NCBI RefSeq assembly: GCF_902805515.1
Contig: NZ_CADCTE010000056.1
Coordinates: forward strand, 1-49,348
Length of the DNA: 49,348 nt
Origin: an uncultured Arthrobacter sp.
Lineage (GTDB): Bacteria; Actinomycetota; Actinomycetes; Actinomycetales; Micrococcaceae
Direction: 5' to 3'
In this document: one piece after another, positions 1 to 49,348 of the stretch
Layout: every line of letters begins with the position of its first letter
Numbering within the stretch: the stretch's first letter is position 1
Translations under genes and position numbers: made by a program
Notes under the pieces: generated by a model
Database searches by the model: none
The model's input: only the letters and a program-made list of their open reading frames with translations
What the model was told of the DNA's origin: nothing

Positions 1-407
1 AGCCCCTCCGCCTCGAGCCGGCGGAACTCCGGCCAGGTGGCCCAGTCCCCCACGAGGTTCGAGTTGGCCAGCAGCACCCGCGGAGCCCACGGGTTGGTGC
101 GGAAAATGCCGACGGGCTTGCCTGACTGCACCAGCAGCGTTTCGTCGTCCTCGAGGTCCTCGAGGGAGCGCACGATGGCGTCGTAGGCCTCCCAGCTGCG
201 GGCGGCCCGGCCCGTCCCGCCGTACACCACGAGGTCCTCGGGGCGTTCGGCGACCTCGGGGTCGAGGTTGTTCATCAGCATCCGCAGCGGGGCCTCGGTC
301 TGCCAGCTCTTGGCCGTCCGGACCGTGCCGCGTGCGGCGCGGATGCTCCGGGACGGATCGGAGGTGGTGGCGCGGGGAGTCGGGGCGGTGGCCTCGGGTG
401 TGCTCAT
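1..407 (-). CDS. hutU: Urocanate hydratase, N-terminal part (cut by window edge)
   Basis: Urocanate hydratase is the second enzyme of histidine breakdown: it adds water to urocanate to give imidazolone propionate, using tightly bound NAD as an electrophile. Only the first 135 codons lie inside the window; the gene runs off the left edge. After a variable tail of about 40 residues comes the conserved urocanase start ([21 protein letters not shown]) and then a segment with [10 protein letters not shown], the family's N-terminal and NAD-contact region. The ATG at 407 overlaps the stop of the upstream IclR gene (ATGA), so the two are probably translationally coupled in one minus-strand operon. 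hutH is divergent 780 bases away. Identity is secure; completeness cannot be judged. Confidence 0.93.
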
Positions 408-1072
408 GCTGATTCTCCTTCAGGGGTTGCTGAGGTGACGGGGAGGATGGCGGCGGCCTCGCGGGCCACGTGCATCCCGATCCCTGCTGATTCGTCTTCT
501 CGAATGCGGTAGCTGGGCACGACGACGCTGAGCGCCGCGGCGATACGCCCTCCGGCGCGGACGGGGGCCGCGATGGCGGTGACGTCGGCTTCGACGCCGT
601 CGCGCACCACGACGTACCCCGTGGAGGGTGTCGTCCCCGAAAGGACAGCGCCGACCGCCGTCCCCTCAAGGGGGATGCTGCGGCCGACCCAGCTGGCGTG
701 GCGCACCGAGTGCGTGCCTTCGCGCACGGCGAGGTAGACCCCGTGGCCGTCGTGGGAGGGGACGCTGAGGTAGGCCGATTCCCCGGTCAGGCCGACGAGC
801 CGGTCAAGGGCCCCCTCGGCGAGGGAGACGAGGGATTCGGAGCTGAGCGCCTGGGCACCCAGCTGGACGACCCGCAGCCCCGCCCGGTAGCCGCCGGCGC
901 CGTCCCGGCGCACGAAGCCCGTGGATTCGAGGGTGCGCAGGAGCCGCAGCGCCGTCGAGGCCGAGAGCCCTGCGTCCCTCGCGGCCTCGGCCAGGGACAC
1001 CGTGCCCCGCTCGCACACCGCACCCAGGAGCAGCAACGCCCGCTCCACTGAGCGGGTTGAGGTATCTGCCAC
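404..1072 (-). CDS. IclR-family transcriptional regulator of the hut genes
   Basis: This 222-residue protein has the two-part IclR build. An N-terminal winged helix-turn-helix (residues about 3-60, with [24 protein letters not shown] and [19 protein letters not shown]) is followed by an effector-binding domain ([19 protein letters not shown], then [10 protein letters not shown] and [21 protein letters not shown]). The start is taken as GTG at 1072, preceded by a purine-rich AAGGGGA at SD distance; longer readings would run into antisense of hutH. It lies between hutU and hutH, divergent from hutH and overlapping hutU by ATGA, so it most likely controls the histidine pathway, as HutR of corynebacteria (also IclR type) does. 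The effector is unknown; histidine or urocanate is the natural guess. IclR proteins may repress or activate, and the sequence does not decide which. Confidence 0.88.
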
Positions 1073-1100
1073 TCGTATCCCCTTGCGCGTTGGTCGGATT

Positions 1101-1140
1101 TGTATTTCACTTATTGAAACTCCATTTTCACTCAATGGCA
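1101..1140. promoter_or_regulatory. Candidate IclR operator pair in the hutR/hutH divergent gap
   Basis: Two inverted repeats lie in the 111-bp gap. TTTCA (1105-1109), five bases, TGAAA (1115-1119) is perfect. CCATT (1122-1126), seven bases, AATGG (1134-1138) is also perfect. Both contain TTTCACT, and the two copies start 21 bases apart (1105 and 1126), two helical turns, so a protein could bind both on one face. The motif does not look like the TCTGwwATwCCAGA box I recall for corynebacterial HutR. Regulator assignment is by position only. Confidence 0.55.
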
Positions 1141-1183
1141 ATAGTCCGGTAAACCCCGGAGGCCATGCGAAGCGAGGCTCCCC

Positions 1184-2836
1184 ATGACTGCAGAGCACAC
1201 AGCCCCGGGCACCACCGGCACCCTTCCGGCCGTCCCGGCACCCGGCTCCGCCGCCGCCGGCATCGGCGGCGGACCCATCCGGATCGGCACCGGCCCCCTC
1301 ACTCCGGCCGAGGTCGTGGCGATCGCCCGCCACGGCGCGCAGGTGGAGCTCGACGGCGGCGCCCTCGAGGCGATGGCCGCCTCCCGCCGCGTTGTGGATC
1401 AGCTCGCCGGGGACACCACCCCCCACTACGGGGTCTCGACCGGCTTCGGCGCCCTGGCCACGAAGCACATCCCGCCCGCCCAGCGCACCCAGCTCCAGCG
1501 CAGCCTGATCCGCAGCCACGCGGCCTCCTCGGGGACGGAGGTGGACCGTGAGGTGGTGCGCGGGCTGATGCTCGGGCGGCTCTCGACCATGGCCACGGGC
1601 CGCACCGGCGTCCGGCCGGTGGTCGCCGAGACCTACGCGGCGATGCTCAATGCCGGCATCACCCCGGTGATCGGGGAGTACGGCTCCCTCGGGTGCTCCG
1701 GAGACCTCGCCCCGCTCTCCCACGTGGCACTTGCCCTCATGGGCGAGGGCGCCGTGCGCACCTCCGACGGTTCCACCGCCTCCGCCGCGGATGCCCTCGC
1801 GGCCGCCGGCATCGCTCCGGTCGAGCTGCGCGAAAAGGAGGGACTGGCGCTGATCAACGGCACCGACGGCATGCTCGGCATGCTGGTGCTCGCCTCGGCC
1901 GACCTGCACCGGCTGCTGAAGACAGCCGACCTCGCCGCCGCCATGAGTGTCGAGGGGCTCCTGTGCACCGACGCAGTCTTCGCCGCCGACCTGCACGAGC
2001 TGCGCCCGCACCCCGGACAGCGCGACTCCGCCGCGAACATCCGCACCCTCCTCAAGGATTCCGCGCTCATCGCCGCGGAGCTGACCGCCGAAACCGGACG
2101 CCACCGCTTCACCCGGGTCCAGGACGCCTACTCGCTGCGCTGCGCCCCGCAGGTCCACGGAGCGGCCCGGGCCACCCTCGCCCACGGCAACTCGGTGGCT
2201 GACATCGAACTCGGTTCGGCCATCGACAACCCGGTGATCACCCCCGACGGCAGGATCGAATCCAACGGCAACTTCCACGGCGCCCCCGTCGGCTACGTAC
2301 TCGACTTTCTCGCCATCGCCGTCGCCGACATCGCCTCGATGAGTGAACGCCGCACCGACCGTTTCCTCGACAAGGCACGCAACCACGGCCTCAACCCCTT
2401 CCTGGCCGACGATCCGGGGGTCGATTCGGGGCACATGATCGCCCAGTACACCTCCGCCGGGATCGTCTCGGAACTCAAGCGGCTCGCCAACCCTGCCTCG
2501 GTCGACTCCATCCCGTCCTCCGCCATGCAGGAGGACCACGTCTCCATGGGCTGGGCGGCGGGGCTGAAGCTGCGCCGCTCCCTCGACGGGCTCACCCGGG
2601 TCCTCGCCATCGAGATCCTCACCGCGGCCCGTGCCCTCGACCTGCGGGACGGCGGCCTGGCCACGGCACGCAGCTCGGAGGCCATCACCGCGGTGCGCCG
2701 GGTGCTGCGCCGGGACATCGAGGGCCCGGGCACCGACCGGTACCTCGCACCGGAGATCGAGGCCGCACGGGTGCTTGTCGACAACGGCTCGTTGATTGCC
2801 GCCGCCGAGGAAACGCTCGGGGCCCGACTGCTCTAG
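1184..2836 (+). CDS. hutH: Histidine ammonia-lyase
   Basis: HutH removes ammonia from L-histidine to make urocanate, the first step of histidine use. The 550 residues match the MIO-dependent aromatic amino acid lyase family; about 35 extra Ala/Pro-rich residues precede the core. The cofactor tripeptide is Cys171-Ser172-Gly173 within GSLGCSGDLAPLSH; the first residue is Cys instead of the usual Ala, while the Ser and Gly needed to cyclise are present. Other family landmarks are HYGVSTGFGALA, INGTDGM, VQDAYSLRCAPQVHG and the IESNGNFHG region. ATG at 1184 is chosen over an out-of-frame ATG at 1165; GAGG at 1174-1177 gives a modest SD. It is divergent from the IclR regulator and hutU, so the gap's palindromes probably govern both directions. 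I read it as an active lyase. Confidence 0.96.
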   Translation: MTAEHTAPGTTGTLPAVPAPGSAAAGIGGGPIRIGTGPLTPAEVVAIARHGAQVELDGGALEAMAASRRVVDQLAGDTTPHYGVSTGFGALATKHIPPAQRTQLQRSLIRSHAASSGTEVDREVVRGLMLGRLSTMATGRTGVRPVVAETYAAMLNAGITPVIGEYGSLGCSGDLAPLSHVALALMGEGAVRTSDGSTASAADALAAAGIAPVELREKEGLALINGTDGMLGMLVLASADLHRLLKTADLAAAMSVEGLLCTDAVFAADLHELRPHPGQRDSAANIRTLLKDSALIAAELTAETGRHRFTRVQDAYSLRCAPQVHGAARATLAHGNSVADIELGSAIDNPVITPDGRIESNGNFHGAPVGYVLDFLAIAVADIASMSERRTDRFLDKARNHGLNPFLADDPGVDSGHMIAQYTSAGIVSELKRLANPASVDSIPSSAMQEDHVSMGWAAGLKLRRSLDGLTRVLAIEILTAARALDLRDGGLATARSSEAITAVRRVLRRDIEGPGTDRYLAPEIEAARVLVDNGSLIAAAEETLGARLL

Positions 2837-2865
2837 GCCGGGGAACGGCCGCGCACGGGGATTTG

Positions 2866-2884
2866 TTAGGGTTGGCTAACCAAC
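2866..2884 (+). promoter_or_regulatory. DtxR/IdeR-type iron box
   Basis: TTAGGGTTGGCTAACCAAC matches the DtxR/IdeR consensus TTAGGTTAGGCTAACCTAA at 15 of 19 positions. It also holds a perfect inverted repeat GTTGG-CTAA-CCAAC (2871-2884). It ends 26 bases before the siderophore-interacting gene, a classic place for iron-dependent repression. The sequence match is direct; the regulator is inferred, and no dtxR gene is in the window. Confidence 0.8.
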
Positions 2885-2910
2885 CTCTTCCGGAAGCGAG
2901 CCGTACCCCC

Positions 2911-3741
2911 ATGAGCGCACCCGCCATTCGAAAGCCCCGCCCCCAGGTGGTGCTCAGTGTCCTCGAGACGATCCGGCTCAGCCCGCACCTGGTCCGTGTC
3001 GTCGCCGGCGGCGAGGCCTTCCCCAAGCTCCTTGAGAACGAGCACACGGACCGGTACGTCAAGCTGCTCTTCGCACGGCCGGAGCTCGGGCTCGTTCCGC
3101 CCTACGACCTCGAGGCCCTCGCTGAGCAGCTTCCGCCCGGGGACCTGCCCATCAAGCGGACCTACACAGTGCGCTGGATGGACCGGGAGCGGCAGCTGCT
3201 CGCCATCGACTTCGTGGTCCACGGCGATGAGGGAATCGCCGGCCCGTGGGCCGCCGGCGCCCGGCCCGGGGATCCGCTCGTGCTGATGGGTCCATCGGGG
3301 GCCTGGACGCCGAAGCCCGACGCCGACTGGTACCTCTTCGCCGGCGACGAGGCGGCTCTTCCCGCCATCGCCGCAGGCCTCGAGGCGCTCCAAGAAACCG
3401 CCACCGGTATCGCCTGGCTCGAAGTGGACGACGAGGCGGACATCCTCCCGCTCCAAACCCCGGCCGGCGTTGAGCTCCGCTGGCTGTTCCGGCGCGGCCG
3501 GCCGGCCGGGACAACGACGCTGCTCGCCGACGCCGTCGCCGCCGCGCAGTGGCCCGAGGGCCGGGTCGAAGCGTTCGTCCACGGCGAGCGGGGGGCCATG
3601 AAGGCGCTGCGCGATGTCCTGTTCGCCCAGCGCGGGCTCGAACGCGCCCAGGTTTCCCTCTCGGGCTACTGGGCCTACGGCCGGGCCGAGGACCGGTTCC
3701 AGGCCGAGAAACGGGAGCCGATCGGCAAGATCCTCGACTAA
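2911..3741 (+). CDS. Siderophore-interacting FAD protein (ferric-siderophore reductase, SIP/ViuB family)
   Basis: A 276-residue cytoplasmic flavoprotein that releases iron from imported ferric siderophores by reducing Fe(III). The N-terminal FAD-binding barrel carries KRTYTVRW (flavin contact) and the following DFVVHGDEGIAGPWA and GDPLVLMGPSG. The C-terminal SIP domain has WYLFAGDEAALPAIAAGLE, VEAFVHGERGAMKALR and the closing SGYWAYGRAEDRFQAEKRE, with NAD(P)H-side features of ViuB-type proteins. ATG at 2911 is used; a TTG at 2863 in the same frame is rejected because it begins inside the promoter region, just ahead of the iron box. Iron starvation should derepress the gene. No siderophore transporter or synthesis gene adjoins it, so the substrate is unknown. 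It faces khtU with 45 bases between the stops. Confidence 0.93.
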   Translation: MSAPAIRKPRPQVVLSVLETIRLSPHLVRVVAGGEAFPKLLENEHTDRYVKLLFARPELGLVPPYDLEALAEQLPPGDLPIKRTYTVRWMDRERQLLAIDFVVHGDEGIAGPWAAGARPGDPLVLMGPSGAWTPKPDADWYLFAGDEAALPAIAAGLEALQETATGIAWLEVDDEADILPLQTPAGVELRWLFRRGRPAGTTTLLADAVAAAQWPEGRVEAFVHGERGAMKALRDVLFAQRGLERAQVSLSGYWAYGRAEDRFQAEKREPIGKILD

Positions 3742-3786
3742 GAGCGGACCCGGCTGCCGGGCCGGCGGATCAGGTCAGCGGCCGGG

Positions 3787-4992
3787 TCAGCGGCCCGCCG
3801 GGATCCCATCGGCACGGCCGGTCTTCGGACCCGTGCGGCGCAGCAGCAGGTCCATCACGGGCTCGGCGATCCGGGCCAGGATCGGTCCGAGGATCGCCAT
3901 GATCAGCACGTACGTCGTCGCCAGCGCCGCGATCTCCGGGACCACAGCACCCGAAGCAACAGCAAGCCCGGCAATGACGATCGAAAACTCGCCGCGGGCC
4001 ACCAGCGCGGACCCGGCCCGCGCCCGGCCGCGGGGCTTGATGCCCTGGCGGGCCGCAGCCCACCAGCCGGTGGCAATCTTCGTGGCCGCCGTGACCAGCG
4101 CCAGCACCACGGCCCAGCCCAGGACCGGCGGGATCGACGCCGGATCGGTGTTCAGGCCGAAGACCACGAAGAAGATTGCGGCGAAAAGGTCGCGCAGCGG
4201 CTCGAGCACGCGGGAGGCGTTTTCCGCCGTCGCGCCGGAGATTGCGATGCCCAGCAGGAAGGCGCCGACGGCAGCCGAGACCTGGAGGGTCGAGGCGAGC
4301 CCGGCGACCAGCAGCGCGGCCCCGATGAGCGTCAGCAGGAACACCTCGCGGTCCTTGCTGTCGACGATCGCCGAGACCACATTGCCCCAGCGCAGGGCGA
4401 CGACGAGGACGAGGGTCACCACGACGAGGGAGATGCCCACGGCCTGGAGGCCTCCGGCGAAGCTGAGCCCGGCGAGCACCGCCGTCAGCACCGGCAGGTA
4501 GATGGCCATGGCGAGGTCCTCGAACACGAGGATCGCCAGCACCGTCGGGGTTTCCCGGTTGCCAAGGCGCCCGAGGTCGGAGATCACCTTCGCGGCGATG
4601 CCCGACGAGGAGATATAGGTGACTCCGGCCATCACCAGGGCGCCCACAGGACCCCACCCCAGCAGGAGAGCGACGGCTGCCCCGGGGACGGAGTTCAGGA
4701 CGATATCGAGCACGCCGGCCATCCAGGACTGCCGCATCCCGGTGACGAGTTCCTTCGCGGAATATTCAAGGCCCAGCATCAGCAGCAGGAGCACAACCCC
4801 GATCTCACTGGCCACCTCGCTGAAGCGTTCGAGGCCCTCGAGGGCGAGGAAGCCGCCCTGGCCGAAGAAGAGCCCTCCAACCAGGTACAGCGGGATCGGC
4901 GACAGTCCGAAGCGACCGGCCAGCCGGCCGAGGGCGCCAAGGCAGAGCAGGACAGCGCCGAGTTCGATCAGCGATATTGCGGTGTTGTGCAC
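3787..4992 (-). CDS. khtU: CPA2-family K+/H+ antiporter membrane subunit (KhtU type)
   Basis: About 401 residues with a dozen hydrophobic segments typical of the monovalent cation:proton antiporter-2 family, such as LYLVGGLFFGQGG, GVVLLLLMLGLEYSAKEL and the VFEDLAMAIYLPVL helix, in which a Glu-Asp pair sits where the ion-binding acidic residue is expected. It should export K+ in exchange for protons. GTG at 4992 is preferred because it begins four bases after the stop of the khtT gene and gives a normal N-terminus; a start at 5052 would overlap khtT by 56 bases. Pairing with KhtT matches KhtTU of Bacillus subtilis. It lacks the C-terminal RCK domain found in KefB/KefC; here that job is done by the separate KhtT. 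Confidence 0.88.
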   Translation of the reverse strand: MHNTAISLIELGAVLLCLGALGRLAGRFGLSPIPLYLVGGLFFGQGGFLALEGLERFSEVASEIGVVLLLLMLGLEYSAKELVTGMRQSWMAGVLDIVLNSVPGAAVALLLGWGPVGALVMAGVTYISSSGIAAKVISDLGRLGNRETPTVLAILVFEDLAMAIYLPVLTAVLAGLSFAGGLQAVGISLVVVTLVLVVALRWGNVVSAIVDSKDREVFLLTLIGAALLVAGLASTLQVSAAVGAFLLGIAISGATAENASRVLEPLRDLFAAIFFVVFGLNTDPASIPPVLGWAVVLALVTAATKIATGWWAAARQGIKPRGRARAGSALVARGEFSIVIAGLAVASGAVVPEIAALATTYVLIMAILGPILARIAEPVMDLLLRRTGPKTGRADGIPAGR

Positions 4993-4996
4993 CCGA

Positions 4997-5479
4997 TCAG
5001 CCGTGCCGCAGGATCTTCGCGGCGGTGTCCAGACCTTCGGAGGTGCCGACAACGACCAGGAGGTCGCCGGCGGCGAGGACGAAATCCGGAGTCGGTGAGG
5101 CCTGGACCTCGCCGGAGCTAAGCACCGCCACCACCGACGCGCCCGACCGCGAGCGCATGCGCGTCTCGCCGAGGGAACGCCCGTCGAAGGGCGAGCCGCG
5201 CTCCACCAGGAACTGTCGGGTGGTGACCCCGGGCAGGTCGCGGTGTTCCTCGGTCAGCCGGGCCACGAGGTGCCGTGCGCCCAGCAGGTTCCCGATCGTT
5301 GCGGCCTCATCGGGGGTCAGCGGGATCGATGCGACGCAGGCGTCGGGGTCGTTGGCCGCCGAGATAATGAGGTCAAGGCTCCCCTCGCGGTGCGCGACGA
5401 TGCCGATCCGGCGTCCTGACGAGGTTTCAATGTCCCTGCGGACCCCGATCCCGGGCAGTGGGACTTCATCAACGTTCAT
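4997..5479 (-). CDS. khtT: Antiporter regulatory subunit with RCK_C/TrkA-C domain (KhtT type)
   Basis: A 160-residue cytoplasmic protein. The N-terminal half starts VPLPGIGVRRDIETSSGRRIG, typical of KhtT/AmhM proteins; the C-terminal half (about residues 75-155) is a TrkA-C domain with FLVERGSPFDGRSLGETRMR and FVLAAGDLLVVVGTSEGL. In Bacillus this subunit gates KhtU in response to nucleotides such as c-di-AMP and to pH; whether the same holds here is inference. The gene precedes khtU with four bases between stop and start, so they form one operon. Upstream, TAGGAT (minus strand, 5491-5486) lies exactly six bases before the ATG, so transcription and translation probably begin at the same base (leaderless mRNA). 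Confidence 0.88.
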   Translation of the reverse strand: MNVDEVPLPGIGVRRDIETSSGRRIGIVAHREGSLDLIISAANDPDACVASIPLTPDEAATIGNLLGARHLVARLTEEHRDLPGVTTRQFLVERGSPFDGRSLGETRMRSRSGASVVAVLSSGEVQASPTPDFVLAAGDLLVVVGTSEGLDTAAKILRHG

Positions 5480-5485
5480 CCGACC

Positions 5486-5491
5486 ATCCTA
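5486..5491 (-). promoter_or_regulatory. Leaderless -10 element of khtTU
   Basis: TAGGAT on the minus strand is followed by six bases and then the khtT ATG (5479), the spacing expected when the start codon is the first transcribed codon. No convincing -35 is seen. Confidence 0.55.
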
Positions 5492-5579
5492 TGCCTGTCC
5501 CGCGGTGCCGTTGCCGACCCTCGAACGCGGCTGCCGGCCGCGGACTGCGGCGTGACATTTCGGTCCGGGCCGAGGTAGA

Positions 5580-6674
5580 TCATCCGTCGGAGGCTGCGAC
5601 GGCGGGGGCGAGTTCGGACGCGGCCTGCGTGTCCCCCGGCTCCTGTCCGCTCAGCTGCGCCGCTGCGAGCTCGGCAAGAGCCGAGGACGTCTGGAAGCCG
5701 TAGCCGCCCTGGCCCGCCAGCCAGAAGAAGCCTTCGGCGTCCGGATCGAACCCGACGACGGGAATCCCGCTGGGCGGGGAGGTCCGCAGCCCGGTCCAGG
5801 ACCGGACGACTCCGGTGATGCCGAGGGTGGTGAGTGTGTTGAGCCGGAGAATCAGCGCCTCGACGTCCCCGGGGTTGGGGCGGGCGTCCTCCGCGGCACT
5901 GGGGACGCTTTCGCACGGCGAGATCAAGACACCCGCTTCGTCACGGCGGAAGTAGAAGGAGTCATCGGCCGAAGCGACCATCGGCGTGCCCGGGACCGGC
6001 TGCGACTCCACCCGGACGACGGCGGCGGTGCGCCGGTAGGGCACCAGGTTCCGGGGTGCCGCCCCGCACAGCTCCGCGAGCCGGTCCGCCCAGGCGCCGG
6101 CGGCGTTGACCACCACGCCGGCGTTGATCTCCTGCTCCCCTGCCCGCACGCGCCACCGGCCTCCGCTGCGCTCCGCGGCCGTGACCCGGGCGTCGGTTCG
6201 GATCGCCACCCCGGCTGCCACGGCCGCCGACCGGTGGTATTCAAGCAGGGCGTCGGTGTCGGTGCCGACGCAGGTGGTGTCGAGCCCGGCCGCCTCGAAG
6301 GTGTCCGGAAGCAGCTGCGGGCACAGCCGAAGGGCCTCGGCGTGGGTCACCCGGCGCATTGGGCCTGCAGCCCTGGCGGCGACGTCGGCCTCGCTGCCGA
6401 TCAGCAGGTAGCTCCGCGGCGTGGTGAGCACGAGGCGGGTCCGCTCCTGCACGCCGGCGAGCAGGCCGAGGGTGCGGGCGGTGAGCCGGCGCACCACCGG
6501 CGGCCCGTAGCTGGGATTCAGCTGCCGGGCGGACCGCGACGAGGTGTGGTAGCCGAGGGTCGGTTCGGCCTCGACGAGGGCCACGGTCGGGCCGCCGCGG
6601 GACGCGAGTTCCGAGGCCAGCGACAGGCCGGCGATGCCGCCACCGACAATGAGGACATCGCAGCTAAGGTTCAT
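5580..6674 (-). CDS. FAD-dependent oxidoreductase of the DAO family (glycine/D-amino-acid oxidase or dehydrogenase like)
   Basis: A 364-residue flavoenzyme. The N-terminus has the dinucleotide-binding fold (VLIVGGGIAGLSLASELASRG, then ALVEAE). HTSSRSARQLNPSYG, VVNAAGAWADRLAEL and the C-terminal WLAGQGGYGFQTSSALAELAA match DAO-fold amine or amino-acid oxidoreductases. It should oxidise an amino acid to an imino acid, but the substrate cannot be read from the sequence; D-arginine dehydrogenase-like, glycine oxidase and sarcosine oxidase relatives are all possible. The ATG at 6674 is supported by TACGAT exactly six bases upstream (leaderless pattern). It lies downstream of the threonine-to-glycine genes, separated by a strong hairpin and its own promoter, so a role in glycine metabolism is only suggestive. 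Confidence 0.8.
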   Translation of the reverse strand: MNLSCDVLIVGGGIAGLSLASELASRGGPTVALVEAEPTLGYHTSSRSARQLNPSYGPPVVRRLTARTLGLLAGVQERTRLVLTTPRSYLLIGSEADVAARAAGPMRRVTHAEALRLCPQLLPDTFEAAGLDTTCVGTDTDALLEYHRSAAVAAGVAIRTDARVTAAERSGGRWRVRAGEQEINAGVVVNAAGAWADRLAELCGAAPRNLVPYRRTAAVVRVESQPVPGTPMVASADDSFYFRRDEAGVLISPCESVPSAAEDARPNPGDVEALILRLNTLTTLGITGVVRSWTGLRTSPPSGIPVVGFDPDAEGFFWLAGQGGYGFQTSSALAELAAAQLSGQEPGDTQAASELAPAVAASDG

Positions 6675-6680
6675 GGCGCC

Positions 6681-6686
6681 ATCGTA
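6681..6686 (-). promoter_or_regulatory. Leaderless -10 element of the DAO-family gene
   Basis: TACGAT on the minus strand, six bases before ATG 6674; fits the TANNNT-N6-start pattern seen repeatedly in this window. Confidence 0.5.
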
Positions 6687-6787
6687 GGCACATCCGCTGC
6701 GCGCCGGGCACCAGAGGTCCACCCGGCGCGTCCGGCGTCAGCGCCCGGCGGGCGCCCCGGCTCCGGGAGGAACGTACCGCCCGCCGG

Positions 6788-6817
6788 CGGCGGGTCCTCC
6801 TCCGGCCGGACCCGCCG
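6788..6817 (-). terminator. GC-rich hairpin after kbl
   Basis: CGGCGGGTCC (6788-6797) and GGACCCGCCG (6808-6817) form a perfect 10-bp stem with a 10-base loop, 43 bases beyond the kbl stop. No T-tract follows, as is common for actinobacterial terminators. Confidence 0.65.
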
Positions 6818-6860
6818 GGAACTCCGGGGTTTCGGCAGGAACGCGCCGCCCCCCGGGCCG

Positions 6861-8060
6861 CTAGCCGGCTGCGGTCTCGGAGCGGGCCGCGACGAACGCC
6901 CGGACGCAGGCCTCGATGTCCTCGCTGCTGTGCGCGGCGGAGAGCTGGACGCGGATGCGCGCGGCGCCCTTGGGCACCACCGGGTAGCTGAACGCGGTAA
7001 CGAAGACCCCGTGGGCCAGCATGGCGTCGGCGGTCTTCGCCGCCAGGACCGCGTCTCCGAACATCACCGGGATGATCGCGTGCTCGCCCTCGAGCAGCTC
7101 GAAGCCCTCCTCGGTCATCCGGCGGCGGAAGTGGGCCGCGTTGTCGACGAGGGTGGCGCGCAGCTCGGCGCTGTTCTGGACCAGGTCCAGCGCGGTCAGG
7201 GTCGCGGCGACGATCGAGGGTGCCAGGGAGTTCGAGAACAGGTAGGGCCGGGCGCGCTGGCGGAGCACCTCAACGATCTCGCGGCGGGCGGCGACATAGC
7301 CGCCCGACGCCCCGCCCAGGGCCTTGCCGAACGTTCCGGTGTAGATGTCGACGCGGTCCCCGACACCGGCGTGTTCGGGGGTGCCGGCACCGGTCGGGCC
7401 CATGAAACCGACGGCGTGCGAGTCATCGACCATGACCATCGCGTCGTACTTATCGGCAAGGTCGCAGATGGCCTCGAGCGGGGCGAGGTAGCCGTCCATC
7501 GAGAAGATCCCGTCGGTGACGATCAGGCGGCGCCGTGCCGAGGAGGCCTCCTTGAGCTTCGCCTCGAGGTCGGCCATGTCCCGGTTGGCGTACCGGAAGC
7601 GCTGGGCCTTGCTCAGGCGGATGCCGTCGATGATCGAGGCGTGGTTCAACGCATCGGAGATGACGGCGTCCTCCGCCGAGAGCAGGGATTCGAACACTCC
7701 CCCATTGGCGTCGAAGCAGGAGGAGAAGAGGATGGTGTCGTCGGTTCCGAGGAACTGCGACACCCGCCGCTCCAGCTCAAGGTGGAGGTCCTGGGTGCCG
7801 CAGATGAAGCGCACCGAGGCCATGCCGAAGCCGCGCTCGTCCAGGGCGGTCTTCGCGGCCTCGATGATCTGCGGGTGGTCCGCAAGGCCCAGGTAGTTGT
7901 TGGCGCAGAAGTTCAGGACCTCGGCTGACCCTCCGGTGCGCAGCCCGGCCCGAATGTGGCTTGACTGGGGCGAGGAGATGGTGCGCTCGTGCTTGAACAG
8001 CCCCGCGCTGCGGATCTCCTCAAGCTCGCCGGTGAGCTGGTCGCGGATGGAGGTGTACAT
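6861..8060 (-). CDS. kbl: Glycine C-acetyltransferase (2-amino-3-ketobutyrate CoA ligase)
   Basis: Kbl splits 2-amino-3-oxobutyrate with CoA into glycine and acetyl-CoA, a PLP-dependent reaction. The 399 residues are full length for the alpha-oxoamine synthase family. Clear landmarks are [14 protein letters not shown] near residue 50, [44 protein letters not shown] (the Asp and His that hold the PLP ring) and the PLP-lysine motif [14 protein letters not shown]. An AAGGAG Shine-Dalgarno precedes the ATG. It follows tdh by 85 bases on the same strand; the two act in sequence, so threonine to glycine is the pathway. A 10-bp hairpin marks the probable end of the transcript. Confidence 0.96.
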
Positions 8061-8145
8061 GTCGCTGCTCCTTGAAGGATGGGACGGCTGGAGTTGGAAC
8101 GGCTGGAGCCGGCAGGGACCGCGAGGGTCCCGGAGGCGCCGGAGC

Positions 8146-9189
8146 TTAGAGGGAGGTCCAGTCGAGGACCACTTTGCCGCTGGCTCCGCGGCGGGCGGTG
8201 TCGAATCCGGCCTGCCATTCGGCGGCCGGCAGGGTGTCGGTGACGACGCTCGCGACGGCGTCGCGCAGTGCGGGGTTTGACTGCAGCATGGCGCTCATGG
8301 CGTACCAGGTCTCGAACATCTCGCGCCCGTAGATGCCCTTGAGGGTGAGCATGTGGGTGACCACCTTGCCCCAGTCAATGGAGATCGGCGACGACGGCAG
8401 GCCGAGCATGGCGATGCGCCCTCCGTGGGTCATATTGTCGATCATCTCGGGCAGGGCCGAGGGGTGGCCCGACATCTCCATGCCGATGTCGAAGCCTTCC
8501 TTCATGCCCAGCTCCTGCTGCGCCTCGAGGATACGCATACGGCTGACGTCGATGGCGATGTCGGCCCCGACAGCCCGGGCGAGTTCCAGGCGGGGCGCGG
8601 CGATGTCGGTGACCGCGATCTTCCGGGCGCCGGCGTGGCGGGCCACCGCGACGGCCATCAGGCCGATGGGTCCGGCGCCGGTGATGAGGACGTCCTCCCC
8701 GACCAGCGGGAAGCTCAGGGCGGTGTGGACGGCGTTGCCGAAGGGGTCGAAGACGGCGCCGAGTTCAGGGGTGATCTCGTCGTGGTGCACCCAGACGTTG
8801 GTTTCGGGAAGGACGACGTATTCGGCGAAGGCGCCGTCGCGCTGGACGCCGACGCTCGAGGTGCGGATGCACATCTGGCGCCGCCCGGCGCGGCAGTTCC
8901 GGCAGATTCCGCAGACGACGTGGCCTTCGCCGGAGACCCGGTCGCCGATCTTCACGTCGCGGACGCCGCCGCCGAGTTCGACCACCTCGCCGTAGAACTC
9001 GTGGCCGGGGATCAGGGGGGCGTTGATCATGCCCTGCGCCCAGGAGTCCCAGGACTCGATGTGGAGGTCGGTTCCGCAGATCCCGGTGGTCATGACCCGG
9101 ATTTTCACTTCTCCGAGGCCCACCGCCGGCTCGGGACGGTCGACCAGTTCGAATCCGGGATGCGCACCGGACTTGTAAAGCGCCTTCAC
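8146..9189 (-). CDS. tdh: L-threonine 3-dehydrogenase
   Basis: Tdh oxidises threonine with NAD+ to 2-amino-3-oxobutyrate, handed on to Kbl. The 347-residue protein is a zinc medium-chain dehydrogenase. Catalytic zinc ligands sit in [10 protein letters not shown] and PGHEFYGEV; the structural-zinc loop is [15 protein letters not shown]; the NAD fold has [22 protein letters not shown]. Tdh markers include [12 protein letters not shown] and [18 protein letters not shown] at 9189 is chosen because GGAAGGAAG precedes it at SD distance; a TTG at 9210 is possible but lacks an SD. It heads a two-gene operon with kbl. A possible -10 (GATAAT) and a palindrome lie about 75-100 bases upstream. Confidence 0.95.
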
Positions 9190-9264
9190 TCCATCTTCCT
9201 TCCGCGCCAATTCCGCACGGCCGGCTGGATCTGCCGGCGGCGGGCTGGTGCAACTCGGGTGGCT

Positions 9265-9290
9265 GTTGTGACAACCACCGCAAGATTATC
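9265..9290 (-). promoter_or_regulatory. Possible tdh promoter -10 with overlapping palindrome
   Basis: GATAAT (minus strand, 9290-9285) could serve as -10. Next to the predicted start of transcription is the 11-bp palindrome GTTGT-G-ACAAC (9265-9275), a possible regulator site. No good -35 is visible. The leader to the GTG would be near 90 bases. Confidence 0.35.
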
Positions 9291-9330
9291 AGTGCCCGCC
9301 GGGCCCCGGAGGCGGGCGGGGCGGATCCAC

Positions 9331-9404
9331 AACTGCCCGCCGACCAGCCTCGGTCAGTGGGCATGTCCGGATATGCCCACCCATCACGCCTGGTCGGTGG
9401 GCAG
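9331..9404. repeat. Long nested palindrome between tdh and gatB
   Basis: Outer arms CTGCCCGCCGACCAG (9333-9347) and CTGGTCGGTGGGCAG (9390-9404) pair over 15 bases with a single G-T exception. The 42-base interior holds a second perfect stem, TGGGCAT (9358-9364) with ATGCCCA (9373-9379). The arms resemble those of the hairpin at 9487-9520, so two related elements share this 354-base gap between tdh and gatB. The rest of the gap holds no gene that I can support. Confidence 0.7.
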
Positions 9405-9486
9405 AACGGTTCGTCGGGAGGCGCGTTGCCGGCACGCGGAAGACCGATCCATGGCGAAACACCCGGTACCCGACCCGGAACGCAGA

Positions 9487-9520
9487 ACTGCCCACCGACA
9501 GAGTGCTGTCGGTGGGCAGT
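9487..9520 (-). terminator. Strong hairpin after gatB
   Basis: ACTGCCCACCGACAG (9487-9501) and CTGTCGGTGGGCAGT (9506-9520) make a perfect 15-bp stem with a 4-base loop, starting 23 bases after the gatB stop. It is the likely transcript end of gatCAB. Arm sequence is shared with the nested palindrome at 9331-9404. Confidence 0.8.
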
Positions 9521-9543
9521 CGTGGAGCACGCAGGACGCTGCG

Positions 9544-11058
9544 TCAGCCTTCGACACCGAGGCGCTGCAGGATCAGCTCGCGCACCCGGCCGGCGTCGGC
9601 CTGTCCGCGGGTGGCCTTCATGACGCCGCCGACGATCGCTCCGACGGCCTGGACCTTGCCGCCGCGGATCTTCTCCGCGACGTCCGGCTGCGCCGCCAGT
9701 GCGCCGTCGATGGCCTCGAGCAGCGGGCCGTCGTCCGAGACAACGGCGAGTCCGCGCGCCTCAACAACCTGGGCGGGGGTGCCTTCGCCTGCCAGGACGC
9801 CGTCGAGCACCTCGCGGGAGAGCTTGTCGTTGATCTTGCCCGATTCGATCAGCGCGTTCAGTTCGACGATCAGCTCGGGGGTGACGCCCAGTTCGGCGGG
9901 CTCGACGTCGGCGATCTTGGCGCGGCGGGAAATCTCGCCCATCCACCACTTGCGGGCGACGGCCGGGCTGACACCGGCGGCGACGGTGTCCTCGACCGAG
10001 GACATCACGCCGGCGTTGACGACGTCGCGGAACTCGGCGTCGGAGTAGCCCCAGTCGGCCTGGAGGCGCTTGCGGCGCTCGGCGGGCGGTTCGGGCAGCT
10101 CCGAGCGCAGCTTCTCGATCCAGGCGTCGTTGGTGACGACGGGAACCAGGTCCGGCTCCGGGAAGTAGCGGTAGTCGTCGGCGTCGGACTTGGGCCGGCC
10201 GGCGGTGGTGGAGCGGGTGTCCTCATGCCAGTGGCGGGTCTCCTGCACGATCGCCGCACCGGAGTCCAGGACCGCGGCGTGCCGCTGGATCTCGTACGTC
10301 ACCGCGTGCTCGACCGACCGCAGGGAGTTGACGTTCTTGGTCTCGGTGCGGGTGCCCAGGGTGGTGCTGCCCTTGGGCATGAGGGAGACGTTCGCGTCGC
10401 AGCGGACGTTCCCGCGCTCCATCCGGGCGTCGGAGACCCCGAGGTTCTTCACGATCTCCCGGATGGCCGCAACGTAGGCCTTCGCCAGCTCCGGTGCGCG
10501 CCGGCCCGCGCCCAGGATGGGCTTGGTGACGATCTCCACCAGCGGCACGCCGGCCCGGTTGTAGTCGACGAGGGAGAACTCGGCGCCCTGGATGCGGCCG
10601 GTGGCCCCGCCCATGTGGGTGAGCTTCCCGGCGTCCTCCTCCATGTGGGCGCGTTCGATCTCCACGGTGAACACGGTGCCGTCGGCCAGTTCGATGTCGA
10701 TGGCGCCGTCGTAGGCGATCGGCTCGTCGTACTGGGAGGTCTGAAAGTTCTTCGGGGTGTCCGGGTAGAAGTAGTTCTTCCGGGCGAAGTGGCTGCGCTC
10801 GGCGATCTTGCAGCCCAGGGCAAGCCCGATCTTGATCGAGGATTCAACGGCGACCCGGTTGACCACCGGAAGCACCCCGGGCAGGCCGAGGTCCACCGGG
10901 GTGATGTTGGTGTTCGGGGTGTCCCCGAAACCGTTGGGGGCCGAGGAGAACATCTTGGTCTTGGTGTTCAGCTCGACATGCACCTCGAAGCCGAGCGCCG
11001 GGTCGTACTTCTCCATGGCCTCGTCGAAGGACAGGACCTCGTCGTGTACAGCAGTCAT
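9544..11058 (-). CDS. gatB: Aspartyl/glutamyl-tRNA amidotransferase subunit B
   Basis: GatB binds mischarged Glu-tRNA(Gln) or Asp-tRNA(Asn) and activates the misacylated residue so that ammonia from GatA can convert it to Gln or Asn. The 504-residue protein is full length. The catalytic cradle has LGFEVHVELNTKTKMFSS, CDANVSLMP, and the NYFYPDTPKNFQTSQYD signature; the C-terminal helical tail/YqeY domain follows from about residue 300, ending near VMKATRGQADAGRVRELI. The ATG directly abuts the TAA of gatA (TAAATG), so the two are coupled. Order is gatC-gatA-gatB. Organisms with this operon usually lack GlnRS, AsnRS or both. Confidence 0.97.
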   Translation of the reverse strand: MTAVHDEVLSFDEAMEKYDPALGFEVHVELNTKTKMFSSAPNGFGDTPNTNITPVDLGLPGVLPVVNRVAVESSIKIGLALGCKIAERSHFARKNYFYPDTPKNFQTSQYDEPIAYDGAIDIELADGTVFTVEIERAHMEEDAGKLTHMGGATGRIQGAEFSLVDYNRAGVPLVEIVTKPILGAGRRAPELAKAYVAAIREIVKNLGVSDARMERGNVRCDANVSLMPKGSTTLGTRTETKNVNSLRSVEHAVTYEIQRHAAVLDSGAAIVQETRHWHEDTRSTTAGRPKSDADDYRYFPEPDLVPVVTNDAWIEKLRSELPEPPAERRKRLQADWGYSDAEFRDVVNAGVMSSVEDTVAAGVSPAVARKWWMGEISRRAKIADVEPAELGVTPELIVELNALIESGKINDKLSREVLDGVLAGEGTPAQVVEARGLAVVSDDGPLLEAIDGALAAQPDVAEKIRGGKVQAVGAIVGGVMKATRGQADAGRVRELILQRLGVEG

Positions 11059-12564
<1,506 letters not shown>

Positions 12565-12568
12565 TGGG

Positions 12569-12865
12569 TTACTCCCCGTCCAGGATTGCAGGGACCCGAA
12601 AGCGTCCGTCGGCGTTGTCGGGGGCGCCGGCGAGGGCCTCCTCGTTGCTGAGAGTCTCCCCCACGACGTCGTCGCGGTAGACGTTGCTCAGCGGAATCGG
12701 GTGGCTGGTGGCGGGGACGTCGTCGCCGGCCACCTCGCTGACGCTCTTGATCGAATCCACGATGACGGCCAGCTCGCCGGCCATGCGGTCGAGTTCCTCG
12801 GAACTCATGTCGATGTGCGCCAGCCGCGCCAGATGCGCGACGTCCTCACGGTTAATCTCAGCCAT
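12569..12865 (-). CDS. gatC: Aspartyl/glutamyl-tRNA amidotransferase subunit C
   Basis: A 98-residue belt protein that wraps GatA and GatB and stabilises the complex. The N-terminal [21 protein letters not shown] and the central [15 protein letters not shown] followed by [20 protein letters not shown] match the family over its whole length. AGGGGA lies upstream of the ATG as a Shine-Dalgarno. It is the first gene of the gatCAB operon. Confidence 0.96.
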
Positions 12866-12920
12866 GGATCTCCCCTGGAAGTGGATGGGTGTCTGCCTCT
12901 AGTCTACGGGCGGACAGGGC

Positions 12921-12948
12921 CCGGGCGGGCACCGCGGAACCCGCCCGG
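12921..12948 (-). terminator. Hairpin between the GNAT gene and gatC
   Basis: CCGGGCGGG (12921-12929) and CCCGCCCGG (12940-12948) pair perfectly around a 10-base loop. It lies 21 bases after the stop of the GNAT gene, on the same strand. Outer bases AGGGC and GCCCT can extend the stem across a bulge. Confidence 0.65.
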
Positions 12949-12969
12949 AGGGCCCTTCGAACACCGGCC

Positions 12970-13515
12970 CTAGAGCTCCAGGCGGAAGACCCAGAGCAGG
13001 ATGTCTTCGTTGGGCACGAGCCAGTCGCGCTCGGGAACGCGGTAGAAACCCATGGACTCGTAGAGCCGGTGCGCGCGCACCATGTTGGAGCCGCTGGTGA
13101 GGCTGACGGCGTTGATGCCGGGCAGGGTCCGTGCGTGGGCGATGATCGCCTCGACCATGGCCCGGCCGATGCCGCCGCGCTGCACGGCGGGGTCGACGGC
13201 GAGCATGCGGAACTCGAGCTCCCCGGCGATGGCGATGTCGGTGTACCGCTGCCCTTCGAAGGTCAGCGCCACCGAGCCCACCACCCGGCCGTCGCGCTCT
13301 GCGACCCAGATCTCGGCGTGCTCGGCCCGGTGGGCGACGTCCGAGAGCACCGCCATGTAGGGGTGGTCCTCGTCGGCGAAGTAGCCGGCCTCGAGGTAGG
13401 CGGTGCGGGTGATGCGCGCCACCTCGTCGTAGTCGCTGGGCAGGACCGGCCGGATCGAAAGGGTGTCGGCGGGGCGGGAGGCGTCGGTGCGTGCGGTTTC
13501 CACGGTGTCCTTCAT
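12970..13515 (-). CDS. GNAT-family N-acetyltransferase
   Basis: A 181-residue acetyltransferase of the GNAT fold. The first strand region reads LSIRPVLPSDYDEVARI; the acetyl-CoA pyrophosphate loop is LAVDPAVQRGGIGRAMVEAII (Q/R-x-x-G-x-G/A type), preceded by a strand containing ELEFRMLAVD; the C-terminal part has RAHRLYESMGFYRVPERDW. Many actinobacteria carry relatives of unknown substrate, and no neighbour points to one. The ATG at 13515 is the longest start, but TATTCT lies only two bases upstream of it; transcription from that element would favour the GTG at 13503 (residue 5), which AAGGA precedes. I keep the ATG with reservation. It is flanked by its own hairpin and is divergent from the ABC importer. 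Confidence 0.85.
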   Translation of the reverse strand: MKDTVETARTDASRPADTLSIRPVLPSDYDEVARITRTAYLEAGYFADEDHPYMAVLSDVAHRAEHAEIWVAERDGRVVGSVALTFEGQRYTDIAIAGELEFRMLAVDPAVQRGGIGRAMVEAIIAHARTLPGINAVSLTSGSNMVRAHRLYESMGFYRVPERDWLVPNEDILLWVFRLEL

Positions 13516-13683
13516 CGAGAATAAAAAGTCAATTTTACGCCCGGCGCCACTGCACCACGCCGGTCCGCGGTGTGTTTTCGGGCACGAATTCCCCGCGGCC
13601 GGGGAGGGTCTTCGGCGGGCTCCAGGTCCGGGACTCCCCCGGGTGGCAGCGGACCTCCCCGGCGTGTCTGGAAATCAGTTACG

Positions 13684-13712
13684 TTGACTTAGATCGTGAT
13701 GGAGATTACTTT
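13684..13712 (+). promoter_or_regulatory. Promoter of the sugar ABC importer operon
   Basis: TTGACT (13684-13689) and TACTTT (13707-13712) are separated by 17 bases, a sigma-70-type promoter with a good -35. It lies 62 bases before the GTG of the binding-protein gene. No palindrome resembling a DasR site was seen nearby. Confidence 0.55.
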
Positions 13713-13774
13713 CACTCTATGGGCCGTGGCACATTCCGATGCCGCCGCCTTCGCCGCGATGGAGGGGACAGCAA

Positions 13775-15049
13775 GTGAGAAAGCTCAAGCGTTCAATGGC
13801 CGTGACTGCAGTGGCAGCACTGGCGCTGACAGCATGTGGAAACGGTGGAGGTTCCGACGCCGAGGGCGAGACGCTCAGCGTCTGGATCATGGAGGGGACG
13901 AACCCCGACGCCGAAAGCTTCTTCAAGGGCGTGAAATCCGAGTTCAAGGAAGAGACCGGCGCCACCCTCGACGTGCAGTTCGTTCAGTGGGCCGAGGCCC
14001 ACGACAAGTTTGTCACGTCCATCGCCGGGAACACGACGCCGGACGTCGCCGAAACCGGAAGCACGTGGACCGCAGAATTTGCCGAGGCCGGCGCGCTGGC
14101 CCCGCTCGACGAGCAGATCGAGAAGGCCGGGCTGAAGGACGACCTCGTCGAAGGCCTGGTCGAGGCCGGCACCCTCGAGGACAGCCTCTACGGCATGCCC
14201 TGGTACGCCGGGGTCCGCTCCGTCGTGTACCGCAAGGACATCTTTGAAAAGCACGGCCTGACCCCGCCCACCTCCTGGGACGGGCTGCGCGAGGCCGGCC
14301 TTGCCCTGAAGGAGGCCGAGCCCGACATGACGCCGTTCGCCGTTCCCGGGGACTCCGCCTACCTGGCCTACCCCTTCATCTGGGGCGCGGGTGCCGAGCT
14401 CGCCGAGCAGGAGGGCGACACCTGGTCCTCGGGCCTTGACTCCCCCGAAGCCCGCGAGGGCGTGAAGTTCTACACCGACCTCGCCGTGAAGGACGGCCTG
14501 TCCTCCGCCGGGGCCACCACCTGGAACGAGAAGGACGTGCTCGACAACTTCGTCAAGGGCAACCTCTCAATGGCCACCATGGGGTCCTGGGCGATGCCGG
14601 CGATCCTCGAGCAGAACCCCGACCTCGAGGGCAAGATCGGCGCCTTCCCGATCCCCGGCCCCGAGTCCGGCTACAGCCCCTCTTTCCTGGGCGGCTCGCA
14701 CCTCAGCGTGTTCGAGGGATCCAAGAAGCAGGAACTCGCCTGGAAGTTCGTCGAGATGATGACCACCGGGGAGACGGCGGCCGAGTGGGCCGAACAGACC
14801 AACTACTTCCCCGGCCAGGCCTCCCTGCTCGAGGAAGCGGCCAAGTCCGACGACCCGCTGGTCAAGCCGTTCGCCACCCAGATGGTCGAAGCCGGAACCT
14901 CGGTTCCCGTCGCTCCGGGCTGGGGCGCCGTCGAGGCGAAGAAGACGGTCCCGGCGATGATCCAGTCAATCCTCTCGGGTGACAAGGGCGTCGACCAGGC
15001 GACCGAAGACGCCGCCACCGAAATCGAAGAACTGCTGAACGGAAAGTAG
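13775..15049 (+). CDS. Sugar ABC transporter substrate-binding lipoprotein
   Basis: A 424-residue family 1 extracellular solute-binding protein that captures an oligosaccharide outside the membrane. The start is GTG at 13775, with GGAGGGG eight bases upstream. The signal peptide begins VRKLKRS and ends in the lipobox LTAC, so Cys21 should be lipidated. The mature protein has the CUT1 pattern: LSVWIMEG, WAEAHDKFVTSIAGNTTPDVAETG, GMPWYAGVRSVVYRKDIFEKHGLTPPTSWDGL, and later MATMGSWAMPAI and FLGGSHLSVFEGSK. It leads a four-gene operon with two permeases and a GH3 hexosaminidase, so an N-acetylglucosamine-containing saccharide (chitobiose or a cell-wall fragment) is the likely ligand. That specificity is inferred from context. 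Confidence 0.92.
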   Translation: MRKLKRSMAVTAVAALALTACGNGGGSDAEGETLSVWIMEGTNPDAESFFKGVKSEFKEETGATLDVQFVQWAEAHDKFVTSIAGNTTPDVAETGSTWTAEFAEAGALAPLDEQIEKAGLKDDLVEGLVEAGTLEDSLYGMPWYAGVRSVVYRKDIFEKHGLTPPTSWDGLREAGLALKEAEPDMTPFAVPGDSAYLAYPFIWGAGAELAEQEGDTWSSGLDSPEAREGVKFYTDLAVKDGLSSAGATTWNEKDVLDNFVKGNLSMATMGSWAMPAILEQNPDLEGKIGAFPIPGPESGYSPSFLGGSHLSVFEGSKKQELAWKFVEMMTTGETAAEWAEQTNYFPGQASLLEEAAKSDDPLVKPFATQMVEAGTSVPVAPGWGAVEAKKTVPAMIQSILSGDKGVDQATEDAATEIEELLNGK

Positions 15050-15053
15050 TTCT

Positions 15054-16031
15054 TTGACCACCCCCACCAAGGCTGGAGCCGCACGCCCGGCACCGCGTGC
15101 GGCCACCGGCCCGACCCCGCCCCAGCGCCGCCGGCCCGGCAGGCTGCGCATGGCCACTGCCCGGCCGTGGCTGCTCCTGGCCCCGGCCCTCGCAGTGCTC
15201 GCCGTGCTGCTGCTGTGGCCGCTCGCCCGCGTCGTGCTCATCTCCTTCCAGGACTACGGGCTGCGCGAGATCGTCAGCGGACGCTCGAACTACATCGGCC
15301 TCGCCAACTACGCCGAGGTCTTCGCGGACCCGGCTCTCTGGACCGTCGTCCTTCCCAACACCGTGGGCTTCGCGGTGGCCGCCGTGGGCGGAACCGTGAT
15401 CCTCGGCACCCTGGTGGCACTGCTGCTGGCCAGCCTCGACCGCCTCTGGCGCACCATCGTCAGCAGCGCCGTCATGGTGGCCTGGGCGATGCCCGCCGTG
15501 ACCGGCACCTATGTGTGGATCTGGATCTTCGACGCCGACCGCGGCATCGTCAGCCAGTTCCTTCAGGGCACGGGCCTGCTCGATGAGCCGCACAACTGGT
15601 TCACCGACCGCTGGTCCTTCTACGCCGTCGTCCTGGTCAACATCATCCACCACGGCTTCCCGTTCGTGGCGATCACCGTGCTGGCCGGCCTGCTCGGGGT
15701 CTCCAAGGAGATGCTCGAAGCGGCAACCGTCGACGGCGCCGGCGCCGTCCGCCGCTTCTTCTCGATCACCTTCCCCACCCTTCGGCCCGTCTTCGCGGTC
15801 GTGGTGATCCTCTCCACCATCTGGGACTTCAAGGTGTTCGCGCAGATCTACCTCCAGCCCGGCGGATCGGGCTCGAACCGCTCCGTGTTCAACCTCGGCG
15901 TGTGGTCCTACGTGGAGTCGTTCGCCCAGAACCGGTACGGGTTCGGCTCGGCCATCGCCGTGCTGCTCACCGTGCTGCTGCTGGCCATCAGCGTCGTCTA
16001 CGTCCGCACGCTGTTCAAGGAGGAAAAGTGA
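15054..16031 (+). CDS. Sugar ABC transporter permease, MalF type
   Basis: A 325-residue inner-membrane permease with a charged N-terminal tail (about 35 residues) and six predicted membrane helices, the first being WLLLAPALAVLAVLLLWPLA. The EAA loop that docks the ATPase reads EAATVDGAGAVRRFFSITFP. The start is TTG at 15054, four bases after the binding-protein stop, with GGAAAG in the end of that gene as SD. The gene ends by overlapping the next start (GTGA at 16028-16031). It pairs with the following permease to form the channel. Confidence 0.93.
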   Translation: MTTPTKAGAARPAPRAATGPTPPQRRRPGRLRMATARPWLLLAPALAVLAVLLLWPLARVVLISFQDYGLREIVSGRSNYIGLANYAEVFADPALWTVVLPNTVGFAVAAVGGTVILGTLVALLLASLDRLWRTIVSSAVMVAWAMPAVTGTYVWIWIFDADRGIVSQFLQGTGLLDEPHNWFTDRWSFYAVVLVNIIHHGFPFVAITVLAGLLGVSKEMLEAATVDGAGAVRRFFSITFPTLRPVFAVVVILSTIWDFKVFAQIYLQPGGSGSNRSVFNLGVWSYVESFAQNRYGFGSAIAVLLTVLLLAISVVYVRTLFKEEK

Positions 16032-16924
16032 AAGCACCTTCGGCACCCTCAGCACCCTCCGTTCCGGACGCCGTGCGCATTCCGGCCCGCCGGCCCCGCA
16101 GCCGCCGGGCACGGGTGACCCTCGCCTGGAAGGCAGTCGCCGTCGCGGCACTGCTGCTGTTCACCCTCTTCCCGACCTACTGGATGATCAGCAGCGCCTT
16201 CGACGGGCGCGCCACGGGCGGGGCCCAGTCGCTGTTCCCCGCCGAGCCGACGCTTGAGAACTTCAGCTACGTCCTCTCCGAGGCAGGCTTCGGGACCTTC
16301 CTGCGCAACTCCGCCATCGTGGCGGTGTCAACGGTGGTGCTCTCCGGGATCCTCGCCCTCTTCGCCGCCGTCGCCGTCGCACGGTTCCGGTTCCGGTTCC
16401 GCACCGGAATCCTCATGCTGATCCTGATCATCCAGATGGTGCCGCTTGAGGCCCTGGTGATCCCGCTGTTCATCCAGGTGCGGGACCTGCAGCTGCTCAA
16501 CTCCTTCCTGGGCCTGATCATCGTCTACGTCGCGTTCTCCCTCCCCTTCGCCATCTGGATGCTCCGCGGCTTCGTGGCGGCGGTGCCCGTCGAACTCGAG
16601 GAGGCCGCCTACATCGACGGTGCGAGCTGGGGCCGCATGTTCTGGTCGGTGCTGCTGCCCCTGGTGGCGCCCGGGCTGGTGGCCACCAGCGTGTTCGCCT
16701 TCATCATCGCGTGGAACGAATTCATCTTCGCCCTGACCTTCATGGACAGCCCCGCCACCTACACGGTCGCCGTGGGCCTCCAGCAGTTCTTCGGGGAGAA
16801 CTCCAACGAGTGGGGCTACGTGATGGCCGGTTCCACCCTGATCACCCTGCCGGTGATGATCTTCTTCATCCTCGTGCAGCGCCGGCTCAGCGGCGGACTG
16901 GTCTCAGGGGCGGTGAAGGGGTGA
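16028..16924 (+). CDS. Sugar ABC transporter permease, MalG type
   Basis: The second channel subunit, 298 residues with six predicted membrane helices after a basic N-terminal tail. The EAA loop reads EEAAYIDGASWGRMFWSVLLP and the C-terminal region has FAFIIAWNEFIFALTF, typical of MalG-like proteins. The GTG at 16028 overlaps the previous stop and follows AAGGAGG at good distance. It overlaps the hexosaminidase gene in the same way (GTGA at 16921-16924). No ATP-binding subunit gene follows, so the importer must borrow one from elsewhere, as MsiK serves many sugar importers in streptomycetes. Confidence 0.93.
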   Translation: MKAPSAPSAPSVPDAVRIPARRPRSRRARVTLAWKAVAVAALLLFTLFPTYWMISSAFDGRATGGAQSLFPAEPTLENFSYVLSEAGFGTFLRNSAIVAVSTVVLSGILALFAAVAVARFRFRFRTGILMLILIIQMVPLEALVIPLFIQVRDLQLLNSFLGLIIVYVAFSLPFAIWMLRGFVAAVPVELEEAAYIDGASWGRMFWSVLLPLVAPGLVATSVFAFIIAWNEFIFALTFMDSPATYTVAVGLQQFFGENSNEWGYVMAGSTLITLPVMIFFILVQRRLSGGLVSGAVKG

Positions 16925-18432
16925 ACGCCGCCCGCCTCCGCCTGGTCAACAGCGTCATCCTTCCCGGATTCCTGGGCACTTCCCTGCCCGGCTGGCTCCA
17001 GGAGGCGCTCCAGAACGGACTGGGCGGCGTCGTCTACTTCAGCCAGAACATCGACCCGGACACTCCGGGTGCGGTGGGCCGGCTCTCGGAGGCGGTCCTT
17101 GCCGCCAACCCCCGCGCGGTCATCGGCATCGACGAGGAGGGCGGGAACGTGACCCGCCTCCAGTCCGCCGCCGGTTCCAGCATCCCCGGCGCCGGCGTCC
17201 TCGGCGTCCTGGACGATCTCCGGCTCACCGAGGACGCCGGCCGCGACATCGGCGTCCTCGCCCGCGCCGCCGGAGTGAACCTGGTGCTGGCTCCGGTCGC
17301 GGATGTGAACACCAATCCGCTCAACCCCATCATCGGGGTGCGGTCCTTCGGGGCGGACACCGCCCGCGTCTCCGCGCACACGGCGGCGTTGGTGCGCGGC
17401 CTGCAGTCAGCGGGCGTCGGGGCCTGTGCCAAGCACTTCCCCGGCCACGGCGACACCAGCACCGACTCCCACCTCGAACTGCCGCGGGTGGAACTGAGCC
17501 TCGAGGAGATGCGCCGGGACCACCTGCCGCCGTTCGCCGCCGCGGTGGAGCAGGACGTGGCTGCGGTGATGAGCGCCCACATCGTGATCCCGGAGCTCGG
17601 CGAACTGCCCGCGACCCTCAACCCCGCCGCCGTCGCCCTGCTCCGGGAACTCGGCCACGATGGGCTCCTGGTCACCGACGCCCTCGACATGGCTGCAGTG
17701 CGCACCGGGGTCGGATCAGGTCAGGGCGCGGTGCTGGCGCTGAAGGCCGGGGCCGATCTGCTGTGCGTCGGCAATCCGTCGAACCTCGGCCCCAAGGCGG
17801 GCAGCACCTCCGACGAGGACGACTACCGGGAGGTGCGCGACGCGCTCCTGGCCGCCCTCGACGACGGCACCCTGACACCCGCCCACTTCGAGGCGGCCTA
17901 CCGGCGCATCCGGCGCTTCGCGGAGGCAGCGCGGCAGGCCCGCGCCGGGGCACCGGATTCGACCGGCGCTCCGGCGCCCTCCGGGCGGGACTGGGTGGAG
18001 GCCGCAGGGCGCGCTGTCACCGGCGTCCTGCCGTCCTGGTCCCCGAACGGTACGACGGCGGACCCGGTCCAGCTCCTGGACGGCCGCGGACGAGCCAATA
18101 TCGCCGCGGGTCCGCTCAGCGACGTGTTCTCCGCAGCCCTCGCCCGGCGCGCCGCCGTCCGGCGGTCGGCCCTTCCGGACCCGGCCGGCACGGCGGATCG
18201 AATCGGCTCGCTCGCCCTGATGCCGGAGAGCCGGGTGGTGATACTGACCGACGACCTCTCCCCCGGCGGCGCCCAGCTCGCGGCCGCCCGGGCGGTTCAC
18301 GCCCTGCTGCCCGGGGCGGCATGGGTCCACACCGGAACCGTGCCGGCCGGCGGACAGGACCTCCCGGCCGTGTACACCCACGGCACCTCGCGGGCCAGCG
18401 CCGAGGCGCTCGCTGCCCGGCTGCTCGGCTGA
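16921..18432 (+). CDS. nagZ: Glycoside hydrolase family 3 beta-N-acetylhexosaminidase (NagZ type)
   Basis: A 503-residue enzyme that releases terminal N-acetylglucosamine. The GH3 N-terminal barrel contains GLGGVVYFSQNID, IGIDEEGGNVTRL, and the NagZ signature KHFPGHGDTSTDSH (171-184), whose His/Asp pair acts as acid/base. VTDALDM holds the predicted nucleophile Asp253. About 150 further residues form a second, poorly conserved domain. No signal peptide is seen, so it should act in the cytoplasm on saccharides brought in by the linked importer. GTG at 16921 overlaps the permease stop. Substrates could be chitobiose, muropeptides or glycan fragments; the motif fixes GlcNAc specificity but not the polymer. 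Confidence 0.9.
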   Translation: MNAARLRLVNSVILPGFLGTSLPGWLQEALQNGLGGVVYFSQNIDPDTPGAVGRLSEAVLAANPRAVIGIDEEGGNVTRLQSAAGSSIPGAGVLGVLDDLRLTEDAGRDIGVLARAAGVNLVLAPVADVNTNPLNPIIGVRSFGADTARVSAHTAALVRGLQSAGVGACAKHFPGHGDTSTDSHLELPRVELSLEEMRRDHLPPFAAAVEQDVAAVMSAHIVIPELGELPATLNPAAVALLRELGHDGLLVTDALDMAAVRTGVGSGQGAVLALKAGADLLCVGNPSNLGPKAGSTSDEDDYREVRDALLAALDDGTLTPAHFEAAYRRIRRFAEAARQARAGAPDSTGAPAPSGRDWVEAAGRAVTGVLPSWSPNGTTADPVQLLDGRGRANIAAGPLSDVFSAALARRAAVRRSALPDPAGTADRIGSLALMPESRVVILTDDLSPGGAQLAAARAVHALLPGAAWVHTGTVPAGGQDLPAVYTHGTSRASAEALAARLLG

Positions 18433-18468
18433 GGGCGGGCACCCGCCCCGCTCTCCGCCGCCGAAACT

Positions 18469-18511
18469 GCAGCACACCACGCTTCTCCGGAGCCTAGGGG
18501 TGGTGTGCTGC
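18469..18511. terminator. Bidirectional terminator between nagZ and ligA
   Basis: GCAGCACACCAC (18469-18480) and GTGGTGTGCTGC (18500-18511) form a perfect 12-bp stem around 19 bases. It lies between two convergent genes, 36 bases after the nagZ stop and 11 bases from the ligA stop. Confidence 0.75.
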
Positions 18512-18522
18512 CAACTCGACGG

Positions 18523-20919
<2,397 letters not shown>

Positions 20920-21693
20920 TCAGGGCGCCGCCGGGACTCCCGTGGCGTCGATGACGATGACCGAGACGTTGTCCCGCGCACCGGAGCGCAGGGTGGCCTC
21001 GATGAGGGTGTCGGCCGCCTCCTGGGGGTCCGCTACGGTGGCGAGGATCCCGCAGATCTCCTCGTCGGTGAGTTCACCGCTGAGCCCGTCGGAGCACACA
21101 AGGATCCGGTCCCCCTCCTCCACCGGCAGCAGCCAGAAGTCCGGCTCGGCGTCGTCGCCCGTGCCCAGGGCGCGGGTGACCACATGCCGGCGCGGGTGGG
21201 TGCGCGCCTGCTCCTCGGTGATCTGCCCGGTGTCGACAAGCTCCTGGACCTCGGAGTGGTCGACGGTGATCTGGCCGAACTGTCCCTGGCTCAGGCGGTA
21301 GGTGCGGGAGTCTCCGACATTGAAGAACAGCCAGTGGGGGGCGCCGGCCGCCTCGACGAGCACCACGCCGCTGAGGGTGGTCCCGGCGCGTCCGCTGGTC
21401 TCCTGGCGGATGCGGGCGTCGGCCTCCTGCACCAGCTCGTCGAGGTCCTCCGCGGTGAACCGGGGCAGCCGGGTGCCGGCCACCGCGCTCATGCCGAGGG
21501 TCTGCACGCACAGGCCGCTGGCCACCTCCCCCGCCTCGTGGCCGCCCATGCCGTCGGCCACGGCGAAGATCGGGTCCGCCGCGATCAACGAGTCCTCGTT
21601 GTTGTCGCGGCGCAGCCCGGTGTGCGTGGCGTACCCGCACACCACGCGCAGGCCCTGGCCCGCGTCCGCGGGAACCTCGATCGAACCGCTCAT
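20920..21693 (-). CDS. PP2C-family serine/threonine protein phosphatase
   Basis: A 257-residue soluble phosphatase that removes phosphate from Ser/Thr residues with two metal ions. Motifs appear in order: RDNNED (29-34), AVADGMGGHEAGEVAS (metal Asp47), GTTLSGVVL, FFNVGDSRTYRL, HPRRHVVTRALG, CSDGLSG and ARDNVSVIVID (final metal Asp). The fold is complete with no membrane segment or PASTA domain. The start ATG overlaps the stop of an upstream 28-codon ORF (ATGA). It lies between the adenylate cyclase and ligA. Its kinase partner may be the Ser/Thr kinase 14 kb away (34232-35680), though actinobacteria usually have several kinases. Confidence 0.92.
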   Translation of the reverse strand: MSGSIEVPADAGQGLRVVCGYATHTGLRRDNNEDSLIAADPIFAVADGMGGHEAGEVASGLCVQTLGMSAVAGTRLPRFTAEDLDELVQEADARIRQETSGRAGTTLSGVVLVEAAGAPHWLFFNVGDSRTYRLSQGQFGQITVDHSEVQELVDTGQITEEQARTHPRRHVVTRALGTGDDAEPDFWLLPVEEGDRILVCSDGLSGELTDEEICGILATVADPQEAADTLIEATLRSGARDNVSVIVIDATGVPAAP

Positions 21694-21776
21694 CGAGCCG
21701 CCCCGGGCAGCAGCCGACCGGTGCGGGGAGCGGGGCGCGGGTGCCTGCCGGCGAAGATGTTCAGCTGGTCGGTCAT
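21690..21776 (-). CDS. Possible 28-residue leader ORF coupled to PP2C
   Basis: ATG at 21776 opens a 28-codon frame (begins MTDQLNIFAGRHPRP, ends LLPGAAR) whose TGA overlaps the PP2C ATG as ATGA. CAGAAT lies exactly six bases before the ATG, the leaderless spacing found at other genes here. The product is basic and Pro/Arg-rich with no recognisable domain. It could be a translated leader that couples ribosome entry to PP2C, or chance. No homologue can be checked here. Confidence 0.4.
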   Translation of the reverse strand: MTDQLNIFAGRHPRPAPRTGRLLPGAAR

Positions 21777-21853
21777 CTGTCCATTCTGCACTGGAGTGCG
21801 GTGGGCCACCAGCGGAGGCTGTGCCGGGCGCCGTTGCGTGGTCGGGCGGGCGC

Positions 21854-23068
21854 TCAGTCGAGCACCAGCCCGCTGCCGGTCCCCCGGGCCAGGGTCACCG
21901 GGTGGACCTCCCCGAAACCGCGCACGGTGCGTGCCTGCTGCGGAATCAGGACGAACTTCTCATTGCCGCTGAGCGTGGCGGCGGTGGTGGCGTCGATCAG
22001 CACCGTGCCGGGCTCGGCCAGGGCGGTCAGGCGCGCGGCGAGGTTCACCGTCGGGCCGTAGATATCCCCGAGCCGGGACAGGATCCTCCCCCAGACCATC
22101 GAGACCCGGGCCGACGGCAGGAGGTCGTCCTCGGTGAAGGCCTTGGCCAGGGCCAGGGAGATCTCCGCGCCGGCCTCGGGCGATTCGGCGATGTAGAGGA
22201 CTTCATCGCCGATGGTCTTCACCAGCCGGCCGCCACCGACCGAGATGATTTCGGCGCACTTGTTCTCGAACCGCTGCACCAGCTGGGCGAGGGTCCGCTC
22301 GTTCATCTGCCGGGACAGGCTGGTGTAGGACACCAGGTCCGCGAAGCCGACGGCGCGCGCCAGCGGCAGGGGCGCGTCGTCCTCGTCGCCGTCCCGGCCC
22401 TCCTCGCTCGCCCGCAGGCCAGACTCTGCCCGGAGGGCCAGGCGCTGGACGGCGGCGTTCATCTGGCGCCGCCACGCGTACACCAGCATCTTCTCGAGGG
22501 GCTCGATCAGGTCGGGGAGCTCCGAGACCAGCGCCTTGCGGGCCACCGCGTCGGGGATGCCGCGCTGGACCACCATCTCCTCGACGATGGCCTCGATCTG
22601 CCACACCACCATGCGGTCGGTCATCTGGCCGACCGCCCGGGTGATGGAGATGGCGGCGTCCTCGGTGAGCTGTTCCTGCCGGACCAGTTCGATGATGGTC
22701 GTCAGCGCTTCCTTGTCCTTCTCGGTGAACGCGACATCCTCGTCCCCGATATTGGGGAAGCCCATGGCGCGCCAGAGCTTGCGGGCCGACAGCAGGGAGA
22801 CCCCGGCGCGGGCGGCCACCTCGCGCCGGCGCAGGGTGCGTTCCGCCCCGAGGAGTTCGATCTCCAGCGCCCGGATCGCTTCGCGGTGCGGGTCGGCGGC
22901 GGAAGCGGGCGCGGGGGCAGGGGCGGGTGCCGGTGCGGGGTCGGGCAAAGGGTCGGGGCGTTCGCCGGGGTGCCCGTTCGATCCCGGCAGTTCCTGCGGC
23001 TGCCACACGGCCTTGGGCCGGGGCACGGCGGCGTCGGCGTCGGCGTCGGGGCGGCTTGCGGTGGTCAT
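21854..23068 (-). CDS. Class III adenylate cyclase with N-terminal regulatory domain
   Basis: A 404-residue soluble cyclase that makes cAMP from ATP. Residues 1-57 are low complexity (PAPAPAPA run at 44-54). Residues about 60-215 resemble the regulatory/autoinhibitory domain of M. tuberculosis Rv1264 (EVAARAGVSLLSARKLWRAMGFP, then FTEKDKEAL), which senses acid pH. The catalytic domain (about 235-395) keeps every key residue: metal Asp244 and Asp288, adenine-selecting Lys284 and Asp335, transition-state Asn342 and Arg346. The ATG overlaps the stop of the PH-domain gene (ATGA), so both are co-translated. pH sensing is inferred from family resemblance only. Confidence 0.9.
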   Translation of the reverse strand: MTTASRPDADADAAVPRPKAVWQPQELPGSNGHPGERPDPLPDPAPAPAPAPAPASAADPHREAIRALEIELLGAERTLRRREVAARAGVSLLSARKLWRAMGFPNIGDEDVAFTEKDKEALTTIIELVRQEQLTEDAAISITRAVGQMTDRMVVWQIEAIVEEMVVQRGIPDAVARKALVSELPDLIEPLEKMLVYAWRRQMNAAVQRLALRAESGLRASEEGRDGDEDDAPLPLARAVGFADLVSYTSLSRQMNERTLAQLVQRFENKCAEIISVGGGRLVKTIGDEVLYIAESPEAGAEISLALAKAFTEDDLLPSARVSMVWGRILSRLGDIYGPTVNLAARLTALAEPGTVLIDATTAATLSGNEKFVLIPQQARTVRGFGEVHPVTLARGTGSGLVLD

Positions 23069-23703
23069 ACCGCCCCCCTCCAGGCCCCGCCGGGGCCGTC
23101 CTGCCGCGCTTCCGGGTGCGCGGGCTGCCCCTGATCCGGCCACTGGTCCGGCCACTGGTCCGGTCCGGGCTGACCCATCATGGCACGGCCGTTGAACAGT
23201 GCCGACTGCGGGAGCTGTCCGATCGCTTCGGCGACGTGGTCCCTGAACACGGCCGCGCACGGCACATCGCGGTAACTGACCGAGCGGCCGAACCCCAGGT
23301 CCAGGGTGAGCGTGCCGCTGCCGAAAGGCCGCTGCACCAGCGACTGGGTCACCCCCACCTGGTGGACGGCGGCCAGCGGCACCTCGTACAGGCTCCGCCG
23401 AGTCATCCCGCGGCGGTGGATGAGCCGTTGATTCGTGAGGATATAGCGGCCGGCCAGCCAGCGCAGCAGCGGACGGAGGAACATCCTCAGCAGCAGCAGG
23501 GCGCCGCCGACGGCCGCCACTGTGACCAGCAGGGGCTGCCACTGCTGCAGCTCGGGCGGCACCGCGGCGCGGCTGAGCCAGCCCAGGGCGTAGCCGCCGG
23601 CGGTAAGCACGGCCAGGGCGCCGATCGACGGCCAGATCAGGCTCCGCGGGGTGGCCCGCGTCCGGGTCAGGACCTGCTCGCCGGGGGCGAGTTTCACCTT
23701 CAT
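23065..23703 (-). CDS. PH-domain (bPH2/DUF304) membrane protein
   Basis: A 212-residue protein with two predicted membrane helices (SLIWPSIGALAVLTAGGYAL and PLLVTVAAVGGALLLLRMF), then a bacterial PH-like domain (RYILTNQRLIHRRGMTRRSLYEVPLAAVHQVGVTQ in segments, followed by GSGTLTLDLGF), as in YdbS/YdbT relatives. The function of this family is unknown. The C-terminal tail contains a DQWP repeat from two exact 12-base units (23136-23159). The gene precedes the cyclase with a 4-base overlap. A PH-domain membrane gene next to birA is also seen in mycobacteria, as I recall (Rv3278c). The start could instead be GTG at 23697. Confidence 0.82.
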   Translation of the reverse strand: MKVKLAPGEQVLTRTRATPRSLIWPSIGALAVLTAGGYALGWLSRAAVPPELQQWQPLLVTVAAVGGALLLLRMFLRPLLRWLAGRYILTNQRLIHRRGMTRRSLYEVPLAAVHQVGVTQSLVQRPFGSGTLTLDLGFGRSVSYRDVPCAAVFRDHVAEAIGQLPQSALFNGRAMMGQPGPDQWPDQWPDQGQPAHPEARQDGPGGAWRGAV

Positions 23704-23803
23704 CGCGACGGCCCCGGGGCGGTGCGCACACCGGGGGTCGGCGCGGCGGCAGGGACGTTGCCGCCCGGGCCGCGCGGCGGCCGTCCGGCCCGAGCTGACG
23801 ACG

Positions 23804-24697
23804 TCATCCGGCGTCCTGACCCGCGGGCCGCAGGTGCACGACGTCGCCGACGGAGACGGTGTGCCGCCCGCCGTCGTCGTCGCGCATTACGAGCCCGCCG
23901 TGCTCATCGAGCGCCAGCGCGTGGCCGGTCAGTTCGCGGCCGCCGGGAAGTTCCGCCCGGACGCTCCGCCCGAGGGTGTGCATGCGCGCGGAGACCGCGC
24001 CGGCGAGGGTGCTCCCGTCGGCGAGGGTGGCGGAGGCGTCGCCGTCGACGGCGCAGAAGGCCGAGTAGCGGGCGGCGAAGGTGCGCAGGAAGGACTTCAG
24101 GAGGATATTGCGGTCCGTGGTGCCCGCGTACTCAAGGAGCAGGGAGGTGGCGGTGGGCACCGGCAGCTCCGAATCGGTGAGGCTGACATTGAGCCCGACC
24201 CCCACCACCAGGGCCGGCGGCGAGCCGTCCGCTCCGGGAACGAACCGGGCGAGCACCCCGGCCAGCTTGCGGGAATCGACGATGACGTCGTTGGGCCACT
24301 TCAGCTGCGGACTCACCTCGGTGCGGTCCTCGACGCTCTCGGCCAGCGCCAGGGCGGCAAGCAGCGACAGCCAGGAGTAGCTCTCCGTGGGGAGGGGCCG
24401 GCCGCCGGCATTCACGGGCCGCAGCAGCAGGCTCACGATCAGGGAGGACCGCTCCGGGGCCACCCAGTTGCGGCCGAGCCGTCCGCGCCCGGCCCGCTGC
24501 ATCTCCGCCGTCAGCACCGAAAGGTCGGGCCACTGCCCGGGTTCCAGCTCGGCCAGCCCGGCCAGATCGTCGTTGGTTGAGCCGGTCTCCTGAACCAGCT
24601 CCACGCGCGCATACGGTCCGGCCGGCGCGCACAGGGCCACCGACAGCGCCGCCGCGTCCAAACCGGGTCGCTCCAGGTTTGAGTAGCGGTTGGTCAT
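23804..24697 (-). CDS. birA: Biotin-[acetyl-CoA-carboxylase] ligase
   Basis: BirA joins biotin to the target lysine of biotin carrier domains in two steps through biotinyl-AMP. The 297 residues form a monofunctional ligase without the DNA-binding domain of E. coli BirA. Landmarks are ELVQETGSTNDDL, the nucleotide-binding loop QRAGRGRLGRNWVAP, LKWPNDVIV, KLAGVLARF and a small C-terminal SH3-like domain ending VSVGDVVHL. ATG 24697 is preceded by TAGAAT seven bases upstream, suggesting a leaderless transcript inside the 37-base gap after the SDR gene. Its obvious substrate is the AccBC protein at 31711, whose partner accD starts 1.2 kb away. Confidence 0.93.
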   Translation of the reverse strand: MTNRYSNLERPGLDAAALSVALCAPAGPYARVELVQETGSTNDDLAGLAELEPGQWPDLSVLTAEMQRAGRGRLGRNWVAPERSSLIVSLLLRPVNAGGRPLPTESYSWLSLLAALALAESVEDRTEVSPQLKWPNDVIVDSRKLAGVLARFVPGADGSPPALVVGVGLNVSLTDSELPVPTATSLLLEYAGTTDRNILLKSFLRTFAARYSAFCAVDGDASATLADGSTLAGAVSARMHTLGRSVRAELPGGRELTGHALALDEHGGLVMRDDDGGRHTVSVGDVVHLRPAGQDAG

Positions 24698-24704
24698 GCC
24701 TCCG

Positions 24705-24710
24705 ATTCTA
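24705..24710 (-). promoter_or_regulatory. -10 element of birA
   Basis: TAGAAT on the minus strand matches TATAAT at five of six bases and lies seven bases before the birA ATG, pointing to a leaderless start separate from the SDR transcript. Confidence 0.55.
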
Positions 24711-24734
24711 CCCAGCCGGGCAGCGCCCACCGGC

Positions 24735-25640
24735 TCACAGGAAAATGTCCTGGACGAGCCGGTCCTCCGGCGCGCCCAGGCTGTACGGGCGAAAGTCGCT
24801 CACTCCCTCCTCCCGGAGCACCTCCTCGTCGGTGAAGAAGTTGCCGGTGCAGCTGCGTGAGCTGCGCGAGAGCACCGCGTGTGCCGCGTCGGCGACGATC
24901 TCCGGGCTGCGGGCGGCCTGCACCAGGGTGCCGCCGCCTGCCATATTGCGGATGGCCGCGGTGTCGATCAGGGTCTTCGGCCACAGGGAGTTCACGGCAA
25001 TGCCCTCCCCGCGCAGCTCCTCCGCCAGGCCGAGCGTGGTCAGGCTCATCCCGTACTTGGCCAGAGTGTAGGCGAGGTGCGCACCGGCCCACTTCGGGTC
25101 GAGGTTCAGCGGCGGGGACAGCGTCAGGATGTGCGGGTTGTCGGAGCGGCGCAGCGCGTCGAGCGAGAGCTTGCTGAGCAGAAACGTGCCGCGGACGTTG
25201 ACGTCGGCCATCAGGTCGTAGCGCTTCATGTCGACCTCGGGGGTGCGGGACAGGTCGATCGCGGAGGCATTGTTGATGACGGCGTCGATCCGGCCGAAGC
25301 GCTCGAGCGCGGCGTCGACAGCGCCACGCACGTCCTCGTCGCGGCGGACGTCACCGACGAGGGGCAGAGCCGTTCCGCCGGCCTCCTCGATGAGGCGTGC
25401 GGCGCTGGAGACCGTGCCCTCGAGCTTCGGGTGCGGCTCGCCGGTCTTGGCCAGGAGCACGATGTTCGCTCCGTCGCGGGCAGCGCGCAGCGCGATCGCC
25501 AGGCCGATGCCCCGGCTCCCGCCCGAAATCAGGAGAGTGCGCCCGCGCAGGGGTGCCTCCGGCGGGTCGGCGGCCGTCGTCGGGACTGGATTTTTTGATG
25601 GTGTCGCTGCTGCGTTCTCTGCTGCGTTGCTGGCGGTCAT
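24735..25640 (-). CDS. Short-chain dehydrogenase, HSDL2-like
   Basis: A 301-residue Rossmann-fold oxidoreductase. After about 30 variable residues come the cofactor loop SGGSRGIG (39-46), NNAS, and the catalytic Ser175 (LTLSPP), Tyr191 and Lys195 (YTLAK). The text [20 protein letters not shown] followed by IVLLAKT is typical of proteins related to human HSDL2, whose substrate is thought to be a fatty acyl or steroid-like compound. The gene is divergent from accD, and a 16-bp palindrome lies in the shared gap, so a lipid role is plausible but unproven. TATTCT sits exactly six bases before the ATG (leaderless pattern). Confidence 0.88.
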
Positions 25641-25646
25641 GCGGCA

Positions 25647-25652
25647 AGAATA
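25647..25652 (-). promoter_or_regulatory. Leaderless -10 element of the SDR gene
   Basis: TATTCT on the minus strand, six bases before ATG 25640. Confidence 0.5.
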
Positions 25653-25691
25653 CGCAGGCGGGGGCGCGGCGCCGGCTGCGACGCACCGAAT

Positions 25692-25707
25692 GTTACCGAC
25701 CGGTAAC
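25692..25707. promoter_or_regulatory. Palindrome GTTACCG-AC-CGGTAAC in the SDR/accD gap
   Basis: Perfect 7-bp arms separated by two bases. It lies about 40 bases upstream of the SDR -10 and 34 bases from the acc operator. Its size and symmetry suit a TetR-family dimer; the regulator is unknown. It differs in sequence from the acc operator, so the gap probably carries two controls. Confidence 0.5.
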
Positions 25708-25740
25708 CCGAGGAGTCGGACTAAGTGTTCGCGCCGGAAC

Positions 25741-25757
25741 CTGTAGGAGTCCTACAG
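25741..25757. promoter_or_regulatory. acc operator, copy 1 (accD)
   Basis: CTGTAGGA-G-TCCTACAG is a perfect inverted repeat with 8-bp arms and a one-base centre. It sits just upstream of a possible -10 (TAGACT, 25780-25785), over or next to the -35 region, suiting a repressor. The same core recurs upstream of accBC at 31596-31614. Confidence 0.7.
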
Positions 25758-25882
25758 TCGGAGGGGCCCCTTGGCTCACTAGACTGGGACGGTCGTTCGT
25801 TTTTTTGGAGGATTCCTCACAAGGAGCCCTCCGGAGGCGGCCGCGCCAGACGCCCGCCCTACCCCCTGCACTCGGAGATTCA

Positions 25883-27478
25883 ATGAAGCAAGACGTGGAA
25901 CCCGACCTCAAGACGACCGCCGGCAAGCTCGCCGATTTCCGGCGCCGGCAGAGCCAGTCGCTGCTGCCTTCGGGCCCCGAAGCCGTTGAACGCCAGCACG
26001 CCCGCGGCAAGAACACGGCCCGCGAACGCATCGACCTCCTCGTCGACCCCGGGTCCTTCGTCGAGTTCGACGCCCTGGCCGTCCACCGCTCCAACGCGTT
26101 CGGCATGGACAAGAAGCGGCCCCTCGGGGACGGCGTGGTCTCCGGCTACGCCACCGTCGACGGGCGCCTCATCGGGATCTACAGCCAGGACTTCACCGTC
26201 TTCGGCGGCTCCCTCAGCCAGGTCAACGGCGAGAAGATCGTGAAGGTCCAGGAGTTCGCGCTGCGCAACGGCTGCCCGGTGGTGGGCATCAACGACGGCG
26301 GCGGGGCCCGCATCCAGGAGGGCGTGGCCTCCCTGGCCATGTTCGCCGACATCTTCCGCAACAACGTCCATGCCTCCGGCGTCGTCCCCCAGATTTCCCT
26401 GATCCTCGGACCGTGCGCGGGCGGGGCCGCCTACTCGCCGGCCCTGACCGACTACGTGGTGATGGTGGACAAGACCTCCCACATGTTCATCACGGGCCCG
26501 GACGTCATCAAGACCGTCACCGGCGAGGACGTCGACATGGAGACCCTCGGCGGCGCACGCCAGCACAACACCACCACCGGCACCTCGACCTACCTCGCGG
26601 CCGACGAACAGGACGCCATCGGCTTCGTGCGCGAACTGCTCGACTATCTGCCCTCGAACAACCTCGCCGAGGCCCCGCTCGGGGAGTTCACCGAGATGCT
26701 CGAGACGACGCTCGAGGACGAGGCCCTCGACACGCTGATCCCCGACTCCGCGAACCAGCCCTACGACATGCACGCAGTGATCGCCGCGATCGTCGACGAC
26801 GGCCACTTCCTGGAGATGCAGGCGCTCTACGCACCGAACGTGCTCATCGGGTACGCCCGGGTGGAGGGCCACACCATCGGCATCGTCGCCAACCAGCCGA
26901 TGCAGTTCGCCGGGACCCTCGACATCAACGCCTCAGAGAAGGCCGCCCGTTTCGTCCGCCACTGCGACGCGTTCAACATCCCCATCCTGACCCTGGTCGA
27001 CGTTCCGGGCTTCCTGCCCGGCAAGGACCAGGAGTTCAACGGCATCATCCGCCGCGGCGCGAAGCTCCTCTACGCCTACGCCGAGGCGACCGTGCCCAAG
27101 GTGACGGTGATTACCCGCAAGGCCTACGGCGGGGCATACATCGTGATGGGCTCCAAGAAGCTCGGCGCGGACCTCAACCTGGCCTGGCCGACGGCGCAGA
27201 TCGGCGTCATGGGCGCCCAGGGCGCGGTGAACATCCTCTACCGCGGCCACCTGAAGGCCGTCGCGGAGGCCGGCGGCGACGTCGAGGCGGCACGCGCCGA
27301 GGTGGTCCAGCAGTACGAAGAGGAGCTGCTCAACCCGTACCAGGCGGCGCAGCTCGGCTATGTCGACGCCGTCATCGCCCCCTCCGACACCCGGGTTCAG
27401 GTGGTGCGGGCGCTGCGGGCGCTGCGTGACAAGCGGGCCACCCTGCCCGCCAAGAAGCACGGGAACATCCCGCTGTGA
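25883..27478 (+). CDS. accD: Acyl-CoA carboxylase, carboxyltransferase (beta) subunit
   Basis: This subunit transfers CO2 from carboxybiotin to acetyl-CoA, propionyl-CoA or longer acyl-CoAs. The 531 residues resemble mycobacterial AccD5/PccB across the length. N-terminal features are [17 protein letters not shown] and [13 protein letters not shown]; the active site is formed by GGARIQEGV with [20 protein letters not shown] and, in the second half, [52 protein letters not shown] and [13 protein letters not shown]. The exact acyl-chain preference cannot be read off. ATG 25883 has GGAG five bases before it. The stop overlaps the accE start. Upstream are the acc operator, a T7 tract and a leader of about 90 bases. 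Confidence 0.94.
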
Positions 27479-27693
27479 GCACCGGCACCCCGGAGGAGGA
27501 ACCGCTGCTGCGCGTGGTGGCAGGGAACCCCACTGACGAAGAGGTGGCCGCGCTGACCGCCGTCGTCCTGGCGATGGCGGACTCAGGGGACTCGAATGAC
27601 CGGCGCCATCCGGGCCGGGCGTGGCTGCGCCGGACCCTGCTGCGCCTGCACCCGCTGCCCGGGCCGGGCTCCTGGCGGCGCAGCGGCAGGTAG
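27475..27693 (+). CDS. accE: Acyl-CoA carboxylase epsilon subunit
   Basis: A 72-residue accessory subunit, found only in actinobacteria, that helps the alpha and beta subunits of acyl-CoA carboxylase assemble. The opening [21 protein letters not shown] is the family hallmark; the end [11 protein letters not shown] is likewise typical. GTG 27475 overlaps the accD stop (GTGA), so its output is tied to accD. The gene converges on the serpin gene with only 44 bases between the stops and no obvious hairpin. Confidence 0.9.
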
Positions 27694-27737
27694 GCGCAGC
27701 GCACACCGCCGCGTGCCCGCGGTCCGGGGCCTGCCGG

Positions 27738-29024
27738 TCAGCGCGGGTCCGTGACGGTTCCGAGGAACAGGGGCAGGCCGGTGGCCTCGTGGAGCACTGC
27801 GTAGAGGAACGGCCGGTCAACCTCGACCACCAGTTCCGGATCGACCGGCACCGAGGTGGCCATCAGTTCGAACTGGGTCACCGCCGCGGCGACCGTCCCC
27901 TTCTCCCCGACGGTGATCGAGGCGGCCTGGGCCGCCGCTGAGACGACCGCGTCGGGCTGGATTGCGGAAAGGTCCGGTGCACCGCCAAGGGTTTCCCGCA
28001 GGCCGAGCCTGCGCAGCAGCGGCAGCAGGTCGAAGGCGCTGTCGGACTCCCAGCGCGGCAGGCCAAGCCCCAGGAAGACCTCGCCGGCCTCCTCCATCGC
28101 CCTCGCAACCTCAAGCAGAGCCTCCTTCGAGCACGCAGGCAGGGCGGGCCCGTCGTCGGACCCGGCGTCGCCGGCGGCGAGCACGACCCGCAGCACGAAC
28201 CCCTCGGTGTAGGGGACGTCGACCGCCACCCACCGGGAGCCGGCGGCGTACCGGGCCGGAGTGCGGGTGTGCATTCGATCGACCGCCACGGTGGTGCCGT
28301 CGGGCAGCCGGAAGTCCTCGGGGTAGGTGCCGGACGGGTCGAAGGGCTCGGCCCAGGCGGCCGCGAAGTACGCGGTGTTGAGCAGCGACAGGGTCGTATC
28401 CGGGTTGTACTCGACGGGCGCCTCCGTCATGCGTCCACCGGTGGCCTCCGACACCCAGCGGTTCAGCACCGCCTCCGTTGCGGGATCGGCAAAGTCAACG
28501 GGATACACGCCGGCGCTGGAGTGGCGGGCCAGCGTGGCGAGGAAGGCGTCCCCGGTGGGCGTCTCCCGGTCCACGAACACGCCGTTGGCCAGGTGCAGCA
28601 CCGGGACGGCCGGCGGCTCCTGCGCGTTCGCCGCCCCGGGGTCGCCGTCGTACGGTGCGAGCCGGGCCAGCAGGGCCTCAAGGGCCGTCGTGCTGCCCTC
28701 CGCCGGCAAGCCCAGGACGGCGTCGAGTTCGGCGGCCGTGCTTGAGCCGGCTCCGGCCCGCAGCATCAGCAGGGCGCACAGGGCACTGACCGGGCTCGTG
28801 ACGACGTTTTTCCCGGGCGCTCCGGCCAGCAGCGCCGCGCCCAACTGGTAGGCACTCCGGCGCAGGGCCTCCTCCGGTGACACCGGCCCCGGCCGGTCGT
28901 CCCGTCCAGGGCGCCGGTCCTGAGCACGAACCCGTCCCCCGTCCTGTTCCTGTTCCCGGTCCTGTTCCCGTCCCTGGTCCTGGTCCTGAAAATTCCTCCG
29001 CGGGTCCCCCGCCGCCGTATTCAT
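27738..29024 (-). CDS. Serpin-family protease inhibitor
   Basis: A 428-residue serpin. Residues about 60-100 carry NVVTSPVSALCALLMLRAGA, TAYFAAAWAEPFDP follows mid-protein, and the C-terminal signature is VEVDRPFLYAVLHEATGLPL then FLGTVTDP. The reactive-centre hinge EKGTVAAAVT (374-383) fits the inhibitory pattern, small residues at P12-P9, so loop insertion and protease trapping are expected. By hinge counting P1-P1' is Thr390-Ser391. There is no signal peptide or lipobox; residues 13-28 are a Gln/Asp/Glu/Arg run encoded by eight imperfect six-base repeats (28941-28988). TAGGGT lies six bases before the ATG (leaderless). It sits between accE and a divergent DUF885 gene. Target unknown; an intracellular protease is the natural inference. 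Confidence 0.9.
   Translation of the reverse strand: MNTAAGDPRRNFQDQDQGREQDREQEQDGGRVRAQDRRPGRDDRPGPVSPEEALRRSAYQLGAALLAGAPGKNVVTSPVSALCALLMLRAGAGSSTAAELDAVLGLPAEGSTTALEALLARLAPYDGDPGAANAQEPPAVPVLHLANGVFVDRETPTGDAFLATLARHSSAGVYPVDFADPATEAVLNRWVSEATGGRMTEAPVEYNPDTTLSLLNTAYFAAAWAEPFDPSGTYPEDFRLPDGTTVAVDRMHTRTPARYAAGSRWVAVDVPYTEGFVLRVVLAAGDAGSDDGPALPACSKEALLEVARAMEEAGEVFLGLGLPRWESDSAFDLLPLLRRLGLRETLGGAPDLSAIQPDAVVSAAAQAASITVGEKGTVAAAVTQFELMATSVPVDPELVVEVDRPFLYAVLHEATGLPLFLGTVTDPR
28941..28988. repeat. Hexanucleotide low-complexity run in the serpin gene
   Basis: Eight consecutive six-base units of the form GTCCTG/TTCCTG/TTCCCG encode a Gln/Asp/Arg/Glu tract near the serpin N-terminus. Gain or loss of units would keep the frame. 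Confidence 0.7.
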
Positions 29025-29030
29025 GCCCTC

Positions 29031-29036
29031 ACCCTA
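29031..29036 (-). promoter_or_regulatory. Leaderless -10 element of the serpin gene
   Basis: TAGGGT on the minus strand, exactly six bases before ATG 29024. Confidence 0.55.
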
Positions 29037-29143
29037 GGGGTCCCGAGGAAGGGAAGGGGGGGTTTTCGCGCGGCGCCGCGCTGAGGCGCCCGACCTGCTC
29101 CGGATATTTCGGCCGAACCGTAGCCCGGGGCAACGGACGGCGC

Positions 29144-29149
29144 TAGGCT
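29144..29149 (+). promoter_or_regulatory. Leaderless -10 element of the DUF885 gene
   Basis: TAGGCT, six bases before GTG 29156; divergent from the serpin promoter 108 bases away. Confidence 0.6.
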
Positions 29150-29155
29150 CGGGCT

Positions 29156-30892
29156 GTGACCAACGAGACTTCCCCTGCCTCCACCCCTTCCACCCCGTCC
29201 TCCGGCTCCGGCTCCGAGGGTGCCGCACGCCAGCCGACGGCCATCGACGCCGTCGCGGAGACCTACACCGCCACCCTGACCCGGTTGGACCCCGGATTCG
29301 CCACGGTCCTCGGCGTGCCCGGCCGGGAGACCGAATTCCGTGACTACTCCCCGGCCGGCGTTGAGGCCTTCGCCGAAGCGGCCCGCTCCGCCCTGGCCGA
29401 CCTTTCCGGACTCGAGCCGGTCGACGACGTCGACGCCGTGACCCTCGACGCGATGCGCGAACGCCTCGGGCTTGAACTGGAGATCCATGAGACCGGGGCG
29501 AACCTTTCGGAGCTCAACAACCTCGAAAGCCCCGCCCAGAACGTCCGGGCCATCTTCGACCTCATGCCGACGGCCACCGAGGAGCACTGGGCGCACATCG
29601 CCGGCCGCCTGTCGAACGTCCCGGCCGCCCTCTCGGGCTACATCACCTCCCTGCGCCGCGGACGGGAGCTGGGCCTTGTCGCTGCCGCCCGCCAGATCGG
29701 CATCGTCATCGAGCAGGTCACCCGGTACGCCGAGGACGGCGGCTTCTTCGACAGCTTCGCCGCGGGCGCGGCCACGGACGACGGGCCCGTGACCGGGCCG
29801 CTCGCCGCCGAGCTGCGCAGCGGAGCCGAGGCCGCCCGCCAGGCCTACCGCGGGCTCGCCGCGTTCCTGCAGGAGGAGCTGCTGCCCGGTGCCCCCACCA
29901 AGGACGCCGTCGGCCGTGAACGCTACGCCCTGATGTCGCGCCTGTTCCTCGGGTCCGCCGTCGACCTCGAGGAGACCTACCAGTGGGGCGTCGAGGAACT
30001 CGACCGCATCATCGCCGAACAGGAGGCGGTCGCCTCGGAGATCCGGCCCGGTGCCTCCATCGAGGAGGCCATCTCGGTCCTCGATGCCGATCCGGCCCGC
30101 CAGCTCCACGGCACCGACGCGCTGCGCGAGTGGATGCAGGAGCTGTCCGACGGCGCGGTGCAGGCCCTGGCCGGCGTGCACTTCGACATTCCCGACATCA
30201 TGCGCACCCTCGAATGCCGGATCGCCCCCACCCACGAGGGCGGCATCTACTACACCGGCCCCAGCGACGATTTCTCCCGGCCCGGCCGCATGTGGTGGTC
30301 AGTGCCCGAGGGTGAGGACTCGTTCACCACCTGGAAGGAGACGACGACCGTCTACCACGAGGGCGTCCCGGGCCACCACCTCCAGGTCGCCACCGCGGTC
30401 TACCAGCGGCGGCTGTTGAACGCCTGGCGGCGCAACGCCGTCTGGGTCTCCGGCCAGGGCGAGGGGTGGGCGCTGTACGCCGAACGCCTGATGCAGGAGC
30501 TCGGCTTCCTCAACGATCCGGGCGACCGGCTCGGGATGCTCGACGCCCAGCGGATGCGTGCGGCGCGCGTGGTCTTCGACATCGGCGTCCACCTCGAACT
30601 CGAGGTGCCGCAGCGGTGGGGCTCGGGAACGTGGACCCCTGAGAAGGGCTACGAATTCCTCCGCAGCAACATCGCCATCAGCGAGGGCCAGCTGAACTTC
30701 GAGTTCAACCGGTACCTGGGCTGGCCCGGGCAGGCGCCCTCCTACAAGGTGGGGCAGCGGCTCTGGGAGCAGATCCGCGACGAGGTCAAGGAACGCGAGG
30801 GCGCAGCCTTCGACCTGCGGGCCTTCCACACCCGGGCGCTCAACCTCGGGTCGGTGGGGCTGGACACGCTCCGCCGGGCGCTGCTGAGCTAG
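29156..30892 (+). CDS. DUF885-family metallopeptidase-like protein
   Basis: A 578-residue DUF885 protein, probably a zinc-dependent peptidase or carboxypeptidase; the family is poorly characterised. The likely metal site is VYHEGVPGHHLQ, with His401, Glu402 and His407 in an HExxPGH pattern, backed by GEGWALYAERLMQELGF, which should supply a further ligand. An N-terminal 30-residue Ser/Thr/Pro-rich stretch is not a signal peptide, so the protein should be cytoplasmic. GTG 29156 begins six bases after TAGGCT (leaderless). A perfect 11-bp hairpin follows the stop. It is divergent from the serpin gene: an inhibitor beside a peptidase-like enzyme is suggestive, but serpins normally target serine or cysteine proteases, so they need not be partners. 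Confidence 0.85.
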   Translation: MTNETSPASTPSTPSSGSGSEGAARQPTAIDAVAETYTATLTRLDPGFATVLGVPGRETEFRDYSPAGVEAFAEAARSALADLSGLEPVDDVDAVTLDAMRERLGLELEIHETGANLSELNNLESPAQNVRAIFDLMPTATEEHWAHIAGRLSNVPAALSGYITSLRRGRELGLVAAARQIGIVIEQVTRYAEDGGFFDSFAAGAATDDGPVTGPLAAELRSGAEAARQAYRGLAAFLQEELLPGAPTKDAVGRERYALMSRLFLGSAVDLEETYQWGVEELDRIIAEQEAVASEIRPGASIEEAISVLDADPARQLHGTDALREWMQELSDGAVQALAGVHFDIPDIMRTLECRIAPTHEGGIYYTGPSDDFSRPGRMWWSVPEGEDSFTTWKETTTVYHEGVPGHHLQVATAVYQRRLLNAWRRNAVWVSGQGEGWALYAERLMQELGFLNDPGDRLGMLDAQRMRAARVVFDIGVHLELEVPQRWGSGTWTPEKGYEFLRSNIAISEGQLNFEFNRYLGWPGQAPSYKVGQRLWEQIRDEVKEREGAAFDLRAFHTRALNLGSVGLDTLRRALLS

Positions 30893-30896
30893 CTCT

Positions 30897-30922
30897 CCGG
30901 GGCGGGCCGCCGCCCGCCCCGG
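30897..30922 (+). terminator. Hairpin after the DUF885 gene
   Basis: CCGGGGCGGGC (30897-30907) and GCCCGCCCCGG (30912-30922) form a perfect 11-bp stem with a 4-base loop, five bases after the stop. Confidence 0.75.
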
Positions 30923-30946
30923 TTCCCGGCCGGCCCGCCGCCTGCA

Positions 30947-30952
30947 TAGGGT
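30947..30952 (+). promoter_or_regulatory. Leaderless -10 element of maf
   Basis: TAGGGT, exactly six bases before ATG 30959. Confidence 0.55.
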
Positions 30953-30958
30953 AGGGGA

Positions 30959-31591
30959 ATGACTCCGCGCCTGATCCTCGCCTCGGCCTCCCCCGCCCGC
31001 ACCAAACTCCTTCGGGAGGCCGGCATCCGGCACACCACCCTCGTCTCGGACGTCGACGAGGCCGCCGTCGCGGCCGGGTACGGGGAGCTCGACGCCTACG
31101 ACACCTCCCTGCTGCTCGCGCGGGCCAAGGCCGAAGCGGTCGCCTCCCTGCCCGAGGCCGAGGACGCCCTCGTGGTGGGGTGCGACTCCATCTTCGAATT
31201 CGAGGGTGAGGCGCACGGCAAGCCCTACGAGCCCGACGTCGCCCGCGCCCGGATCCGGCGTATGAGCGGCTCCTCGGGGGTGCTTCACACCGGTCACTGG
31301 CTGGTCGACAACCGGGAGAACGGTTCGGGCGCCACCATCGGCGGGGTCAACTCCGCCACCGTCCACTTCGGGGTGATGTCCGAGCAGGAGGTGGACGCCT
31401 ACGTCGCCAGCGGGGAGCCCCTTCACTGCGCCGGCTCCTTCACCATCGACGGGCTGGGCGGTGCCTTCATCGAACGGATCGAGGGCGATCCGCACACCGT
31501 GGTCGGGCTCAGCATCTCCACGCTCCGCGCGCTGCTGGCCTCGGCGGGCGTCCCGGTGACCGACCTGTGGGAATCCGCGGACCGCGCCTGA
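30959..31591 (+). CDS. maf: Maf-family nucleoside triphosphate pyrophosphatase
   Basis: A 210-residue house-cleaning enzyme that hydrolyses non-canonical or methylated nucleoside triphosphates to monophosphates. The start LILASASPARTKLLREAGI is the phosphate-binding signature (S-x-S-P-R/A-R type), followed by LARAKAEAVA, VVGCDSIFEFEGEAHGKPYEP, the acidic catalytic region, and AYVASGEPLHCAGSFTIDGLG near the C-terminus. TAGGGT six bases before the ATG suggests a leaderless transcript. As I recall, maf also lies between accE and accA3 in mycobacteria, so its position here, before accBC, reflects old gene order. Confidence 0.93.
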   Translation: MTPRLILASASPARTKLLREAGIRHTTLVSDVDEAAVAAGYGELDAYDTSLLLARAKAEAVASLPEAEDALVVGCDSIFEFEGEAHGKPYEPDVARARIRRMSGSSGVLHTGHWLVDNRENGSGATIGGVNSATVHFGVMSEQEVDAYVASGEPLHCAGSFTIDGLGGAFIERIEGDPHTVVGLSISTLRALLASAGVPVTDLWESADRA

Positions 31592-31595
31592 GCGA

Positions 31596-31614
31596 TTTGT
31601 AGGACCCCTACAAA
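31596..31614. promoter_or_regulatory. acc operator, copy 2 (accBC)
   Basis: TTTGTAGG-ACC-CCTACAAA has perfect 8-bp arms and a three-base centre. Aligned with the accD copy it shares the core TGTAGGANYCCTACA (13 of 17 positions). It lies four bases after the maf stop and 96 bases before the accBC ATG. A possible -10 (TAGGCT, 31675-31680) is 60 bases downstream, so its placement relative to the promoter differs from copy 1. Confidence 0.7.
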
Positions 31615-31710
31615 GGAAGGGCCCGCAACACGCAACGACGGCACCGTTTATGGGCGGAATCAACAATTAGACGCTAGGCTCCGATCAGACCCGAAGGAGC
31701 ATTCCACCCC

Positions 31711-33543
<1,833 letters not shown>

Positions 33544-33554
33544 ACGGAGGGCGG

Positions 33555-34235
33555 TCAGCCGTCCTTCTTCTCCTCCGACTTCCCCTTGCCGGGGTCGTCG
33601 TTGCCTTTGCCTGCGCCCTCGTCCTTTTCGTCGTCCTTGCCCGGATCCTCCTTCGGTTCCTCGGGCTTCGGTTCCTCGGGCGCGGGCTCCTCGGGCTTCG
33701 GTTCCTCGGGCGCGGGCTCCGCAGGCTCAGGTGCCTCCGGTTCCGGCGCGGCCGGGGAGGGTTCGACCGGCGAGGGTTCAATTGGCGAGGGTTCAACCGG
33801 CGCGGGCTCGACCGGCGCCGGCTCGACGGGAGCCGGAACCACCGGCGCGGGCGGAGCGGCGGAGGTCGCCGGCGCAGGGGCAGGGCCGGCCGGGGGCGTT
33901 GTCGACGCCGAAGGGGTCGGCTCCTCGCCGGCCTCCTGGAGGGAGGCGACGACGGCGTCGATCCTCGCCGAGATCAGCGCCGCGCGGTCCTCGGACATCG
34001 CGCCATCGGCGGCCGACGCCTCAACCTCCTGCCGCAGGGCGTCGGCGCGGTCCAGGGCGGCCTGCGTGTTCCCCGCGGCGGCGAGGCCGGCGATTTCGCG
34101 CACCGAGGCCGAAAGCTGCCGGGCGGCCTCCGCGTCCAGCGAGCCGGGCGCCCCGCAGCCGGCCAGGGCCAGCGACCCGGCGACGGCGGCCACCAGGACC
34201 GGGCGGGACAGGACCCGCCGGATTCTCAGCATCAT
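33555..34235 (-). CDS. Repeat-rich lipoprotein coupled to the Ser/Thr kinase
   Basis: A 226-residue exported lipoprotein of unknown function. The signal peptide (RRVLSRPVLVAAVAGSLALAGC) ends in lipobox LAGC with Cys at about 27. A predicted alpha-helical segment of some 80 residues follows, then a Pro/Glu/Lys-rich stalk: five-residue PVEPA/PVEPS units, next a PEEPKPEEP-type block, then a charged Lys/Asp/Glu/Gly end. At DNA level the stalk contains a perfect 30-base tandem duplication (33661-33690 = 33691-33720) and five 15-base units (33766-33840). Its ATG overlaps the kinase stop (ATGA), so the two are made together; a surface or cell-wall sensor role is conceivable. No homologue recognised. 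Confidence 0.8.
   Translation of the reverse strand: MMLRIRRVLSRPVLVAAVAGSLALAGCGAPGSLDAEAARQLSASVREIAGLAAAGNTQAALDRADALRQEVEASAADGAMSEDRAALISARIDAVVASLQEAGEEPTPSASTTPPAGPAPAPATSAAPPAPVVPAPVEPAPVEPAPVEPSPIEPSPVEPSPAAPEPEAPEPAEPAPEEPKPEEPAPEEPKPEEPKEDPGKDDEKDEGAGKGNDDPGKGKSEEKKDG
33661..33840. repeat. Tandem repeats in the lipoprotein stalk
   Basis: 33661-33690 is repeated exactly at 33691-33720 (30 bases, ten codons). Further on, five 15-base units (33766-33840) of the form ACCGGCGAGGGTTCA, with variation, encode five-residue PVEP[A/S] units. Both unit lengths keep the frame, so stalk length could vary between strains. Confidence 0.85.
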
Positions 34236-35680
34236 GGGTTCACGCTTTCGTAGAGTTCCTCAAGCCGTTCGCCGGTGGTTCCCGGCACCGACGGCAGGGG
34301 TTCGGGGTCGGCGCCCGATCCGGCGGGCCGGTTCAGCACCACCGCGGCAAGCACTCCCAGCGCCGCCAGCAGCACCGCGACGGCGATCAGCCAGCCCGGT
34401 ACGCGCCTGCGCCGGATTCCGCGGTCCCCGCCGGAGGGAGAAGGCCGGTCCGGATCGAGGACCGGAGAGGCACCCACCGGTGCGGGAACCTCTGCGGTCT
34501 CCGGGCCCCGGACGGGATCCCCTGCGATGGGCGGGGCGGTTGCGGCACCGGCGGGGAGGGGACTCGTCGGAGCGGCTGCCGCGGTCGATACCGCCGTAGG
34601 TGCCGCCGTCGTGGGTGCTGCCGCAGGTGCCGGCGTCGTCGGGGCTGGCGCCGCCGTGGGTGCTGCCGCGGGCAGGGCCACAGTGTGGGCCGCCGCTACC
34701 GGCACGGCAGCCGTGGGCGCATCCACCTGCGATACCGGCGCCGTCGGAGTGTCAGCCCCCTCGCTGGGCGCCGCGCCCGGGCCAGGGGCCGGACCGCCCG
34801 CCGCGGGCATCGCCTGGGGAGGGTCCAGGGGCACCAGGGCAGCCTGCACGGCGGCAGCCGGCGCGCCGCCGTCGAGCTCGGCCAGCGCCGTCGCGACGGC
34901 ACGGGCGTCGGGACGGGCAGCGGGATCGTCGAGGGTCATGGCGGCCAGAAGCTCGCCCATTCCGGCGCCGGCGCTTGCCGGGATGGAAGGGCTGCGGTGC
35001 AACCGGGCCAGGGCGCTTTCGACCCCGGTCCCGGGGAAGGCCCGTTCGCCGGTCAGGCACTCGATCAGGACCAGGCCCAGGGAGTAGATGTCGGTGGGCG
35101 TTCCCACCATCTCGCCGCGGGCCTGCTCGGGGCTGAAGTAGGCGGCGCTGCCGATGACCTGCCCGGTGGCTGTCATACCGCTCCCGTCGAAGAACCGGGC
35201 GATGCCGAAGTCGGTCAGCAGATAGGTGAAGACACCGCTTCCGGGCTCGGCGTCGCGGGTGAGGATATTCGACGGTTTGATGTCCCGGTGGATGACGCCG
35301 CGGTGATGGATATGGTGCAGCGCCCGCGAGAGGTCGAGGCCCACGTGGCGGGCTCCGGCGGGGGTCAGCGGGCCGCTGCGGAGCATAGCTCCAAGGTCGG
35401 GGCCCGGAATGTACTCCATCACGAGGTAGGCGCCGTCGCCGGAGGCGTGTTCGGTGTCCATGTCGAGCACCCGGACCAGCCCGGGGTGGTCGAGCCCTGC
35501 GAGGAGCCTCGCCTCGACGGATCCGCGTTCGATTCCGTCGGCGGTGCCGGGTCGGAACACCTTGATGGCAACGTCACGTTCGAGTCGGGTATCCCGGCCC
35601 AGGTACACCTCGGCCATCCCGCCGGCACCCACGCGCCGGCCGAGCGCGTAGCGCCCGCCCGCAAGTGTAGAAACCGTCAT
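34232..35680 (-). CDS. Eukaryotic-like serine/threonine protein kinase, membrane anchored, no PASTA domains
   Basis: A 482-residue kinase. The N-terminal kinase domain is complete: glycine loop VGAGGMAEVYLG, ATP-Lys40 (VAIKV), alpha-C Glu56, catalytic HRDIKPSN (Asp133), DFG (157-159) and FSPE (182-185) ahead of the GTPTDIYSLGLVL helix. Residues about 300-425 are an Ala/Pro/Thr-rich juxtamembrane linker. One membrane helix (WLIAVAVLLAALGVLAAVVL) is near 430-450; only about 33 residues lie outside, so it has no sensor domain of its own, unlike PknB. ATG 35680 has GGGAG just upstream, and TACGAT (35703-35698, minus) is a likely -10. Its stop overlaps the lipoprotein ATG; that lipoprotein may supply the missing outer part (inference). 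Confidence 0.9.
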   Translation of the reverse strand: MTVSTLAGGRYALGRRVGAGGMAEVYLGRDTRLERDVAIKVFRPGTADGIERGSVEARLLAGLDHPGLVRVLDMDTEHASGDGAYLVMEYIPGPDLGAMLRSGPLTPAGARHVGLDLSRALHHIHHRGVIHRDIKPSNILTRDAEPGSGVFTYLLTDFGIARFFDGSGMTATGQVIGSAAYFSPEQARGEMVGTPTDIYSLGLVLIECLTGERAFPGTGVESALARLHRSPSIPASAGAGMGELLAAMTLDDPAARPDARAVATALAELDGGAPAAAVQAALVPLDPPQAMPAAGGPAPGPGAAPSEGADTPTAPVSQVDAPTAAVPVAAAHTVALPAAAPTAAPAPTTPAPAAAPTTAAPTAVSTAAAAPTSPLPAGAATAPPIAGDPVRGPETAEVPAPVGASPVLDPDRPSPSGGDRGIRRRRVPGWLIAVAVLLAALGVLAAVVLNRPAGSGADPEPLPSVPGTTGERLEELYESVNP

Positions 35681-35806
35681 CGCTCCCGCATCCAGTAATC
35701 GTAAGTAAGCTTCCTTTAGTTGATTGTACGGGCAACCCGGCGCCCGCGCGGCACCTGCTGAAACTCGGAAACCACCCGAAAAACGGCCCACCGGGGGTTA
35801 AACGAC

Positions 35807-35839
35807 GCCGGCGCGCCCCCCGAGGGGAACCGCGCCGGC
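35807..35839 (-). terminator. Hairpin after the MHS transporter gene
   Basis: GCCGGCGCG (35807-35815) and CGCGCCGGC (35831-35839) pair perfectly; the spacer can add a CCCC/GGGG inner stem. It begins 20 bases after the transporter stop at 35859. Confidence 0.7.
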
Positions 35840-35858
35840 TCGTTGATTCGGATAAGGA

Positions 35859-37262
35859 TCAGGCGATGTGGTTCTCGTAGTCCCGGTCGCGGGTTTCGCG
35901 GGAGATCCACAGGGCGACGAAGGTCAGGACCGCCGCAATGCTGAGGTAGAGCCCCACCAGGAAGGTGCTACCGTCGGCGACCTTCCACAGCGCAATGGCC
36001 ACGAAGGACGCCGGCGCCGCACCGATCACGCTTGAGAGGTTGTAGGCCACGGCGGACCCGGTGTAGCGCACGTTCGCCGGAAAGAGTTCAGGCAGGACGG
36101 CGGCCATCGGCCCGAAGGTCAGGCCCATGAGGATGAACCCGATGATCAGCAGCGCCATGGCACCGGTGCTGCCGGCACCGAAGAGGGGAACCCAGGTGAA
36201 GCCGAAGACGGCGATGCCCGCGGTCACCGCCAGGAGCATCCTGCGGCGTCCGAACCGTTCCGCCAGCGGACCGGAGACGAGCGTGAAGATCCCGAAGAAC
36301 ACGACACCGAGGATGAGCATCCACAGGAAGTCGCCGCGGTCGATCCCGAGTCCCGGCACGAAGCCCGTCGCGTCGAACTCCTTGCCCGCGGCCTCGGCGC
36401 CGGCCCGAGCCTGCTCGACCGTGGCCGGGCTGGTCCCGTAGGTCAGGGTGAAGGAGGTCATCAGGTAGAACAGCACGTACGTGGCGAACATGATGAAGGT
36501 GCCCAGCACCAGCGGCCGCCAGTGCCGGCGGAAGACCTCGCCGAGGGGAAGCTTGACGACCTTGCCCTCGTCCCGGACCTTCTGGAAGGAAAGGCTCTCG
36601 ATGAGCTTCAGCCGCACGTACAGCCCGACGATCACCAGGACGGCGCTGAGCAGGAACGGAACGCGCCAGCCCCAGCTCAGGAACTGCTCGTCCGTCAGGG
36701 TGGTGTTGAGCACGACGAAGAGGATGTTCGCGAGGATGAAGCCGATCGGGGCGCCAAGCTGCGGGAAGGTGCCGAAGACGGCACGCTTGCCCTGAGGGGC
36801 GTTCTCGGTGGCCAGCAGGGCCGCACCGCTCCACTCGCCGCCGAGGGCGAGGCCCTGGAAGAAGCGCAGCACGACGAGCAGCAGCGGGGCGAGGATGATC
36901 CAGCCGGCGTTTTCCGCCGTCGGAAGCAGCCCGATCAGGAAGGTCGCGATACCCATGGTGAGCAGGGAGGCCACCAGCGTGGCCTTGCGGCCGATCTTGT
37001 CACCGTAGTGACCGAAGATGATCGAGCCGAGCGGGCGGGCGACGAACGCGACGCCGAAGACGGCGAAGGAGCTCAGGAGCTGGTTCGCCGGGGTGGCGTT
37101 GGGGAAGAACAGGGCCGGGAAGACCAACACCGACGCCGTGGCGTAGATGTAGAAGTCGTAGAACTCGATGGTGGTGCCGATGAGGCTGGCGAAGATGACG
37201 CGGCCGCGCGGATTCAGCGGCTTGGTGGCCCCGCCCAGTGCAGCGGGTGACGAAGAGGACAT
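35859..37262 (-). CDS. MFS transporter, metabolite:H+ symporter (MHS) family
   Basis: A 467-residue secondary transporter with 12 predicted membrane helices. The opening VIFASLIGTTIEFYDFYIYA, FVARPLGSIIFGHYGDKIGRK (the MFS loop 2-3 motif) and RFFQGLALGGEWSGAALLATENAP are hallmarks of the MHS group, which includes ShiA, ProP, KgtP and aromatic-acid carriers. Substrate is unknown: an organic acid, compatible solute or aromatic acid taken up with protons. A hydrophilic segment near residue 270-295 between helices is longer than usual. Two spaced TGGAC/GTCCA inverted repeats upstream (37349-37398) suggest substrate-responsive control. No catabolic gene adjoins it. Confidence 0.9.
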   Translation of the reverse strand: MSSSSPAALGGATKPLNPRGRVIFASLIGTTIEFYDFYIYATASVLVFPALFFPNATPANQLLSSFAVFGVAFVARPLGSIIFGHYGDKIGRKATLVASLLTMGIATFLIGLLPTAENAGWIILAPLLLVVLRFFQGLALGGEWSGAALLATENAPQGKRAVFGTFPQLGAPIGFILANILFVVLNTTLTDEQFLSWGWRVPFLLSAVLVIVGLYVRLKLIESLSFQKVRDEGKVVKLPLGEVFRRHWRPLVLGTFIMFATYVLFYLMTSFTLTYGTSPATVEQARAGAEAAGKEFDATGFVPGLGIDRGDFLWMLILGVVFFGIFTLVSGPLAERFGRRRMLLAVTAGIAVFGFTWVPLFGAGSTGAMALLIIGFILMGLTFGPMAAVLPELFPANVRYTGSAVAYNLSSVIGAAPASFVAIALWKVADGSTFLVGLYLSIAAVLTFVALWISRETRDRDYENHIA

Positions 37263-37348
37263 GAGATCGGCTTTCTCTTGCGGGGCTTCAGACCGGCCGG
37301 GGCTCCTAAACGATCCCGGTGGCCAATCCGTTCAGTGAATCCACATAT

Positions 37349-37398
37349 TGGACCACTTGCGTCCACCCAGTGGAGAAGTGTGTCCAACCCGTGGACAC
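37349..37398. promoter_or_regulatory. Pair of TGGAC/GTCCA palindromes upstream of the MHS transporter
   Basis: Site 1: TGGAC (37349-37353), seven bases, GTCCA (37361-37365). Site 2: GTGTCCA (37380-37386), five bases, TGGACAC (37392-37398). Their centres are 32 bases apart, about three helical turns. They lie 87-136 bases upstream of the transporter ATG and look like operators of a dimeric regulator such as an IclR or GntR protein (inference). The 190-base gap to the lpdA stop holds no gene. Confidence 0.55.
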
Positions 37399-37452
37399 GG
37401 ACTCCGGTGCCGATCTCTAGGCAGTCCGGCTGCGGCGTCCTCCCCCGCGGCC

Positions 37453-38850
37453 CTACAGGCGCACGTGGAGCCGGCGGGCGGCCTCGGAGATCGATCCGGT
37501 CAGCGAGGGATACACGGTGAAGGTGTTGGCGACGTCGTCGACGTGGAGCTTCTTGGTCACCGCGATCGCCAGCGGGAAAATCAGCTCGGAGGCGCGTGGA
37601 CCGACGACGACCCCGCCGATCACCGTGCCCGAGCCGGCGCGGGAGATGACCTTCACGAAGCCGTCCTTGACGTTCATCATCTTCGCCCGCGCGTTGGTGT
37701 GGAGGGACAGCTTGACGACGTCGCCCTGGTACTTGCCCGAGGCGATGTCGGCCTCGGTGACACCGACCGTGGCAATCTCCGGCGTGGTGAAGATGTTCGA
37801 GGCGACCTGCTTGAGCTTGAGCGGGGTGACGGTGTCCCCCAGCAGGTGCGCGATGGCGATCCGGCCCTGCATGGCGGCGACCGAGGCGAGGGCGAACACC
37901 CCGGTGCAGTCACCGGCGGCGTACACGTTCGGCGCCGTCGTGCGCGAGACTCCGTCCACGACGATGTGGCCCGACTCGGTCAGGGCCACCCCGGCCTCTT
38001 CAAGGCCGATGTCGGCGGTGTTCGGCACCGCGCCCACGGCCATGAGGCAGTGGCTGCCCTCGATGACCTTGCCGTCGGAGAGGTGGACCTCGACGCCGGC
38101 CGAGGTGCGCTTGACCTTGTCGGCGCGGGTCTTCGAGAGAACGGTCATGCCCCGGTTGAGGAAGACGTCCTCGAGGACGGCGGCGGCGTCGGCGTCCTCA
38201 CCGGGAAGCACCTGGTCACGGCTGGAGACGAGCGTGACCTTGGAGCCCAGCCCGTTGTAGGCGGAGGCGAACTCCGCGCCCGTGACGCCGGAACCGACGA
38301 CGATCAGGTGCTCGGGGATCTCCGTGAGGTTATAGACCTGGGTCCAGTTGAAGATCCGCTCCCCGTCCGGCACTGCGGTGGAGAGCTCGCGGGGGTGGGA
38401 TCCGACGGCGATCAGCAAGGCGTCGGCCTCGATCACCGAGGTCTTCCCCTCGGAGACAACCTCGATGCGGTGGTTGTCAAGGAGCTTCCCCGTGCCGATG
38501 ATGACCTTCACGCCCTTGCGCTCAAGGGTGGCCCGGATGTCGGCTGACTGACCCGCCGCGAGCTTCAGGAGCCGCTGGTTGACCTTGTGAAGGTCGGCCG
38601 CGACAGAGGTGTCGGTGAAGTTCACCCCGAGGCTGTGCGCATCGGTGAAGCGGGTCATGGTGTCCGCGGTGGCGATGAGGGTCTTCGAGGGGACCACATC
38701 GGTCAGCACCGCCGAGCCGCCCAGCCCCTGCCGTTCGACGATCGTGACGTTGGCGCCGAGGGAGGAAGCGACCATCGCCGCCTCGTATCCGCCCGGGCCG
38801 CCGCCGAGGATGGCAATACGCAGGGAGCTGAAATCAAGTTGATTGGTCAC
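37453..38850 (-). CDS. lpdA: LpdA-type NAD(P)H quinone reductase (dihydrolipoamide dehydrogenase paralogue)
   Basis: A 465-residue two-dinucleotide-binding flavoprotein. FAD loop: IAILGGGPGGYEAAMVASSLGA; NAD loop: LIVVGSGVTGAEFASAYNGLG; FAD-contact NVYAAGDCTG. Where true dihydrolipoamide dehydrogenases have the redox disulfide (GGTCLNVGCIPSK), this protein reads GGSAVLTDVVPSK, with neither cysteine. That matches M. tuberculosis LpdA (Rv3303c), which reduces quinones and helps against oxidative stress. So it is not part of pyruvate dehydrogenase. The start is GTG 38850. It is divergent from punA, with 334 bases between; the same lpdA/deoD/pmmB neighbourhood exists in mycobacteria as I recall. 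Confidence 0.9.
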   Translation of the reverse strand: MTNQLDFSSLRIAILGGGPGGYEAAMVASSLGANVTIVERQGLGGSAVLTDVVPSKTLIATADTMTRFTDAHSLGVNFTDTSVAADLHKVNQRLLKLAAGQSADIRATLERKGVKVIIGTGKLLDNHRIEVVSEGKTSVIEADALLIAVGSHPRELSTAVPDGERIFNWTQVYNLTEIPEHLIVVGSGVTGAEFASAYNGLGSKVTLVSSRDQVLPGEDADAAAVLEDVFLNRGMTVLSKTRADKVKRTSAGVEVHLSDGKVIEGSHCLMAVGAVPNTADIGLEEAGVALTESGHIVVDGVSRTTAPNVYAAGDCTGVFALASVAAMQGRIAIAHLLGDTVTPLKLKQVASNIFTTPEIATVGVTEADIASGKYQGDVVKLSLHTNARAKMMNVKDGFVKVISRAGSGTVIGGVVVGPRASELIFPLAIAVTKKLHVDDVANTFTVYPSLTGSISEAARRLHVRL

Positions 38851-38916
38851 AGCACCTTATTGTCCCCCATCCCGGGCGGCGGCCCAAACGATTTGGCGGG
38901 CTTGGCCGGTGAGCAT

Positions 38917-38979
38917 CGGACGGTGAGATGTCCGTCCGGCACCGCTGTGCAGCCCGGCGTCCGCCGCGCCGTCGGACGG
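38917..38979. repeat. Three mutually exclusive short palindromic arms in the lpdA/punA gap
   Basis: CGGACGG (38917-38923), CCGTCCG (38932-38938) and CGGACGG (38973-38979). The middle arm can pair with either neighbour, giving alternative stems. Meaning unknown. Confidence 0.45.
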
Positions 38980-38994
38980 CGAGCCCGCCCCAGA

Positions 38995-39062
38995 GCGACC
39001 ACCGAGCCACAAAGCGACGGGCGGACCGGATAAAACGGGTCCATTCGTCGCTTTCGGGTCCG
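38995..39062 (+). repeat. Dispersed 68-bp palindromic repeat, copy A
   Basis: Matches copy B (43023-43090, opposite strand) at 51 of 68 positions without gaps. It contains an inverted repeat, AAAGCGAC (39011-39018) with GTCGCTTT (39047-39054), 28 bases apart; inside it GGACC/GGTCC (39023-39027, 39038-39042) can extend a hairpin. It lies in the divergent lpdA/punA gap. Apart from this, the short arms at 38917-38979 and the punA promoter, I see nothing else in that gap. Confidence 0.75.
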
Positions 39063-39172
39063 CAGGACGCCTTCCGGCCCGGGAACTGCCTTCACCGCCT
39101 CCGCACACCGGGCCGACCCGCGGCACCTGGCCCGCCGGGGGCGGCCCGCTGGAACGGCCCCAGTCCACGCGG

Positions 39173-39178
39173 TAGGTT
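39173..39178 (+). promoter_or_regulatory. Leaderless -10 element of the punA operon
   Basis: TAGGTT, exactly six bases before GTG 39185. Confidence 0.6.
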
Positions 39179-39184
39179 TGTGCG

Positions 39185-39985
39185 GTGACGAATGATCCTT
39201 TTGACCTTGCCCGCAGTGCCGCCGACTACATCGCCGAAAAGACCGGGGTGGAGCGGCACGACACCGCCCTCGTCCTGGGCTCCGGGTGGGGCGGCGCCGC
39301 CGGCCTGATCGGGGAGACGACGGCGACCGTCGACGCCTCCGACATCCCCGGCTTCTCGGCACCAGCCGTCGTCGGACACGTGGGCACCATCAGCTCGGTG
39401 CTGACCCCGACAGGAAAGCGCGCCCTGGTCCTTGGCGCGCGCACCCACTTCTACGAGGGCAAGGGCGTCCGCGCCGTCGTCCACGGAGTCCGCACCGCGG
39501 CGGCCACCGGCGCGAAGACCCTGGTGCTGACCAACGGGTGCGGCGGACTGCAGGAGCGGTGGACGCCGGGCACCCCGGTGCTCATCAGCGACCACATCAA
39601 CCTCACTGCGACGTCCCCGCTCGAGGGAGCGACGTTCGTCGACCTCACCGACCTGTACTCGGCCCGGATCCGGAAGATCGCCCTTGAGGTCGACCCGACC
39701 CTCGACTCGGGCGTCTACGCCCAGTTCACCGGCCCGCACTACGAAACCCCGGCCGAGGTGCAGTACGCCAGGCGGATCGGCGCCGACCTCGTGGGCATGT
39801 CCACCGCCCTCGAAGCGATCGCCGCCCGCCACGCAGGCATGGAGGTCTTCGGGCTGTCCCTGGTCACCAACCTCGCCGCCGGTATCAGCCCGGTCCCGCT
39901 GAGCCACGCCGAAGTCCTCGAGGCAGGGCAGGCCGCCGGACCGCGCATCTCCCGCCTGCTTGCCGACATCGTCGCCAAGCTCTAA
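39185..39985 (+). CDS. punA: Purine nucleoside phosphorylase (trimeric class)
   Basis: Cleaves purine (deoxy)nucleosides with phosphate to free base plus (deoxy)ribose 1-phosphate. The 266 residues match the trimeric PNP class: LVLGSGWGG near residue 30, GARTHFYEGKG (phosphate-site His/Arg-type loop), LVLTNGCGGLQ, VLISDHINLTATSPL, GPHYETPAEVQYARRIGADLVGMST (base and sugar site) and SLVTNLAAGIS. GTG 39185 follows TAGGTT by six bases, so the mRNA is probably leaderless. It begins a salvage run with the phosphohexomutase-family gene and deoC. Mycobacterial deoD (Rv3307) sits in the same context. Confidence 0.94.
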   Translation: MTNDPFDLARSAADYIAEKTGVERHDTALVLGSGWGGAAGLIGETTATVDASDIPGFSAPAVVGHVGTISSVLTPTGKRALVLGARTHFYEGKGVRAVVHGVRTAAATGAKTLVLTNGCGGLQERWTPGTPVLISDHINLTATSPLEGATFVDLTDLYSARIRKIALEVDPTLDSGVYAQFTGPHYETPAEVQYARRIGADLVGMSTALEAIAARHAGMEVFGLSLVTNLAAGISPVPLSHAEVLEAGQAAGPRISRLLADIVAKL

Positions 39986-40024
39986 GCACCCTCCGCCCCG
40001 ACGCACCCAGGCAGGTTCTCCCCC

Positions 40025-41764
40025 ATGACTTCCTCCGAACAGCAGCTCCTTCTGTCCTCGGCCACGGCCTGGGCGCAGGCCGACCCGGATCCGCAGACCG
40101 CCGCCGAACTCGAGGCCCTTCTCGACGCCGTACGGCAGGGCGATGCCGCGGCAGAAGCCGAGCTGCGCGACCGGTTCTCCGGGCCGCTGCTGTTCGGCAC
40201 CGCCGGGCTGCGGGCCGCACTCGGCGCCGGGCCGAACCGCATGAACCGGGTCGTGGTCCGGCGCGCCGCCGCCGGTGTCGCGGCGCACGCCCTCGACCTG
40301 GCCTCGGCTGGGGATGGGGACGGCGGTGCCTACGTGCCGCGCGCCGTCATCGGTTTCGACGCACGCCACAACTCGCGCGTCTTCGCCGAGGAGACCGCAG
40401 CCATCTTCGCCGCGGCGGGCCTTGAAACCTTCCTGATGCCCTCGGAGCTTCCCACCCCGGTCCTCGCCTACGCCGTGCGCGCCCTCGAGTGCGAGGTGGG
40501 CATCATGGTGACCGCCAGCCACAACCCGCCGCAGGACAACGGGTACAAGGTCTACCTCGGAGGCCGCGCGGTCGCCCCGGAGGCCCGCGGGGTGCAGATC
40601 GTCGCACCCCACGACGCCGGGATCGCCGCGCACATCGCGGCGGTCGGCAGCATCGATTCCGTTCCACTGGCCGCGGACGGGTGGACCGTCCTGCCCGAAA
40701 GCATCGAAAAGGACTACGTCACCGCCGTGGCGGCCCTCGCCGACCCGGCGTTCACGGACCGGGACCTGAACATCGTCCTCACCCCTCTGCACGGGGTGGG
40801 TGGGCGCACGGCGCGTGCGGTGCTGGAGGCCGCCGGATTCGGCCAGGTGACGATGGTGGAGCGCCAGGCCGAACCGGACCCCGACTTCCCCACCGTCGCC
40901 TTCCCCAACCCGGAGGAGCCGGGAGCCCTCGACCTCGCCCTGGAGACGGCGCAGGAGACCGACGCGGATCTGGTGATCGCCAATGACCCCGACGCCGACC
41001 GCGTCGCGCTGGCCGCCAAGGATCCCGCCACCGGCGCCTGGCGGATGCTGCGCGGCGACGAGGTCGGAACCCTCCTCGGCGCCCACCTGGCCGCCCGTGC
41101 CACGGCCGGGGGTTCGACGGGCGGCGCGGTGTTCGCCAACTCGATCGTCTCCTCCCGCCTGCTGGGCCGGGTAGCGGCTGCGGCGGGCATTTCCCACGTC
41201 CAGACCCTCACCGGCTTCAAATGGATCGCCCGGGTGCCCGGCCTCAGCTACGGCTACGAGGAGGCCCTCGGCTACTGCGTCGCACCCACGACGGTCCGCG
41301 ACAAGGACGGCATCTCCGCCGGGCTCCTGCTCGCCGAGCTCGCCGCGGCCACCAAGGCCGCGGGCCGCACGCTGTTCGACCTGCTCGATGACGCGTTCCT
41401 CGCCCACGGCCTCCACGCCGCGGACCAGCTCTCCGTCCGGGTCGCGAGTCTCCCGCTGCTGGGCGAGATGATGGCCCGGCTGCGCTCGAACCCGCCGCAG
41501 TCGTTCGCCGGTTCGCCCGTGGCCACCGCCGTCGACCTGTCCCAGGGCTCGGAGAACCTGCCGCCGACCGACGGCCTGCTCTACCTCACCGGCGATTCGA
41601 CGCGGGTGATCATCCGCCCCAGCGGCACCGAGCCCAAGCTCAAGTGCTACCTCGAGGTGATCGAGCCGGTCGCCTCCGCCGAGGGGCTCGCCGAGGCAAA
41701 GGCCACCGCCCGCGCACGCCTCGAAGCGGTCCGGGCCGACGTCGGCGCCGCCCTCGGGCTCTGA
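40025..41764 (+). CDS. Alpha-D-phosphohexomutase family enzyme, probable phosphopentomutase/phosphoglucomutase
   Basis: A 579-residue phosphosugar mutase of the PGM2/PmmB kind. Domain 1 has GTAGLRAALGAGPNRMN and the catalytic phosphoserine loop MVTASHNPPQDNGYKV (Ser165); domain 2 the metal loop NDPDADRVALA; domain 3 RGDEVGTLLG and the sugar-binding GYEEALGYCV; domain 4 the phosphate-binding PSGTEPKLKCYLEV. Proteins of this type interconvert 1- and 6-phospho hexoses or 1- and 5-phospho pentoses. Placed between punA and deoC, conversion of (deoxy)ribose 1-phosphate to 5-phosphate is the most sensible role (inference); mycobacterial homologue is called pmmB. It starts 39 bases after punA. Confidence 0.9.
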   Translation: MTSSEQQLLLSSATAWAQADPDPQTAAELEALLDAVRQGDAAAEAELRDRFSGPLLFGTAGLRAALGAGPNRMNRVVVRRAAAGVAAHALDLASAGDGDGGAYVPRAVIGFDARHNSRVFAEETAAIFAAAGLETFLMPSELPTPVLAYAVRALECEVGIMVTASHNPPQDNGYKVYLGGRAVAPEARGVQIVAPHDAGIAAHIAAVGSIDSVPLAADGWTVLPESIEKDYVTAVAALADPAFTDRDLNIVLTPLHGVGGRTARAVLEAAGFGQVTMVERQAEPDPDFPTVAFPNPEEPGALDLALETAQETDADLVIANDPDADRVALAAKDPATGAWRMLRGDEVGTLLGAHLAARATAGGSTGGAVFANSIVSSRLLGRVAAAAGISHVQTLTGFKWIARVPGLSYGYEEALGYCVAPTTVRDKDGISAGLLLAELAAATKAAGRTLFDLLDDAFLAHGLHAADQLSVRVASLPLLGEMMARLRSNPPQSFAGSPVATAVDLSQGSENLPPTDGLLYLTGDSTRVIIRPSGTEPKLKCYLEVIEPVASAEGLAEAKATARARLEAVRADVGAALGL

Positions 41765-41823
41765 CACCGCCTCCCCGGCTCCGGCCGTGCCGCCCGTTCC
41801 CCATCTCGTGAAAAGATAGCCCT

Positions 41824-42504
41824 ATGCCTAGCGACGTCTCTCTTGCCTCCTATATCGACCACACCCTCCTGAAGCCCGAAGCCAGCCGCGAGCAGATCCT
41901 CGCGGTCTGCGCGGAGGCCGTCGAACACTCCTTCAAGTCGGTCTGCGTGAACCCGATCTGGGTCAGCACCGTGCACACGGCCGTCAAGGACAGCGGCGTG
42001 CTGACCTGCTCGGTCATCGGCTTCCCCTTCGGCGCCACCCCCACCGAGGTGAAGGTCGTCGAGGCCCGGGGCGCCGTGGCCGACGGCGCCGATGAGGTCG
42101 ACATGGTGATCGACCTGGCCGCGGCCCGTGCCGGGAACTACGAGGCGCTGGTGCTCGACATCCGCGCCGTGGCCGAGGCCGTCCACGAGGGCGGGGCGAT
42201 CCTGAAGGTCATTCTCGAGACCTCGCAGCTGAACGACGACCAGAAGGTCCTCGCCTGCAGGGCCTCGGTCGAGGCCGGCGCCGACTTCGTGAAGACCTCC
42301 ACCGGGTTCAACGGCGGCGGCGCCACCGTCGAGGACATCGCCCTGATGCGCCGCACCGTCGGCCCGGACATCGGTGTGAAGGCCTCCGGCGGGGTGCGCA
42401 CCCTGGCCGACGCCCGCGCCATGATCGACGCCGGCGCAACCCGGATCGGCGCCAGCTCCGGAGTCGCTATCCTTAAGGGTGAACAGGGCGCCTCAGGGTA
42501 CTGA
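41824..42504 (+). CDS. deoC: Deoxyribose-phosphate aldolase
   Basis: DeoC cleaves 2-deoxyribose 5-phosphate into glyceraldehyde 3-phosphate and acetaldehyde. The 226-residue TIM barrel is full length. Schiff-base Lys157 is in DFVKTSTGF; the proton-relay residues are Asp93 (ADEVDMVID) and Lys186 (GVKASGGVRT). The start SYIDHTLLKPEAS is typical. AAAGAT lies exactly six bases before ATG 41824, so it may have its own leaderless start besides read-through from punA and the mutase. It completes the nucleoside salvage route. SD and start of the next gene lie within 45 bases of its stop. Confidence 0.96.
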   Translation: MPSDVSLASYIDHTLLKPEASREQILAVCAEAVEHSFKSVCVNPIWVSTVHTAVKDSGVLTCSVIGFPFGATPTEVKVVEARGAVADGADEVDMVIDLAAARAGNYEALVLDIRAVAEAVHEGGAILKVILETSQLNDDQKVLACRASVEAGADFVKTSTGFNGGGATVEDIALMRRTVGPDIGVKASGGVRTLADARAMIDAGATRIGASSGVAILKGEQGASGY

Positions 42505-42547
42505 CGGACAGCGCGACCAGCACGATTTCCCTCTCGAAGGAGTACTA

Positions 42548-42907
42548 ATGTCACATTCGGTAGATCCGGGCAGCGCCCCGTCCGACCGTCAGCAGGCGCA
42601 GCGCGAGCAGGCGGACAGCGACCGCGCAGGCCGCCCCGAGTCCAAGCAGCCGGCCCACGCCGGCGTCGGCCACCTCGGCGAAAATATCCTGGTCTTCACG
42701 ATCATGTTCGTGCTGTTCCTCCTCGGCCTGTGGGCCATCAGCTTCTCCGACGGAGAGAACGCCTGGCCCTTCGCCGTGTGCATCGGCCTGGCCTTCATTG
42801 CGTTCTTCATCCCGCAGGGAGTGATCGGCCGCTCGGACACCGGCGCCGACCTCGCCGCCGGCAACCGCACCAAGGCCAAGAAGCGCTCGGCGGCCGTCGA
42901 CTCCTAG
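42548..42907 (+). CDS. Small two-helix membrane protein of unknown function
   Basis: A 119-residue protein. ATG 42548 is fixed by AAGGAG five bases upstream; a reading from 42479 would overlap deoC. A hydrophilic N-terminal tail of about 45 residues (Gln/Ser/Asp/Arg-rich) is followed by two membrane helices, ILVFTIMFVLFLLGLWAIS and WPFAVCIGLAFIAFFIPQGVIG, then a basic C-terminus. I do not recognise a family. It follows deoC by 43 bases and is closed by a strong hairpin, so it may be co-transcribed with the salvage genes. Confidence 0.75.
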   Translation: MSHSVDPGSAPSDRQQAQREQADSDRAGRPESKQPAHAGVGHLGENILVFTIMFVLFLLGLWAISFSDGENAWPFAVCIGLAFIAFFIPQGVIGRSDTGADLAAGNRTKAKKRSAAVDS

Positions 42908-42949
42908 GGTCCGCCCCCGACCGGGCCTCCGGTCACCCGCAGTATTCTC

Positions 42950-42978
42950 AGAGGCCGCCCCGTTCCGGGGCGGCCTCT
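42950..42978 (+). terminator. Strong terminator hairpin
   Basis: AGAGGCCGCCCC (42950-42961) and GGGGCGGCCTCT (42967-42978) form a perfect 12-bp stem with a 5-base loop, 42 bases after the small membrane protein gene. Confidence 0.85.
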
Positions 42979-43022
42979 GCTGCGTCCGGGACGCGCACGT
43001 CCCCGCACCACTTCACGACCGA

Positions 43023-43090
43023 CGCACCCGAAAACGACGAACGCGCCGCATATCCCGGGTCCGTCGGTCGTTTTGTGGCCCGCTGGTCGC
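43023..43090 (-). repeat. Dispersed 68-bp palindromic repeat, copy B (inverted)
   Basis: Read on the minus strand it matches copy A (38995-39062) at 51 of 68 positions with no gap. Its inverted repeat AAAACGAC (43031-43038) with GTCGTTTT (43067-43074) has the same 28-base spacing as copy A, and the G-C pair of copy A is an A-T pair here. It lies in the 237-base convergent gap before the mfd stop. The rest of that gap holds the hairpin at 42950-42978 and no gene. Confidence 0.75.
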
Positions 43091-43144
43091 GAGGGGCCGC
43101 GCCGGTCGCTTCGAGGCGCGCTGGCCGCCCCGGAGAGCGCTCCC

Positions 43145-46100
43145 CTAGGCCGCGAACACTGCGTCGACGACGTTCTGGGCCCACTCGAGGATCTCGGCGT
43201 CGACGAGGTCCCGCCCGCCGATCCGGGCGGTCTTCGGCTTCGGCACGAGCACCGCGTTCAGCGCCGGCTTGACCGAGGCACCCGGGTACATGCGGTTCAG
43301 GCGCATCTGCTTCGACTCCGGCAGCTCGGCCGGCGCGAACTTGATGAAGTTGCCCTGCAGCGCGACGTCGGTCAGTCCGGCCGCCCGGGCCGAGACGCGG
43401 AAGCGGGCGACGGCGATGAGGTTCGCCACCGGCGGCGGCAGCTCACCGTAGCGGTCGGTGAGCTCCTCGACGACGCCGTCGATGGCCTCGTTCGTCGCCG
43501 CTCCGGCGAGCTTGCGGTACGCCTCAAGGCGCAGCCGCTCCCCCGGCACGTAGTCGTGCGGCAGGTGCGCATTGACCGGCAGCTCGATCTTCATTTCGGC
43601 GGCCTTCTCCTCGGCCTCGCCCCTGAAGCTGGCCACCGCCTCGCCGACCAGCCGGATGTACAGGTCGAAGCCGACGCCCTGGATGTGGCCCGACTGCTCC
43701 CCGCCGAGCATGTTGCCCGCCCCGCGGATCTCGAGGTCCTTCAGGGCCAGCTGCATGCCCGCGCCAAGCTCGTTGTGGGAGGCCACGGCCTTGAGGCGTT
43801 CAAGGGCCACCTCGCCCAGCGGCTTCTCCGTGGGGTAGAGGAAGTAGGCGTAGGCCCGTTCCCGGCCGCGGCCGACGCGCCCGCGCAGCTGGTGCAGCTG
43901 CGACAGCCCGTAGTTGTCGGCGCGGTCCACGATCAGGGTGTTGGCGTTGGAGATGTCCAGGCCGGACTCGACGATGGTGGTGCACACCAGCACGTCGAAG
44001 CGCTTCTCCCAGAAGTCGACGATGATCTGCTCGAGGCGAGACTCGCTCATCTGCCCGTGCGCCACGGCGACCCGCGCCTCCGGCACCAGTTCGCGCAGCT
44101 GCGCGGCGGTGCGGTCGATGGAGGAGACCCGGTTGTGGACGAAGAACACCTGGCCCTCGCGCATGAGCTCCCGCCGGATCGCCGCGGAGGCCTGCTTGTC
44201 CGTGTACGGCCCGACGTAGGTGAGCACGGGGTGCCGCTCCTCCGGCGGGGTGGCCAGCGTGGAGGTCTCCCGGATGCCCGTCAGCGACATCTCGAGGGTC
44301 CGCGGGATCGGGGTGGCGCTCATGGCGAGCACGTCGACATTGGTGCGCATCTTCTTCAGCGCCTCCTTGTGCTCGACGCCGAAGCGCTGCTCCTCGTCGA
44401 CGATCACCAGCCCGAGATCGCGGAACGCGACCTCCTTGGAGAGCAGCCGGTGCGTGCCGATGACGACGTCGACGGCCCCGGAGGCCAGCCCCTCGGCGGT
44501 CTCCCGGGTCTCCTTGGCGGTCTGGAAGCGGGACATCGGCCGGACCGTGACCGGGAAGCCGGAGAAGCGCTCGGAGAAGGTCTCGAAGTGCTGCTGCACC
44601 AGCAGCGTCGTCGGCACCAGCACGGCGACCTGCTTGCCGTCCTGGACGGCCTTGAAGGCGGCACGGACTGCGATTTCGGTCTTGCCGTAGCCGACGTCGC
44701 CGGAGACAAGGCGGTCCATCGGGACCTCGCGCTCCATGTCGGCCTTGACCTCGTTGATCGTGGTGAGCTGGTCGGGGGTCTCCACGTAGGGGAAGGCCTC
44801 CTCGAGCTCGCGCTGCCAGGGCGTGTCCGGGGCGAAGGAGTGCCCGCGCGAGGCCATCCGCGCCGAGTACAGCCGGATCAGTTCCCCGGCGATCTCCTTG
44901 ACGGCCTTCCGGGCGGAGCTCTTGGTCTTGGCCCAGTCCGAGCCGCCCATCTTGCTCAGCGCCGGGGTGTCCCCGCCGACGTAGCGGGTGACCTGGTCGA
45001 GCTGGTCGGTGGGCACGAAGAGCCGGTCCCCGGGGGCGCCGCGCTTGGAGGGGGCGTACTCGAGGACGAGGTACTCCCGGGTGGTCCGGGTGGGCCCGGC
45101 GCCGGTGGAGCGCTGCATCAGTTCGACGAAGCGCGCCACGCCGTGCTGCTCGTGCACCACGAAGTCGCCCTCTTTGAGCTGCAGGGGGTCGACGGCGTTG
45201 CGCCGGCGCGAGGGCATCTTGCGCATGTCCCGGGTGCCCTGGGCGCTGGTGCGCCCGAGCAGATCCGCCTCGGTGAGCAGCCCCAGCTTCAGCCCGTCGA
45301 GGACGAACCCGCGCCCGGCCCGCGCCGTGGTGATCTCGATGATGCCCGGCTGCGGCTCGGACTCCAGGGAGTCGACCCGCCGGGCCGGGATGTTCGAGTC
45401 GGAGAACAGTTCGGCGAGGCGCTTGGCCGGGCCGGGGCCCTCGGTGGCGACGACGACGCGCCAGGAGTCGCGCACCCGCCCGCCGATGAAGTCCATCATC
45501 TCCGCGACGTCGCCCTGGTAGCCGCGCGGTTCGCGGGCGTGAAGGGAGAAACTGTCGACGTCGGCGAGGAGGTCCTCCCCGGCGCCGAGGGAGGTGATGC
45601 CCCACCAGGCGACGTCGTGCCCGAGGGCCGTGGCGCGCGTCTCGGTGAGGGAGCGGAAGCTCGCGGCCTGCAGGTCGGTGCCGAGCCCGCCGCTGAGGTC
45701 GAGCGGGGCGGCTCCGCCGTCGGAGGCAGTGGACCAGGCCGCGGCGAGGAACTCCTCGTTGGTCGCGGCCAGGTCGTGGGCGCGGGTGCGGACCTTCTCG
45801 GGTTCGATCACGACGGTGATCGAGCCGGCCGGAAGCTCACCGACGAAGGGCACCATGGCGTCAACGAGCACCGGAGCCAGTGACTCCATCCCTTCCACGG
45901 CGATCCCGCCGGCGATCTTCTCGAGCATGCCGGCCGCGGCGGGCAGCTCGGGCAGCAGCTTCGCCGCACGGGACATCACCGAGGGGGTGATGAGGATTTC
46001 CCGGCACGGCGGCGCGTACAGCACCGTGGGGTGCTCATCGGAGTTCAGGGAGCGCTGGTCGGCCACGGCGAACCAGCGCATCGAGTCGATCTCGTCGCCG

Positions 46101-46744
46101 AAGAACTCGACGCGCACCGGGCGGTCCTCGGTGGGCGGGAACACGTCGATGATGCCGCCGCGCACCGCGAACTCCCCGCGGTGGGTGACCATGTCGACCC
46201 GGGCGTAGGCGGCGTCGGCAAGGGACTTCACCACCTCGGTGAAGGCCACCTCGTCGCCGACCTTGACCGAGACCGGCTGCAGCTCGCCCAGGCCCGCCAC
46301 GAGCGGCTGCACGACGGCGCGGATCGGCGCCGCAATGACGCGCACCGGGGAGCCTTCGGGGTGGGCGAGGCGGCGCAGGACGGAGAGCCGGCGCCCGACG
46401 GTGTCGGAGCGCGGGGAGAGGCGTTCGTGCGGGAGGGTCTCCCAGCTGGGGAACTCTTCGACCTCGGCCGCCGGAAGGTAGCTGCGCAGCGCGGCCGCGA
46501 GGTCCTCGGTTTCCCTGCCGGTGGCGGTGACCGCGAGGACCACCGGCACGGCCGAGCCGGATCCGGCGTCGTCGTCCCGGCGCAGGCCGTCGACCAGTTC
46601 GGCGAGCAGCGCCGCGCGCATTCCGGCCGGGGCGCCGATCTGGAGGTCGGTGCTGCGCTGGCCCACCGGGCGCACGGCGTTTGCCCGCACCCGCGCGTAG
46701 GACGGGTCCTCGGCCAGTGCGGCCCGCAGTCCATTGAGGCTCAT
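43145..46744 (-). CDS. mfd: Transcription-repair coupling factor
   Basis: Mfd pushes stalled RNA polymerase off damaged DNA and recruits UvrA. The 1199 residues cover all modules: UvrB-homology region (LPHERLSPRSDTVGRRL; RGGIIDVFPP), RNA-polymerase interaction domain (KEGDFVVHEQHGVARFV; VLEYA), the RecG-like translocase with Walker A GDVGYGKTE, DEEQ box (VIVDEEQRFGV), SATPIPRTLEMSL, GRVGRGRERAYAYF, and the C-terminal UvrA-masking domain. ATG 46744 is chosen since GAGGAA precedes it and family proteins start there; the open frame extends to 47014 without family resemblance. It stands alone on the minus strand, divergent from the DUF2505 gene. Confidence 0.96.
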   Translation of the reverse strand: MSLNGLRAALAEDPSYARVRANAVRPVGQRSTDLQIGAPAGMRAALLAELVDGLRRDDDAGSGSAVPVVLAVTATGRETEDLAAALRSYLPAAEVEEFPSWETLPHERLSPRSDTVGRRLSVLRRLAHPEGSPVRVIAAPIRAVVQPLVAGLGELQPVSVKVGDEVAFTEVVKSLADAAYARVDMVTHRGEFAVRGGIIDVFPPTEDRPVRVEFFGDEIDSMRWFAVADQRSLNSDEHPTVLYAPPCREILITPSVMSRAAKLLPELPAAAGMLEKIAGGIAVEGMESLAPVLVDAMVPFVGELPAGSITVVIEPEKVRTRAHDLAATNEEFLAAAWSTASDGGAAPLDLSGGLGTDLQAASFRSLTETRATALGHDVAWWGITSLGAGEDLLADVDSFSLHAREPRGYQGDVAEMMDFIGGRVRDSWRVVVATEGPGPAKRLAELFSDSNIPARRVDSLESEPQPGIIEITTARAGRGFVLDGLKLGLLTEADLLGRTSAQGTRDMRKMPSRRRNAVDPLQLKEGDFVVHEQHGVARFVELMQRSTGAGPTRTTREYLVLEYAPSKRGAPGDRLFVPTDQLDQVTRYVGGDTPALSKMGGSDWAKTKSSARKAVKEIAGELIRLYSARMASRGHSFAPDTPWQRELEEAFPYVETPDQLTTINEVKADMEREVPMDRLVSGDVGYGKTEIAVRAAFKAVQDGKQVAVLVPTTLLVQQHFETFSERFSGFPVTVRPMSRFQTAKETRETAEGLASGAVDVVIGTHRLLSKEVAFRDLGLVIVDEEQRFGVEHKEALKKMRTNVDVLAMSATPIPRTLEMSLTGIRETSTLATPPEERHPVLTYVGPYTDKQASAAIRRELMREGQVFFVHNRVSSIDRTAAQLRELVPEARVAVAHGQMSESRLEQIIVDFWEKRFDVLVCTTIVESGLDISNANTLIVDRADNYGLSQLHQLRGRVGRGRERAYAYFLYPTEKPLGEVALERLKAVASHNELGAGMQLALKDLEIRGAGNMLGGEQSGHIQGVGFDLYIRLVGEAVASFRGEAEEKAAEMKIELPVNAHLPHDYVPGERLRLEAYRKLAGAATNEAIDGVVEELTDRYGELPPPVANLIAVARFRVSARAAGLTDVALQGNFIKFAPAELPESKQMRLNRMYPGASVKPALNAVLVPKPKTARIGGRDLVDAEILEWAQNVVDAVFAA

Positions 46745-46979
46745 GGGTATCTGGTTCCTCACATCGGTGACGCGTTGGATGGTGATCGTCCGGCGCTGGA
46801 CGTCCTCGAGTGCCGCCGGCCGCCGCTGGGGATCGGGCGCCGGCCGCGGCCGGTTGGAGCCGCAGGACAGCACAAAAGGCCGGAATCCACTGCGGATCCC
46901 GGGTACAGTTCCCCAGTTTACCGGCTTCTCCGGCCGGTCCCAGCGCTTCCCGGGACAGGTTCGACCAACGGCGGGCACG

Positions 46980-46985
46980 TAGGAT
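46980..46985 (+). promoter_or_regulatory. Possible -10 for the DUF2505 gene
   Basis: TAGGAT lies 57 bases before the ATG at 47043, implying a normal leader with the CGGAGGA ribosome site. The rest of the 298-base mfd/DUF2505 gap shows no clear feature. Confidence 0.35.
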
Positions 46986-47042
46986 GGCACAAGCGAGCTA
47001 CACCCCCGGCTCACAACCCCGAACTACAACCCCGGAGGAACC

Positions 47043-47540
47043 ATGGCACTGAACGCCTCGACCACTCTGCCCTACGACGCCGCGGCCGTGACCCGTGTCT
47101 TCACCGACGAAGGATTCCTTCAGCACATGAGCCGCCATGTCGGTGGAGCGCTCGAATCGCTCACCGTCGACGGCGAAATCACCGGCCCCTTCACCCTCAC
47201 CGCCGTGCGGACCATGCCCACGACGCGGCTGCCGGACATGGCACGCAAATTCGTTGGAGAGACGCTGACGGTCACCCAGACCGAGCGCTGGGCCGCTCCG
47301 GCGCCCGACGGTTCCCGTGAGGCGCGGGTCGAGATGGCTGTGGCAGGCGTTCCGCTGAGCGTCACTGCCATCCAGCGCCTGGTCGCCGACGGAGAGAAGA
47401 CCCGCGTCGACCTGCAGGGCGCTGTCAGTTCGTCGATCCCCTTCCTCGGCGGAAAGATCGCCGGCGCAGCCGAACCCATGATCGGCAAGGCACTGAACAT
47501 CCAGGCCGCCGAAGCCCAGCGCTGGCTGGAAACCCACTAA
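47043..47540 (+). CDS. DUF2505 (SRPBCC-fold) protein
   Basis: A 165-residue protein of the DUF2505 family, whose members share the hydrophobic-pocket SRPBCC/START fold and have no settled function. Matches include the early YDAAAVTRVFTDEGFLQHM and the closing IPFLGGKIAGAAEPMIGKAL then EAQRWLETH. A CGGAGGA ribosome site lies five bases before the ATG. It precedes the SCO4848-type gene by 32 bases on the same strand. Confidence 0.85.
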   Translation: MALNASTTLPYDAAAVTRVFTDEGFLQHMSRHVGGALESLTVDGEITGPFTLTAVRTMPTTRLPDMARKFVGETLTVTQTERWAAPAPDGSREARVEMAVAGVPLSVTAIQRLVADGEKTRVDLQGAVSSSIPFLGGKIAGAAEPMIGKALNIQAAEAQRWLETH

Positions 47541-47572
47541 CTCTCCGCACCCCCGCCCCGAAAGACTTCCCC

Positions 47573-47794
47573 GTGTCCCTGCCTGCACCACTTGCCCTCG
47601 TCCTGATCCTCGCCGGGGTCTGGACCCTCATCGTCTGGCCGCCGTTCCTCCGCCGCATCTTCAAGGATCCGCGCGCCCGGGATGAGAAGGGAGCGCCGAC
47701 GCGCTTCCTGACGGTTCACTTCATGCTCATTTCGACCTCGATGATCCTCGGCCTGGCCACGGCGATCATCGGGGTCCGGGCGCTGGCCGGCTAG
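47573..47794 (+). CDS. SCO4848-family small membrane protein
   Basis: A 73-residue protein with two membrane helices ([16 protein letters not shown] and [20 protein letters not shown]) joined by a basic loop with [21 protein letters not shown]. This pattern defines the actinobacterial SCO4848 family, function unknown. GTG 47573 is used; no strong SD is seen. A perfect 10-bp palindrome follows its stop by 18 bases. Confidence 0.82.
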
Positions 47795-47812
47795 GCCCGC
47801 CGGTGCCGTCGC

Positions 47813-47833
47813 GCCGGCCCGGTCCGGGCCGGC
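47813..47833 (+). terminator. Palindromic hairpin after the SCO4848-type gene
   Basis: GCCGGCCCGG (47813-47822), T, CCGGGCCGGC (47824-47833) is a perfect inverted repeat; in RNA the inner bases would form the loop. It lies between this gene and nhaA. Confidence 0.6.
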
Positions 47834-47912
47834 TTCCACCTTTCAGCCTTCGACGACCGTCCGGACAGCGGAGAACCGCATCCCGGCAGCGTCAACGCCA
47901 GAGGAGCAGCAT

Positions 47913-49265
47913 ATGAGCAGCGAACACAGCGGAAGCACTGCGGCGAACCGCGTGCTGCAGCGCTCAAGCTATCCCGAGTGGCTGCGCATCCACGAGATCC
48001 TCCGCAAGGAGACGGTCGGCGGGATCATCCTGCTCGTGGTCACCGTCGCCGCCCTCATCTGGGCCAACTCGCCCTTCGCCGGAAGCTACTTCGCGCTGCG
48101 CGACTTCGAGTTCGGCTACGAGCCGTGGCACCTGAAGCTGACCGTCGGTGAGTGGGCGGCAGACGGGCTCCTCGCCATCTTCTTCTTCCTCACCGGCCTG
48201 GAGCTGAAACGGGAGTTCGTTGCCGGCGACCTGCGCCGGCCCAGCAGGGCCATCGTCCCCGTGGCGGCGGCCGCCGGCGGCGTCGTCGTGCCGGCTCTGA
48301 TCTACACCGCGGTCAATCTCTCCTCCCCCGAGACCCTGCGCGGCTGGGCGATCCCGACGGCGACGGACATCGCGTTCGCCCTTGCCGTGCTCGCGGTGAT
48401 CAGTTCCCACCTGCCCGGCGCCCTGCGGATCTTCCTGCTCACCCTCGCCGTGGTGGACGACCTCATCGCGATCGCCATCATCGCTTTCTTCTACTCGACC
48501 GACGTGCACGTCGAGTACCTGCTGTGGATGCTGCTGCCGCTCGGCCTCTTCGGATTCCTGGCCCAGCGCAACCCGAAGTTCTTCGGCCGGCGCCTCCCGG
48601 CGGCCTGGCTGATCCTGCTGCCCCTGGGCATCGCCGCCTGGGCCCTGATGCACGCCTCCGGTGTCCATGCCACGGTGGCCGGCGTCCTGCTGGGTTTCCT
48701 GGTGCCGGTGCTGCGCCGGAAGAACGGCATCGTGCAGCCGCCCCGGCCGGGGAAACCGGGCCTGGCCGAGATCTTCGAACACCGGTTCCGGCCGCTGTCC
48801 ACCGGAGTGGCGATCCCTCTGTTCGCCTTCTTCTCGGCAGGCGTTGCGGTGGGCGGTGCCGAGGGCTTCGTCTCGGCGCTCGGCGACCCGGTGACTCTCG
48901 GCATCCTCGCGGCCCTGGTGCTGGGAAAGCCTGCGGGGATCCTGCTCACCACCTGGGCGGTCACGAAAACCACGAAGGCGAGCCTCGATCCCGGGCTCAG
49001 CTGGTGGGACGTCCTGGGGGTCGGGATCCTCGCCGGGGTGGGCTTCACCGTCTCCCTGCTGGTGAACGACCTCAGCTTCGACGCCGGAAGCCCGTCCAAC
49101 GACCATGCCAAGGTGGCGATCCTCTCGGCGTCCCTCACCTCGGCGCTGCTGGCCACGGTAGTGCTGCGGCTGCGCAACCGACGCTACCGCGCCATCGAGG
49201 CCGAGGAAAAGCTCGACCGGGATCGGGACGGAATTCCCGACGTGTTCGAGGACCGGGACCGCTAA
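47913..49265 (+). CDS. nhaA: Na+/H+ antiporter NhaA
   Basis: NhaA exports sodium in exchange for protons, supporting pH and salt balance. The 450 residues hold the NhaA fold: [61 protein letters not shown] and the ion-binding aspartates Asp182-Asp183 in [16 protein letters not shown] is six bases before ATG 47913. The protein exceeds E. coli NhaA (388 residues) by about 60, mostly a hydrophilic C-terminal tail after [16 protein letters not shown]. Its final residues, [16 protein letters not shown] (435-450), match the DxDxDGxxDxxE pattern of Ca2+-binding loops. Confidence 0.95.
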
Positions 49266-49270
49266 CGTCA

Positions 49271-49348
49271 ATGACAGACATGGGGGCAGGCATGGCAGCG
49301 GAAACAGCTGCGGAAACGGCAGGGACGGCGGCGGGCGCGGCAGGCACG
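49271..49348 (+). CDS. Start of a further gene, cut by the window edge (uncertain)
   Basis: ATG 49271 begins six bases after the nhaA stop and stays open for 26 codons to the window end. The residues (MTDMGAGMAAETAAE, then Ala/Gly/Thr-rich) show no family. The close spacing suggests a co-transcribed gene, but with so little sequence it may be chance; ATGs at 49280 or 49292 are also possible starts. Confidence 0.3.
   Translation, partial: MTDMGAGMAAETAAETAGTAAGAAGT

Follow-up and report, generated by a model that had tools for sequence, protein, structure and literature searches.

Little is known of how cells couple the transcription of acetyl-CoA carboxylase genes to fatty-acid synthesis. 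According to excerpts of a 2024 paper, acc-specific regulators have been elusive and, besides the LysR-type protein of that paper, only TetR-type regulators are confirmed at acc promoters (PMC11602165). In the stretch of DNA analysed here (the window, 49,348 nucleotides), two unlinked acyl-CoA carboxylase genes, accD and accBC, are each preceded by an inverted repeat of the same type. This raises the question of whether the two repeats are one operator, and of which protein reads it and to what effect. The features concerned are listed below.

25741..25757, no strand: candidate FasR-type main box ahead of accD, CTGTAGGAGTCCTACAG, centred at 25749 and lying at about -43 relative to the inferred transcription start
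25780..25785, + strand: accD -10 element TAGACT; the interval back to the box lacks a conserved -35
25806..25820, no strand: second, weaker accD box, TGGAGGATTCCTCAC; 64 bp past the main box, about +22 from the inferred start
25883..27478, + strand: accD, carboxyltransferase (acyl-CoA carboxylase beta subunit), 531 aa; Carboxyl_trans 655 bits
27475..27693, + strand: accE, acyl-CoA carboxylase epsilon subunit; ACC_epsilon 68 bits
31596..31614, no strand: candidate FasR-type main box ahead of accBC, TTTGTAGGACCCCTACAAA, centred at 31605 and lying at about -82 relative to the inferred start
31651..31665, no strand: second accBC box, TGGGCGGAATCAACA, very degenerate; 53 bp past the main box, over the -35 zone
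31675..31680, + strand: accBC -10 element TAGGCT
31711..33543, + strand: accBC, biotin carboxylase and biotin carrier (alpha subunit), 610 aa; Biotin_carb_N, CPSase_L_D2, Biotin_carb_C and Biotin_lipoyl

Boxes upstream of the two carboxylase genes

When up to 3 mismatches are allowed, the pattern TGTAGGANYCCTACA is found at 4 places in the window, for a total of 8 strand-matches where 1.51 would be expected, and none of 100 shuffles reaches 8. Exact matches are confined to the accD and accBC boxes. The two other places (37148 and 47108, 3 mismatches each) were treated as chance. Both palindromic sequences reported in the preliminary description are thus present before accD and accBC, far above chance. 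They had been called independent perfect palindromes. In the accBC box this is true of the 8-bp arms, TTTGTAGG and CCTACAAA, whereas the ACC that separates them does not pair with itself and breaks the symmetry. The core proposed there was also too narrow in the middle: the conserved unit is made of two arms flanking 3 freer bases. That the window holds no third copy is correct at 0-1 mismatch, but a weaker third element, TGGAGGATTCCTCAC (25806-25820), does exist at accD. Its score of 10.4 bits on a matrix built from the relatives ranks third in the window, after 29.3 and 18.1 bits, the latter being that of the accD main box. Alone, it is not significant (maximum of at least 10.4 bits in 3 of 20 shuffled windows). 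The second accBC box, TGGGCGGAATCAACA, reaches only 1.4 bits in this genome and is not significant by itself either. Because the start of accE overlaps the stop of accD, as read from the window sequence, the two genes probably share one transcript.

A further site next to a PucR-type regulator gene

The exact core occurs at one further place in the genome, in the gap that separates fabD from the gene of a PucR-type regulator. This gene, hereafter fasR, lies directly upstream of fabD, on another contig than the window. Pfam finds in its product the PucR C-terminal helix-turn-helix (HTH_30, 62.0 bits) and a GGDEF-like domain (GGDEF_2, 50.7 bits). The product also matches by sequence both solved domains of MabR, 9f80 (1.3e-53) and 9fb1 (1.9e-20); the latter, the MabR N-terminal domain, aligns to residues 39-174. 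As judged from these matches, the linked regulator is a PucR-type protein of the Streptomyces FasR and mycobacterial MabR family. The fabD site, CCTTGTAGGGTTCCTACAAAG, keeps TTGT-N9-ACAAA and differs from TTTTGT-N9-ACAAAA in its outermost bases. The M. tuberculosis MabR site used for comparison is a footprint oligonucleotide (excerpt of PMC11617747). It fits TTTTGT-N9-ACAAAA with 0 mismatches, and the family matrix gives it 21.2 bits, more than the 18.1 of the accD box.

Looser searches of the genome are at control level, with 30 strand-matches at up to 2 mismatches compared to 35 for the reversed pattern; a 1-mismatch match (C156:41707) falls within an open reading frame. The genome bin contains two fasR-fabD copies, both with the box. 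Identity to DNA of Arthrobacter crusticola is 95.4% for the copy on the 3.9-kb contig C50 and 85.4% for that on C136. The two copies probably come from two strains, one of them foreign to the bin.

The identity of the linked regulator bears on the proposal that the box is equivalent to the fasO operator of Corynebacterium glutamicum and is read, like it, by a FasR of the TetR type. The target pair would be identical, since that protein acts on accBC and accD1 (excerpts of PMC6460773). Yet within the class the exact box accompanies the PucR-type gene beside fabD, and the consensus given for the C. glutamicum site, AAAANATGACNANNTCCTCATNTTT (excerpt of PMC10933834), has no match in the window at up to 3 mismatches; at either promoter, the best fit has 9 mismatches out of 20. 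The short fasO core, ATGACNANNTCCTCAT, is frequent in the window at up to 3 mismatches (22 matches where 4.23 would be expected, a number seen in 0 of 100 shuffles), with none in the two promoters and the nearest ones inside accD (26523) and accBC (31919). Pfam detected no TetR protein among the 36 open reading frames searched out of 160; 7 of the 36 had no family at all. A TetR-type FasR as reader of the box is thus very improbable and was rejected. The genome-wide search suggested beforehand did lead to a fatty-acid synthesis gene beside a regulator gene, as had been foreseen; the regulator is of the PucR and not of the TetR type.

Conservation of the box in the family

Eighty genomes of the family were compared. 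The handles f1, f4 and f25 used for the sampled groups presumably correspond to Micrococcaceae, Microbacteriaceae and Streptomyces, respectively. Random scatter of the motif and its absence from close relatives had been named as grounds for abandoning a shared operator. Both were looked for, and neither was observed. Among 63 exact boxes, 61 are located at fabD (15), accD (24) or accBC (22); the reversed pattern gives 9. A best match with at most 2 mismatches is present at fabD in 75/76 genomes, at accD in 63/80 and at accBC in 70/79, whereas the reversed pattern yields 0 at each gene and shuffled regions 1.1, 1.0 and 0.5 expected. With a matrix threshold of 14, the matrix being trained on the same family promoters that it scores, the box is found at accD in 68/80 genomes (G049 and G068 fail despite having at most 2 mismatches) and at accBC in 72/79. 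All three boxes pass this threshold in 65 of the 76 genomes that have fasR and all three regions; in 75 of the 76 the fabD box passes together with one or both of the acc boxes, compared to 2 of 2350 shuffles. The box below threshold is that of accD alone in 7 of these genomes, that of accBC alone in 3 and both in 1 (G043). The box also precedes fasR itself in 27 of 30 loci. One conserved operator is therefore common to the two unlinked carboxylase genes, with an exact core at both and retention in most relatives.

Three sampled genomes, all of one genus, which we take to be Rothia, lack fasR. None of the three has a box at accD, accBC or fabD, and fabD itself is kept. Coming from a single genus, this joint loss counts as one event. 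It also weighs against the idea that another transcription factor reads the box and merely accompanies fasR. Binding by FasR is deduced here from sequence, which leaves room for such a factor, but the boxes are gone where fasR is gone and the footprint of the homologue MabR falls on a site with this layout (excerpts of PMC11617747). We consider this idea improbable.

The two remaining exact sites are at none of the three targets. One of them, G006:C4:106166, is located between fabG and an SDR gene. The SDR promoter is boxed (matrix score of at least 14) in 12 of 30 genomes examined, out of 79 having the gene, but not in our genome; the SDR gene is likely a lineage-specific further target. G042:C15:11258, between genes read by eye as LysR-like and transporter-like, was treated as chance.

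Distribution outside the family

In the rest of the class, 24 of 27 exact-box loci have the box between fasR and fabD; at the three others (L270, L271 and L283), neither FasR nor FabD was seen. The fabD genes beside the best non-family FasR matches (27 loci) carry sites with 1-2 mismatches in 12 cases and 3-5 in 15, versus 3 mismatches in 5 cases and 4-5 in 22 for the reversed pattern. At accD (30 loci), 5 sites have 2 mismatches, 1 has 3 and 24 have 4-6, versus 2 with 3 and 28 with 4-6 for the reversed pattern. The six best of these loci come from 5 of the 6 f4 genomes and from the one f8 genome. At accBC, for which 271 genomes gave an AccBC match and upstream regions were taken from 20, all 20 sites have 3-5 mismatches, as does the reversed pattern. 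By matrix, a weak site (5.8-11.6 bits) is found at -38 to -49 in 5/6 f4 genomes. TTTTGT-N9-ACAAAA follows fasR exactly in 8 of 80 named loci, all 8 from Streptomyces, and 53 of the 80 differ from it by 3-5 mismatches.

Promoter geometry and the second boxes

The accD -10 element TAGACT is located at +38 from the start of the box, and each of its bases is conserved at 85-89% over 27 genera. The accBC -10 is more variable, with conservation of 62-76% for the bases listed, while those of accD and fasR are clear. From the main box to the inferred starts, the distances are about -43 (accD), -82 (accBC), -46 (fasR) and perhaps -57 (fabD). For fabD, the -10 can also be placed in such a way that the box lies near -32.

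These positions make RNA hairpins, either leader attenuators or terminators, hardly conceivable. The boxes are indeed inverted repeats, but the main ones lie upstream of conserved -10 elements and so would be outside the transcripts. Moreover, their conserved arms are a fixed sequence common to a footprinted protein site.

Of 63 genomes, 49 have a second accD box that scores 6 bits or more, against 0.7% in shuffles. The spacing between the two accD boxes differs by genus (54, 64/65, 75/76, 87 or 98-100) and the second box is helically phased with the main one. At accBC, a second box of at least 4 bits is found in 32 of 70 relatives (1.4% in shuffles), with a spacing of 53 or 54 in 31 of the 32.

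Activators usually bind at -41.5, at -61.5 and at further steps of one helical turn. Given the positions of the main boxes relative to the inferred starts, a plain repressor suits less than an activator. The same regulator acting on the same boxes could still mainly repress accD and accBC, by roadblock or looping. The second accD box downstream of the -10 and the second accBC site over the -35 zone are usual places for repression, and the overexpression of MabR was first interpreted as repression (excerpts of PMC5541348). On the other hand, the strong boxes (about -43 and -82) precede the promoters, and accD has no -35, as is often the case for activator-dependent promoters. In addition, fasII falls upon MabR depletion and S. 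coelicolor FasR induces its own operon, according to the same excerpts (PMC5541348). We regard predominant repression as a serious but unlikely reading.

A predicted FasR regulon

The accD and accBC boxes are probably operators of the PucR-type FasR, most likely activating and working jointly with the fasR and fabD sites. They have the same sequence, are conserved, and are absent together where fasR is absent. FasR would recognise sites resembling TTTGTAGG-N3-CCTACAAA ahead of fasR, fabD, accD(E) and accBC, and would thereby set malonyl-CoA supply and FAS II capacity together. The geometry (-43 without a -35; -82; -46; perhaps -57) argues for activation as the most likely sign, and acyl-CoA may be the ligand. 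The common repressor balancing the two subunits that had been imagined for these boxes retains its shared operator. It was too narrow a view, with fabD and fasR also boxed and the main boxes spaced from the -10 elements as an activator would be.

At accD, and less strongly at accBC, FasR molecules on two same-face boxes may come into contact and thereby dampen the promoter when occupancy is high. MabR is concluded to bind DNA preferentially as a dimer (excerpts of PMC11617747), which lowers the odds of bridging between boxes and, slightly, those of the FasR reading as a whole, and raises those of plain repression. A tentative extension, possible but doubtful as a whole, describes FasR as a two-state rheostat. 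The strong upstream box would activate accD(E) and accBC, and at high occupancy FasR on the weak phased box across the accD promoter would join the FasR upstream and shut the promoter, which would place malonyl-CoA supply under negative feedback. FAS II and the two core carboxylase genes would then be governed as one unit, with acc sites recruited after an ancestral fabD site.

Comparison with known systems

S. coelicolor FasR (SCO2386) is a PucR-type activator of fabDHPF. As here, its gene directly precedes fabD, and its site is predicted at about -67 (excerpts of PMC7324645 and PMC5541348). It differs from the present case in that no acc genes were found among its reported targets, in a search to which its founding paper did not belong; the inner bases of Streptomyces sites are also unlike AGGNNNCCT. 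MabR (Rv2242) of M. tuberculosis is a PucR-type activator of the fasII operon, and its solved domains match our regulator by sequence. In the excerpts cited, MabR is described as controlling the operon beside its own gene, whereas here the separate accD and accBC promoters are boxed, that of accD twice and in phase. MabR is reported to sense long-chain acyl-CoA and to activate its targets, and FasR of S. coelicolor, like MabR of M. smegmatis, is presented as an activator (excerpts of PMC5541348).

C. glutamicum FasR resembles the present system in that accBC and accD1 share one operator type and fatty-acid synthase genes are co-controlled (excerpts of PMC6460773). However, it belongs to another protein family, has another operator, is a repressor, and its synthases are FAS I. 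The common control of accBC and accD by this protein and by PucR-type FasR looks convergent. AccR (LysR-type, Shewanella) and SAV5279/AccR (TetR, Streptomyces avermitilis) also act at acc promoters (excerpts of PMC11602165), but their families and target sets differ from those of FasR here. Our literature search found no report of PucR-type FasR sites at acc genes in this family; the founding S. coelicolor FasR paper (Arabolaza 2010), which may give a motif or targets, lay outside it. The new elements are the recruitment of both carboxylase genes into a FasR/MabR-type regulon and the weaker, phased second accD box.

The phased second site offers a concrete hypothesis for the change in the reported role of MabR, at first a repressor and later an activator. 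More broadly, one conserved operator joins both carboxylase genes, FAS II and fasR across most sampled genera of a family of soil bacteria. The route is unrelated to that of Corynebacterium, and the same two genes seem to have been put twice under common control via different protein families. In this family, one FasR-type regulator probably tunes the whole fatty-acid pathway together.

Candidate operator boxes upstream of accD and accBC

The preliminary description had placed operator-like inverted repeats (boxes) upstream of accD (25741-25757) and accBC (31596-31614) and supposed one shared repressor; both sequences are found at those coordinates. The two carboxylase genes, assigned by Pfam, lie about 4.2 kb apart:

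25883-27478, accD
27475-27693, accE, small gene for the epsilon subunit, between accD and accBC
27738-29024, minus strand, serpin-family gene (217 bits), between accE and a DUF885 gene
31711-33543, accBC

The interval also holds the DUF885 gene and maf (Pfam); upstream of accD come birA and an SDR gene. Serpins are uncommon among bacteria. Elsewhere in the window, a 711-codon ORF (404-2539, minus strand) has IclR regulator domains that start only at residue 497; it may reflect a false ORF start or a fusion gene.

With up to three mismatches, the core of the boxes has 8 strand-matches in the window against 1.51 expected, a number reached by none of 100 dinucleotide shuffles. On a symmetric matrix (PWM) built from the boxes of relatives and of the genome itself, the two boxes are the two top positions of the window, with 29.3 and 18.1 bits. 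The third-ranked position (25806-25820) has 10.4 bits, a score reached by 3 of 20 shuffled windows.

A third site next to a MabR-like regulator gene

Genome-wide, the exact core is found at three places: accD, accBC and position 32971 of contig C136. There it sits in the gap between a regulator ORF of 434 codons and fabD, with fabH next after fabD (gene names at this locus were assigned by eye, the regulator and fabD also by Pfam). In the regulator, here called FasR, Pfam recognises a C-terminal HTH of the PucR type and a GGDEF-like domain; the protein also matches the solved domains of Mycobacterium tuberculosis MabR (9f80, 9fb1) as well as 3onq. The MabR footprint oligonucleotide, given in the methods of PMC11617747 as GTTTTGTTGGTTATATACAAAAA, has no mismatch to TTTTGT-N9-ACAAAA and scores 21.2 bits on our matrix. 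The boxes very probably belong to the FasR/MabR operator class.

One-mismatch cores occur at two further places, one inside an ORF and the other at the same fasR-fabD position on C50 (3.9 kb; loci L004/L021), which carries a second copy of this pair. The C50 copy shares 95.4% identity with Arthrobacter crusticola DNA, the C136 copy 85.4%, and the two differ by 15%. From these identities, the assembly (3.74 Mb, 207 contigs, completeness 91%, contamination 3.9%), in which the window is contig C56, seems to mix two strains at this locus.

Conservation in the family

Searches with the pattern and with FasR, AccD and AccBC covered the same 80 family genomes from 32 genera, and 76 fabD, 80 accD and 79 accBC promoter regions were compared; fabD of three FasR-less genomes and of G067, where fasR is cut short, and accBC of G067 are missing from this set. 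The best match has at most 2 mismatches out of 12 in 75/76 fabD, 63/80 accD and 70/79 accBC regions, against none with the reversed pattern and 1.1, 1.0 and 0.5 in shuffled regions. Among the 63 accD matches, those in G049 and G068 stay under 14 bits and probably arose by chance. Exact sites number 63 in 43 genomes (reversed pattern, 9), of which 61 are at one of the three promoters, one precedes an SDR gene beside fabG and one lies elsewhere. At a PWM score of at least 14, reached by 2 of 2350 shuffles, the full set of boxes is present in 65 of the 76 genomes for which the three regions are available; 7 have fabD and accBC, 3 fabD and accD, and 1 fabD only.

One genus, sampled with three genomes (G002, G033, G059; L164, L159, L157; 2.0-2.5 Mb), yielded no FasR. 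These genomes retain accD, accBC and fabD, with no PWM-14 box at any of them (best scores 7.2, 0.3 and 9.4).

In three genomes of genus g13 (G012, G042, G066; L175, L179, L178), the accBC box is missing and the accD box retained; accD and accBC there share a strand and are separated by about 0.9-1.2 kb, as though a single promoter had taken over both genes. The SDR-family gene after fabG (NCBIfam PRK07806) has a box of PWM at least 14 in 12 of 30 family genomes examined (L455-L484); the exact SDR-gene site counted above is the one in G006 contig 4 (L260:1145-2746). No such box was found in the window's own genome. This gene is a likely additional FasR target.

Promoter geometry and sign of control

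At accD, TAGACT (85-89% per base over 27 genera) starts 38 bases from the start of the box and no -35 is conserved, which places the box centre at about -43. The accBC -10, TAGGCT in the window's genome (62-76% at the listed bases), starts 77-78 bases after the box start, for a centre at about -82. The fabD promoters share a conserved AGCTTGGT at +28 to +35 that resembles a -35 and would put the centre at about -57; an alternative -10 would give about -32.

A box of the same layout, CTTTGTAGCTCTTCCACAAAA (L020:10286-10306, minus strand), lies 5' of fasR in the window's genome. A box was found there, with its centre at about -46, in 27 of the 30 loci examined out of 77 genomes with FasR. In the window's genome the box is followed by TATGCT, with the ATG six bases after it (L020:10249-10306, minus strand), and this TATGCT-ATG layout recurs in most relatives listed. 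By this arrangement fasR looks leaderless and autoregulated.

PMC5541348 puts the S. coelicolor FasR site at about -67 and argues for activation. In the present promoters the box positions favour activation rather than the repression first supposed; we infer, with some confidence, that FasR activates the acc promoters.

Second sites

Downstream of the accD box, a second box of at least 6 bits is present in 49/63 genomes, against 0.7% of shuffled sequences, and the -10 sits between the two. The spacings (genomes) are 54 (1), 64 (30), 65 (8), 75 (1), 76 (5), 87 (2), 98 (1) and 100 (1). These steps of about 11 bp keep the second site on the same helix face as the distance varies. When each genus is counted once per spacing, R is 0.93 for a period of 11 (n = 26); the p-value exaggerates the strength of this result, since most share an inherited spacing of 64 or 65 and five periods were scanned. 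At accBC, a second site of at least 4 bits is found in 32/70 genomes (1.4% of shuffles), 31 of the 32 at spacing 53 or 54; 16/70 reach 6 bits. The window's own second sites are weak, and no recurring second site was seen at fabD.

PMC11617747 describes two dimer interfaces for MabR and, in solution, chiefly tetramers and dimers, which would permit contact between two sites; the authors of that paper nevertheless conclude that the dimer is the form favoured by DNA. The oligonucleotide of their gel shifts is one short site. A reading in which the two sites of a pair are in contact and the promoter is damped is tentative and rather doubtful.

A probably older site at fabD

The exact 16-base form was found in 49/296 genomes of the class. 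Thirty such loci were taken, one per genome, and in 24 of the 27 from outside the family the box lies between fasR and fabD. In 80 named loci, the top-ranking ones among 542 confirmed stretches, TTTTGT-N9-ACAAAA is matched downstream of fasR with 0-2 mismatches in 27 and 3-5 in 53; the reversed pattern never has fewer than 3. Eight of these 80 are exact, all from Streptomyces. Outside the family, accD has 2 mismatches in 5/30 loci and 3 in one, all from families f4 and f8, which belong to the same order; in the five f4 loci the box is followed by TAGAGT. For accBC, 20/20 loci have 3-5 mismatches, which is the control level, with only weak sites, in f4.

With the fasR-fabD box spread over the class and acc boxes scarce outside the family, fabD seems to be the original target, and the acc genes seem to have joined later. 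This kind of system is already known; within the searches described here, the inclusion of both carboxylase genes and the presence of a phased second site appear to be new.
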